A program made the translations under genes and the position numbers. Shown one piece after another: positions 1 to 38,997 of a stretch of DNA of 38,997 nt. Position 1 is the first letter of the stretch, and every line of letters starts with the position of its first letter. The notes beneath the pieces are model-generated. The model had not been told where the DNA came from, did no database searches, and saw only the letters and a program-made list of their open reading frames with translations. Location: the IMG/VR virus record IMGVR_UViG_3300032316_001127, positions 1 to 38,997 of that record. The stretch is one strand, 5' to 3'. This DNA is from a virus.

Positions 1-1
1 A

Positions 2-291
2 GGACAAGGGGCTCAAGGTGCTCAAGGAGGACAAGGTTCACAAGGTGGAGGAGGTTCCACAGGAGCCCAAGGTCATATAGGGGCTTCACCACAAGGTGCA
101 ACAGGAGCCCAAGGGCCAACAGGAGGACAAGGTGCTCAAGGTGCTCAAGGAGGACAAGGTTCACAAGGTGGAGGAGGTTCCACAGGAGCCCAAGGTCATA
201 TAGGGGCTTCACCACAAGGTGCAACAGGAGCCCAAGGACCAACAGGAGGACAAGGTGCTCAAGGTGCTCAAGGAGGACAAGGTTCACAAGG
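2..291 (+). repeat. 123-bp tandem repeat coding for collagen-like segment
   Basis: The block starting GGACAAGG at 2 recurs at 125 and again at 248, a period of 123 bp (41 codons). The first two copies are nearly identical, with G/T and C/A type changes; the third stops matching at about 291. The period keeps the Gly-X-Y phase. Such near-identical DNA repeats can gain or lose units by recombination and so change shaft length. Confidence 0.9.
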
Positions 292-886
292 AACTGCCAC
301 AGGTCAAGGGTCACAAGGAGCACAAGGTACTACAAGTGGTTCACCACAAGGAGCCCAAGGTTCACAAGGTGGCCAAGGTTCACAAGGTGGAGGAGGTGCG
401 ACAGGAGCTCAAGGTTCACAAGGAGGACCAGGAGCGACAGGACCATCACCACAAGGAGCTCAAGGTGCTGGAGGTCCACAAGGTTCACAAGGACCAGCTG
501 GTGAAACAGGAGCACAAGGTGCTCAAGGTGCGAGTGGTTCAAAAGGTGCGTTTGGACCTTCCGATGCCAGATTTAAGAAAAATATTCGTGAAATTGAGAC
601 ACCACTTAGTAAAGTTCAAAAAATGAGAGGAGTTTCGTTTATTTGGAATTCGTCTGATAAGAATACACCAAATAAAGATATTGGTTTTATTGCCCAAGAA
701 ATCGAACACGTTTTTCCTGAATTAGTTTTTAAATCAACAGACGATGAGAATTCTATGTTTATGGTTAAGTATGGTGATGTTATTGCAATATGTTTAGAAG
801 CTATTAAAGAACAATCAGATATGTTAAATAATAGTTTAACTAAATTAGAAAAACTTGAAGAATTAGTAACAGAAAAGGGGTATTAA
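2..886 (+). CDS. Collagen-like tail fibre protein, C-terminal part with S74 intramolecular chaperone (5' truncated)
   Basis: The reading frame is open from the window edge, so the N-terminus is missing; 294 residues are visible. Roughly the first 180 residues are Gly-X-Y collagen-like repeats (GAQ, GSQ, GPT, GAT units), expected to form a trimeric triple-helical shaft. They are followed by GPSDARFKKNI, the signature of the peptidase S74 / endosialidase chaperone domain: Ser of SD and the Lys that follows are the usual self-cleavage pair. The last ~100 residues continue that domain (GFIAQEIEHVFPELV) and end in a coiled-coil-like helix. By family knowledge the chaperone trimerises the fibre and then cleaves itself off. 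The product is probably a receptor-binding or side-tail fibre. It ends at a bidirectional terminator facing a convergent gene. Confidence 0.9.
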   Translation, partial: GQGAQGAQGGQGSQGGGGSTGAQGHIGASPQGATGAQGPTGGQGAQGAQGGQGSQGGGGSTGAQGHIGASPQGATGAQGPTGGQGAQGAQGGQGSQGTATGQGSQGAQGTTSGSPQGAQGSQGGQGSQGGGGATGAQGSQGGPGATGPSPQGAQGAGGPQGSQGPAGETGAQGAQGASGSKGAFGPSDARFKKNIREIETPLSKVQKMRGVSFIWNSSDKNTPNKDIGFIAQEIEHVFPELVFKSTDDENSMFMVKYGDVIAICLEAIKEQSDMLNNSLTKLEKLEELVTEKGY

Positions 887-896
887 ACCCCTTTTT
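873..896. terminator. Bidirectional terminator between convergent genes
   Basis: AAAAGGGGT, a 5-nt loop, then ACCCCTTTT followed by more T. The A-tract on the left gives a U-run for the minus strand, so it can end both the fibre gene and the metallopeptidase-like gene. Confidence 0.85.
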
Positions 897-1736
897 TTAT
901 TTAATAACGTTAATAATATCGTCTTTTGTTTTAAATAACATTGTTAAAAATCTTGGCCAAATTTCAGGGTTATGTTTCTTAATTAACTCAATGTAATATA
1001 AAAAGTAAGGAATCTCTTTGGTGTCGGTAATCAAGTCACTAACGTTAGGGAACTTACTCTCAATATCTGAGACAAGTTTTGAAAGAACATTGTCATCAAC
1101 ATGTTCATCGTTAATTCTACGTAGTATATCTTTTGACTGATTAGTTAAAGGTTCATTCTTACCAAAGTAGTTAAGTATATTCTTTAAAGACTTTAAAAGG
1201 GATTTCTTATCTGAAGGGTCTTGAATTAATTGCGACCTTCTTTCAAACTCAAGAACAAGACCTTCAAGGAATTCATTTGTTATTGCAAAGAATTCAACAG
1301 GGTGTCCCCAATACATTTCATCTTTTTCAGAATCGTAAGTGTCCCAATACTTTTCATTATGTTTTGTTGTAAAGTTGGGGTCAATGGCGTGCATCATTTC
1401 ATGATACAAAGTTAGATAGACATTCTTTTCTGAACCAAATTTCTTAGGGTTTAGTTGCATTACGAAGTCTTTAGGGTCGTATGAGTCTTCAGGTATTGAA
1501 TCCATTTCAGCGAAGTTGGGATACTTTGGGTTAACAAATATTTTAACCAAACCATCAGTACCATTGGCAGTTTGAAAGTCCAATTGGTCAACCATGGTTT
1601 TTTTGGAAAACTTCTTGTTACGCATGGACCAAAGACTACTTGCCAAATCCTTCAACTTAGAACGAGTCTCGGGATTCATTTGATATCTTTTTTGTTCAGA
1701 TATTACGTTTGACAATATGGGTAAAAATTTAATCAT
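897..1736 (-). CDS. Putative zinc metallopeptidase-like phage protein (HExxH)
   Basis: 279 residues. Residues 111-120 read YHEMMHAIDP, a HExxH zinc motif (H112, E113, H116), and a second acidic/His stretch HPVEFF at 145-150 could give the third ligand. No signal peptide is seen, so it would act inside the cell or in the virion. The N-terminus MIKFLPILSNVISEQ resembles the short leader shared by other proteins here (hydrophobic, then I-S-E). The start codon overlaps the stop of the upstream gene by one base (TAATG), which suggests coupled translation. The substrate is unknown. The HExxH motif is clear; assignment to a named peptidase family is not possible. Confidence 0.65.
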   Translation of the reverse strand: MIKFLPILSNVISEQKRYQMNPETRSKLKDLASSLWSMRNKKFSKKTMVDQLDFQTANGTDGLVKIFVNPKYPNFAEMDSIPEDSYDPKDFVMQLNPKKFGSEKNVYLTLYHEMMHAIDPNFTTKHNEKYWDTYDSEKDEMYWGHPVEFFAITNEFLEGLVLEFERRSQLIQDPSDKKSLLKSLKNILNYFGKNEPLTNQSKDILRRINDEHVDDNVLSKLVSDIESKFPNVSDLITDTKEIPYFLYYIELIKKHNPEIWPRFLTMLFKTKDDIINVIK

Positions 1737-2734
1737 TAAATATAATCTCTAAACATTTCATTTATATTTTTATCAACCTCTCTAAAGTCAGGATAGTCAG
1801 GTGAGTGAACACTTAAACAATCTGCCCAGTCTTCCATCATACCTAAATAACTTCCCCAATATTCTAAAGTACTACTACCACCATAACCTCTACCATCTTC
1901 TAAAAATCCAATAATATCTGATTCAAAATTAGCTATTGGTATTACAAAGTTTTGAACTTGAGTATCTTTCTTATATCTATGTGGTCTTGTAACAAACTCG
2001 CCATATCCTACAAAATAAGTTCCAAGTTCGTTCATGACACTTCTCCAAACTTCACTTTCATATGCGTTATTATATGCACCACTATGAATTGAATAAAGTT
2101 CTGATTTAAGGTCTGACAATTCATTTTTGAATAAGTAATCCATTGTTTCCTCACTATTAATAACCTTAGCAACGTTTTCGAGGGTTACATATGCCACCTC
2201 AGGATTACCCTGTTCCTCAGCAATCTCAGATAATATTTCGGTTTCAGGTTCAATTCCTATACCCTCAAGAGAACTAACAACATATTCGTTAAAACGTTTT
2301 AAATTGTCTTCATTCAGTTCTTCTACAACATCTCTATAAACATTGTCGGTTGTGTCCCAATAAGGTTCCCAATCACTCTCTCCACTAAGAATACTTTCGA
2401 TAGTATCTCGTGAGATATCATTTCTACCTCCATCACAAAACAATTTACATAGTTCACTCCTGTCATCAACATCTAAATAATAAATACCATCTTTGTAAAC
2501 AACATCATTTACCAAAGATAAAACCCATTTGTTAAACGCATCTTTATCATTATGATATAACCATATTAGATATTCGTTTTGCCACTCCTCACCATCAGTT
2601 GCATCTTTGGGGTCAATCTCACCCATAAGACCTCGTTTCTTCAATATATTGAAAAATGTTTCGTAGTCGTTAAAGTATTGTTTAACGTCTAAATCTCCAT
2701 TATTGAATTTTTCTACTAAATCATTGAAGTCCAT
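1736..2734 (-). CDS. Large acidic phage protein of unknown function
   Basis: 332 residues, strongly acidic, rich in Tyr/Trp and Asp, without signal peptide or membrane segment. I chose the ATG at 2734 (MDFNDLVEKFNNGD) over an upstream in-frame ATG because TATTTATTA lies 3 nt before it and because the N-terminus resembles that of the divergent gene at 3046 (MDFLNLIQEG). It is the first gene of a two-gene minus-strand unit with the HExxH protein, overlapping it by one base. No family recognised. Confidence 0.7.
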   Translation of the reverse strand: MDFNDLVEKFNNGDLDVKQYFNDYETFFNILKKRGLMGEIDPKDATDGEEWQNEYLIWLYHNDKDAFNKWVLSLVNDVVYKDGIYYLDVDDRSELCKLFCDGGRNDISRDTIESILSGESDWEPYWDTTDNVYRDVVEELNEDNLKRFNEYVVSSLEGIGIEPETEILSEIAEEQGNPEVAYVTLENVAKVINSEETMDYLFKNELSDLKSELYSIHSGAYNNAYESEVWRSVMNELGTYFVGYGEFVTRPHRYKKDTQVQNFVIPIANFESDIIGFLEDGRGYGGSSTLEYWGSYLGMMEDWADCLSVHSPDYPDFREVDKNINEMFRDYI

Positions 2735-2737
2735 ATG

Positions 2738-2746
2738 TAATAAATA
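2738..2746 (-). promoter_or_regulatory. TATTTATTA start-proximal motif (candidate late promoter)
   Basis: On the minus strand TATTTATTA ends 3 nt before the ATG at 2734. It is one of at least 14 such sites in the window. Confidence 0.5.
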
Positions 2747-2775
2747 CAAAAAAAGGGGCAATTTTCATCGCCCCT
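2747..2775 (-). terminator. Terminator of the small Cys/Gln-rich gene
   Basis: On the minus strand AGGGGC, a 10-nt loop and GCCCCT are followed by a run of T. It separates the gene at 2798 from the unit starting at 2734. Confidence 0.85.
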
Positions 2776-2797
2776 GAGTAAATTCGTTAAGAATCAA

Positions 2798-2956
2798 TTA
2801 CTTGCTTGTTTTATTTACGTTATAGTACTTCTCAACCGTCTTCTTAATCGCTTGTTTAATACTCTCAGATTGTTGTTGTTTAACAACTTGAGCCGCTTGA
2901 ACTTGTTGTTGTGTTTGTGGCTGAGCTTGATTGTTGTTTTTACATCCGCATCCCAT
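2798..2956 (-). CDS. Small Cys- and Gln-rich protein, unknown
   Basis: 52 residues starting MGCGCKNNN, then a Gln-rich middle (QPQTQQQ) and a basic helix (SIKQAIKKTVEKYY). The ATG at 2956 is preferred to one 17 codons upstream because the extra residues fall on the AT-rich promoter region, with TATTTATAA at 2985-2993. It is monocistronic, ending at its own terminator. The GCGC start might bind a metal or be modified, but there is no lipobox. Function unknown. Confidence 0.6.
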   Translation of the reverse strand: MGCGCKNNNQAQPQTQQQVQAAQVVKQQQSESIKQAIKKTVEKYYNVNKTSK

Positions 2957-2984
2957 ATAATTATGTTTTTTAAATTGTTTATTA

Positions 2985-2993
2985 TTATAAATA
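2985..2993 (-). promoter_or_regulatory. TATTTATAA motif upstream of small Cys-rich gene
   Basis: Minus-strand TATTTATAA, 28 nt before the ATG at 2956; the spacing is longer than at other sites. Confidence 0.4.
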
Positions 2994-3024
2994 GTTCCTA
3001 AGGACAATAATAGTATACGAAAGA

Positions 3025-3033
3025 TATTTATTA
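3025..3033 (+). promoter_or_regulatory. TATTTATTA motif, 12 nt before start
   Basis: TATTTATTA ends 12 nt before the ATG at 3046, the same spacing as at 8240, 30553 and 32315. Confidence 0.5.
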
Positions 3034-3045
3034 AATAAAAGATTA

Positions 3046-4800
3046 ATGGATTTTTTAAATTTAATACAAGAAGGTAGGGTTGACGACTTTAAAAATAAGT
3101 TTGGACAAAAGTTTTCTCCCGAAATGATTGGGAGAATAGTCTCTGAAATCACACCCAAGTTCCTTCAATGGGCGGGTAAAGTGATAGATGGGGTTAACTT
3201 CAATGACAACTTTATAAAATTAAGTGAAGCCCTTAAGAAATTTGAAAAGATTTCAACTAATTTACCTAAAACAGATATTACCCAATATCAAACTTTAGAA
3301 GAGTTAATTACCGCCATTACTAACTACGAAGGAAAATCTAGAAGAGACATTAAAAAAGTTGAAGGTGGTAATGTTGTTTATGATGATGGGAATTATTTTG
3401 TTGTTAATCCATTAAACCATGATGCATCTTGTTATTATGGTAAAGGTACTAAGTGGTGTACCGCCGCTGAAACAGATACTCACTTTAAAAAATATAACGA
3501 AGACGGTAAGTTATTCTACATCATAGATAGAAGTAAACCAACTAATGACCCATTCTATAAAGTTGCTTTATTAAGAAAGTTTGACGGAGATAAAATCTAT
3601 TATGATGCAAAGGACGAGTACGTTAGAACTGGTTGGATTCATGGAACTGAAACATTAGATAAAATATTAAATAATGTGACAGGATATCTTCAACAAGAGT
3701 TTACAGACCAACTTAAAATTTACAATGATAAAGAAGCCGCAAGAAAAGAAAAAGATAGACTTGAAAAATTAAGGGAACAACAAAGAGTTCAATCACTAAG
3801 AGATGATGCTCAAGATAGAAGAGATGAAAATGAGTGGGCTCTTGATGGTAATACACCAGATGAAGGTTTGAAAGCATATGCCTTACTTGAATACCTTGTA
3901 GATAACGAGGGGGTTAGTATATTAAGTAATGATGACCGAATAGAGATACAAAGAATTAATGATGAGATAGAAAGACTCAATAATGAATACGATGCCGACG
4001 AAGAATTAAGAGGAGATTTATTGGATGAAATAAGTGAACTTGAAGATGAATTGGATAACTACGCTGACTATATTGATGTGTACCATATAATACCAACTGG
4101 TAGGTTTTATGATACAACTGAATTTGAGGTTATAGATAGTTCGGTTAGTAATAACAAATACGCTGTTGGTGATGACGATGAAATGAAATCAAGTTGTGAG
4201 GATTACATTGAAAATTTAATAGATGATATTGGATATGAAGGATTCAATGCGGGATTCGCAAGACAATACTTAGATACAGAGGCAATCATTAGTTACGCTG
4301 AAGATGTGTATTATCAAGATGTTAATGATAGCCCTGACTCTTATTTTGATGACAGCGAACGAATGTTGTCCAACAAACAAGAAGAAACAATTGAAATATT
4401 AAGAAAACGAATTGAATATAACGCAAACACAATTTCTCGATTAGAGGAGCAAATGGACGGTGAGAATGATGATGACATTCAAGAGAAGATAGATGAATTA
4501 AATGAATTATCTGAAGAGTATATTGCTGAAATTGAAGAGATTGAGGAGGACCCTGATGGTGATTTCCCTGAAGATTTAATTGATGATAAAATCAAAGATT
4601 TAGTTAGTGATGTTAGATATGACCCAGAATCTTTTATGGAGAGCTTCGGATTATCTTGGTCAGAATATGTTGATAAAGATGAGTTTATTGAAGGAGTAAT
4701 TGAGGCTGATGGTTATGGTCACACGATTAATAGTTACGACGGAACTGCCGATGAAATTTATGTTGGGGAGAAGTTATTTTATGTAATGAGAATTGATTAA
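3046..4800 (+). CDS. Large phage protein with KGTKWCTA motif and long acidic coiled coils
   Basis: 584 residues. An N-terminal helical part is followed by a compact domain around residues 105-200 holding YYGKGTKWCTAA (130-141), a motif I associate with uncharacterised phage proteins, with nearby NYFVVNPLNHDASC. From about residue 225 the protein is charged and coiled-coil-like (heptad-rich KEKDRLEKLREQQ, then several Asp/Glu-rich helices). The N-terminus MDFLNLIQEG contains I-Q-E and may belong to the shared leader type. No enzymatic family is recognised; the conserved Trp-Cys may mark a ligand or thioester site, which is only a guess. Confidence 0.7.
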   Translation: MDFLNLIQEGRVDDFKNKFGQKFSPEMIGRIVSEITPKFLQWAGKVIDGVNFNDNFIKLSEALKKFEKISTNLPKTDITQYQTLEELITAITNYEGKSRRDIKKVEGGNVVYDDGNYFVVNPLNHDASCYYGKGTKWCTAAETDTHFKKYNEDGKLFYIIDRSKPTNDPFYKVALLRKFDGDKIYYDAKDEYVRTGWIHGTETLDKILNNVTGYLQQEFTDQLKIYNDKEAARKEKDRLEKLREQQRVQSLRDDAQDRRDENEWALDGNTPDEGLKAYALLEYLVDNEGVSILSNDDRIEIQRINDEIERLNNEYDADEELRGDLLDEISELEDELDNYADYIDVYHIIPTGRFYDTTEFEVIDSSVSNNKYAVGDDDEMKSSCEDYIENLIDDIGYEGFNAGFARQYLDTEAIISYAEDVYYQDVNDSPDSYFDDSERMLSNKQEETIEILRKRIEYNANTISRLEEQMDGENDDDIQEKIDELNELSEEYIAEIEEIEEDPDGDFPEDLIDDKIKDLVSDVRYDPESFMESFGLSWSEYVDKDEFIEGVIEADGYGHTINSYDGTADEIYVGEKLFYVMRID

Positions 4801-4822
4801 TGATTCATTAATTTTATAATTG
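4793..4822 (+). promoter_or_regulatory. Bacteroidetes-type promoter, leaderless start
   Basis: TTG at 4793-4795, 19 nt, then TATAATTG at 4815-4822. The ATG follows 4 nt later, so the transcript would begin at or next to the start codon. The same TATAATTGTAATATGA arrangement occurs before 27391. Confidence 0.6.
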
Positions 4823-4826
4823 TAAT

Positions 4827-5603
4827 ATGAGTAGAAAGAAAAAAATAGCATTTAAATTAAATCCTGAATGGATGTTTAAAGAACCATTGGATTTTGAGTA
4901 CAATAAATACACTTTATTGGATTACATACAGAAATGCGAAAAAGGTTTTGATAAGATGGAAGTATACCCTGATTTTGTTGAGATATCCCTTCATTTGGCA
5001 AACTTACAATCAATAGTTAAGGAAAACACATTATTACTTACTAATAAAAAATTCGAATCATGTGATGACGAAATACTAGTTAAGGAACTTATACCCAAGA
5101 AACCAAGAGAACTCACTGAAGATGAGGAAAAAGAATTGAATGAAACTATTAAGTTCTCAGGTAGTAAGTTGTTCGATGCCTTCAATATGGCTAAAGCAAT
5201 ATGGAATATTGCATATGATAGTATTGACGTACAATTAAAGAAAAACAAAAAAGGTTTAGTCTCTGGCTCAGGATACGTTTTCTTTTATCAAAAAGAAACT
5301 GAGACATTATTTGTATGGGAATATCAAATCAGAAAACCAAAAACAGATAAGCAAAACAATAAGACTTATCTTAATTTAATTTATAACGGACCTGTTGATG
5401 AACTTACAATGACTAGTGTCCTTGATACTTTCTCAACATGGAATTCAACCGAGTTTTATAAAGAACTACCAATCTTCGAACTTAAATGTTCCCAAAAATT
5501 CCCAATGGAAGAAACCATGGTACCAATCATGAAAAGAAAAATTATGTCTTATGTATTTCAAATAGTAAATTTTGAAAAAATAAGTAATAATTTTGACTCT
5601 TAA
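4827..5603 (+). CDS. Phage protein of unknown function (258 aa)
   Basis: Soluble protein with a basic start (MSRKKKIAFKLNPEW), an acidic middle (RELTEDEEKELNE) and a beta-rich C-terminal half (SGSGYVFFYQKETETLFVWEY). No known family recognised. Its own host-type promoter gives an apparently leaderless mRNA, setting it apart from the TATTTATWA-driven gene before it. It is followed by a string of small genes on the same strand. Confidence 0.7.
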   Translation: MSRKKKIAFKLNPEWMFKEPLDFEYNKYTLLDYIQKCEKGFDKMEVYPDFVEISLHLANLQSIVKENTLLLTNKKFESCDDEILVKELIPKKPRELTEDEEKELNETIKFSGSKLFDAFNMAKAIWNIAYDSIDVQLKKNKKGLVSGSGYVFFYQKETETLFVWEYQIRKPKTDKQNNKTYLNLIYNGPVDELTMTSVLDTFSTWNSTEFYKELPIFELKCSQKFPMEETMVPIMKRKIMSYVFQIVNFEKISNNFDS

Positions 5604-5623
5604 GTGTAAGTTTATTATACTTT
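5593..5623 (+). promoter_or_regulatory. Possible weak host-type promoter
   Basis: TTG at 5593-5595 and TATACTTTA at 5616-5624 lie just before the ATG at 5628. The -7 element departs from TAnnTTTG by an extra base, so this is a tentative call. Confidence 0.3.
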
Positions 5624-5627
5624 ACCC

Positions 5628-5846
5628 ATGGGATTCAACAAACGATGGGTCGTACTTGATAGATGTATCGACGCCCTTAAAGAGGGAAAACTAAAACAAT
5701 ATTATGGTAAGAGTGATATGCTTCATTTTGAAGATGACACAAGTGCGTTCATTCACGACTTATATTGTCAAGGTAAATCTGATGAAGAAATCCTAATAAT
5801 CATTAATCAATTAAACACGGAGGAAACAACCAATGAAGTGCATTAA
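5628..5846 (+). CDS. Small phage protein, unknown
   Basis: 72 residues (MGFNKRWVVLDRCIDALKEG...), soluble and mostly helical. First gene of a compact same-strand run to 8181; its end overlaps the next start by 14 nt. No family recognised. Confidence 0.6.
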   Translation: MGFNKRWVVLDRCIDALKEGKLKQYYGKSDMLHFEDDTSAFIHDLYCQGKSDEEILIIINQLNTEETTNEVH

Positions 5847-6066
5847 AACAATCAAGAAAACCAACTCAAGAGAGATTGGAGAGATAATCAGAACGGAAGA
5901 GAAAGAAGCTATCTCAAAAGTTAGTACAGGTGTTTGGGCTTATTGTCCAAAATCAGAATGGAAAGCTTATACAGGTAGAGGTAGAGGTAAAAAAACCGAA
6001 CAAGTAACCGAACAAGTAACCGACCAAGTAACGACTAAGAGAGGAAAGAAAAGTAATGAGAAATAA
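5833..6066 (+). CDS. Small basic protein with QVTEQVTDQVT repeat
   Basis: 77 residues. An N-terminal ~50-residue part (MKCIKTIKKTNSREIGEI) looks like a small beta domain with a conserved-looking WAYCPKSEWKAY. It is followed by a triple repeat of EQVT/DQVT and a Lys/Arg-rich tail (TTKRGKKSNEK). The repeat is also visible in the DNA as near-copies of GAACAAGTAACC. The basic tail suggests nucleic-acid contact, which is inference. Overlaps both neighbours. Confidence 0.6.
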   Translation: MKCIKTIKKTNSREIGEIIRTEEKEAISKVSTGVWAYCPKSEWKAYTGRGRGKKTEQVTEQVTDQVTTKRGKKSNEK

Positions 6067-6274
6067 CACATTTTTTATATTAATGGGTTTAATGATGGTG
6101 GCGTTTGTTACATTGGTGTTTTTGTTTACTGACAAACCATCTGTGAATAGAAGAATGGACCACGATAGAGTTAAGTATCTCAGAGATAGTCTTGAGATGG
6201 AGTACTATAAAAAACAGTTGAAGTCGTACCCATACGACCACAGCGAAATAAAAGACACCACAGTAATAAAGTAA
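6056..6274 (+). CDS. Small single-pass membrane protein
   Basis: 72 residues with one N-terminal hydrophobic segment (about residues 5-25, FFILMGLMMVAFVTLVFLF), followed by a charged, helical domain. Likely anchored in the inner membrane with the C-terminus as the larger domain. It overlaps the upstream gene by 11 nt. A phage membrane protein of this size could be a holin/spanin-like or moron product, but nothing specific supports this. Confidence 0.6.
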   Translation: MRNNTFFILMGLMMVAFVTLVFLFTDKPSVNRRMDHDRVKYLRDSLEMEYYKKQLKSYPYDHSEIKDTTVIK

Positions 6275-6276
6275 CA

Positions 6277-6501
6277 ATGGCAAACGAAATGGTAAATCAT
6301 CCCAATCACTACGGAGGGGAAAACAATCCATACGAAGTAATAAAAGTATGTGAGGCTTGGGGACTTGATAAAGACGCTTACATCTTCAACGTAGTTAAGT
6401 ATGTTGCAAGGGCGGGTAAGAAAGACCAAGCAAAAGAATTAGAAGACCTAAAGAAGGCTGCTTTCTATTTGGACCGTAAGATTAAAAACTTAGAGAAATG
6501 A
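6277..6501 (+). CDS. DUF3310 family protein
   Basis: 74 residues that match the DUF3310 pattern throughout: VNHPNHYGGENNPYEVI, then FNVVKYVARAGKKDQ and LEDLKKAAFYLDRKI. The family is common in phages and has been discussed as nucleotide-metabolism related, but the biochemical role is not established. Starts 2 nt after the membrane gene and overlaps the APS-kinase-like gene by 4 nt (ATGA). Confidence 0.9.
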   Translation: MANEMVNHPNHYGGENNPYEVIKVCEAWGLDKDAYIFNVVKYVARAGKKDQAKELEDLKKAAFYLDRKIKNLEK

Positions 6502-6932
6502 TTTATTGGTTAACGGGACAACCTGGTGCTGGTAAGACAACATTGGCGACTTGGATACAAGCAAGTTTCCCTAACAAATCCTTCATTGTTGATGGAGATG
6601 ACCTTCGAGATATCTTTGTCAATAAAGATTATAGTGAAGAGGGTAGACGTAAAAATATTGAAAGGGCTCAAACCTTGGCTAAGTTTTTACATCATAAAGG
6701 TTATACGGTAATTGTATCATTAGTTTCACCATACAGAGACCAAAGAGAAGAATTTAAGGTTGAGATGGGAGATGACTTAACCGAAATATATGTTCACACT
6801 AAAAACATTCGAGGGAGAGAACAATTTCACGTAAACTATGAAGAACCTTTAACATTTTTTGTTGATTGTGATACAACCGATAGTAGTGAATATGTTACTT
6901 TTTTAGAATTAAGGAGGAAATTAAAAATCTAA
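6498..6932 (+). CDS. cysC: Adenylylsulfate (APS) kinase-like protein
   Basis: 144 residues. A Walker A motif GQPGAGKTT is at residues 7-15, GDDLRD at 33-38, DYSEEGRRKNIERAQ follows, and VIVSLVSPYRDQRE sits in the middle; these are hallmarks of APS kinases, which phosphorylate adenylylsulfate to the sulfate donor PAPS. The C-terminus is shorter than the usual ~180-200 residues, but the core appears intact. Two sulfotransferase-like genes in the window could use PAPS. Overlaps the next gene's ATG by one base. A related P-loop kinase with another small-molecule substrate is possible. Confidence 0.8.
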   Translation: MIYWLTGQPGAGKTTLATWIQASFPNKSFIVDGDDLRDIFVNKDYSEEGRRKNIERAQTLAKFLHHKGYTVIVSLVSPYRDQREEFKVEMGDDLTEIYVHTKNIRGREQFHVNYEEPLTFFVDCDTTDSSEYVTFLELRRKLKI

Positions 6933-7333
6933 TGGAAAAGATACACATAGAGGGAGACCCTAAATTAAAGAATAATCCTGGTAAACAGTTCTCAATGTTT
7001 ATCGGAAGATGGCAACCATGGCACGATGGACACAGGTGGTTAATTGACCAACGACTTGAACAAGGTAAGAATGTTCTAATTTGTATTAGAGACATTGAAC
7101 CTAACGAACAGAATCCATTTACCGCACAAGAGGTACATGATAATATCACCATTAAATTGTTTAACTTAATCCATGAGGGAAGAGTTATTGTAATGGTAAT
7201 ACCTGATGTTGAATCGGTAAACTTCGGAAGAGGAGTTGGATATGATATCATAGAACATTTACCACCACAAGAGGTGAGTGATATCTCAGCCACTAAAATA
7301 AGAGAACAATTAAAACAAGAAGGTAAATTATAA
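6932..7333 (+). CDS. HxGH nucleotidylyltransferase
   Basis: 133 residues. FIGRWQPWHDGHRWLI carries the HxGH motif of the nucleotidylyltransferase superfamily, and ISATKIREQL near the C-terminus is the second (ISxTxxR-like) phosphate-binding motif. Members transfer NMP to small phosphates, such as NMN, phosphopantetheine or glycerol-phosphate. Position directly behind the APS kinase suggests a linked role, possibly in activating a sulfate or other group, but true ATP sulfurylases have a different histidine motif (HxxH), so the substrate is open. One-base overlaps on both sides suggest translational coupling. Confidence 0.8.
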   Translation: MEKIHIEGDPKLKNNPGKQFSMFIGRWQPWHDGHRWLIDQRLEQGKNVLICIRDIEPNEQNPFTAQEVHDNITIKLFNLIHEGRVIVMVIPDVESVNFGRGVGYDIIEHLPPQEVSDISATKIREQLKQEGKL

Positions 7334-8181
7334 TGTTAGAAACAAATAGAATCATTCAAGGAGACTGTATTATTGAAATGGGAAAACTTCCTGAGTCTAC
7401 GGTTGACTTAGTGGTTACTTCTCCACCCTACAACGTAGGTATTGATTATGATAGTCATGATGATAGAATGACCATGGAAGACTATTGGGAGTTCACAGAA
7501 CAATGGTTATCTAAGTCATATCGTCTATTAAAAGATGACGGTAGGATTGCGGTTAACATTCCTTATGAAGTTAACGTTCAAGACAGAGGCGGTAGAATTT
7601 TATTCATGTCTGAGTTTTGGAGTATAATGAAAAAAGTAGGGTTTCAATTCTACGGACTTGTTGACCTTGACGAGAACTCACCACATAGAAGTAAGACTAC
7701 AGCGTGGGGGTCATGGATGTCACCGAGCAGTCCTTACATATACAATCCAAAAGAATGTGTCATCTTGGCTTATAAGAAAGACAGGATTAAGAAAGTTAAG
7801 GGAGAACCGCAATGGAAAGGTGAGTTGGTTGATTTAGAACAAGAGGATGGTACAATCAAGCAAAAGATGATGTATCAAGATGAAGATAAGAAAGAGTTTA
7901 TGAGCTTGGTATATGGTCAATGGGAATACTTTGCCGACACCAAACAACAGACTAAGGCAACATTCTCAATGGATATTCCAATGAAAGCCATCAAAATATT
8001 AACCTATAGAAATGACGTGGTACTTGACCCTTTCGTAGGTAGTGGTACAAGTTTAGTCGCTGCTGAGGTTAGTGGAAGACGATGGGTTGGTATTGAATTA
8101 AGTGAGAATTATTCGAAAGTTGCTAAAGATAGAGTACAAGTCTTTATAGATAAGAAAAAACAAATCGAATTAGATTTATAA
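7333..8181 (+). CDS. Site-specific DNA methyltransferase (N4-cytosine or N6-adenine, beta-type order)
   Basis: 282 residues. Catalytic motif IV TSPPYN is at residues 29-34 and the SAM-binding motif DPFVGSGT near 231-238, i.e. the catalytic-first order of small type II-like MTases. The SPPY form is typical of N4-cytosine enzymes but also occurs in N6-adenine ones. There is no neighbouring endonuclease gene, so it is likely an orphan MTase protecting phage DNA or modifying packaging/expression sites. Last gene of its operon, followed by a terminator. Confidence 0.93.
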   Translation: MLETNRIIQGDCIIEMGKLPESTVDLVVTSPPYNVGIDYDSHDDRMTMEDYWEFTEQWLSKSYRLLKDDGRIAVNIPYEVNVQDRGGRILFMSEFWSIMKKVGFQFYGLVDLDENSPHRSKTTAWGSWMSPSSPYIYNPKECVILAYKKDRIKKVKGEPQWKGELVDLEQEDGTIKQKMMYQDEDKKEFMSLVYGQWEYFADTKQQTKATFSMDIPMKAIKILTYRNDVVLDPFVGSGTSLVAAEVSGRRWVGIELSENYSKVAKDRVQVFIDKKKQIELDL

Positions 8182-8182
8182 T

Positions 8183-8208
8183 AAAAGGGTCACATGACCC
8201 TTTTTTTT
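8183..8208 (+). terminator. Rho-independent terminator
   Basis: AAAAGGGTCACATGACCC followed by eight T. Ends the methyltransferase operon. Confidence 0.9.
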
Positions 8209-8218
8209 GTTTCTACGA

Positions 8219-8227
8219 TATTTATTA
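8219..8227 (+). promoter_or_regulatory. TATTTATTA motif, 12 nt before start
   Basis: TATTTATTA lies between the terminator and the ATG at 8240 and would drive the 8240-11098 gene group. Confidence 0.55.
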
Positions 8228-8239
8228 AGAAAACTATAA

Positions 8240-9310
8240 ATGGCTGAAATTATAATTACTGAACGTCAACTTGCCTTAATTAAGGTGAACACCCTTTCAG
8301 AACATACAGATGAGAATGGTGAACTGATTAACGAAGCCGCTTGGTACAATACAGTAATGGATATTTTGGGTATCATTGACCCAACACCTATTGTTGATAT
8401 TGTCAATGCAACATCATACTTTATTCAAGGAGATACTCTTTTTGGAGTTTTATCAATTGTTGGGGCAATACCATATGCAGGTGATTTTGTAGCAAAACCT
8501 GTATTGGGGGCACTAAAAGTTGGAGGACCATCTGTTAAGGCTTTAGAGTCTGCAATAAAACTTTCTAAAGGAGCTGCTGTAGGTAGTAAAGAATATAAAG
8601 CAGCCACTGAAACTATAGAACAGTTAGCCAAACAACCAGGTGTAATAGGAACTTTCCTTCAGAAAATGGGAGGGTCTTTCGGTGAGAAAGTTATTAAAAC
8701 AATTGATGAAATACCTGCAGGACCTTTCAAAGGAATGAAAAACACAATAAAAAGTTATTTCCAATTATTAAGTAATGCTGGTAAAAAAAGTGTTATGTTC
8801 CAAAAAAGAGCTGGGGTTCTTGCAAAAAACTTCCAAAAAGGAACTGCCGCTGTCAAAGATGTTGAACTTCTAAAAAATTATCTTAAAACTCAAAAAGTAT
8901 TTAATCCCGCCACTCTTACTAAACCAGGATTCTTTACAAATGTATTTTTTGGGGGGATTCCAAGATTATTTAGAAGCCCATCCCAAAGAAGATTAAGAAT
9001 TTTAATGCAATCTACAAAATGGTGGTTAGGATTCCTTGATTATGTTGGTTTAGGTAACTGGGTAGGTGCGGAAGAATTATCTAAAAAAATGGGTGATGAA
9101 AATTTTATGAAAAAAGTTGATGAATATAATCAAACACCTGAAGCTAAACAAAACTTTGAAGACCAATTTGGTTCAGAAAGAGTTGAAGGTCAAACAAATA
9201 ATCAACAAAGTACGTCTTCATCCACAAGTTCAGAACCGAATCTCGACCCATTAGCTAAATTTTTAAGAGGATTGTTTACAGGACAAATGAATCCAATCCC
9301 TGGAATGTAA
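8240..9310 (+). CDS. Toxin/membrane-active-like phage protein with shared N-terminal leader
   Basis: 356 residues. The N-terminus (MAEIIITERQLALIKVNTLSE) fits the leader shared by several proteins here. Residues ~40-90 (ILGIIDPTPIVDIV, then GVLSIVGAIPYAGDFVAK) form amphipathic/hydrophobic helices similar in style to the linker regions that precede toxin domains in polymorphic toxins. The middle is basic and helical; residues 310-335 are a Ser/Thr/Gln-rich linker. No catalytic motif is visible. Next to a peptidoglycan-binding protein with the same type of leader, it could be an internal virion protein delivered with the DNA; this is inference. Confidence 0.6.
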   Translation: MAEIIITERQLALIKVNTLSEHTDENGELINEAAWYNTVMDILGIIDPTPIVDIVNATSYFIQGDTLFGVLSIVGAIPYAGDFVAKPVLGALKVGGPSVKALESAIKLSKGAAVGSKEYKAATETIEQLAKQPGVIGTFLQKMGGSFGEKVIKTIDEIPAGPFKGMKNTIKSYFQLLSNAGKKSVMFQKRAGVLAKNFQKGTAAVKDVELLKNYLKTQKVFNPATLTKPGFFTNVFFGGIPRLFRSPSQRRLRILMQSTKWWLGFLDYVGLGNWVGAEELSKKMGDENFMKKVDEYNQTPEAKQNFEDQFGSERVEGQTNNQQSTSSSTSSEPNLDPLAKFLRGLFTGQMNPIPGM

Positions 9311-9331
9311 ATTAAAATTAAATAATATAAA

Positions 9332-9682
9332 ATGGCAAAGAAAATTATAAGACTAACAGAGTCTGATTTAACTAATATCGTTAAGAGAGTTATCAAGGAA
9401 CAAAATCAAATGAGTGGACAGGATGTGTTTGAATTTCAAACAGCCCTTAATGATTACTTCAAAATGAAAAAGGTGATGGTTAACGGTAAGTTATATCAAG
9501 TACCAGTAGATGCGTTATGGGGACCAAAAACAGTCGAAGGTCTTAAAATGTTTCAAAAAGCTGAAAAAATAAATCCTGATGGAATTGCTGGACCTGACAC
9601 ATATAAAGCCTTACATAAATTAGGATTAAACCAAGATATTTTTGATAAAATCATTAGTTGGATTGGTGACAAACTTAGTTAA
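9332..9682 (+). CDS. Peptidoglycan-binding domain protein with LTES leader
   Basis: 116 residues. Residues 1-25 (MAKKIIRLTESDLTNIVKRV) are the clearest example of the shared leader, ending I-K-E. Residues ~35-105 are a PG_binding_1 domain (VDALWGPKTVEGLKMFQKAE, then DGIAGPDTYKAL), which normally binds cell-wall glycan stem peptides. There is no catalytic domain, so it may position a partner enzyme or help the virion engage the wall. It lies 21 nt after the toxin-like gene and 3 nt before the DHH gene, within one operon. Confidence 0.85.
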   Translation: MAKKIIRLTESDLTNIVKRVIKEQNQMSGQDVFEFQTALNDYFKMKKVMVNGKLYQVPVDALWGPKTVEGLKMFQKAEKINPDGIAGPDTYKALHKLGLNQDIFDKIISWIGDKLS

Positions 9683-9685
9683 TTA

Positions 9686-11098
9686 ATGAAAAGAATATTA
9701 TCAGAAACAGGACTTAGAAATATCAACGCCCTTAAGGAGAGATATCAAAAGGCGGAGATTTATTTTCACCAAGATTTGGACGGTGTAACAACGGCAATCG
9801 CAATGAAGAAATACCTTGAAGATAATGGTATTGATGTTGTAGGTGCACATATCATTCAATACGGTGACAAAGAGTTCTCTGTTAAAAAGAATGATGCTCA
9901 AGGTGATATAATGCCAGTCCTTGTTGACTTTGCTCACGGTAAACCAATGTTTGTAATTCACACTGACCACCACGACAAACAAGTTGGGGTTGAGAAGGGA
10001 ACATCAAAACAATTTAGAGGAGCTCGTTCAAATGTCGAGACAATCTCACAAGTCGTGTCACCAACTGATTTATTCCCATCGTCAGATATTTTACTAATCA
10101 ATACTGTGGATTCTGCGGATTATGCCAAACATGACATAACACCACAAGAGGTAGTTAACTACATTTACAGAATAGATAAAGATTCCTCACTCCAAAGAAA
10201 CAAAATGTTATTGGGGTTAGTAATCAACAAATTACTTTTAGCGTTTAAAAACAAACCAGGATTCTTAGAGTCTTTGGTTATGGATTCTGAACCATCTTTA
10301 ATGTCGATACTTAATAACATTAAAACTTGGATGACAAGAACAAACGCAGCAAAACCTGAAGACTTACAACAAAATGCGCAAGATTATGCCGACAAAATGA
10401 AGGACTACCCAACGGTGTCTGATAACATTATCTTCCAATATGGTGGGGGTAGTATGTTTAAACCTGGGTCTTACGACAGATATACACCATTCAGAAATAA
10501 TCCTGAAGCAGACTTTCTCATCATGGCGTGGCCGATGGGACTTGTTCAAGCTTCTTGTAATCCATTTAAGAAAGAAAGAGAACTTAAAGGTGTTAATCTT
10601 GGGGAAATAGCTCAAGAGGTAATCGGTAAGTGGAAAGACCAATTAAAGGAGAGAAAGATACCACTATCAACTATGAAGTGGGTTAGTGAGACAAGTACAG
10701 GACCTGAAAGTGTTGGGTTTACCTTTAAAGATTTTGATGCTCTTTACGGTGGTAAATTCATGTTTATGGATGGAGGAGAAGAGATATTAGGTAGAATTGA
10801 GGAAATGATGGAGAAACCATTCAGTGAATTATCTGAAGAAGAAATTTCATTGATGGACAAAATTGGAATCAATGCTTGGGACCTTATTCAATCCAACTCG
10901 GGTGGACACAAATGTATTACTAACATATCGGGACTTAACTACTTAGGTAGAGGAAAGAGGCCACCACAAGGACAGTATAGATATGATTCTGAAAAAGATG
11001 ATTCACCATCTGTTAAGTTTACAAAAATGATTGCAAACGAATTCCAAAAAGTATTAAAAGAAAAAATTGCGGAGTCTAAGAATTCTTCTGAAGATTAA
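9686..11098 (+). CDS. DHH-family phosphoesterase
   Basis: 470 residues. HQDLDG near residues 28-33 is the first metal-binding DHH motif, and HTDHHDK at 92-98 is the DHH motif itself. A C-terminal SGGHKCITNISG resembles the GGGH of DHHA1 domains. The family includes RecJ, oligoribonuclease NrnA and cyclic-dinucleotide phosphodiesterases. The long insert between the two halves prevents a sharper call. A role in RNA/DNA turnover or in degrading host cyclic-nucleotide alarm signals is possible. The N-terminus MKRILSETGLRNINALKE fits the shared leader. It overlaps the convergent DUF192 gene by 4 nt. Confidence 0.82.
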   Translation: MKRILSETGLRNINALKERYQKAEIYFHQDLDGVTTAIAMKKYLEDNGIDVVGAHIIQYGDKEFSVKKNDAQGDIMPVLVDFAHGKPMFVIHTDHHDKQVGVEKGTSKQFRGARSNVETISQVVSPTDLFPSSDILLINTVDSADYAKHDITPQEVVNYIYRIDKDSSLQRNKMLLGLVINKLLLAFKNKPGFLESLVMDSEPSLMSILNNIKTWMTRTNAAKPEDLQQNAQDYADKMKDYPTVSDNIIFQYGGGSMFKPGSYDRYTPFRNNPEADFLIMAWPMGLVQASCNPFKKERELKGVNLGEIAQEVIGKWKDQLKERKIPLSTMKWVSETSTGPESVGFTFKDFDALYGGKFMFMDGGEEILGRIEEMMEKPFSELSEEEISLMDKIGINAWDLIQSNSGGHKCITNISGLNYLGRGKRPPQGQYRYDSEKDDSPSVKFTKMIANEFQKVLKEKIAESKNSSED

Positions 11099-11448
11099 GA
11101 TAGGTCGTAAGTAATACTATCTCCAGCTTGGATATTAAGTATTTCACAAGAACCGCCCTCAATTTCTAATACAATATTACCGTTGCCACAGTAGGAAGGA
11201 CAATCAAATTCATCATTACATGGAGGGCAATCGTGATGTATATTTACAATAACATTGTTCTTTATAATAATTATATCTAAAGGAATAATACAGTTTTTCA
11301 TCCAAAAACATTGTTTATTACCTTCCATTAAGAATAATAAACCATTAAACGAATCGTCAAATGTTTTACCCATCATACCTATTGATTGGGATTTTTTGTC
11401 AATTAAAGTTTTGACATTAAAGATATTTTCATTAATTTTGACCTTCAT
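11095..11448 (-). CDS. DUF192 family protein with extra cysteines
   Basis: 117 residues covering the DUF192 core: SIGMMGKTFDDSFNGLLFLM, then CFWMKNCIIPLDIIII and a GDSITYDL end. Most relatives are secreted, but here no signal peptide is present. An insertion HDCPPCNDEFDCPSYCGNG adds four cysteines and could bind zinc. Preceded by TATTTATTA only 3 nt before the ATG. Function of the family is not settled. Confidence 0.8.
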   Translation of the reverse strand: MKVKINENIFNVKTLIDKKSQSIGMMGKTFDDSFNGLLFLMEGNKQCFWMKNCIIPLDIIIIKNNVIVNIHHDCPPCNDEFDCPSYCGNGNIVLEIEGGSCEILNIQAGDSITYDLS

Positions 11449-11451
11449 ACT

Positions 11452-11460
11452 TAATAAATA
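11452..11460 (-). promoter_or_regulatory. TATTTATTA motif, 3 nt before DUF192 start
   Basis: On the minus strand TATTTATTA ends 3 nt from the ATG at 11448. The same AT-rich patch lies just before the plus-strand micro-ORF at 11463. Confidence 0.5.
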
Positions 11461-11462
11461 CT

Positions 11463-11555
11463 ATGAAAAAGATTAAATCAATATTGAAAGAGATTTGGTT
11501 GGGATTTAAAATCTCGGAAGAAAATAAACATAAATCTCAATGGGGAAAGTTTTGA
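11463..11555 (+). CDS. Possible 30-residue micro-protein
   Basis: ATG to TGA gives MKKIKSILKEIWLGFKISEE followed by NKHKSQWGKF. It is basic and amphipathic and starts divergently from DUF192, with a start context (ACTATGAAAAA) like other genes here. It ends on the TTG of the first ncRNA promoter. Its length makes chance possible, so it is a low-confidence call. Confidence 0.35.
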   Translation: MKKIKSILKEIWLGFKISEENKHKSQWGKF

Positions 11556-11581
11556 TTTTTTAAAAATATTTTTTATCTTTG
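11552..11581 (+). promoter_or_regulatory. Host-type promoter P1 of the RNA locus
   Basis: TTG 11552-11554, 19-nt AT-rich spacer, TATCTTTG 11574-11581. Drives the first small structured RNA. Confidence 0.75.
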
Positions 11582-11586
11582 TAAAA

Positions 11587-11645
11587 CCTTTGGGGAATAA
11601 GGATATATTTATATAACTCGACCGAAAGGTCAACACCCCCAAAAC
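11587..11645 (+). ncRNA. Small structured RNA 1
   Basis: Begins 5-6 nt after promoter P1. TTTGGGG (11589-11595) pairs with CCCCAAA (11637-11643), closing a ~55-nt element. Inside is GACC-GAAA-GGTC (11620-11631), a GNRA-capped hairpin, and an AT-only stretch. There is no credible ORF. An A-tract and promoter P2 follow directly. No known RNA family recognised. Confidence 0.6.
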
Positions 11646-11662
11646 TCACAATAAAAAAAGAT

Positions 11663-11693
11663 TTGATAGAATGAGAATTCTTTCCTATCTTTG
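11663..11693 (+). promoter_or_regulatory. Host-type promoter P2 of the RNA locus
   Basis: TTG 11663-11665, 20 nt, TATCTTTG 11686-11693, preceded by an A-tract. Confidence 0.75.
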
Positions 11694-11698
11694 TGAAA

Positions 11699-11752
11699 CA
11701 AATCCCATGAGTGTGGAGTTTGAGAAAACTTCTTAATCTTGTGGGATTTTTT
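11699..11752 (+). ncRNA. Small structured RNA 2 (two-stem hairpin with T-run)
   Basis: AATCCCATGAG (11701-11711) pairs over 11 positions (with two G-T) with CTTGTGGGATT (11738-11748). The inner hairpin GGAGTTT-GAGA-AAACTTC (11715-11732) has a GNRA loop. Six T follow the 3' strand, so it could be a self-terminating ~50-nt RNA or an attenuator at the head of the tRNA transcript. Confidence 0.6.
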
Positions 11753-11759
11753 ATCAGAA

Positions 11760-11770
11760 GTTCTTTAACA
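11760..11770 (+). promoter_or_regulatory. boxA-like antitermination sequence 1
   Basis: GTTCTTTAACA is very close to the rrn boxA core of E. coli (GCTCTTTAACA), the NusB/S10 binding site used on untranslated rRNA transcripts. It stands between RNA 2 and the tRNA. Confidence 0.55.
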
Positions 11771-11780
11771 TTAAAATATT

Positions 11781-11848
11781 GATTACACCCGCTGGTACAA
11801 CCAGCGCATGACGTGGATAGGTGACCGTGGGGAAGTGGGAAGTAATCA
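11781..11848 (+). ncRNA. Structured element preceding the tRNA
   Basis: GATTAC (11781-11786) pairs with GTAATC (11842-11847), continued by CCC/GGG after a small internal loop. Inside is the perfect hairpin CGCTGG-TACAA-CCAGCG (11790-11805). It lies 13 nt before the tRNA. It has no T-arm and is not itself a tRNA. Confidence 0.5.
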
Positions 11849-11860
11849 TTTAAGATATAT

Positions 11861-11932
11861 CGTGGGATAGAGCAGTGGTAGCTCGGAAGGCTCATAACCT
11901 TTAGGTCGGTGGTTCGAATCCATCTCCCGCAA
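11861..11932 (+). tRNA. tRNA-Met (CAT), initiator-like
   Basis: A full cloverleaf can be drawn by hand. The acceptor is CGTGGGA/TCCCGCA, the D-stem GAGC/GCTC, the anticodon stem GAAGG/CCTTT with loop CTCATAA (anticodon CAT), and the T-arm GGTGG-TTCGAAT-CCATC. Positions 1 and 72 are C and A, unpaired, and the 11-24 pair is A-T; both are hallmarks of bacterial initiator tRNA. The anticodon stem keeps two of the three G-C pairs typical of initiators (A-T replaces 29-41). No CCA is encoded. Confidence 0.93.
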
Positions 11933-11974
11933 CAACGTGAATTAAATTTCACAAAAAAAAGTTTTATAAACTAT

Positions 11975-12005
11975 TTGATTAATTGAAAAGTTCTTCATAT
12001 CTTTG
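11975..12005 (+). promoter_or_regulatory. Host-type promoter P3 of the RNA locus
   Basis: TTG 11975-11977, 20 nt, TATCTTTG 11998-12005, preceded by an eight-A tract and GTTTTATAAA. Confidence 0.75.
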
Positions 12006-12008
12006 TAA

Positions 12009-12193
12009 AACAATTGGGAAAGGTTGACCATAGGTTCGTAAAATCGAGGTTTCCTCCCAAAACAAACTTTCAGGTAAAACTGATGGTTTCTTTGACAAAC
12101 AGACGAATTAGCCCGTCCTATTGAGAGTAGGGGGTCAACAAGATAGTTAGGTGATACTATCAAGGAAGAATGAATTCGTTAAAATCATCAGTC
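12009..12193 (+). ncRNA. Structured RNA 3 (~185 nt)
   Basis: The 5' part closes TTGGGA with TCCCAA (12013-12060). The 3' part has nested long-range stems: CTGATGGTTT (12080-12089) with AAATCATCAG (12182-12191), ten pairs including one G-T, and inside it ACGAATT (12103-12109) with AATTCGT (12173-12179). These enclose hairpins CCTA/TAGG and GATAGT/ACTATC. No credible ORF. Bounded by an A-tract and promoter P4. Confidence 0.6.
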
Positions 12194-12214
12194 AAAAAAA
12201 AGTTTCATAAAAAT

Positions 12215-12245
12215 TTGATAGTCTCAAAACTTTCATCTACCTTTG
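12215..12245 (+). promoter_or_regulatory. Host-type promoter P4 of the RNA locus
   Basis: TTG 12215-12217, 20 nt, TACCTTTG 12238-12245. Its flanks (A-tract, then TGAAACAAA downstream) match P2. Confidence 0.75.
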
Positions 12246-12251
12246 TGAAAC

Positions 12252-12306
12252 AAATGAAGGAGAGGGTTGAAATCCTACTTCGGTAAGGTCAGCTCCTCCT
12301 TCATTA
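12252..12306 (+). ncRNA. Small structured RNA 4
   Basis: AATGAAGGAG (12253-12262) pairs perfectly over 10 bp with CTCCTTCATT (12296-12305). The inner hairpin CCTAC-TTCG-GTAAGG has a UUCG tetraloop. It may be a separate small RNA or the 5' hairpin of the long transcript that follows, since no T-run closes it. Confidence 0.6.
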
Positions 12307-12317
12307 ATTTTGAATAC

Positions 12318-12329
12318 GTTCTTTGAATA
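12318..12329 (+). promoter_or_regulatory. boxA-like antitermination sequence 2
   Basis: GTTCTTTGAATA resembles Bacteroidetes rRNA-leader boxA sequences (GTTCTTTGACAT type, from memory) and stands right before the large structured RNA. Confidence 0.45.
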
Positions 12330-13243
12330 TAAAATATTTTCTTAAAATATGTTGATGATGAGACCTTCGGGTTGATTCTGAGACAAAGATAAAGAAATTG
12401 GGCGGTCTATAGTCCATAAAATAAACCATGAAAGTGGTATAAAGTGGTTCACTCTCGATTAGGGTGAGTTGCGGTTTCCGAAAGGGAACTCGAGTAGACA
12501 GGCAGGACATCATTGAGTCTTAAGTACCGAGGGTAACACTATAGGGAAAGTGATTTGATGACCGAGCGATGTGGGTCGTTTGGTTGAGGTGGGAACACCA
12601 ACAAGAGTAACCTGTAGAACTGTTGTGAGAAGTATAGTTATCCAACTATACAATTGCGGAGTTCAATATTAAAGTTAGCTTAAAACCGAAAGGTAAGAGT
12701 TCGTACAGGTGGTGCTGTTGTTCTCCTTACTCTTCACCTACCAAGGTAGGAGTTATGAAGTAGACTTGAAATATGGAGGTCGGGAGACTTCAAGGTGTAG
12801 TTCAGTATCGTCTCGTTCAAAAGATGGGATGACTGGTTTGACGGACCGCTACATCTATCATCCACAAATCAAACTTTTACTTTCAATGGTGAAAACTAAA
12901 AATCTAAAAGGAAAAGTGTTCGTCAGTCGTGGTAGACAGGTCACTACTTAGTCATGAGTTGTTCATGGCCGTAAAGGGTCCCAAACCCGATACGATTGTT
13001 TTGAAAGTTCTCTAATCCCGCAAGGATGAGTTTGGGTGGCAACCTAGAAGAGTGATGAGTAAGAATAGAGTATATTACGACTTTAGGATTGGTTAATCTA
13101 ATTGACCGTGACTGAGAGGTACTTCTCAAAAGGAAGTGGAAATCGGAGGAAATAAATAATCTCCTGTAAAGTCTCTCATTGAAAGGTGTATTCTCAACCT
13201 GAATGCCAACTAACCCTGACGTTTCTACGTCGGGGTTTTTTAT
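12330..13243 (+). ncRNA. Large ornate structured RNA (GOLLD/ROOL-like candidate or new class)
   Basis: About 900 nt without a credible gene but dense in hairpins: ACCAT-GAAA-GTGGT (12425-12438), GTTTCC-GAAA-GGGAAC (12474-12489), GGTG-GGAA-CACC (12588-12599), GTATAGTT-ATCC-AACTATAC (12632-12651), ACC-GAAA-GGT (12685-12694), CCTAC-CAAG-GTAGG nested in CTTCA/TGAAG (12732-12760), GAGGTC-GGGA-GACTTC (12776-12791) and GGTTAAT-CTA-ATTGACC (13091-13107). TGATGAGA (12356-12363) can pair with TCTCATTG (13174-13181) to close the whole. It is preceded by boxA and ends in a strong terminator. Size, GNRA richness, phage setting and tRNA nearby fit the GOLLD/ROOL type of large phage RNA, but I cannot match a consensus by eye. 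RNase P, tmRNA and group I/II intron signatures were not found. Confidence 0.7.
13213..13243 (+). terminator. Terminator of the large structured RNA
   Basis: CCCTGACG (13214-13221), loop TTTCTA, CGTCGGGG (13228-13235), then six T. Confidence 0.93.
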
Positions 13244-13274
13244 TTGGACAAGTCCCAAAAAAGTCCTATCTTTG
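13244..13274 (+). promoter_or_regulatory. Host-type promoter of the SPFH gene
   Basis: TTG 13244-13246, 20 nt, TATCTTTG 13267-13274, immediately after the RNA terminator; leader about 18-20 nt. Confidence 0.75.
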
Positions 13275-13296
13275 TTGTTCAACAAACCCAAAATAT

Positions 13297-13836
13297 ATGT
13301 TCGACAAATTTATTGACCTTTTTGTAACTTTTATTCATGACATTCTTCCGTTCAAAATTGTAGACCAATGGGAAGAAGGGGTTCATTTAACTACTGGTAA
13401 GTTTAAAAGAATTGTGAAACCTGGATTAAATTTCAAGATTCCATTCTTTGACCAAATTATTACTACACCTGTCATTACTCAAACGGTAAACTTGAAACCA
13501 CAAACGGTTACATCTTTCGATGATAAGTCAATTGTATTGACCAGTATTGTTAGGTATCACATTCACGATGTTAAGAAGTTTTTATTAGGAGTAATGCATG
13601 CTAATGATGTACTTGTTGATACAACTCAAGGTGTTATTAGAGATATGGTTGAAAACACTATGTGGGAAGAATTGGTTGACTTAGGATTGATAGTTATGCC
13701 AGAAGTTAATGAACAAGTTTCCAAATGGGGTATTACAGTAGAACAGATTAGCTTTCCTGATTTAGGCGAAATAAAAACATACCGTCTAATTACGGACGGT
13801 GGAGATAGAAACCCAAGTCAACTAATTTTAGAATAA
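13297..13836 (+). CDS. SPFH/Band 7 (prohibitin-like) protein, short
   Basis: 179 residues. The ATG at 13297 is chosen because the promoter lies just upstream; an earlier in-frame ATG (13186) falls inside the ncRNA. A short N-terminal hydrophobic helix (FIDLFVTFIHDILPF) precedes VDQWEEGVHLTTGKFKRI and KPGLNFKIPFFDQI, typical of SPFH domains, then TQTVNLKPQTV and a helix-rich end. It is shorter than cellular prohibitins or HflK/C (over 270 residues), lacking the long C-terminal coiled coil. Such proteins form membrane-associated rings; a role in protecting against host protease or shaping the membrane is inference. Confidence 0.85.
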   Translation: MFDKFIDLFVTFIHDILPFKIVDQWEEGVHLTTGKFKRIVKPGLNFKIPFFDQIITTPVITQTVNLKPQTVTSFDDKSIVLTSIVRYHIHDVKKFLLGVMHANDVLVDTTQGVIRDMVENTMWEELVDLGLIVMPEVNEQVSKWGITVEQISFPDLGEIKTYRLITDGGDRNPSQLILE

Positions 13837-13866
13837 ATAAAGTGAGACTGTCTCCCTTTATTTATC
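13834..13866 (+). terminator. Terminator after the SPFH gene
   Basis: AAATAAAG plus GAGAC pairs with GTCTC plus CTTTATTT (hairpin around 13836-13864), with further T-rich sequence. Confidence 0.65.
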
Positions 13867-13891
13867 TTAGGGTATTGATTATTTTTATCCC

Positions 13892-14812
13892 ATGACTGTA
13901 ATTTGGGTTGCTGAAGATATTAATAAAGACGGAACGTTCAAACAAACCAAGGCAGAAGTACTATGTACTCTGTCTTGTTTGTTATTTATTAAACATTACT
14001 ACCCTAACTTCAAGACAATATTCTTTGTCGACCAATACACTAAAAAATACTACGAACAGTTTGGATTCTTATCTTTATTTGATGAGATTAATGAAACTTT
14101 ATTAGATGAAGAGTGTGGGATTAATAAAACTGTTTATTGGGCTGCAGGTAAGATAATTGCTCAAAGGTCTATCGAAGGGCCAACATTAACTTTGGATTTA
14201 GATTTTAGGATATTCGATGACATTACAAAGTTTAATGTATTCGAATCGGATTTAAGTTGTTTATGGATGGAGGACATTAGAAATGAATTCTATATGACTC
14301 CACAATATGCGATGTCTTATACGTACTTAGATTGGAGATTACCGTGGGATTATAACGCTTTCAATACTTCATTTCTTTTCTTAAAAAATGAAAGTTTTAA
14401 GAATCTTTACTGTGACTTAGCTATTAGTTATATGAGGTCTAACTACAAAATATTACCTAATAACCTAAGTAAAGTTGAGAATAGTAAATTCATGATGTTC
14501 GTTGAACAATATATGTTAAGACAACTTTCAAAAGAACACAATCAAAAATGTAACCTCTTAATTGACAATTTTTGCCCAATTAATACTAACGATAATTTAG
14601 TTAAATCTATCGGGTTGAACTTAGAAAATTGTGGGCACCACTTTTATCATTATGGGGACCACAAAACAAATATGATTATTAAAGATAATTTTTGTATGAA
14701 TGAAATTGAACGATGTACTACTAAAACCAATAATGTTATTATTGATGAAATACAATTAAATGTTTTTAATAAACTTTCCAAACGAGATATAAATGAAGGG
14801 TGTTTTTGTTAA
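13892..14812 (+). CDS. Glycosyltransferase-like protein A (DxD-type)
   Basis: 306 residues. TLTLDLDFRIF carries an Asp-x-Asp-like LDLDF that in GT-A enzymes binds metal and sugar nucleotide; MTVIWVAEDIN at the start and WAAGKIIAQ before the DLD block match the layout of the following gene (FVNWTKPY, WTSGKSYCI, FMDLDFII). The two are clearly relatives. They resemble DUF6734-like GT-A proteins, a call from memory. Likely modifies host surface or virion glycans. The 3' end overlaps the next start by 20 nt. Confidence 0.6.
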   Translation: MTVIWVAEDINKDGTFKQTKAEVLCTLSCLLFIKHYYPNFKTIFFVDQYTKKYYEQFGFLSLFDEINETLLDEECGINKTVYWAAGKIIAQRSIEGPTLTLDLDFRIFDDITKFNVFESDLSCLWMEDIRNEFYMTPQYAMSYTYLDWRLPWDYNAFNTSFLFLKNESFKNLYCDLAISYMRSNYKILPNNLSKVENSKFMMFVEQYMLRQLSKEHNQKCNLLIDNFCPINTNDNLVKSIGLNLENCGHHFYHYGDHKTNMIIKDNFCMNEIERCTTKTNNVIIDEIQLNVFNKLSKRDINEGCFC

Positions 14813-15746
14813 TTGGACGAAACCGTACCAAGAGCGAGCTAGATTGAGAGGTCACGCATTTAAAATGCAAAGAGAACAAAAATCTGAAGAGTACATTACT
14901 ACTGATGAAGAGTTACTATTTACAATACTATCTGTCGGGTATTGGAGAGAGTTTAACGGAAAAACAAAATTATTTACAGACAGAGATGGATTAAAATATT
15001 ATGTTAAAAATAACATGGTAGACCTTTGGGATGAAATAGATACGAACACGTTGGAAAATTATAATGAGGTCGACGCTGCACAGTTTTGGACTTCAGGTAA
15101 ATCCTATTGTATTGGGATGGAACAGGGACCATTTTGTTTTATGGATTTAGATTTTATCATTCGTGAAAAATTACCTGAATGGGTGTTTCAATCTGATGTA
15201 ACAATACCATATTGGGAAATACCACGAGGGTATTACTATCCTAATGAGGAACAATATTCACAAATAAAACATTGGTCACCACCTTCAGACTATTCATATA
15301 AGATGATGATACCAAACACTTCGTTTTTATACATCAATAATCGCCAGGTTCAAAAAGAATATCTTAAAGACCATATAGAAGCCGTTGATACTAAAGATGA
15401 AATCCCTGAATGGTTTTGGTTGGTTACAGACCAAGGGTTATTTGGACAGGTTTTACGAAGATTCAATGCGAAAGTACAAACTTTAACAGATAAAGTATTC
15501 TTGGCAGACCATGAAGGGTATGACCCTAATGTTGGATTGGCCTGTGGGTATTATTACCAAATAGACCACGACAAAACTAAAGATAATTTAAATTGGTGGC
15601 ATGTGTGGACCAGGAAAGTATTGTATAATCTAAATGAAGAGGTTAGGATTAGTGACTGTAAAATGTTTTACCAAGAGATTGTAGAGAATTTGCCAAGATA
15701 TAAACACCTACTTAATAACCCAAGGTTAGAAAAATATAGGAACTAA
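14793..15746 (+). CDS. Glycosyltransferase-like protein B, paralogue of A
   Basis: 317 residues starting MKGVFVNWTKPYQERARLRG. It has FCFMDLDFII as the DxD-type site, and later MIPNTSFLYINN and TDQGLFGQVLRRF, parts seen in capsular-type GT-A folds. The arrangement parallels the upstream gene, indicating duplication with divergence. No signal peptide or membrane helix, so cytoplasmic. Acceptor and donor unknown. Confidence 0.6.
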   Translation: MKGVFVNWTKPYQERARLRGHAFKMQREQKSEEYITTDEELLFTILSVGYWREFNGKTKLFTDRDGLKYYVKNNMVDLWDEIDTNTLENYNEVDAAQFWTSGKSYCIGMEQGPFCFMDLDFIIREKLPEWVFQSDVTIPYWEIPRGYYYPNEEQYSQIKHWSPPSDYSYKMMIPNTSFLYINNRQVQKEYLKDHIEAVDTKDEIPEWFWLVTDQGLFGQVLRRFNAKVQTLTDKVFLADHEGYDPNVGLACGYYYQIDHDKTKDNLNWWHVWTRKVLYNLNEEVRISDCKMFYQEIVENLPRYKHLLNNPRLEKYRN

Positions 15747-15747
15747 T

Positions 15748-15777
15748 TTGTTTATTGGAGATAATTCACTATCTTTG
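15748..15777 (+). promoter_or_regulatory. Host-type promoter with palindromic leader
   Basis: TTG 15748-15750, 19 nt, TATCTTTG 15770-15777. The leader ends CGATAAAGATATG, so TATCTTT and AAAGATA form an inverted repeat around the start site. Nearly identical to the one at 19503. Confidence 0.75.
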
Positions 15778-15798
15778 TACTCACAAAACGATAAAGAT

Positions 15799-16080
15799 AT
15801 GAACCTACCTCAACACAACATCAAGATTCAACACGAGACCTTCGGAGTATTATTAAACGAAACTTTCGTTAACTCTACCCAATTCAAATTGTTTTTGAAG
15901 ATGGTTCAAGGATGTATTGAACTTAAGAATGATTTAACGTTCTTCAACGGTACTGACTTCTTGGTTCACGTTCCACACAAACACTTGGTCAACTCTATCA
16001 TCACAACAAGTGTTGATAACTACACATTGGCAGAACACCTTATTAATAAATCTAAAATGGAGGCGTTAGAAACAAAATGA
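15799..16080 (+). CDS. Small phage protein, likely early and well expressed
   Basis: 93 residues starting MNLPQHNIKIQHETFG. The start at 15799 is set by the promoter and leader; an in-frame TTG at 15748 is the promoter's own -33 element. Codons are often C-ending (AAC, TTC, ATC) compared with neighbours, as in the genes at 19554 and 20925 with the same leader. No family recognised. The stop overlaps the next ATG by 4 nt. Confidence 0.65.
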   Translation: MNLPQHNIKIQHETFGVLLNETFVNSTQFKLFLKMVQGCIELKNDLTFFNGTDFLVHVPHKHLVNSIITTSVDNYTLAEHLINKSKMEALETK

Positions 16081-16343
16081 GACAAGAAGGATTATTCGGG
16101 AATCTCTTAAAGATAGCGGGAGCGGGAGCTCTTCTATATGGAGCATATAAGTTAGGTGAGCATCATGCAAACCAAAAAATACAAAACGTATTACCACCTG
16201 AAGTTCCAAAAGAAAAGACGGAGGAGGAAGAAGTTCTTGGGTTAATTAAAGAGTTAAACGATAAACCAAATAAGACAAGGACTGATAAGTTCAATATTGA
16301 CCTATTAGAAGTTAAACTAAAACAAATAAGAAATAAAAAATGA
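16077..16343 (+). CDS. Small membrane-anchored protein
   Basis: 88 residues. A Gly/Ala-rich hydrophobic segment at about residues 10-25 (LLKIAGAGALLYGAYKLG) precedes a charged helical tail (KEKTEEEEVLGLIKEL). Overlaps both neighbours by 4 nt (ATGA type). Glycine-zipper-like anchors of this kind are common in phage morons; function unknown. Confidence 0.6.
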   Translation: MRQEGLFGNLLKIAGAGALLYGAYKLGEHHANQKIQNVLPPEVPKEKTEEEEVLGLIKELNDKPNKTRTDKFNIDLLEVKLKQIRNKK

Positions 16344-16639
16344 TTACTGTTAAAGACATCATAGATTTATCCAAACCACATCCAGTAATGAAGGGAGGAA
16401 GAGTAACACGAATTGGTAACAATAACGTTGGTTTTTCTATTGTTGGTGGGGCAAGAGGGTTATACGGTGATTTTATAAATGATTTTGAGGTTGCAATTTT
16501 TGATAAAGAAAGCGGGGACTTTGTTACAAAATTCTTTTACCCTGAAGCAACTGATGATGTTATTGGATACATGCCAGGGAAAGATTTGGAATCTATAATT
16601 AATAAGGTATTAAAAGACCAAGATTTCCAAGTTAGATAA
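16340..16639 (+). CDS. Small phage protein, unknown (99 aa)
   Basis: Starts MITVKDIIDLSKPHPVMKGG; predicted beta-rich middle (VGFSIVGGARGLYG) and helical end. It overlaps the previous gene by 4 nt and is the last gene before a terminator. No family recognised. Confidence 0.6.
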   Translation: MITVKDIIDLSKPHPVMKGGRVTRIGNNNVGFSIVGGARGLYGDFINDFEVAIFDKESGDFVTKFFYPEATDDVIGYMPGKDLESIINKVLKDQDFQVR

Positions 16640-16678
16640 AACTTGGTGGTGGAATCTGTACTAAATCGGTACGGCCCT

Positions 16679-16707
16679 AAGGGGAGACTTCGGTCTCTCC
16701 TTTTTTA
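16679..16707 (+). terminator. Terminator with UUCG loop
   Basis: GGGGAGAC-TTCG-GTCTCTCC followed by six T. Ends the 15.8-16.6 kb unit; the convergent minus-strand gene ends within its T-run. Confidence 0.85.
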
Positions 16708-17202
16708 TTGCTCATCCCACCAAATACCAAACCCACAATTTCTATACATAAAGTCATTACAATTAGTTTTTATGTATTCAACAAGTTCTTCATATTCTGC
16801 CCAATCTCCCATGTCAGTATCGTCAGATATTTGTTCCATGGTTTTGTAAGTTTCTTCACCATCCTCACCTGTAGTTAATATCTTAGTGTCACCCCAACTC
16901 CACCTCGAAAGTACTGTTGTATCGTCATTCTCTAAAGAAATGTGAGGTTCCTCAAGTTTGATGTATGCGTATTCACCATAGTCTCCATCATTAACTGTAA
17001 CTCTAATTCCTTTATCACCATTATATACTTTGCTTATCGCTCTTTCAATAAAGTCATCGGCACCTTCTTCACCAACTTCTTCAACTAAATCAGGTAAAAA
17101 GTCTTCTAAGTTATAGTCTACCATTCTAATAATAGAATCTAAATCAGGATTTGGATAACCAACCTTATTCAATACTTTTAAAAATCTATTTAAATTACTC
17201 AT
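16705..17202 (-). CDS. Acidic phage protein, unknown (165 aa)
   Basis: Starts MSNLNRFLKVLNKVGYPNPD, with an acidic helix (LPDLVEEVGEEGADDFIERA) and an aromatic C-terminus ending FGIWWDEQ. Last gene of a three-gene minus-strand unit, one base after the CxxC protein. General style (Asp/Glu/Trp-rich, soluble) matches the 1736-2734 protein. No family recognised. Confidence 0.6.
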   Translation of the reverse strand: MSNLNRFLKVLNKVGYPNPDLDSIIRMVDYNLEDFLPDLVEEVGEEGADDFIERAISKVYNGDKGIRVTVNDGDYGEYAYIKLEEPHISLENDDTTVLSRWSWGDTKILTTGEDGEETYKTMEQISDDTDMGDWAEYEELVEYIKTNCNDFMYRNCGFGIWWDEQ

Positions 17203-17203
17203 A

Positions 17204-18055
17204 TTACGTTGTGTAGTAATCAGGTTCGTAACTGTCGGCTCTGTTATCCACTCTCATTTTTTCAGTTAAGTTTAATTTTGGTTCGTCGGAATAGAATGTA
17301 CAATACACTTCATTGATTTTAACCCAGTCTTGAAACTCAGCGTGGCCATCGTCTTCATAGGTTAATACTATATATTCGTCTCTTAATCTGTCAAATTCGT
17401 ATTCGGATAATGCAGGATATTGACTATTTTCATTTAGTGAGAAGTCCCTATTAATGTCTCTATTCCATGTTGCAACAAAATATGCGTCGTATTTAAGTTG
17501 GGTTGTTTCAACATCACCGTTACCACTACACTCCCAACATTCATTTTTTCCGCTATCACAGTTATCACAACTTAAATAACCTTCTCCACCACAATCAGAA
17601 CATTTACCGTTACCTGTACCATCACACGCTTCGCAATCTTCCCATTCTCCGTCACCCATCTCTCTACCATCTCCATCACATTCTTCACATGTAACCTCAC
17701 CAGTACCGTCACACGTCTCACATGTAACCTCACCTCTATCACAATATTCACAATCAAGTTCACCCTCACCATCACATGAATCACATGTTTTTACGTATTC
17801 AGTACCTTCAGTTGTGAATACGTTGGCAAACCCTAATGATGAAATCATAGTGTCACCAACATTAAATTTACCTGTGGTCTTAAACGAATATATGTATAAA
17901 GTTAACTTAACAACATTATCAGGACCCAAATACTTAAAGTAATCGGATTGTTTTTGCATTACAAGGATTAGTCCATCATATACCTGTTGAGGTGTTTCTG
18001 ACTTAGGTATTAATTCTGACAGTTTTGACGCTAATTTTTTTAATTTATCATTCAT
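17204..18055 (-). CDS. Protein with eight DnaJ-type CxxC(x)G zinc knuckles
   Basis: 283 residues. Between roughly 90 and 190 lie eight CxxC units (CDSCDGEG, CEYCDRG, CETCDGTG, CEECDGDG, CEACDGTG, CSDCGGEG, CDNCDSG, CWECSGNG), about twice the four of the DnaJ Cys-rich domain. No J domain is present. The flanks are helical N-terminally (LKKLASKLSELIPKS) and beta-rich C-terminally. Zinc binding and a protein-holding or scaffold role are inferred. The repeats are likely to have grown by internal duplication. Confidence 0.75.
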   Translation of the reverse strand: MNDKLKKLASKLSELIPKSETPQQVYDGLILVMQKQSDYFKYLGPDNVVKLTLYIYSFKTTGKFNVGDTMISSLGFANVFTTEGTEYVKTCDSCDGEGELDCEYCDRGEVTCETCDGTGEVTCEECDGDGREMGDGEWEDCEACDGTGNGKCSDCGGEGYLSCDNCDSGKNECWECSGNGDVETTQLKYDAYFVATWNRDINRDFSLNENSQYPALSEYEFDRLRDEYIVLTYEDDGHAEFQDWVKINEVYCTFYSDEPKLNLTEKMRVDNRADSYEPDYYTT

Positions 18056-18056
18056 A

Positions 18057-18449
18057 TTATTCTTCTTCGTAGTGGAATTTATAACCTAAATTGAAAACGT
18101 GTTTTGTGTCGACTTCATAACTAATGTGATAAACCATGGCTTCTGTTGTATAGCAATTTGAATTTTCTCTACTAACTATTTTACCCTCTTGGCTTATTAC
18201 ATATTCGTTTACCACATCTCTAAGTTTCTCAGACATCCTTTGTATGTCGTGTGCAAAATTATACATATCAAAATCTAAAATTCCTTCGTAATCAAATTGA
18301 ACGTCTACGTCGTATGCACCTAATTTTTGACGATTTTGGTCGGCATATTCAAAGTCAATGAATATTTTCATCACATCAAACTGTTTAAGTTTCGCATTCG
18401 TGGTAATCAAATACTTTAACTTCTCTGTTAAAACTTCTTCGTTAATCAT
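18057..18449 (-). CDS. Phage protein with LTE-type N-terminus, unknown (130 aa)
   Basis: Start set at the ATG at 18449 (MINEEVLTEKLKYLITTNAK) because TATTTATTA ends 2 nt before it; a longer in-frame start would read through that motif. The N-terminus contains L-T-E as in the leader family. The rest is beta-rich (VDVQFDYEGILDFDMY, then AMVYHISYEVD). First gene of the minus-strand unit. Confidence 0.6.
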   Translation of the reverse strand: MINEEVLTEKLKYLITTNAKLKQFDVMKIFIDFEYADQNRQKLGAYDVDVQFDYEGILDFDMYNFAHDIQRMSEKLRDVVNEYVISQEGKIVSRENSNCYTTEAMVYHISYEVDTKHVFNLGYKFHYEEE

Positions 18450-18451
18450 AA

Positions 18452-18460
18452 TAATAAATA
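18452..18460 (-). promoter_or_regulatory. TATTTATTA motif, 2 nt before start
   Basis: Minus-strand TATTTATTA directly before the ATG at 18449. Confidence 0.5.
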
Positions 18461-18512
18461 CATTTATTTTTGTATTTCGGTCATTTATCATTTAAACATA
18501 AATAATAATACT

Positions 18513-18926
18513 ATGTCTATTAAAGTTACACTAACCGAAGATGAAATATTATCTACGCCAAATGATAATGAATTGGGTAAATTAACCCGAAGTAAATATT
18601 GGCAAGCTAGAAGAGATTTTGAGGGACCTCAATTCGATGATGAACACTTTACCTTAACCATAGATGAAGAAGGTCTTGTTGCGTCTGTAAATAAGTCGTG
18701 GACCTGTTCTATCTGTAAACAAGATACATCAGAAATTGATTATGATTATCTTGTTGGGTATGACCATTTGAAATGTGTGCTTGAGGGTCAAACACAATAT
18801 GACAAATGTGTTATATGTGGTAAGGAGAGTCCTTATACCATGTCAACACACATCGACCTTAGGGAAGGTTATGTTGAAGGTGGTGGACAAGGATGTTTTC
18901 AACCTAACACATGTAAACATGTCTAA
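18513..18926 (+). CDS. Zinc-finger-like phage protein
   Basis: 137 residues. After MSIKVTLTEDEIL (an LTE-type start) come two Cys clusters: CSICKQDT with a later HLKC, and CVICGKESP with a later C/H-rich end (CFQPNTCKHV). These look like treble-clef or paired zinc knuckles. Starts divergently from the minus-strand unit. The last 8 nt overlap the sulfotransferase start. Function unknown. Confidence 0.6.
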   Translation: MSIKVTLTEDEILSTPNDNELGKLTRSKYWQARRDFEGPQFDDEHFTLTIDEEGLVASVNKSWTCSICKQDTSEIDYDYLVGYDHLKCVLEGQTQYDKCVICGKESPYTMSTHIDLREGYVEGGGQGCFQPNTCKHV

Positions 18927-19500
18927 CGTAAAAAGTAGGGGTAATAATATTTCAAAAAAATATAACTATCAGTGGATTGCTCCTGAAAGAACTGGTAGTA
19001 GAAAGGTTTCTGAAGTACTTGCATATTACGATTTCAAATGTAATGGTAAGGTACTTAATGAGTTTGGGTATTACAATTATAATCACGCTATTGAACCAAA
19101 TGAAGAGGGAACCAATTACAAAGTTATATGTAATGCCCGAAATCCATATGGTAGAGTATATTCACTTTTTAAAAATTTTTTTCATCCAATAAAAGATAAA
19201 GGTAAGGAAGGGTTTAGAAAATATCTGACCGAAGACTTACCAAGAGGTCAAACTATGAGTATGGTGGTCATAGAAAAATGGAACAAACCTTTTGATTATG
19301 TGATTAGATTGGAACATATGAAAGATGACTTGATGAAGTTACCATTTATTTTAGATGTTCTAACGGAATCTCAAATTGATATGTTATCAAGTCATGGTAA
19401 AGAGATTGAGGACTGGGAACAATTCTACGATGACGAAATGAAAGAGATTGTATACGGGTATACAGAACATCAATTTAAATTTTGGGGATATGAAAAATAA
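18919..19500 (+). CDS. Sulfotransferase-like protein 1
   Basis: 193 residues, start chosen at MSNVKSRGNN just inside the upstream gene's end. WIAPERTGSRKVSEVL near the N-terminus fits the PAPS 5'-phosphosulfate loop, and NARNPYGRVYSLFKNF the 3'-phosphate-binding Arg/Ser region of carbohydrate sulfotransferases. A further block YVIRLEHMKDDL is shared with the protein at 33480. Shorter than many family members, but both binding motifs are present. It would transfer sulfate from PAPS to a hydroxyl of a sugar or protein; the acceptor is unknown. Confidence 0.72.
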   Translation: MSNVKSRGNNISKKYNYQWIAPERTGSRKVSEVLAYYDFKCNGKVLNEFGYYNYNHAIEPNEEGTNYKVICNARNPYGRVYSLFKNFFHPIKDKGKEGFRKYLTEDLPRGQTMSMVVIEKWNKPFDYVIRLEHMKDDLMKLPFILDVLTESQIDMLSSHGKEIEDWEQFYDDEMKEIVYGYTEHQFKFWGYEK

Positions 19501-19502
19501 TT

Positions 19503-19532
19503 TTGGTGGTTAAGAAATATTGATTATCTTTG
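19503..19532 (+). promoter_or_regulatory. Host-type promoter with palindromic leader (second copy)
   Basis: TTG 19503-19505, 19 nt, TATCTTTG 19525-19532; the leader up to ATG differs at one base from that before 15799 and again holds AAAGATA just before the start. Confidence 0.75.
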
Positions 19533-19553
19533 TATTCACAAAACGATAAAGAT

Positions 19554-20012
19554 ATGACAAACACCACTACCCCTTCAGTAATCAAAGTAACAACAGGTAC
19601 ATTAGCAGGAGACGTATTCTACGGTTCTTTTGACACCACAGTAAAGAACAAGAGAGTCTCTGTAATGGTTTCCAACCACATCAAAGATGTAAATAAAGAG
19701 TACGAGTTCCGTATCGCAAACAAATGTCAAGCGGGATTCATTAACATCCACGACAGTAAAGGTACTGCATCTGACATGATGAAAGGATGGTCTAAAAATT
19801 CTCTTGTTAACATCCAAGTAAAAAACGAGTTCGGTCACTGGATGAACGTTTACACAACCAAAGGTGGTAAATGGTACTCAATCGACAAAGGGTTCTTGGA
19901 AGTGATGACTGTAGGAGATATGAGACAATCATTCCCTGACATGTGTGACATGAACATCTGGTCTCAATTCGGAGCTAAGACTTGGGCTGACAAAGCCTTC
20001 ACTCAAAACTAA
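19554..20012 (+). CDS. Phage protein, likely highly expressed early product, unknown
   Basis: 152 residues (MTNTTTPSVIKVTTGTLAGD...). The start is fixed by the promoter/leader; 8 extra in-frame codons upstream lie in the leader. Beta-rich with a C-terminal helical part (DMNIWSQFGAKTWADKAF). Codon use (many AAC, ATC, TTC, CGT) differs from the A/T-ending neighbours and suggests strong translation. Own promoter and terminator: a monocistronic unit. No family recognised. Confidence 0.7.
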   Translation: MTNTTTPSVIKVTTGTLAGDVFYGSFDTTVKNKRVSVMVSNHIKDVNKEYEFRIANKCQAGFINIHDSKGTASDMMKGWSKNSLVNIQVKNEFGHWMNVYTTKGGKWYSIDKGFLEVMTVGDMRQSFPDMCDMNIWSQFGAKTWADKAFTQN

Positions 20013-20017
20013 AATAC

Positions 20018-20041
20018 AAATCCCCTCACGGGGATTTTTTC
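20018..20041 (+). terminator. Rho-independent terminator
   Basis: AAATCCCC-TCAC-GGGGATTT plus further T. Confidence 0.9.
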
Positions 20042-20064
20042 AATAACTTATTCAAATATTAACT

Positions 20065-20670
20065 ATGGGATGCGATATTCATTTATTTACGGAAATTAAG
20101 AAGTCAATCAACTCACAAGATAAGTGGGTGAATGCTGACAATTGGAGATATAATCCTTATTACCAAGAAGGTAATGATGATGGGGAGAGAATGTTGAACA
20201 TTGAGTCACTATACAGTGGACGAAACTATGCGTTATTTGGGATTCTTGCGGGTGTTAGAGACCATAGTAACGATAGTATTGATGACCCTCGTGGATTACC
20301 TGAGGATGTCAGTGAGGTGACTAAGAAAGAGTCTGATAGATGGGATGGTGACGGTCATAGTCACAGTTGGTTAACTCTTAAAGAGTTAAAGGAATACCAA
20401 GGGTTACACCCTGTAGTTAAGAGAGAAGGATTTATTTCACCTGAGGCTGCAGAGTTACTTGATGAAGGGATTGAGACACCTGATACATGGTGTGCGTACA
20501 CATCAGTCACCACATGGGTTAAACGTGAATGGGAAGAAGGATATGATGTCTTAAAACCTATCATAGATGAGATGGATAAGAGAGTTCGTGATGAGTTTTG
20601 GGTTTGGGGAGATGAACCAAAACCTGAACTTGATGAGAAAATTAGAATAGTATTTTGGTTTGACAATTAA
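20065..20670 (+). CDS. Conserved phage protein (MGCDIHL family)
   Basis: 201 residues starting MGCDIHLFTEIK, with RNYALFGILAGVRDH, DDPRGLPEDVS and DGHSHSWLTLKEL. I recognise these from a widespread but uncharacterised phage protein family. Conserved Asp/His (CDIHL, HSHSW) could form a metal site, which is inference. Soluble, acidic. Followed 11 nt later by a small gene. Confidence 0.75.
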   Translation: MGCDIHLFTEIKKSINSQDKWVNADNWRYNPYYQEGNDDGERMLNIESLYSGRNYALFGILAGVRDHSNDSIDDPRGLPEDVSEVTKKESDRWDGDGHSHSWLTLKELKEYQGLHPVVKREGFISPEAAELLDEGIETPDTWCAYTSVTTWVKREWEEGYDVLKPIIDEMDKRVRDEFWVWGDEPKPELDEKIRIVFWFDN

Positions 20671-20681
20671 AAGATAAGACA

Positions 20682-20870
20682 ATGTTTGAGAATACAATAT
20701 TTTGGAAAGACACCTTTGATGGTGAGAAGGCTCAAGGAGGTATCTTCTACAGAGCGGTAGACTTGAAGAAGTTTATGGAGTTGGTGGAGGCCAATGAGAA
20801 TGGAAACGGTGGAGAGATTGTTGGAATTCGTTTTGACGAAAATAATGTAGAATTTATTATAAAAAAATAG
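20682..20870 (+). CDS. Small phage protein, unknown (62 aa)
   Basis: Starts MFENTIFWKDTFDGEKAQGG; a compact alpha/beta protein. Follows the MGCDIHL gene closely and ends directly at the TTG of the next promoter. No family recognised. Confidence 0.55.
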   Translation: MFENTIFWKDTFDGEKAQGGIFYRAVDLKKFMELVEANENGNGGEIVGIRFDENNVEFIIKK

Positions 20871-20901
20871 TTGGCAGTATTGTGGGAATTAGTTATCTTT
20901 G
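20871..20901 (+). promoter_or_regulatory. Host-type promoter of the DUF6011-like gene
   Basis: TTG 20871-20873, 20 nt, TATCTTTG 20894-20901. The leader starts TATTCACAAAA like the two related promoters, but the AAAGATA arm is degenerate (ATAAGACATATG). Confidence 0.72.
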
Positions 20902-20924
20902 TATTCACAAAAACAATAAGACAT

Positions 20925-21665
20925 ATGACTCCTACAATCTCTACCATCGAAAAAGTACGTAACTACCAAGGTCAAAATTCTTTCGTCATCAAGATGAAAG
21001 ACGCAGTATCAAGATACGGCGGTTTGACTCCAAATCAATTAGCTGCTGTTGAGAAATGTCTTAACGCAGTTGCAACCGTTAAAACTGAAGAAATGACTGA
21101 AGACATGAAACGCATCGTTGACTACAAAGGTGAGAACACGTTCGTTAAGGACATCGCCGCTAAGTTCCAAAAGTATGGTACTTTGACTGAGAAACAAAAG
21201 TCAGCGGCTTTGGCTCAGATTCAAAAGGAAGAAGACAAAGAGAAAACCATCCGTATGAACTGGCCGACTCCAGGTGAGACAATCGTGATAGGTCGTAAAG
21301 TTGGTCAACAGTTGAAAGAGACTTACGGATTAGAGTTCAACCCAACTTTATTGGACATCACAAAGTTGTTAGGTGTTAGTGTAAAGGCAGTTAAATTCGC
21401 AGGTAAAATGACCATCAAACGTGGTAAAATCTGCACCTCTTGTATGAGAGACTTGACAGATGAGTTCTCAATGTTAACAGGAATGGGTAAGATATGTGCG
21501 GCTCACATGAAGGTTCCTTATATCAAAGACGCTTCTGAAGCCACTCGTTTCCGTGAGGACTACTTGAAGAGAGTTGAGGAGATTGGAGAAATGGAATTTT
21601 GGGTTCCTAAAAACCAAATCAAAAAGTGGACAGGGATGACAGAGTCTATCTTGAGAACCATGTAA
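20925..21665 (+). CDS. Phage protein with duplicated helical repeat and C-terminal zinc finger
   Basis: 246 residues; the ATG at 20925 is set by the promoter. Two related ~50-residue units (NYQGQNSFVIKMKDAVSRYG and DYKGENTFVKDIAAKFQKYG, each followed by LTxxQ) occupy the first ~110 residues. Near the C-terminus CTSCMRDLTDEFSMLTGMGK plus ICAAHM resembles the DUF6011-type Cys finger. C-ending codons are frequent, as in the other genes with this leader. A nucleic-acid-binding role is plausible but unproven. Confidence 0.65.
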   Translation: MTPTISTIEKVRNYQGQNSFVIKMKDAVSRYGGLTPNQLAAVEKCLNAVATVKTEEMTEDMKRIVDYKGENTFVKDIAAKFQKYGTLTEKQKSAALAQIQKEEDKEKTIRMNWPTPGETIVIGRKVGQQLKETYGLEFNPTLLDITKLLGVSVKAVKFAGKMTIKRGKICTSCMRDLTDEFSMLTGMGKICAAHMKVPYIKDASEATRFREDYLKRVEEIGEMEFWVPKNQIKKWTGMTESILRTM

Positions 21666-21674
21666 AAATAAATT

Positions 21675-21706
21675 AAACCCACACCCTCAAAAGTGTGGGT
21701 TTTTTC
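21675..21706 (+). terminator. Rho-independent terminator
   Basis: AAACCCACAC, 8-nt loop, GTGTGGGTTT plus T-run. Confidence 0.92.
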
Positions 21707-21749
21707 TTAGTATAGTGATATATATGTATTAAAAAAGTACATATTTTTA

Positions 21750-22142
21750 ATGGAAAAATTCACACCTTACCATCAACACTTGCTAGTTAAGTGTTGGGTA
21801 ACAAACCCCCCTAAGAAAGAGGAATTATTGAATAAATGGTTTACGTATTTGGTTGAGACGGTAGGGATGAAGGTTGTAGCAGGTCCGACAAGTGTTTACG
21901 TGTCAGACCCTGGTAATGAAGGACTGACGGGAACAGTTACACTTGCAACGTCACACGCGTCAATCCACATTTGGGATAATGCAGAACCACCTATGGTTCA
22001 GTTTGATATCTACAGTTGTAAGGAGTTCACTCTTGAACAAGTAATGAAATGTTTTGACCCATGGGGACTCATCAAAGCAGAATGGGTTATGATTGACCGA
22101 AACGGTACACCAACAATAACCTCACAAGGAACTTGGAATTAA
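21750..22142 (+). CDS. S-adenosylmethionine decarboxylase-like protein
   Basis: 130 residues, close to the prokaryotic class 1B proenzyme. LATSHASIHIWD at residues 65-76 matches the family's ESH-x-SIH-x-W block: S68 is the pyruvoyl-forming serine, H73 the processing histidine, and C90 in FDIYSC the catalytic cysteine. The usual Glu before SH is Thr. The enzyme makes decarboxylated SAM for spermidine synthesis or lowers SAM. It stands alone between two terminators. An inverted repeat TATGTA/TACATA lies just upstream (21723-21743). Confidence 0.75.
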   Translation: MEKFTPYHQHLLVKCWVTNPPKKEELLNKWFTYLVETVGMKVVAGPTSVYVSDPGNEGLTGTVTLATSHASIHIWDNAEPPMVQFDIYSCKEFTLEQVMKCFDPWGLIKAEWVMIDRNGTPTITSQGTWN

Positions 22143-22149
22143 TTTAATA

Positions 22150-22177
22150 AACCTCAACGAAAGTTGGGGTTTTTTTA
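22150..22177 (+). terminator. Rho-independent terminator
   Basis: AACCTCAAC-GAAA-GTTGGGGTT plus seven T. Confidence 0.9.
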
Positions 22178-22204
22178 TTCCATTTATTTTATTATCTTTA
22201 CGAT

Positions 22205-22546
22205 ATGGAAAGATTGTCGCAACATATGATGGAAGAAAAAATGATTGACGACGTGTTAAGACATTTTGATTTTAGAAAATGTCGTAATGCGATGGAATCC
22301 CTTAATTGGGAATGGTTTAGTAGAGGTGTTCCAACGGTTGAAATTTTAAAAGAATCAGCAATAGAAAGACTTCGTTCAGCAATGAAGGGAGTAAAGGATA
22401 AAGAGAATGGACTTTCTGTGAATGAGCATTACTTTTCTTCAAGTGGAGGACTTAAAGGTACTGCATGGAAGAACCGTTACGGTCATGTGGCGGGGATAAA
22501 GTTAGAATTTGTTATAGCTGAATGGGACTCCGATGGAGATTATTAA
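22205..22546 (+). CDS. Phage protein, unknown (113 aa)
   Basis: Starts MERLSQHMMEEKMIDDVLRH; an N-terminal helical half (IERLRSAMKGVKDKEN) and an aromatic, beta-like C-terminal half ending IAEWDSDGDY. A TATCTTTA lies just before it, but no TTG at good spacing. It ends exactly where the next gene begins. No family recognised. Confidence 0.6.
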   Translation: MERLSQHMMEEKMIDDVLRHFDFRKCRNAMESLNWEWFSRGVPTVEILKESAIERLRSAMKGVKDKENGLSVNEHYFSSSGGLKGTAWKNRYGHVAGIKLEFVIAEWDSDGDY

Positions 22547-23794
22547 ATGAAAACAAAAAAACCAAGTGCAATAGTATACGGATGGTATAAAGAAGGTGAG
22601 GAATTATTAGTCTCAGACGTTTATTTTGAAGAGGGACTCTTTGATGACGTTGTTATCTATTCTTTACCTTATACTGATTCTGTAGTTGAAGATTATTCAA
22701 AATATAGACCTGACTTAATAATATCGATGGGTGGTGATATTAATATACCACATCATCAATTAAGAAGAATTCACATTCAATTGGATGAGTTTGTTGAAGA
22801 TAATATTTTGGCAAACATAATAGTTTGTCAATCAGTATTCCGTGCGTGTGAGGTTATCCGACCTCGATTCTCAATGTTCACTCCTGTATATAAAACAGGT
22901 GAAAGGATTAAAAGAACGTATGAAGGACTTAAGAATCAAACATGGACTAATTGGGAATGGGTTGTAGTGGATGACTCTCCTGATGAAGAGACGTGGAAAC
23001 TATTAAAAGAAATTGCCAGTAAAGATTACCGAGTAAAACTGAATAGAGTTTATCCTTTAACAGGTGGGAATGTTGGGTTGGCCAAACACAGAGCTGCGAT
23101 ATTATGTGAAGGAGATTGGTTGGTTGAGTTGGACCACGATGATTATCTGACAAAAGAATGTTTGAATGTTTCGAATGAGGCTATTGAGAAATACCCTGAC
23201 GGTAAGTTCTTATATACTAACTGTTCGGAAATGTATGATGATGGGGAACCCAAACATTACGACCATGATTGGACAGGTAATTGGTACGCAAGACACGATA
23301 ACTTCTTTGATTTTGGATATGCAGGACATTCATGGGTTAATGTAGACGGGGACAATATACTTGCTCACCATTACCCTGATATCAATCCACTAACCATCAG
23401 GTTTAACATCTCAATGCCGAATCATGCAAGAATGTGGGAAAGAAAATTGTATCACGAGATTGGCGGGCACAACAAAAATATGCCTGTTGCAGATGATTTA
23501 GAAATTATTATAAGAACTTTTTTGAAAACACGGATGATTCATGTGAAAAAAGTGTTATATTATCAATACAACAACAGGAACAGTACTGTTGACAATAATG
23601 CAAATGATATAAACCGAAGAGCCCGTTTAATTCGTGATTACTACGATACGGCAATTCATAATCGAATACTTGAACTTGGATTCCATGATTGGAATTGGAT
23701 TGAAGAAGAAGGACACTCTCAAAAATTACAGACACGTGCCCCTATTCGTAAGTATTTTGAAGAAGAAGAAGTAATGAATTACATTTATGAATAA
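22547..23794 (+). CDS. Family 2 glycosyltransferase with N-terminal extension
   Basis: 415 residues. From about residue 105 the GT2 pattern is clear: FTPVYKTGERIKRTYEGL, WEWVVVDDSPDE, NVGLAKHRAAILCEGDWLVE and LDHDDYLT (the metal-binding DxD-like site). The first ~100 residues are an extra domain with IISMGGDINIPHHQL, perhaps a degenerate second transferase-like fold. Cytoplasmic. First of three overlapping genes ending in Glf, so the target may be a galactofuranose-containing glycan. Confidence 0.87.
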   Translation: MKTKKPSAIVYGWYKEGEELLVSDVYFEEGLFDDVVIYSLPYTDSVVEDYSKYRPDLIISMGGDINIPHHQLRRIHIQLDEFVEDNILANIIVCQSVFRACEVIRPRFSMFTPVYKTGERIKRTYEGLKNQTWTNWEWVVVDDSPDEETWKLLKEIASKDYRVKLNRVYPLTGGNVGLAKHRAAILCEGDWLVELDHDDYLTKECLNVSNEAIEKYPDGKFLYTNCSEMYDDGEPKHYDHDWTGNWYARHDNFFDFGYAGHSWVNVDGDNILAHHYPDINPLTIRFNISMPNHARMWERKLYHEIGGHNKNMPVADDLEIIIRTFLKTRMIHVKKVLYYQYNNRNSTVDNNANDINRRARLIRDYYDTAIHNRILELGFHDWNWIEEEGHSQKLQTRAPIRKYFEEEEVMNYIYE

Positions 23795-24938
23795 GAAAAC
23801 AAAAATTTGTTTAAATGCGATGGTTGGGAATGAAGCTCCGACTATTACAAGAATGTTGGAGTCAGTTGCTCCACACATTGACTATTACGTCATCCAATGT
23901 AACGGTAAAGAAGATAACACCCAAGAGATTATTGATGCTTTTTTTAAAGAAAAAAACATCCCTGGTTTTACCTATCAAACAGATTGGAATTTCCCTGGTT
24001 TTAACAGAGACCATACACTTCAAGAAGCTTTAAAGTCTGACCACGGATGTGATTGGATTCTTAGAATGGACGCAGATGAAAGACTACAAGTTGATGAGGA
24101 TTTTGATTGGTCTATATTAGATAATAAATCAATTGATAGTTACAATATTGTTGCTGAAGCTGGTGATACCAAATACTTTAGAACTTGGTTTTGGAATGCC
24201 AACTTACCATGGTTCTTCCAACACGACAAGAGACACGAAACTATTCACTTACCTGAAATAGGGGAAGATTTCCAAAGAATTCATATGCCTTACGGTTTTA
24301 GACATTTGGTTGGACAAGATGGTGAAACATGGAATGTACCAAGAAAGTTCCTTAAAGACGCTCTTGAATTGGAAATGGATAAAGTTGTTGGTAACACGGT
24401 ATTGGAAGACCACTATCACCTATGGTACATTGCAAAAAGTTATGCAGATTCATACGGTAGTCCTCATGAATTACCGTTTGGTAAGAAACACTCTGATGAG
24501 TATGCAAGAAGGTCTATTTGGTATTACGAAAGATTCCTTGAAGTTAGTCACAATTGGTTCGGAGAAGGACAACCAACAAGAGAAGATGAGATGGCGTACT
24601 ATGCGTTAATCATGATGGGACACTCTTATAATTTTATAGGTGATGTTGCGAAAGCAATGGATTGTTTTGAAAAGGCTGAATTGTTTTGTGTTGGTAGAAA
24701 TGAACATTTATTACATTTATCAGATTGTTTGGAAAGACAAAATCGATATGAGGAAATAATTCCAATACTTGATAGAATGAGTGAGAATAATAATCCATTC
24801 CCAAATAGAACATTCTTGATTGAAGATAGATGTTATCTTAACACAAGTAACTTTTTAAAAGAATATCGTGAACGTATTGAGAGAATGATAAATGAACCTA
24901 TTATAGATTTGAGTAGTGTTAATTTTGACTTTAAATGA
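23787..24938 (+). CDS. Family 2-like glycosyltransferase with TPR-like tail
   Basis: 383 residues. KICLNAMVGNEAPTITRMLE and WILRMDADERL (DAD metal site) are GT2 features of the lipopolysaccharide core/WaaE-like type. Residues ~265-340 form helical repeats (MAYYALIMMGHSYNFIGDV, CFEKAELF) like TPR units, an arrangement known in some GT2 proteins. Starts 8 nt inside the preceding gene and overlaps glf by 4 nt. Confidence 0.83.
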   Translation: MNKKTKICLNAMVGNEAPTITRMLESVAPHIDYYVIQCNGKEDNTQEIIDAFFKEKNIPGFTYQTDWNFPGFNRDHTLQEALKSDHGCDWILRMDADERLQVDEDFDWSILDNKSIDSYNIVAEAGDTKYFRTWFWNANLPWFFQHDKRHETIHLPEIGEDFQRIHMPYGFRHLVGQDGETWNVPRKFLKDALELEMDKVVGNTVLEDHYHLWYIAKSYADSYGSPHELPFGKKHSDEYARRSIWYYERFLEVSHNWFGEGQPTREDEMAYYALIMMGHSYNFIGDVAKAMDCFEKAELFCVGRNEHLLHLSDCLERQNRYEEIIPILDRMSENNNPFPNRTFLIEDRCYLNTSNFLKEYRERIERMINEPIIDLSSVNFDFK

Positions 24939-26041
24939 TACTAATAAAGAAACCGAAGTATGATTATCTTATAGTTGGGGCAGGAGTCTTCGGTTCTGTC
25001 TGTGCTCACGAACTTACCAAGAAAGGTAAGAAGTGTTTAGTTATAGACAAAAGAGATGTTATTGGTGGGAATTGTTACACTGAAAATGTAAATGGAATTC
25101 ACGTACACAAGTACGGAGCCCACATATTTCACACCAATGACAAATTTATATGGGATTACGTTAATCAGTTCGCTGAGTTTAGACAATATACTCACAACGT
25201 AATTGCAAACTACAAGGGGAATATGTTCACATTACCATTCAATATGTGGACATTCAATCAACTATGGGGATGTACTACTGAAACAGAGGCCAAACAAATT
25301 TTAGAGGGCCAAACATTTAAAGGTGAGATAACCAATCTTGAGGAACAGGCTATGTCTATGGTTGGAGAAGATATCTATTTAAAACTCATTAAAGGATATA
25401 CCGAGAAACAATGGGGTAAACTATGTTCAGAGTTGCCGCCATCAATCATTAAAAGACTCCCAGTAAGATTTACATGGGACAGTAATTACTTTAACGACAA
25501 GTATACTGGGATGCCAATAGGTGGTTACACTCAGATATTTGATAAAATGTTAGAGGGTTCCGAGGTTAGGTTAGGGGTCGATTATTTCAAAGAACGAGAA
25601 TACTTGGATTCATTAGCAGACAAAATCATATACACAGGACCTATCGATAAGTTCTTTGATTACAGGTTCGGTAAATTAGATTATAGAAGTCTTACTTGGT
25701 CTACAAAGATACTCGATTCTGACAACTTCCAAGGAGTTCCTGTGGTTAATTATACTGACGAAGACACACCTTACACAAGAATACTTGAACACAAATGGTT
25801 TGACCCTCAGAATCAAAAAGGAACTATTATTAGTTATGAATACCCTGCGGATTATAATGGTGAGAATGAACCGTATTACCCTATTAGAGACGACAAAAAC
25901 ACCAAGACCTATGAGATGTACCGAGAACTAACAAAGTCTCTTAAATCGTATTATTTTGGGGGAAGACTTGCGACATATGTTTACTACGATATGCATCAAG
26001 TTATTGCCCAAGCATTGAAAATGTTAAAAGAAATAGACTAG
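24935..26041 (+). CDS. glf: UDP-galactopyranose mutase
   Basis: 368 residues, full length. The FAD-binding Rossmann motif VGAGVFGSVCAHEL is followed by DKRDVIGGNCYTE, then YGAHIFHTND and the GYTEKQWG segment, all typical of Glf. It isomerises UDP-galactopyranose to UDP-galactofuranose using reduced flavin in the cytoplasm. Directly behind two glycosyltransferases, with ATGA overlap, it probably supplies their donor. YTRILEHKWF near residue 270 carries the conserved Arg that contacts substrate phosphates. Confidence 0.95.
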   Translation: MILIKKPKYDYLIVGAGVFGSVCAHELTKKGKKCLVIDKRDVIGGNCYTENVNGIHVHKYGAHIFHTNDKFIWDYVNQFAEFRQYTHNVIANYKGNMFTLPFNMWTFNQLWGCTTETEAKQILEGQTFKGEITNLEEQAMSMVGEDIYLKLIKGYTEKQWGKLCSELPPSIIKRLPVRFTWDSNYFNDKYTGMPIGGYTQIFDKMLEGSEVRLGVDYFKEREYLDSLADKIIYTGPIDKFFDYRFGKLDYRSLTWSTKILDSDNFQGVPVVNYTDEDTPYTRILEHKWFDPQNQKGTIISYEYPADYNGENEPYYPIRDDKNTKTYEMYRELTKSLKSYYFGGRLATYVYYDMHQVIAQALKMLKEID

Positions 26042-26058
26042 AAACATTTTTACCCTGA

Positions 26059-26067
26059 TATTTATTC
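26059..26067 (+). promoter_or_regulatory. TATTTATTC motif, 3 nt before start
   Basis: One mismatch from TATTTATTA; ends 3 nt before ATG 26071. Confidence 0.45.
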
Positions 26068-26070
26068 GTA

Positions 26071-27063
26071 ATGAAAGTATGTTTAAAAAAATCGGGGGAG
26101 TTTCCAAAGAAGAATGAAGTCCTTGTCATCAAGAAATTTCTTCAATTTTTACAATCCCAAGCACCATTAAATAAAGAAGTTCGTATTACGTTTACTGACT
26201 CCCGTGATATTCCAATGACCACAGGTGTTAGAATGCCTGATAACGAAATTGTAGTATTAGCCAAAGGAAGATTATTAATTGACATCCTAAGAACCATATC
26301 ACATGAATGGGTTCACGAATTCCAATATCAAAAGATGGGAGTTAGAGATGATGTTAAGATTCAAGATATTGGAGGTCCTGAAGAAAATATGTGTAATGTA
26401 TTATCAGGGATATTCATCAAGAAATTTGAAAAGAAATATCCCGAATTTAGTGAAGTTACTTACGGGGAAACCGTTAATGAAGAAGTTTTATCTGAGATAT
26501 CTCCAAAGTCTGCGGGGGTTAATGATTTCTTAGAATTTATGAAACGACATCCTGAGTATATGGGTCAGATGGGATTCAGAAACTACGACAGATTGGAAGA
26601 CTATATTCATAGTGCAAATTATGATGAATTCTCAGAATTATTGGATGAGTTAGATGAACTAGTTAAGAAAAAGAGTAAATACATTGAGGGAGAAATGGAT
26701 GAAATTCAAAGAGCGGTTCAAGATTTAAGTAGAGATGGAGACCTTGAGACAACAGTCAAAGACGTTACTAATGCATTTAACAAAGCCAATGAAGTTAACT
26801 TCACTCCAAACATTTGGTCTAAACTTGAGAATACTGAATCTACTGAAATCAAGAAAGGTGAATGGAAAAAGGCCGAAGAAGTTGCTAAAAAATATGATAA
26901 GACTCCACCTTCAGTATTAAAGAAATCCTTACTTAAGGGAGATTATGGTCGCCCTATGATATTAAAGTTTGGCGACAGATACCATTTAGTTGCTGGTAAC
27001 ACAAGACTTTGTACTGCTGCTGCGATGGGAATGACTCCTAAAGTTTTAATTGCTGAGGTTTAA
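26071..27063 (+). CDS. HExxH metallopeptidase-like domain fused to a ParB/Srx-like domain
   Basis: 330 residues. ISHEWVHEFQYQK at 76-88 is a HExxH zinc motif (H78, E79, H82), with a Glu-rich GGPEENM at about 103-109 as possible third ligand. The middle (150-240) is helical and charged. The last ~40 residues (YGRPMILKFGDRYHLVAGNT then RLCTAAAMG) match the ParB/sulfiredoxin-like fold where VAGNTRL binds nucleotide. E-V-L-S-E-I near residue 140 is followed by a fresh-looking domain and might be a processing point. The combination is unusual. Confidence 0.68.
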   Translation: MKVCLKKSGEFPKKNEVLVIKKFLQFLQSQAPLNKEVRITFTDSRDIPMTTGVRMPDNEIVVLAKGRLLIDILRTISHEWVHEFQYQKMGVRDDVKIQDIGGPEENMCNVLSGIFIKKFEKKYPEFSEVTYGETVNEEVLSEISPKSAGVNDFLEFMKRHPEYMGQMGFRNYDRLEDYIHSANYDEFSELLDELDELVKKKSKYIEGEMDEIQRAVQDLSRDGDLETTVKDVTNAFNKANEVNFTPNIWSKLENTESTEIKKGEWKKAEEVAKKYDKTPPSVLKKSLLKGDYGRPMILKFGDRYHLVAGNTRLCTAAAMGMTPKVLIAEV

Positions 27064-27076
27064 TAAAATCCTTAAT

Positions 27077-27259
27077 ATGAGTAAAGAAAATAGAATAGAT
27101 GGGATTTATATCCCACTAAAAATCGGTGATACAATTTATACAGGGAGATTTAAAAACAAGAAAACAACTGTAAAAACTATTGGTAAAGACGAGTACGGTA
27201 TGCCAACCATAAATGGTAAACGTGTGGCGACCTTTAGAGTTATTCCGAAAGAGAAGTAA
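27077..27259 (+). CDS. Small beta-rich protein, unknown (60 aa)
   Basis: Start at 27077 (MSKENRIDGIYIPLKIGD) rather than an overlapping in-frame ATG 27 nt earlier, because it leaves a normal short gap after the previous stop. SH3-like or KOW-like strand pattern (IGDTIYTGRFKNKKTTVKTI). No family recognised. The 130 nt after it contain no gene, only a promoter. Confidence 0.55.
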   Translation: MSKENRIDGIYIPLKIGDTIYTGRFKNKKTTVKTIGKDEYGMPTINGKRVATFRVIPKEK

Positions 27260-27355
27260 GTTGGTTCAATATTGTTTGTTCGTTTATCTCGGGGAAGAAT
27301 AACAACCTTAACTCATCACCCTTCCATCCATACAAGACAAATATAATAAAAAGGT

Positions 27356-27386
27356 TTGACTGAGGGAAATGGTTTTCATATAATTG
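27356..27386 (+). promoter_or_regulatory. Bacteroidetes-type promoter, leaderless start
   Basis: TTG 27356-27358, 20 nt, TATAATTG 27379-27386, then TAAT and the ATG at 27391: same layout as 4793-4827. Confidence 0.6.
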
Positions 27387-27390
27387 TAAT

Positions 27391-27789
27391 ATGAAAAGAG
27401 GATTTACATGTTCGACGTTTGATTTGTTACACGCAGGTCACATCCTTATGTTGAAGGAAGCTAAAGAAGTTTGTGATTATTTAATCGTGGGGTTACAAGT
27501 GGACCCGACAGCCGATAGACCAACCAAAAATAAACCCGTTCAATCGTATTACGAGAGATGGGTACAACTATCTGCGGTTAAGTATGTGGATGAAATAATA
27601 CCTTATAGTACCGAAAGTGAGCTACTAACTATCCTACAGAACTACAATATTGACATCAGGATTTTAGGTGATGAATACACGAGAAAACCGTTCACAGGAA
27701 GCAATTTACATATGGAGTATCACTTCAACAAAAGAACTCATGAATATAGTTCAAGTGAGTTAAGAAATAGACTTAAAAGTTTGGAATAA
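27391..27789 (+). CDS. TagD-like cytidylyltransferase
   Basis: 132 residues. TFDLLHAGHILMLKEAK carries HxGH and SSSELRNRL the C-terminal phosphate-binding motif; RWVQLSAVKYVDEIIPY in between is typical of glycerol-3-phosphate or related cytidylyltransferases (TagD, HldE C-terminal type). It probably activates a sugar- or polyol-phosphate to its CDP/ADP form for surface polymer synthesis. It has its own apparent leaderless promoter and faces a convergent gene 1 nt away. Confidence 0.85.
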   Translation: MKRGFTCSTFDLLHAGHILMLKEAKEVCDYLIVGLQVDPTADRPTKNKPVQSYYERWVQLSAVKYVDEIIPYSTESELLTILQNYNIDIRILGDEYTRKPFTGSNLHMEYHFNKRTHEYSSSELRNRLKSLE

Positions 27790-27790
27790 A

Positions 27791-28207
27791 TTACCAATCA
27801 AATTGTGTATTGGTATTAGTTGATTCATAATTTAATATGAATGGCATTCCCGTTGATTTACGAATCATTTGCTCCAAATCATAAGTTATATCGTCAGCGT
27901 CGAAATTACCATATTGTTGTATTGAGCTATAATATACCATAATTTTTACTGACATGTATTTCTCTTCTGTTTCTCTGTTACTGTGTTTTATAGTCACCCA
28001 TTCCGCGTCAGTAACTTTAATTTTTAAAATATCTTCAAGTTGTCTACAAGTTTCTGCACCTGAATATCCTACATATCCATCCGCACCTTCATCACATTCT
28101 TTACGAATAATCTCTAAATTATTATCAATAAGGCTTTGAAAAAACTGTTCGTGCTTTTGTGATTCTAATACAAGATTATATTGTGACTCTGTTAGGATAT
28201 ACTTCAT
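27791..28207 (-). CDS. LTES-leader phage protein, unknown (138 aa)
   Basis: N-terminus MKYILTESQYNLVLESQKHE is a clear LTES-type leader. It is followed by an acidic domain with paired Cys (CDEGADGYVGYSGAETC) and a beta-helix-beta part (YMSVKIMVYYSSI, ITYDLEQMIRKSTGMPF) that resembles in style the N-terminal half of the 28649-29299 protein. TATTTATAA lies 3 nt before the ATG. No known family. Confidence 0.65.
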   Translation of the reverse strand: MKYILTESQYNLVLESQKHEQFFQSLIDNNLEIIRKECDEGADGYVGYSGAETCRQLEDILKIKVTDAEWVTIKHSNRETEEKYMSVKIMVYYSSIQQYGNFDADDITYDLEQMIRKSTGMPFILNYESTNTNTQFDW

Positions 28208-28210
28208 ATG

Positions 28211-28219
28211 TTATAAATA
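28211..28219 (-). promoter_or_regulatory. TATTTATAA motif, 3 nt before start
   Basis: Minus-strand motif before ATG 28207; faces the divergent host-type promoter at 28231. Confidence 0.5.
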
Positions 28220-28230
28220 CTACAATGTAA

Positions 28231-28260
28231 TTGTTATTATTAAAGAATTAACTATATTTG
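28231..28260 (+). promoter_or_regulatory. Bacteroidetes-type promoter, leaderless start
   Basis: TTG 28231-28233, 19 nt, TATATTTG 28253-28260, then CACC and ATG 28265. Confidence 0.68.
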
Positions 28261-28264
28261 CACC

Positions 28265-28672
28265 ATGGGACATCAATCATCAAACCAATCAAGGTCAAAG
28301 AACGGAAACGAATTCGAAGCAATATTCACCGAAAGAACGGGAATAAAAAAGATGCGTAAGAAAGATAAGCCACGTTTTACAAACTGCCATGGACAAGAAC
28401 AATTAATTGACTTCGACTTTGCTACAGAGATTGGCGGGGTTAAAGTATTCATCGATGTTACAACAACATATAGAAGTGATAGACAGAAACAAAAGGCTTA
28501 CAATGCCGTGATGATGAAGACCAAGTTAGGTGTGGATTGTAAATTCTATATGGTTATTAAGTCTCTAATCGAGAACGGTAAACCAAAGACTGTAAACTTA
28601 GTGGAAGGTATGGACGACGTAATAGAGATTGATACGTTCGTTAATATGTTAGGCGTCGAACTCTTCAACTGA
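28265..28672 (+). CDS. PD-(D/E)XK-like nuclease-fold protein (tentative)
   Basis: 135 residues. LIDFDFATEIGGVKVFIDVT has the D-(x)n-(D/E)-x-T arrangement of restriction-like folds (Asp in a strand, then FIDVTTTYRSDRQKQKAY with downstream Arg/Lys/Gln). The basic N-terminus (SKNGNEFEAIFTERTG) begins with a GNEFE helix as in several such nucleases. Could be a phage recombination or host-DNA nuclease. The 3' 24 nt overlap the convergent gene. Fold assignment is by pattern only. Confidence 0.5.
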   Translation: MGHQSSNQSRSKNGNEFEAIFTERTGIKKMRKKDKPRFTNCHGQEQLIDFDFATEIGGVKVFIDVTTTYRSDRQKQKAYNAVMMKTKLGVDCKFYMVIKSLIENGKPKTVNLVEGMDDVIEIDTFVNMLGVELFN

Positions 28673-29299
28673 TAAAAAGAATTTGTCAGGGAACTTTTCT
28701 TTAAAGTATCGTTCAAACATCATTTTTGTTGCGTTATGAGATATAGGGAGATAGTTCATTAAAGACCAAAAGAAACCTCTCTTAACAAGAAATGCATAGT
28801 CATTGTATCTAAAAACATCTTCATCAGAATCTTTCCAAGCAACGTCATCTTCATGAGTTGACCAACGAGGGGATTCATCATATGTTAATTCTGAAAACTT
28901 CTCGTCAATTATTCTTTTGAACATCTTATAAAACCTTTTGGAGTCTTCTATTGATTCTTCCTCAGTACTTCCTTCTAATAGGTTTTTATATTGTGATTCG
29001 GTTACAACATAAGTTTTCTTAGATTCTTTTACATCCTCTTCACATTTTTTTGCTGTAGAACCAACATATACATCAAAACCAATCCATTTTTCAATCTCTT
29101 GCTTTACACCTTGCCTAATCATTCTGGCAATAAACCCTGGCTTTGTATTAGCTTCTTTTATGTAATCAATGTCAAGGACAACAATGACTTGGATTGGACC
29201 CTCACCATCAGGGTCAACAATATAACCACAAACACCATCAACCTGTTTGTCAGACAAAAATGATTCAAGTAATTTTACGGTCTTTTCACGATTCTCCAT
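28649..29299 (-). CDS. Two-part late phage protein with internal LTES-type segment
   Basis: 216 residues. Residues 1-92 form one alpha/beta domain (IQVIVVLDIDYI, FIARMIRQGVKQEIEKWIGF). Residues 95-110 (KKTYVVTESQYKNLLEG) repeat the leader found at the start of other proteins, e.g. MKYILTESQYNLVLE in the neighbour. A second domain follows (MFKRIIDEKFSELTYDES...). It looks like a fusion in which the second part once began with its own leader. TATTTATAA is 2 nt before the ATG. Function unknown. Confidence 0.65.
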   Translation of the reverse strand: MENREKTVKLLESFLSDKQVDGVCGYIVDPDGEGPIQVIVVLDIDYIKEANTKPGFIARMIRQGVKQEIEKWIGFDVYVGSTAKKCEEDVKESKKTYVVTESQYKNLLEGSTEEESIEDSKRFYKMFKRIIDEKFSELTYDESPRWSTHEDDVAWKDSDEDVFRYNDYAFLVKRGFFWSLMNYLPISHNATKMMFERYFKEKFPDKFFLSVEEFDA

Positions 29300-29301
29300 G
29301 A

Positions 29302-29310
29302 TTATAAATA
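29302..29310 (-). promoter_or_regulatory. TATTTATAA motif, 2 nt before start
   Basis: Minus-strand motif between the stop of the 29311 gene and ATG 29299. Confidence 0.5.
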
Positions 29311-29574
29311 CTACTCGACAGAAATAACTTTCAACTTATACGCTTTCAGGAACCAATAGTTAATAACGGTCACGAACACTTGGTCCATATAACCTTTACC
29401 GAACTTCTTATTCAGGGTTTGTTTCACCTCATCACTAACATACATAGTTCCTGTCTTAATATCGAACAGGAAGAATTCATTCGCCCAAGTCTGTTCCGAC
29501 TTATCATAGTAAAGGTAAGGAAAACTAAACTTGTCATCGATAAATTTAACTATTAACTTTTCAATACTTGTCAT
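29311..29574 (-). CDS. Small phage protein, unknown (87 aa)
   Basis: Start set at 29574 (MTSIEKLIVKFIDDKFSFPY); a longer form would read across the divergent promoter region. It resembles the second half of the downstream protein in its opening (FIDDKFS versus IIDEKFS), so the two may be related. Alpha/beta with an aromatic core. No known family. Confidence 0.6.
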   Translation of the reverse strand: MTSIEKLIVKFIDDKFSFPYLYYDKSEQTWANEFFLFDIKTGTMYVSDEVKQTLNKKFGKGYMDQVFVTVINYWFLKAYKLKVISVE

Positions 29575-29591
29575 ACTATTCAAGTATAAGA

Positions 29592-29600
29592 TATTTATAA
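29592..29600 (+). promoter_or_regulatory. TATTTATAA motif, 2 nt before a GTG start
   Basis: TATTTATAA then AC and GTG 29603. The same AT-rich patch (TTATAAATAT on the other strand) may serve the divergent gene at 29574. Confidence 0.5.
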
Positions 29601-29602
29601 AC

Positions 29603-30211
29603 GTGAGACAACTTATTAAAAAAATACTTAGGGAAGAAACCAAACAAAAACAGAACGAGGGAGAACTAACCGAGAGATGTTGGAAAGGTTATACTCAGAA
29701 AGGTATGAAGACAATGTTTGGGAAGAGATATCCAAACTGTGTTAAGATAAAGAAAAAGAGGGTAAATGAATCCAAGATGTTGGATTACTTAAAACAATTC
29801 TTATCAGGGGAAGTTCTTGACAACTATAGAAAAGAGAAGGGAAGGAAAGAGTTTCAAAAGATGGTTGACATGGTATACAAGATAACAGCCAAAGATAATC
29901 GAATAGAAGGAATGGTTGGAGTTCTTGTTGGAAACATTGATAAAAGCATGTGGGGGCAAAGTTTTAATGACCCAAATAGTGTTGGAGCGAGATGGGATTT
30001 TACCGTGATTCTTAAACCATTATTCACAAATTATAATCCGAACAATGACCCTGATTATAATGAAAGAGTTTTAAATTTTGAAAAGGAATTTAACATAAAC
30101 GCAAGAGGAATGGGTTTTGAGCGTATATCACCAATACAACATGATAAAGTAAAAGAGTATAAAGTTACATTTGAATGGTCTTCCCGTTTGGATGTTAATC
30201 CTATTGATTAA
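29603..30211 (+). CDS. Late phage protein with WKGY-FGK motif, GTG start
   Basis: 202 residues. The GTG at 29603 is preferred over an upstream ATG (29531), which lies inside the divergent gene; the motif 2 nt before GTG and the leader-like N-terminus RQLIKKILREE support this. Residues ~22-45 (CWKGYTQKGMKTMFGK) form a short conserved-looking module that I recall from other marine phage proteins. The rest is alpha/beta (MVGVLVGNIDK, RWDFTVILKPLF). Function unknown. It overlaps the convergent gene by 4 nt. Confidence 0.65.
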   Translation: MRQLIKKILREETKQKQNEGELTERCWKGYTQKGMKTMFGKRYPNCVKIKKKRVNESKMLDYLKQFLSGEVLDNYRKEKGRKEFQKMVDMVYKITAKDNRIEGMVGVLVGNIDKSMWGQSFNDPNSVGARWDFTVILKPLFTNYNPNNDPDYNERVLNFEKEFNINARGMGFERISPIQHDKVKEYKVTFEWSSRLDVNPID

Positions 30212-30522
30212 ATAATATCTGTTACATCAAGACCATAGTTAGTATTAACATATCTACCCAAAGACTTATTGAAATCATGTGGGGTCATACCAAATAAATC
30301 CCATTTATGACTAAAATAGTGGCCGTTTGAGTACCACATCATATCTTCTCTACCCACAGGTCGTCCGATTAATAACATAGGTCCCTCATCACCATCTTTA
30401 ATTACACCTGACCACTTCTCGCCCGACAAATTAATCTTGCCAACTATAGCACCATCAAAGTGTTGGTCCCAAAAAGGTTTCAATAATTTATCAATCTGTG
30501 TAGGATTAAGAACATACTTCAT
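30208..30522 (-). CDS. Small phage protein with leader-like N-terminus, unknown (104 aa)
   Basis: Begins MKYVLNPTQIDKLLKPFWDQ, like the leader of 28207 but with NPT for LTE. The remainder is beta-rich with many Gly (IVGKINLSGEKWSGVI, MLLIGRPVGRED). TATTTATAA lies 2 nt before its ATG and overlaps the divergent motif of the lipoprotein gene. No family recognised. Confidence 0.62.
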   Translation of the reverse strand: MKYVLNPTQIDKLLKPFWDQHFDGAIVGKINLSGEKWSGVIKDGDEGPMLLIGRPVGREDMMWYSNGHYFSHKWDLFGMTPHDFNKSLGRYVNTNYGLDVTDII

Positions 30523-30524
30523 AG

Positions 30525-30540
30525 TTATAAATATTTATTA
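30525..30540. promoter_or_regulatory. Divergent pair of TATTTATWA motifs
   Basis: Minus-strand TATTTATAA (30525-30533) serves 30522; plus-strand TATTTATTA (30532-30540) serves 30553 at 12 nt. They overlap by two bases. Confidence 0.5.
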
Positions 30541-30552
30541 TAAAACAAAACT

Positions 30553-31416
30553 ATGAAAAAACTATTAATCTTTATTACCTTAATATTGTTATTTGGGTGT
30601 AAACAAAAAACATTAACATCAACAACTTACGACGTTACATTTGAAAAAGATTGGACAAGTGATTGGTGTAGTCCAAAAGTTGACCCCGTTATTACAGATT
30701 CAAGTGTAACATTTAACCCAGGTAGAGTTGTATCGACTCACGGATATAAGAATATATCCAAAATAACTGCAACAATTGATTTGTCAGGATTAGCACCAAA
30801 CAGTACACAAAAGAACAATTGGTTGAACGCTTCTTTCTACATGGTAAACAATGCAATCCAACCAAAAGGAACTAACTATTGTGATGCGGGAAATGCGGGT
30901 TCTCCATATTGTAATGAGATTGATTTCATGGAAACAAATGGAAATAGAATATTCCAACAAACAATTCATTTAAACAACCAACAAAGATTTGAATATTCAT
31001 ATACAAGTGGTGCATTAAATGATAATTGTTATACTCCTGCAAATATGAGTGATAACCCATCCAAAGGTACACATAGTTTAGTGGATGTGTTAGATATTAC
31101 TAAACCATTTGACATGACCATAGTGTTTAATTCTGATTATACTAACATGACTATCTCTGTTTCACAAAACGGAAATAGTGCGGTGATATATGATGTATTA
31201 GATGATGGTGGAGCGGATGAAACAACAATAGATATGTCATCATTAAAATCAACAATGGCTGTGGGTTGGTGGTTCACACCTTCATATTGGGAAGGATATT
31301 CGCCTAAAGGACCTGGTTCAACTCCATGGTTTACAGGAAACTGTTACAGTGACCAACTATGTCTCGCGGGATGGAAACTATCAAACGTTAAAGTCACGGC
31401 TGAAAGTCAATTATAA
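30553..31416 (+). CDS. Phage-encoded lipoprotein with GH16-like glycanase domain
   Basis: 287 residues. MKKLLIFITLILLFGC is a lipoprotein signal with lipobox LFGC (Cys16). The mature part is a concanavalin-like beta sandwich. NEIDFMETNG matches the GH16 catalytic pattern E-x-D-x-x-E (nucleophile and acid/base Glu), and WWFTPSYWEGYSP suits a glycan cleft. Expected on the host outer membrane, where it could trim capsule or exclude other phages. A GH7/GH12-like assignment cannot be ruled out. Followed by a terminator. Confidence 0.72.
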   Translation: MKKLLIFITLILLFGCKQKTLTSTTYDVTFEKDWTSDWCSPKVDPVITDSSVTFNPGRVVSTHGYKNISKITATIDLSGLAPNSTQKNNWLNASFYMVNNAIQPKGTNYCDAGNAGSPYCNEIDFMETNGNRIFQQTIHLNNQQRFEYSYTSGALNDNCYTPANMSDNPSKGTHSLVDVLDITKPFDMTIVFNSDYTNMTISVSQNGNSAVIYDVLDDGGADETTIDMSSLKSTMAVGWWFTPSYWEGYSPKGPGSTPWFTGNCYSDQLCLAGWKLSNVKVTAESQL

Positions 31417-31421
31417 TAATG

Positions 31422-31451
31422 AAACCCTCACCATAACGGTGGGGGTTTTTA
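31422..31451 (+). terminator. Terminator, copy 1
   Basis: AACCCTCACC-ATAAC-GGTGGGGGTT plus T. Same core as at 33416. Confidence 0.9.
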
Positions 31452-31461
31452 ATTATAAAAC

Positions 31462-31470
31462 TATTTATAA
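31462..31470 (+). promoter_or_regulatory. TATTTATAA motif, 13 nt before iscU
   Basis: AAACTATTTATAATAAAAC leads to ATG 31484; the same leader precedes 32315. Confidence 0.55.
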
Positions 31471-31483
31471 TAAAACAAAAATT

Positions 31484-31894
31484 ATGGCATACGGAAATAA
31501 AGTGATAGACCATTTTAATAACCCAAGAAATGTTGGTACATTAGATAAGTCAAAATCTAATGTAGGCACAGGTTTAGTTGGGGCACCTGAATGTGGTGAT
31601 GTAATGAGATTACAAATAGAAGTTAATGATAATATCATAACTGACGCAAAATTCAAAACATTTGGATGTGGAAGCGCAATAGCTGCCTCTTCATTAGCAA
31701 CAGAATGGTTAAAAGGGATGTCAATAGACGACGCAATTAAAATGGATAATATGGAATTGGTGGAAGAACTATCATTACCTCCCGTTAAAATTCACTGCTC
31801 CGTATTAGCTGAAGATGCAATTAAATCCGCAATAAATGATTATAGACAAAAACAAGGATTACAGGAATTAGTCTTTGAAGAAAAATTACATTAA
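31484..31894 (+). CDS. iscU: Iron-sulfur cluster scaffold IscU
   Basis: 136 residues, full length. The three cluster-binding cysteines are present: GAPECGDVM (C37), FGCGSAIA (C62) and KIHCSVLAED (C105), with Asp39. LPPVK at 98-102 is the motif bound by the chaperone HscA. The start at 31484 gives the standard MAYGNKVIDHFNNPRNVG N-terminus. It assembles Fe-S clusters in the cytoplasm with a host cysteine desulfurase. Its stop overlaps the iscA start by one base. Confidence 0.95.
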   Translation: MAYGNKVIDHFNNPRNVGTLDKSKSNVGTGLVGAPECGDVMRLQIEVNDNIITDAKFKTFGCGSAIAASSLATEWLKGMSIDDAIKMDNMELVEELSLPPVKIHCSVLAEDAIKSAINDYRQKQGLQELVFEEKLH

Positions 31895-32226
31895 TGATTA
31901 CTGTTTCAGAAAAAGCATTACAACATGTTGTAAATTTAATGATGGAGTCTAACATAACACCAGACTCTCACCACTTACGCGTTGGCGTAAAAGGTGGAGG
32001 ATGTAGTGGGCTTTCTTACGTTATGGATTTTGACAACAAAATTGAAGATACTGATGAAACCGTCGAAATTGATGGAGGATTAAAAGTGATTATTGATAGA
32101 AAATCAGTGTTATATCTGTATGGTACTGAATTAGACTACTCAGATGGATTAAATGGGAAAGGATTTCAATGGGGAAATCCTAATGCATCAAGAACTTGTG
32201 GATGTGGTGAATCTTTTTCTCTTTAA
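31894..32226 (+). CDS. iscA: Iron-sulfur carrier IscA/HesB family
   Basis: 110 residues with the A-type carrier signature: GGGCSGLSYVMDF (C37) and TCGCGESFS (C102, C104). It receives clusters or iron and passes them to target proteins. Translationally coupled to IscU (TAATG). No Fe-S target enzyme is evident in the window, so the client may be a host enzyme or a phage protein elsewhere. SufA/ErpA are alternative names in the same family. Confidence 0.93.
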   Translation: MITVSEKALQHVVNLMMESNITPDSHHLRVGVKGGGCSGLSYVMDFDNKIEDTDETVEIDGGLKVIIDRKSVLYLYGTELDYSDGLNGKGFQWGNPNASRTCGCGESFSL

Positions 32227-32293
32227 ATTGTTTTTAATCTAAGTAAAATCTAACAGTATTCAAACTACTATTAAAATAAATTAATCACAAAAC

Positions 32294-32302
32294 TATTTAT
32301 AA
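32294..32302 (+). promoter_or_regulatory. TATTTATAA motif, 12 nt before start
   Basis: Leader nearly identical to that of iscU. Confidence 0.55.
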
Positions 32303-32314
32303 TAAAACAAAATT

Positions 32315-33016
32315 ATGAAAAAACTATTATTAAGTGTTATTACCGCTACTATGTTATTTAGTTGTAACAATGGCACAAAAACTGAAACTGTAGAAGATTT
32401 AAAATCTGATAAAATTGTTAAGATACATGAAGGGTCTTTTGCTTTCTGTGGAGCATCAGGAGCAATACCTACTGGAAAAAAGATTATTGTTCAAGGGGTA
32501 GAATATGATGAGGGTTGTGCGATATGTCCTGTATTAGACGGGCCATCTATAGCTAATTTAGCAATGGAAGGAGTTAGTGGAACTTATGGAAAATTCAATG
32601 TAAGTAAAAACTTTCAAACTCCTGACGGAACGGATAAAACAGTATGGTCTTTCTTTTGGTATTATGATTCTACAAAGGTAATACCTCAATTTAACCCAGC
32701 AACAAAAGAGTGGGAATTATTACCACCAGTAAATCGTTCATTTATTGTAAACCTTGATTCTGCAAGTACAAGTGAGAGTAATATGTTTGCAATGCCAGGT
32801 GTAGTCTTTGATACAACATCTACAGGTATTGTGTTAGCTAAAGTATATGGACCACTTAATGAAGCGGCAGTTCCATTACGTAAAGCTATCCCTGTTAAAT
32901 CAGGAATGAAATCTATAACAGCGGCAAAAGAGGGATTCCCTTATCCTGTTGGAACACCTGTCCCTGTTAGTAATTTAAGTAAAGAACTTCAGGAGAAAGA
33001 AAAAAATAAACAATAA
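32315..33016 (+). CDS. Phage-encoded lipoprotein, unknown
   Basis: 233 residues. MKKLLLSVITATMLFSC is a lipoprotein signal with lipobox LFSC. The mature domain has paired cysteines (FAFCGASGAIPTGKK, GCAICPVLDG) and a Trp-rich centre (VWSFFWYYDS). No family recognised. With the GH16-like lipoprotein it flanks iscUA and shares the same leader type, so all four may be expressed together and late. Surface location on the host is expected. Confidence 0.72.
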   Translation: MKKLLLSVITATMLFSCNNGTKTETVEDLKSDKIVKIHEGSFAFCGASGAIPTGKKIIVQGVEYDEGCAICPVLDGPSIANLAMEGVSGTYGKFNVSKNFQTPDGTDKTVWSFFWYYDSTKVIPQFNPATKEWELLPPVNRSFIVNLDSASTSESNMFAMPGVVFDTTSTGIVLAKVYGPLNEAAVPLRKAIPVKSGMKSITAAKEGFPYPVGTPVPVSNLSKELQEKEKNKQ

Positions 33017-33030
33017 TAAATAATATTATT

Positions 33031-33408
33031 ATGTGGAACGTAAACGTAACAATTAAGAATAATACTGATTATACAATTACTACGGTAAATAACTATTCAC
33101 CTCAAGAGGTAATACAACCTGACGGTGGTGAATTCAGTTGGAACACAACAGAACCAAACAATTCAACATCAATTAGATTTTGGAAAGTACCTAGTCAATG
33201 GTACATGCAGGGTGGAGTAAGTTTTGGACCTGAAGCGGGTGTTTATGTTGACAGAGGATGGATGGAAAGTGATGACCAAACAATCTCTATGACAGCAGTT
33301 GCAAACGGTAAGTCGTGGACTCAAACGGCAAACGGTGGTGAAACACTACTCGCATGGAATGAATTTGAATCAGGTGGTGATATAACACTAACTTTTGATA
33401 AACAATAA
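33031..33408 (+). CDS. Small beta-sandwich-like protein (aegerolysin-like, tentative)
   Basis: 125 residues, Asn/Thr/Gly-rich: MWNVNVTIKNNTDYTITTVN, a central Trp/Phe part (IRFWKVPSQWYMQGG) and VDRGWMESDDQTISM. The pattern suggests a single beta sandwich like aegerolysins or other membrane-binding proteins; no signal peptide. 14 nt after the lipoprotein, ends at a terminator. The aegerolysin comparison is from general look only. Confidence 0.55.
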   Translation: MWNVNVTIKNNTDYTITTVNNYSPQEVIQPDGGEFSWNTTEPNNSTSIRFWKVPSQWYMQGGVSFGPEAGVYVDRGWMESDDQTISMTAVANGKSWTQTANGGETLLAWNEFESGGDITLTFDKQ

Positions 33409-33415
33409 TTAAGAG

Positions 33416-33441
33416 ACCCTCACCATAACGGTGGGGGTTTT
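33416..33441 (+). terminator. Terminator, copy 2
   Basis: ACCCTCACC-ATAAC-GGTGGGGGTTTT, same core as 31422. Confidence 0.88.
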
Positions 33442-33479
33442 AAATTTACAATAGAGATTATAAGTTTATAATTAACTCT

Positions 33480-34118
33480 ATGCACCATAAGTTTCTTTTT
33501 ACATATTCAGAACAAGAAAGATTAGCCGTTTTCTTGCCAATAAAGACAGGAACAATTCATGCAACATTTATTTTCAACCATTTTAATTTCAAAACAAACT
33601 TTTATGGAAAAGAAGATGATAGATTAATTTTAGAAGAGGATTACTTTATTCATCATCACTATGAAAAGATACCAAAAGGATGTGAGGACTACGATGTTAT
33701 TTACACAACAAGAAATCCATACACAAGATTAATCTCAATGTATTATTATGAAAAAAATATGATGGAACGTGATGGATTACACTTCAAACCATTAACATTT
33801 AAAGAGTATTTTTCAAATAGAGCTAATAGTGGTTGGATGAATATAAAACCTGGATTTAACTTTGTTAAACCCCCAAAATACTTTTTGAGAATGGAACATC
33901 TTTATGATGATTATATACAAATTCCTTTTATCAGGGAGTCTAAGTTAAATGAAAGCGGTATACTATACGAATTATGTGAGAAGAAAATGCACGCAAAAAA
34001 ACAAGAGGCCAAATCATTAAAAGAGTATTATACTCAAGATATGGTTGACCATGTATATGAAACTTTCAAAACTTATTTTGACTTAACGGGATATGATAAG
34101 GATTCGTGGAAAATATAA
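33480..34118 (+). CDS. Sulfotransferase-like protein 2
   Basis: 212 residues. LPIKTGTIHATFIF near the N-terminus fits the PAPS 5'-phosphosulfate-binding loop and TTRNPYTRLISMYYYE the 3'-phosphate site. YFLRMEHLYDDYIQIPF parallels YVIRLEHMKDDLMKLPF of the protein at 18919, showing they are related. It probably sulfates a glycan using PAPS. First gene after the terminator and upstream of the sugar-modification genes to 37189. Confidence 0.72.
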   Translation: MHHKFLFTYSEQERLAVFLPIKTGTIHATFIFNHFNFKTNFYGKEDDRLILEEDYFIHHHYEKIPKGCEDYDVIYTTRNPYTRLISMYYYEKNMMERDGLHFKPLTFKEYFSNRANSGWMNIKPGFNFVKPPKYFLRMEHLYDDYIQIPFIRESKLNESGILYELCEKKMHAKKQEAKSLKEYYTQDMVDHVYETFKTYFDLTGYDKDSWKI

Positions 34119-34195
34119 CAACGCTTTAAATTCGGGAGTAAAGATTAGACTTTCTTATTGATTAACACCTATCAAGTTTTTATATTTAAAAAAAC

Positions 34196-35161
34196 ATGAG
34201 AGATTTAATTTTTATAACCGCACATTGTCCAACAACTGAACAGGTTGAGAGATTGGAAAAGTGTGTTGATTCAGTTTTAAAAACAGGACATCACATCTTG
34301 TTAATATCTCATACACATATCCCAATTCACATTCAAAACAAATGTCAGTATTACTTTTATGATTATCTAAACGAAACGTCAGATGATTATGATTTGTTAG
34401 GGTATAATAATTATGCTACAAGTGATTTCATCATTCAATCGAAGTTTTTCATGAAAAAGTTTTATGGGTTCGCAATTTATAGAATGTTTTCAATGGCCAG
34501 CCAAGTAGCAATAAACTTTGGATATGATAAATTACATCATATAGAGTATGATTGTGAACTATTGGACAAAACTATAATTGATGAACATAGTTCACTTTTA
34601 GAAACATATAATTCAGTATTATATACTAATGACGGAACACCTGAAGGATTTCTTTTTGGTTCATTAAAATCTTTCAAAGTTAATTCTTTACCTGAAATGT
34701 TTAAAAAATACAACAAAGATTATATAGAGGGTGAGATGAAAAAAATTGAACCAACTCATTTAGAGTTCTTGACAAAAAAACTGTTTATTGATTCAGGAAA
34801 TGTCTTATTTAAGAATGACAAAGAGTTATCTAAACAAAGATTTGCCAAGGGACCAAAATTCTATGAGAGAGGTGCGCACTATACTTTATATTATAATTCG
34901 GTTAACAATACGATAAACATTTTTTATCTCGCAACAAAATCTGATGATGAGAATATTGTTGTGATAGTTAATGATAAAGTGGTTCGTTTTAAGGCTTTAC
35001 CAAACCAATGGCACATACAACGTTTAGGGTTATTAGATGATGTTAATTATGTTAGGATAGATAATTCCAATAAATGTTTATATGAGAAATCCTTTGACGA
35101 CGAATTCAAAAAAGTATTCGTAAATAAATCGTACATCACTTTCTATGAAAAAAATAATTAA
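34196..35161 (+). CDS. GT-A glycosyltransferase-like protein
   Basis: 321 residues. The opening RDLIFITAHCPTTEQVERLE with later LLISHTHIP resembles GT2-like N-termini, and HHIEYDCELLD could be the DxD-like site. The C-terminal third (NTINIFYLATKSDDENIVVI) is a separate beta-rich part. Cytoplasmic. It overlaps the next gene by 17 nt and begins the 34.2-37.2 kb run of sugar-related genes. Family assignment is moderate. Confidence 0.55.
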   Translation: MRDLIFITAHCPTTEQVERLEKCVDSVLKTGHHILLISHTHIPIHIQNKCQYYFYDYLNETSDDYDLLGYNNYATSDFIIQSKFFMKKFYGFAIYRMFSMASQVAINFGYDKLHHIEYDCELLDKTIIDEHSSLLETYNSVLYTNDGTPEGFLFGSLKSFKVNSLPEMFKKYNKDYIEGEMKKIEPTHLEFLTKKLFIDSGNVLFKNDKELSKQRFAKGPKFYERGAHYTLYYNSVNNTINIFYLATKSDDENIVVIVNDKVVRFKALPNQWHIQRLGLLDDVNYVRIDNSNKCLYEKSFDDEFKKVFVNKSYITFYEKNN

Positions 35162-35990
35162 TTTCACACCTACGGGGACACAACCAACAAGGGACAATTC
35201 TTTTGCTCCATTATTACCGAATGAAATAATAGAGGAAGTTCATCACGCAAATGAATTGGGGATTTCAATTGTGCATTTACATGCGAGGGATGAAGAAACA
35301 AAGAACACTTACAAGAAAGAAGTATATCAAAAGATTATAGAGGGGATAAAGAAACATTGTCCTGACTTATTGATTTGTGTTTCGTTAACGGGCAGAAACT
35401 TTCCTGAGATAGAGAAAAGAACTGAGGTGTTACAGTTATATCCTGATATGGGTTCACTAACCATGTCATCATTAAACTTTCCATCGGGAGCGTCCATTAA
35501 TCAACCTGATACTATATTAAGATTGATAGAAGAGATGGATAAGTACGGGGTACAACCTGAGATAGAATGTTTTGATACAGGGATGTTAAACTATACAAAT
35601 TACCTTATTTCAAAGAACGTATTAAGTTGCAAATGGGGTAAATTAATACCTCCACATCACATCAACATTATACTTGGAAACATGTATAACGGACAGTGTG
35701 ATTTTGGAACCTTGGCAAGCATTAAATCTAATATACCTGAACATTCTATGGTATGTTTAGGAGGTATAGGTTCCCAACAATTAAAAAGTACAATGTATGG
35801 ACTATTAGAGTTTGACGGTGTTAGAGTCGGGCTCGAGGATAATCTCTATTACAAAGATAAGGAAAAGACAACGAACATAAAATTATTAAAACGAGTACAT
35901 AGAATAATTGATGAATTAGATATGACTCACTATACACCAAACGAATTAAGAGAAAAAGGATATGGGAACAAAGTTATTAATTATAGGTAA
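35145..35990 (+). CDS. BKACE family (DUF849) beta-keto acid cleavage enzyme-like
   Basis: 281 residues, full length. FTPTGTQPTRDNSFAPLLP, IVHLHARDEE (metal-binding His residues), PDMGSLTMSSLNFPSG and PEIECFDTGM are BKACE hallmarks. Family members condense a beta-keto acid with acetyl-CoA to give acetoacetate and a new CoA ester. Between a glycosyltransferase-like gene and an acyltransferase, it might supply an unusual acyl group for sugar decoration. Overlaps both neighbours. Confidence 0.85.
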   Translation: MKKIINFTPTGTQPTRDNSFAPLLPNEIIEEVHHANELGISIVHLHARDEETKNTYKKEVYQKIIEGIKKHCPDLLICVSLTGRNFPEIEKRTEVLQLYPDMGSLTMSSLNFPSGASINQPDTILRLIEEMDKYGVQPEIECFDTGMLNYTNYLISKNVLSCKWGKLIPPHHINIILGNMYNGQCDFGTLASIKSNIPEHSMVCLGGIGSQQLKSTMYGLLEFDGVRVGLEDNLYYKDKEKTTNIKLLKRVHRIIDELDMTHYTPNELREKGYGNKVINYR

Positions 35991-36603
35991 GGGGGATAAT
36001 ATCATAACAATGATATTGGATAACTTATATTCTAATTACGTCAAACCAAAGGTTGTGGTTTATAATAATTTAAACCTACCAATAGTTAATTCATTTCATC
36101 ATGATGAGTTCAAAACTGAAGTATTATCTGAGGTGGATATGAATGAATATGATATATACACGCTTGGGGTTTATCAACCTAAATTAAAGAGTAAGATTAT
36201 AAAAGAACTTGGACTCACAACAGATAAGTTCATTAATGTTATACATGATGGTTTAGATATTTCCGACACGAGCACAATCGGAAGTGGTATATTAATCAAT
36301 TCCAAAGTATCAATCGCGGCACACACAACAATAGGGAATTTTGTAACAATCAATAGACATGTTTCCATAGGTCATCATACAACCATCGGTGACTATTGTT
36401 CTATTAATCCTGGTACCAACATCGCAGGAAACGTAATTATAGGAGAAGGAACAACCATAGGTATGGGGGTAAACATAATAGACGGTATAAAGATAGGGAA
36501 AAATACCATAATCGGTGCGGGTTCTGTAGTAACTAGGGACATTCCTGATAATGTTATTGCTTACGGTTCACCTTGTAAAATAATTAAAGACAATGAAGCA
36601 TAA
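35962..36603 (+). CDS. NeuD/PglD-like sugar O- or N-acyltransferase
   Basis: 213 residues. An N-terminal alpha/beta part (MGTKLLIIGKGDNI) is followed by left-handed beta-helix hexapeptide repeats (STIGSGILINSKVSIAAHTT, GDYCSINPGTNIAG, IGKNTIIGAGSVV) and ends GSPCKIIK. H in HVSIGHHTTIG fits the catalytic His of PglD/NeuD. Likely acetylates or otherwise acylates an amino sugar made by the neighbouring DegT protein. Overlaps BKACE by 29 nt and DegT by 11 nt. Confidence 0.87.
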   Translation: MGTKLLIIGKGDNIITMILDNLYSNYVKPKVVVYNNLNLPIVNSFHHDEFKTEVLSEVDMNEYDIYTLGVYQPKLKSKIIKELGLTTDKFINVIHDGLDISDTSTIGSGILINSKVSIAAHTTIGNFVTINRHVSIGHHTTIGDYCSINPGTNIAGNVIIGEGTTIGMGVNIIDGIKIGKNTIIGAGSVVTRDIPDNVIAYGSPCKIIKDNEA

Positions 36604-37189
36604 TCCATATAAAATAGTGGAGATGTTCGAAGAGGAGATTGCTGAATATACGGGAGCTCCATACGCAGTTGCATTAGATAACTGTACTGACGCATTATTC
36701 CTGTGTTGTACTTACTTAAAGGTACAGGATGTTACAATACCAAAGAAAACTTATTTGTCGGTCCCACAAGCGGTAATGGCGTCAGGGGGTAAAGTATCAT
36801 TTGACGACACGGAATGGAAAGGACTATACCAATTAAAGCCATATCCAATATACGATTCGGCAAGAAGATTCACTTCAGAGATGTATATTCCAAATACATT
36901 TATGTGTCTATCGTTCCATCCCAAAAAGATATTAAAGATGAGAAAAGGTGGAATGATTCTAACTGATGATAAAGATGCCTACACTTGGTTCAAGAAGGCG
37001 AGACACGAAGGTAGAGATGAAATTCCATACACGCAAGATAACATAACATTCATGGGGTGGAACATGTACATTACGCCACCTGATGCTGCTGAAGGATTAT
37101 GGATGATGACATCTATGCCGAAACACAATGAAGATACAATAGAAGATTATCCTGACTTAAGGAGAAACGATTTATATAAGGATATGTAA
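36593..37189 (+). CDS. Short DegT/DnrJ/EryC1-like aminotransferase
   Basis: 198 residues, about half the usual 370-400. AVALDNCTDALFLCCTYL (PLP-phosphate loop), YPIYDSARRF (Asp that pairs with the PLP pyridine N) and LSFHPKKILKMRKGGMI (PLP lysine) are present, so the large PLP domain is mostly kept while the C-terminal small domain is cut short. It could be an active minimal enzyme or a remnant; the intact frame and coupling with NeuD argue for use. Expected role: amination of a keto-sugar nucleotide. Confidence 0.8.
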   Translation: MKHNPYKIVEMFEEEIAEYTGAPYAVALDNCTDALFLCCTYLKVQDVTIPKKTYLSVPQAVMASGGKVSFDDTEWKGLYQLKPYPIYDSARRFTSEMYIPNTFMCLSFHPKKILKMRKGGMILTDDKDAYTWFKKARHEGRDEIPYTQDNITFMGWNMYITPPDAAEGLWMMTSMPKHNEDTIEDYPDLRRNDLYKDM

Positions 37190-37215
37190 AAAGGGGTAGG
37201 GGATTAAACGCCAGC

Positions 37216-37272
37216 CACACAACGACAGATGTACAAAAATTATAATATGTTGTTGTGTGAAAATTATAATAT
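37216..37272 (+). repeat. Inverted and direct repeats after the sugar cluster
   Basis: CACACAAC (37216-37223) is inverted as GTTGTGTG (37252-37259), and AAAATTATAATAT occurs at 37236 and 37260 (period 24). It may be a weak terminator or protein-binding site. Confidence 0.5.
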
Positions 37273-37275
37273 AAA

Positions 37276-37305
37276 ACAAAAAACCCTCACATTTCTGTAA
37301 GGGTT
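37276..37305 (-). terminator. Minus-strand terminator
   Basis: On the minus strand AACCCTTACAGAAATGTG then AGGGTTTTTT forms a hairpin with T-run, ending the gene at 37313. Confidence 0.8.
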
Positions 37306-37312
37306 CAAGATA

Positions 37313-37678
37313 TTAATCTCTCATTACTAAGGATGATTCGAGAGTTTTAATTCGATTTCTTAGTTGTAATATTTCTATTTCTTCTGATGTACGGACAATT
37401 CCATTTGTTTTAATCCAAACCAAATCATCATTTTCAAACTTGGCCTTAGAGATAACTTTATCTCCATCATGGATTCTCCATATACCTTCTTTAACTAATT
37501 TGTTATCGGAGATTTTGTAATACCCTGTTTGGGTTACTGTTTCACTGTCACTTGTAAACTTTACTTCATAAAGACCGTCTTCGATTTCGGTAAGTTGTGG
37601 TAATGTAGATTTTTGGCTTTGAGCACTAACTGTGTAGGACATAAGGATGATACCTACGAATAATAAAATTCTTTTCAT
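37313..37678 (-). CDS. Small secreted protein, unknown
   Basis: 121 residues. MKRILLFVGIILMSYTVSAQ is a signal peptide with probable cleavage after SAQ or SA. The mature part contains beta strands (GLYEVKFTSDSETVTQTGYY, then KEGIWRIHDGDKVISKAKF), like the small MORN-like repeats of secreted Bacteroidetes proteins, and a C-terminal helix (EEIEILQLRNRIKTLESS). It would be periplasmic. Tandem repeats lie 48-75 nt upstream. No family firmly recognised. Confidence 0.68.
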   Translation of the reverse strand: MKRILLFVGIILMSYTVSAQSQKSTLPQLTEIEDGLYEVKFTSDSETVTQTGYYKISDNKLVKEGIWRIHDGDKVISKAKFENDDLVWIKTNGIVRTSEEIEILQLRNRIKTLESSLVMRD

Positions 37679-37725
37679 GTTACTTTTTTTTAATGGTTTA
37701 TAGTATACTAATAATTATCTTAATA

Positions 37726-37752
37726 TTAAGACAAGGTTAAGACAAAGTTAAG
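37726..37752 (-). repeat. Tandem 11-bp repeats upstream of the secreted-protein gene
   Basis: TTAAGACAARG occurs at 37726 and 37737, with a third partial TTAAG at 37748; TTAATATTAA overlaps the first. Spaced one helical turn apart, it could be an operator. Confidence 0.45.
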
Positions 37753-37838
37753 TAAATATATAATTATTTTTATATATGTCTTCTAACGATGTCTGTATAC
37801 GTAATAACCATAGTGTAAAAAATACGAAAATAATTGCA

Positions 37839-38567
37839 CTATTCCACGATAACAAGTTCCCACTTATTATCCTGAGTGAGAACAAGAGCGGAGAAGTTCT
37901 CCACCCAATCACCTGAGTTGTAGTATTCGATACCATCGATAACCTTAACGGAGGGGATATGAATGTGACCACAGATAACACCATCACAATGAACGGTCTT
38001 GGCATAATCACAAGCGTTCTCCTCAAAGTCATTAATGAATGATACGGCTTTCTTAAAGTTCTCCTTAATCACTTTAGATATACTATAGTATGGTTTGCCT
38101 GTGAACTCTCTATACCTGTTGTACCACGTATTAATACGAAGGGCGAGGTCATAACCAACGGAACCAATCTGACTAAGTAATTTATATTTGGTTGTGATAT
38201 CAATCTTATCACCGTGGAATACAAGATATTTCTTATCTCCAACAGGATAGATATATTCATCCATGAACTTAATATTGCCGAGAACACTATGATATAAATC
38301 TTTAACGTCATTATCGTGGTTCCCTCTGATATAAATAATCTCGGTATTTCGGGACATATCCAATAACTTAATAAGGACCTTCATATGTTTGTCCTTCCAT
38401 TTACTGCCACGACGAAGAGCGTCGACATCAATGATATCTCCATTAAGAATAAGGAGGTCTGTATTAATGGTCTCAAGGAACTCAAGAATACGTTTAGGTC
38501 TGCAATCATTCATCCCTAAGTGTAAGTCAGATAAGACTACACATTTATACCCAATAGTTGTGGTCAT
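37839..38567 (-). CDS. LpxH-like metallophosphoesterase (UDP-2,3-diacylglucosamine diphosphatase family)
   Basis: 242 residues. All calcineurin-like metal motifs are present: SDLHLG, LNGDIID, RGNHD, FHGD and GHIH. Length and the ALRRG and NTWYNRYR segments fit the LpxH-type subgroup, which removes UMP from UDP-2,3-diacylglucosamine in lipid A synthesis. In a phage next to glycosyltransferases it may act on lipid A precursors or on another nucleotide-linked substrate. Its 5' end overlaps the upstream gene by 23 nt. Confidence 0.82.
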   Translation of the reverse strand: MTTTIGYKCVVLSDLHLGMNDCRPKRILEFLETINTDLLILNGDIIDVDALRRGSKWKDKHMKVLIKLLDMSRNTEIIYIRGNHDNDVKDLYHSVLGNIKFMDEYIYPVGDKKYLVFHGDKIDITTKYKLLSQIGSVGYDLALRINTWYNRYREFTGKPYYSISKVIKENFKKAVSFINDFEENACDYAKTVHCDGVICGHIHIPSVKVIDGIEYYNSGDWVENFSALVLTQDNKWELVIVE

Positions 38568-38997
38568 CCTGAAAGAATTTATCGTTATTTTTATTTATGT
38601 AACCTAGCCATCCTATCTTAATCATATAGAGAAGTCCTTTCTTCTTAAAACGTCTATCGGTGGTGTATATCTTATGGGGGCATACATGAAAACGGTGGGG
38701 GTGAATCTTCATACTAATATGAAAGTCTTCACCAACTTTATCTCTATTATCAAATCCGCCAACCTTATTAAATTCCAACATGTCAAAGAGCATATATCCA
38801 CCAATAGCACAAGGGGCTCTGTCAATAACAATATCTCTAAAGAACTCAAAGGTAGGGAATATAAATGAATACTTACCCTTACATCTGAACTTAGTGGTAA
38901 CAAGATGTAAACTATTATGTTCTATGGTGATAAGAGTATCACGGATGGTATTAACATTAGTTAAGAAGATATCAGCGTCCAAGAATAAAACATAAGG
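38545..38997 (-). CDS. Family 2 glycosyltransferase, C-terminal part (5' truncated by window edge)
   Basis: 151 visible codons; the frame is open to the window end, where it begins PYVLFLDADIFLTN, the DxD site of GT2. Further on, KVGGFDNRDKVGEDFHISMK is the ED-x-x-S acceptor/base region. The C-terminus is basic (RRFKKKGLLYMIK). The N-terminal nucleotide-binding half lies outside. Coupled by overlap to the LpxH-like gene, suggesting joint action in lipid A or core modification. Confidence 0.82.
   Translation of the reverse strand, partial: PYVLFLDADIFLTNVNTIRDTLITIEHNSLHLVTTKFRCKGKYSFIFPTFEFFRDIVIDRAPCAIGGYMLFDMLEFNKVGGFDNRDKVGEDFHISMKIHPHRFHVCPHKIYTTDRRFKKKGLLYMIKIGWLGYINKNNDKFFQDDHNYWV

Follow-up and report, generated by a model that had tools for sequence, protein, structure and literature searches.

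Among the closest described counterparts of the locus reported here is GOLLD RNA (Rfam RF02032), for which a 14-mer nanocage structure is known only for env-38 (PMC12286853). Our RNA is a member of this family, sits in a phage setting and adjoins a tRNA-Met, as in env-38 (PMC12286853). It differs in its upstream region, since the descriptions of known GOLLDs that we found mention neither promoters nor a boxA leader. Our literature search returned no paper joining GOLLD with an antitermination boxA (the four matches were chance ones, plant papers), and the literature found gives no account of bulk GOLLD production by phages. Abundant large non-coding RNAs have been reported for the phages ICP1 and K.

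Bacterial rRNA leaders resemble the units of our locus in the order promoter, stem-loop, boxA, in the boxA sequence and in the Bacteroidota type of promoter, and the tRNA-boxA order that we find in large phages is like that of an rRNA operon spacer. The difference is that the phage unit drives a tRNA or GOLLD and not 16S-23S; no boxC was identified in the phage leaders. Phage use of boxA is familiar from the nut sites (boxA-boxB) of phage lambda. Here, in contrast, the promoter is of host type, the hairpin lies 5' of boxA, and a structural RNA is served rather than an mRNA; no phage N-like factor was identified in this comparison. Outside rRNA, boxA is also known from suhB and other boxA-regulated genes, where it represses or regulates mRNAs (PMC5725501), whereas the phage boxA leads stable RNAs.

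The window analyzed here comprises all 38,997 nt of the IMG/VR record IMGVR_UViG_3300032316_001127. Our favored interpretation, to which we assign a probability of roughly 0.7, is that part of it forms a phage stable-RNA operon built from tandem rRNA-like leader cassettes (promoter, hairpin, boxA), which would provide processive transcription of untranslated RNA.

Results

Four promoters on the + strand lie at 11552-11581 (P1, TTG-N19-TATCTTTG), 11663-11693 (P2), 11975-12005 (P3), and 12215-12245 (P4). They share the form TTG-N19/20-TA(T/C)CTTTG followed by TRAAAC, and thus fit the Bacteroidota primary-sigma promoter (TTG, ~19-20 nt, TAnnTTTG), a motif named as such in the literature. Within the 0.8 kb from 11531 to 12310, the pattern occurs four times on the + strand and never on the - strand, and 1,000 dinucleotide shuffles of this interval gave a mean of 0.023 sites and a maximum of 1. 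P2-P4 are direct repeats of 47 nt (74-77% identity) that sit before unrelated bodies. A preliminary description had proposed four tandem host-type promoters, duplicated without their RNA bodies, and both proposals hold. It was nevertheless incomplete, as it missed a fifth promoter (P5, 13244-13274, +), which drives a Band_7/SPFH gene (ATG at 13297, end at 13836), along with the tRNA-Met, the boxA sites and the GOLLD downstream.

The tRNA-Met(CAU) identified by ARAGORN at 11861-11933 (+) combines the CAU anticodon with the C1xA72 acceptor mismatch of an initiator tRNA-fMet. The three G-C pairs that an initiator has beside the anticodon loop are not present in the window tRNA, which has AGG/CCT at this position; relatives such as L041 and L066 have GGG/CCC. 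Between boxA and the tRNA lies a structured RNA body ("GCATGACGTGGATAGGTGAC", 11780-11848, +) with a conserved GCATGACnTGGATAGGTGAC. This body is an optional cassette, and in L015 and L016 boxA leads directly to the tRNA. The P3 structured RNA (12100-12181, +) has a conserved core, CCYGTCCNANTNNGAGTRGGRGGT, within an outer stem whose sequence varies freely among relatives while its pairing is maintained; P3 matches in L327 and L328 were discarded as chance matches in coding sequence. A search of the small RNAs against Rfam with lax thresholds returned tRNA and GOLLD only, and at least two families of structured RNA at this locus are new, each having a conserved core.

GOLLD itself occupies 12400-13243 (+, ~0.85 kb), an extent set by alignment to relatives, from a start at ~12400 to a terminator at 13212-13237. 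Its RF02032 3' domain (12793-13200) scored 326 bits against a gathering threshold of 150 and covered all 416 positions of the model (1-416). Given the tRNA-Met, GOLLD and terminator further on, the four-promoter stretch appears to form the 5' portion of a stable-RNA operon whose last member is GOLLD.

A stem-loop lies immediately 3' of each of P1-P4. Compared with shuffles, the folds gave z scores of -2.3 (P1), -4.5 (P2) and -5.5 (P4), with P3 weaker (-1.5). The P1 RNA (11587-11645, +) consists of a conserved GGATATATTTATAT element and a GAAA-loop hairpin in which 5 pairs show both-side changes among relatives. The P3 leader hairpin (12014-12060, +) contains a portable GGTTGAC..GTAAA..GGTTTCC motif; the motif GGTTGAC..GTAAAATCGAGGTTTCC, at 12021-12053 in the window, is found elsewhere within the P4 leader in L015 and after the tRNA in L016, L020, and L021. 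The P4 leader hairpin (12253-12305, +) has a UUCG loop in the window and a covarying stem, with 96% of cells paired and 7 of the 10 pairs showing compensatory substitutions on both sides, a result matched by no shuffle. Most phage units have leaders of 17-86 nt.

The P2 leader hairpin (11700-11755, +) is followed by T6 and is terminator- or attenuator-like. It may be an attenuator, in which case most P2 transcripts would end at the T6 hairpin and a regulated fraction would reach the tRNA. The ten-pair stem is indeed 99% paired, with few changes, and the T-run is retained in most relatives; against this, one lineage (L018, L023, L030, and L037) has replaced it with another leader that lacks this hairpin. 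Attenuation at P2 is possible, with the odds somewhat against it, and would be compatible with an rRNA-like cassette reading of the other units.

The preliminary description went further and took the compact stem-loop RNAs as products, such that each promoter would make its own short autonomous small RNA ending at or near the hairpin. The stems are indeed real, with pairing retained among relatives (P1, P2, and P4). In addition, the P1 unit includes neither a larger body nor a boxA, and the P2 hairpin ends in T6, so these two units could still yield short RNAs. For P4, however, the hairpin as the main product is rejected, since one clade (L024, L027, L035, and L064) lacks it and retains promoter, boxA, and GOLLD, with a promoter-to-boxA gap of only 17-22 nt. 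Neither P1, P3, nor P4 has a hairpin with a terminator tail, the sole scored + strand terminator being the one after GOLLD, and boxA lies downstream of the hairpin in the same transcript. The stem-loops are therefore mostly 5' leaders and not products, and we consider it unlikely that the array encodes a set of autonomous small RNAs.

What joins leader to RNA in the P2, P3, and P4 units is a boxA-type element, GTTCTTTRA. The P2/tRNA unit matches the published consensus GYTCTTTAANA (PMC5725501) exactly (GTTCTTTAACA, 11760-11770, +), and the element before GOLLD (GTTCTTTGAAT, 12318-12328, +) has the host-type GTTCTTTGA; both are near the 5' end of the nascent RNA, as is typical of boxA. The boxA-like element of the P3 unit (GTTTCTTTGACA, 12086-12097, +) is imperfect, being one base off.

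The loci of relatives were retrieved by GOLLD patterns or by the neighboring SPFH protein, not by boxA, and the element is conserved and enriched in them beyond chance. Exact GTTCTTTGA occurs 20-116 nt 5' of GOLLD in 33 of 33 clusters, against a background of 4 forward and 13 reverse GTTCTTTRA sites across 273 kb of these contigs. In an unbiased count over a wider set of 57 non-redundant clusters, GTTCTTTGA ranks first among the 9-mers 5' of GOLLD (49 of 57), and the 7-mer GTTCTTT is present in 56 of the 57, with varying flanking bases. Similarly, boxA follows within 190 nt of 91 of the 127 array promoters versus 2 of the 94 promoters lying more than 3 kb away in these phages. In 12 of 18 clusters, boxA precedes the tRNA-side RNA; some of these copies are GCTCTTTAA variants, consistent with the Y in GYTCTTTAANA. 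The tRNA-side boxA is degraded in some relatives (GTTCTTAAA). An exact GYTCTTTRA precedes the P3 RNA in 20 of 27 related clusters (chance matches excluded).

In the large phages L009, L041, and L073, the order is tRNA-Met, boxA, GOLLD. Not every GOLLD carries the leader: boxA and P1-P4-type promoters are both absent from the GOLLDs of Lactobacillales-type tRNA arrays (L266 and L273) and from L331, and L010 has no boxA leader either. In L331 (749-2010), GOLLD directly follows a tmRNA gene; the contig is from a bacterial genome assembly. A BLAST search with the Lactobacillales-type GOLLD returned tRNA-Ser matches only.

GTTCTTTRA, strictly conserved as it is, could alternatively serve the structure, processing, or assembly of the RNAs instead of antitermination, and the boxA-dependent complex of rRNA does act in 30S biogenesis as well (PMC10250234, PMC4807359). 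Such a role is quite improbable here, because the same element precedes three unrelated bodies and host rRNA, its distance to GOLLD varies over the range given above, and its flanks are unconserved. That the promoter and boxA likeness is merely inherited among close relatives and functionless deserves hardly any credence: the relatives compared do have common ancestry, and all loci share it in GOLLD, but the likeness outlasts the divergence of the GOLLD 5' sequence, leader, and hairpin, and the 9-mer is invariant while its flanks drift.

The idea that the units behave as cassettes, which was to be checked by aligning relatives, is borne out by L037, where leader and body have recombined. Its leader is 96% identical to that of L030 and 56% to that of L028, whereas its body is 100% identical to that of L028 and 75% to that of L030; the join lies at boxA. 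The swappable part of the unit is the leader.

With the aim of comparing these signals with host rRNA, we retrieved 93 Bacteroidota 16S leaders by a 16S pattern and scanned them within 300 nt. GTTCTTTRA was found in 28 and GTTCATTRA in 35 (63 of 93 in total), compared with 9 sites in 396 kb of control sequence; about a third of the leaders have no exact boxA match. Most of the 93 also have the TAnnTTTG promoter form. In the 16S-23S spacer of L126 (1948-2181), GTTCTTTGACATATTG directly follows tRNA-Ala, an order resembling the tRNA-boxA-GOLLD order of the large phages. The promoter and boxA signals, on which this assignment is based, indicate that the phage probably infects Bacteroidota.

Discussion

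The boxA tag in most units suggests that the phage uses host rRNA machinery for untranslated RNAs. The sequence itself and its comparison with relatives establish the anatomy of the unit, its conservation, and recombination at boxA. According to the operon model that we favor, each of the P2, P3, and P4 units would open with a strong promoter of host type and a short leader, in most cases a stem-loop, and continue with boxA and a stable RNA, the presumed products being the structured RNA and tRNA-Met (P2), the P3 RNA (P3), and GOLLD (P4); P1 would yield a small hairpin RNA that lacks boxA. Within the nascent transcript, boxA is predicted to recruit host NusB-S10 together with the remaining Nus factors to RNA polymerase, as it does in rRNA operons, which would render transcription resistant to Rho. 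Antitermination of this kind may favor complete transcription, folding, and high-level production of the tRNA and of GOLLD, which is untranslated and ~0.85 kb long. We infer NusB-S10 binding and Rho resistance at the phage boxA by analogy with the role of boxA in rRNA (PMC4807359, PMC5725501). At P2, the T6 hairpin is upstream of boxA, and termination could occur before boxA is synthesized.

If the operon model is correct, phages copy the start of an rRNA operon as a reusable cassette, and the rRNA-type leader would link GOLLD to the translation-linked Nus pathway. Mature GOLLD might even retain boxA and act as a multivalent decoy for host NusB-S10, a conjecture that we rate as highly improbable. 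Were it true, the many boxA copies per GOLLD assembly would titrate NusB-S10 and lower host rRNA synthesis during phage RNA production.

Other features of the window were observed in the course of this analysis. A second promoter family, TATCTTTGTA(T/C)TCACAAAA, is found at 15748, 19503, and 20871, with downstream sequence common to its members, and recurs in the relatives L016, L017, and L022. Two adjoining ORFs at 13892-15746 both match DUF6734 near the cut-off and are perhaps a tandem duplication. Finally, 35145-35990 matches a beta-keto acid cleavage enzyme (BKACE) with a score of 204 bits, a possible metabolic gene in a phage record.
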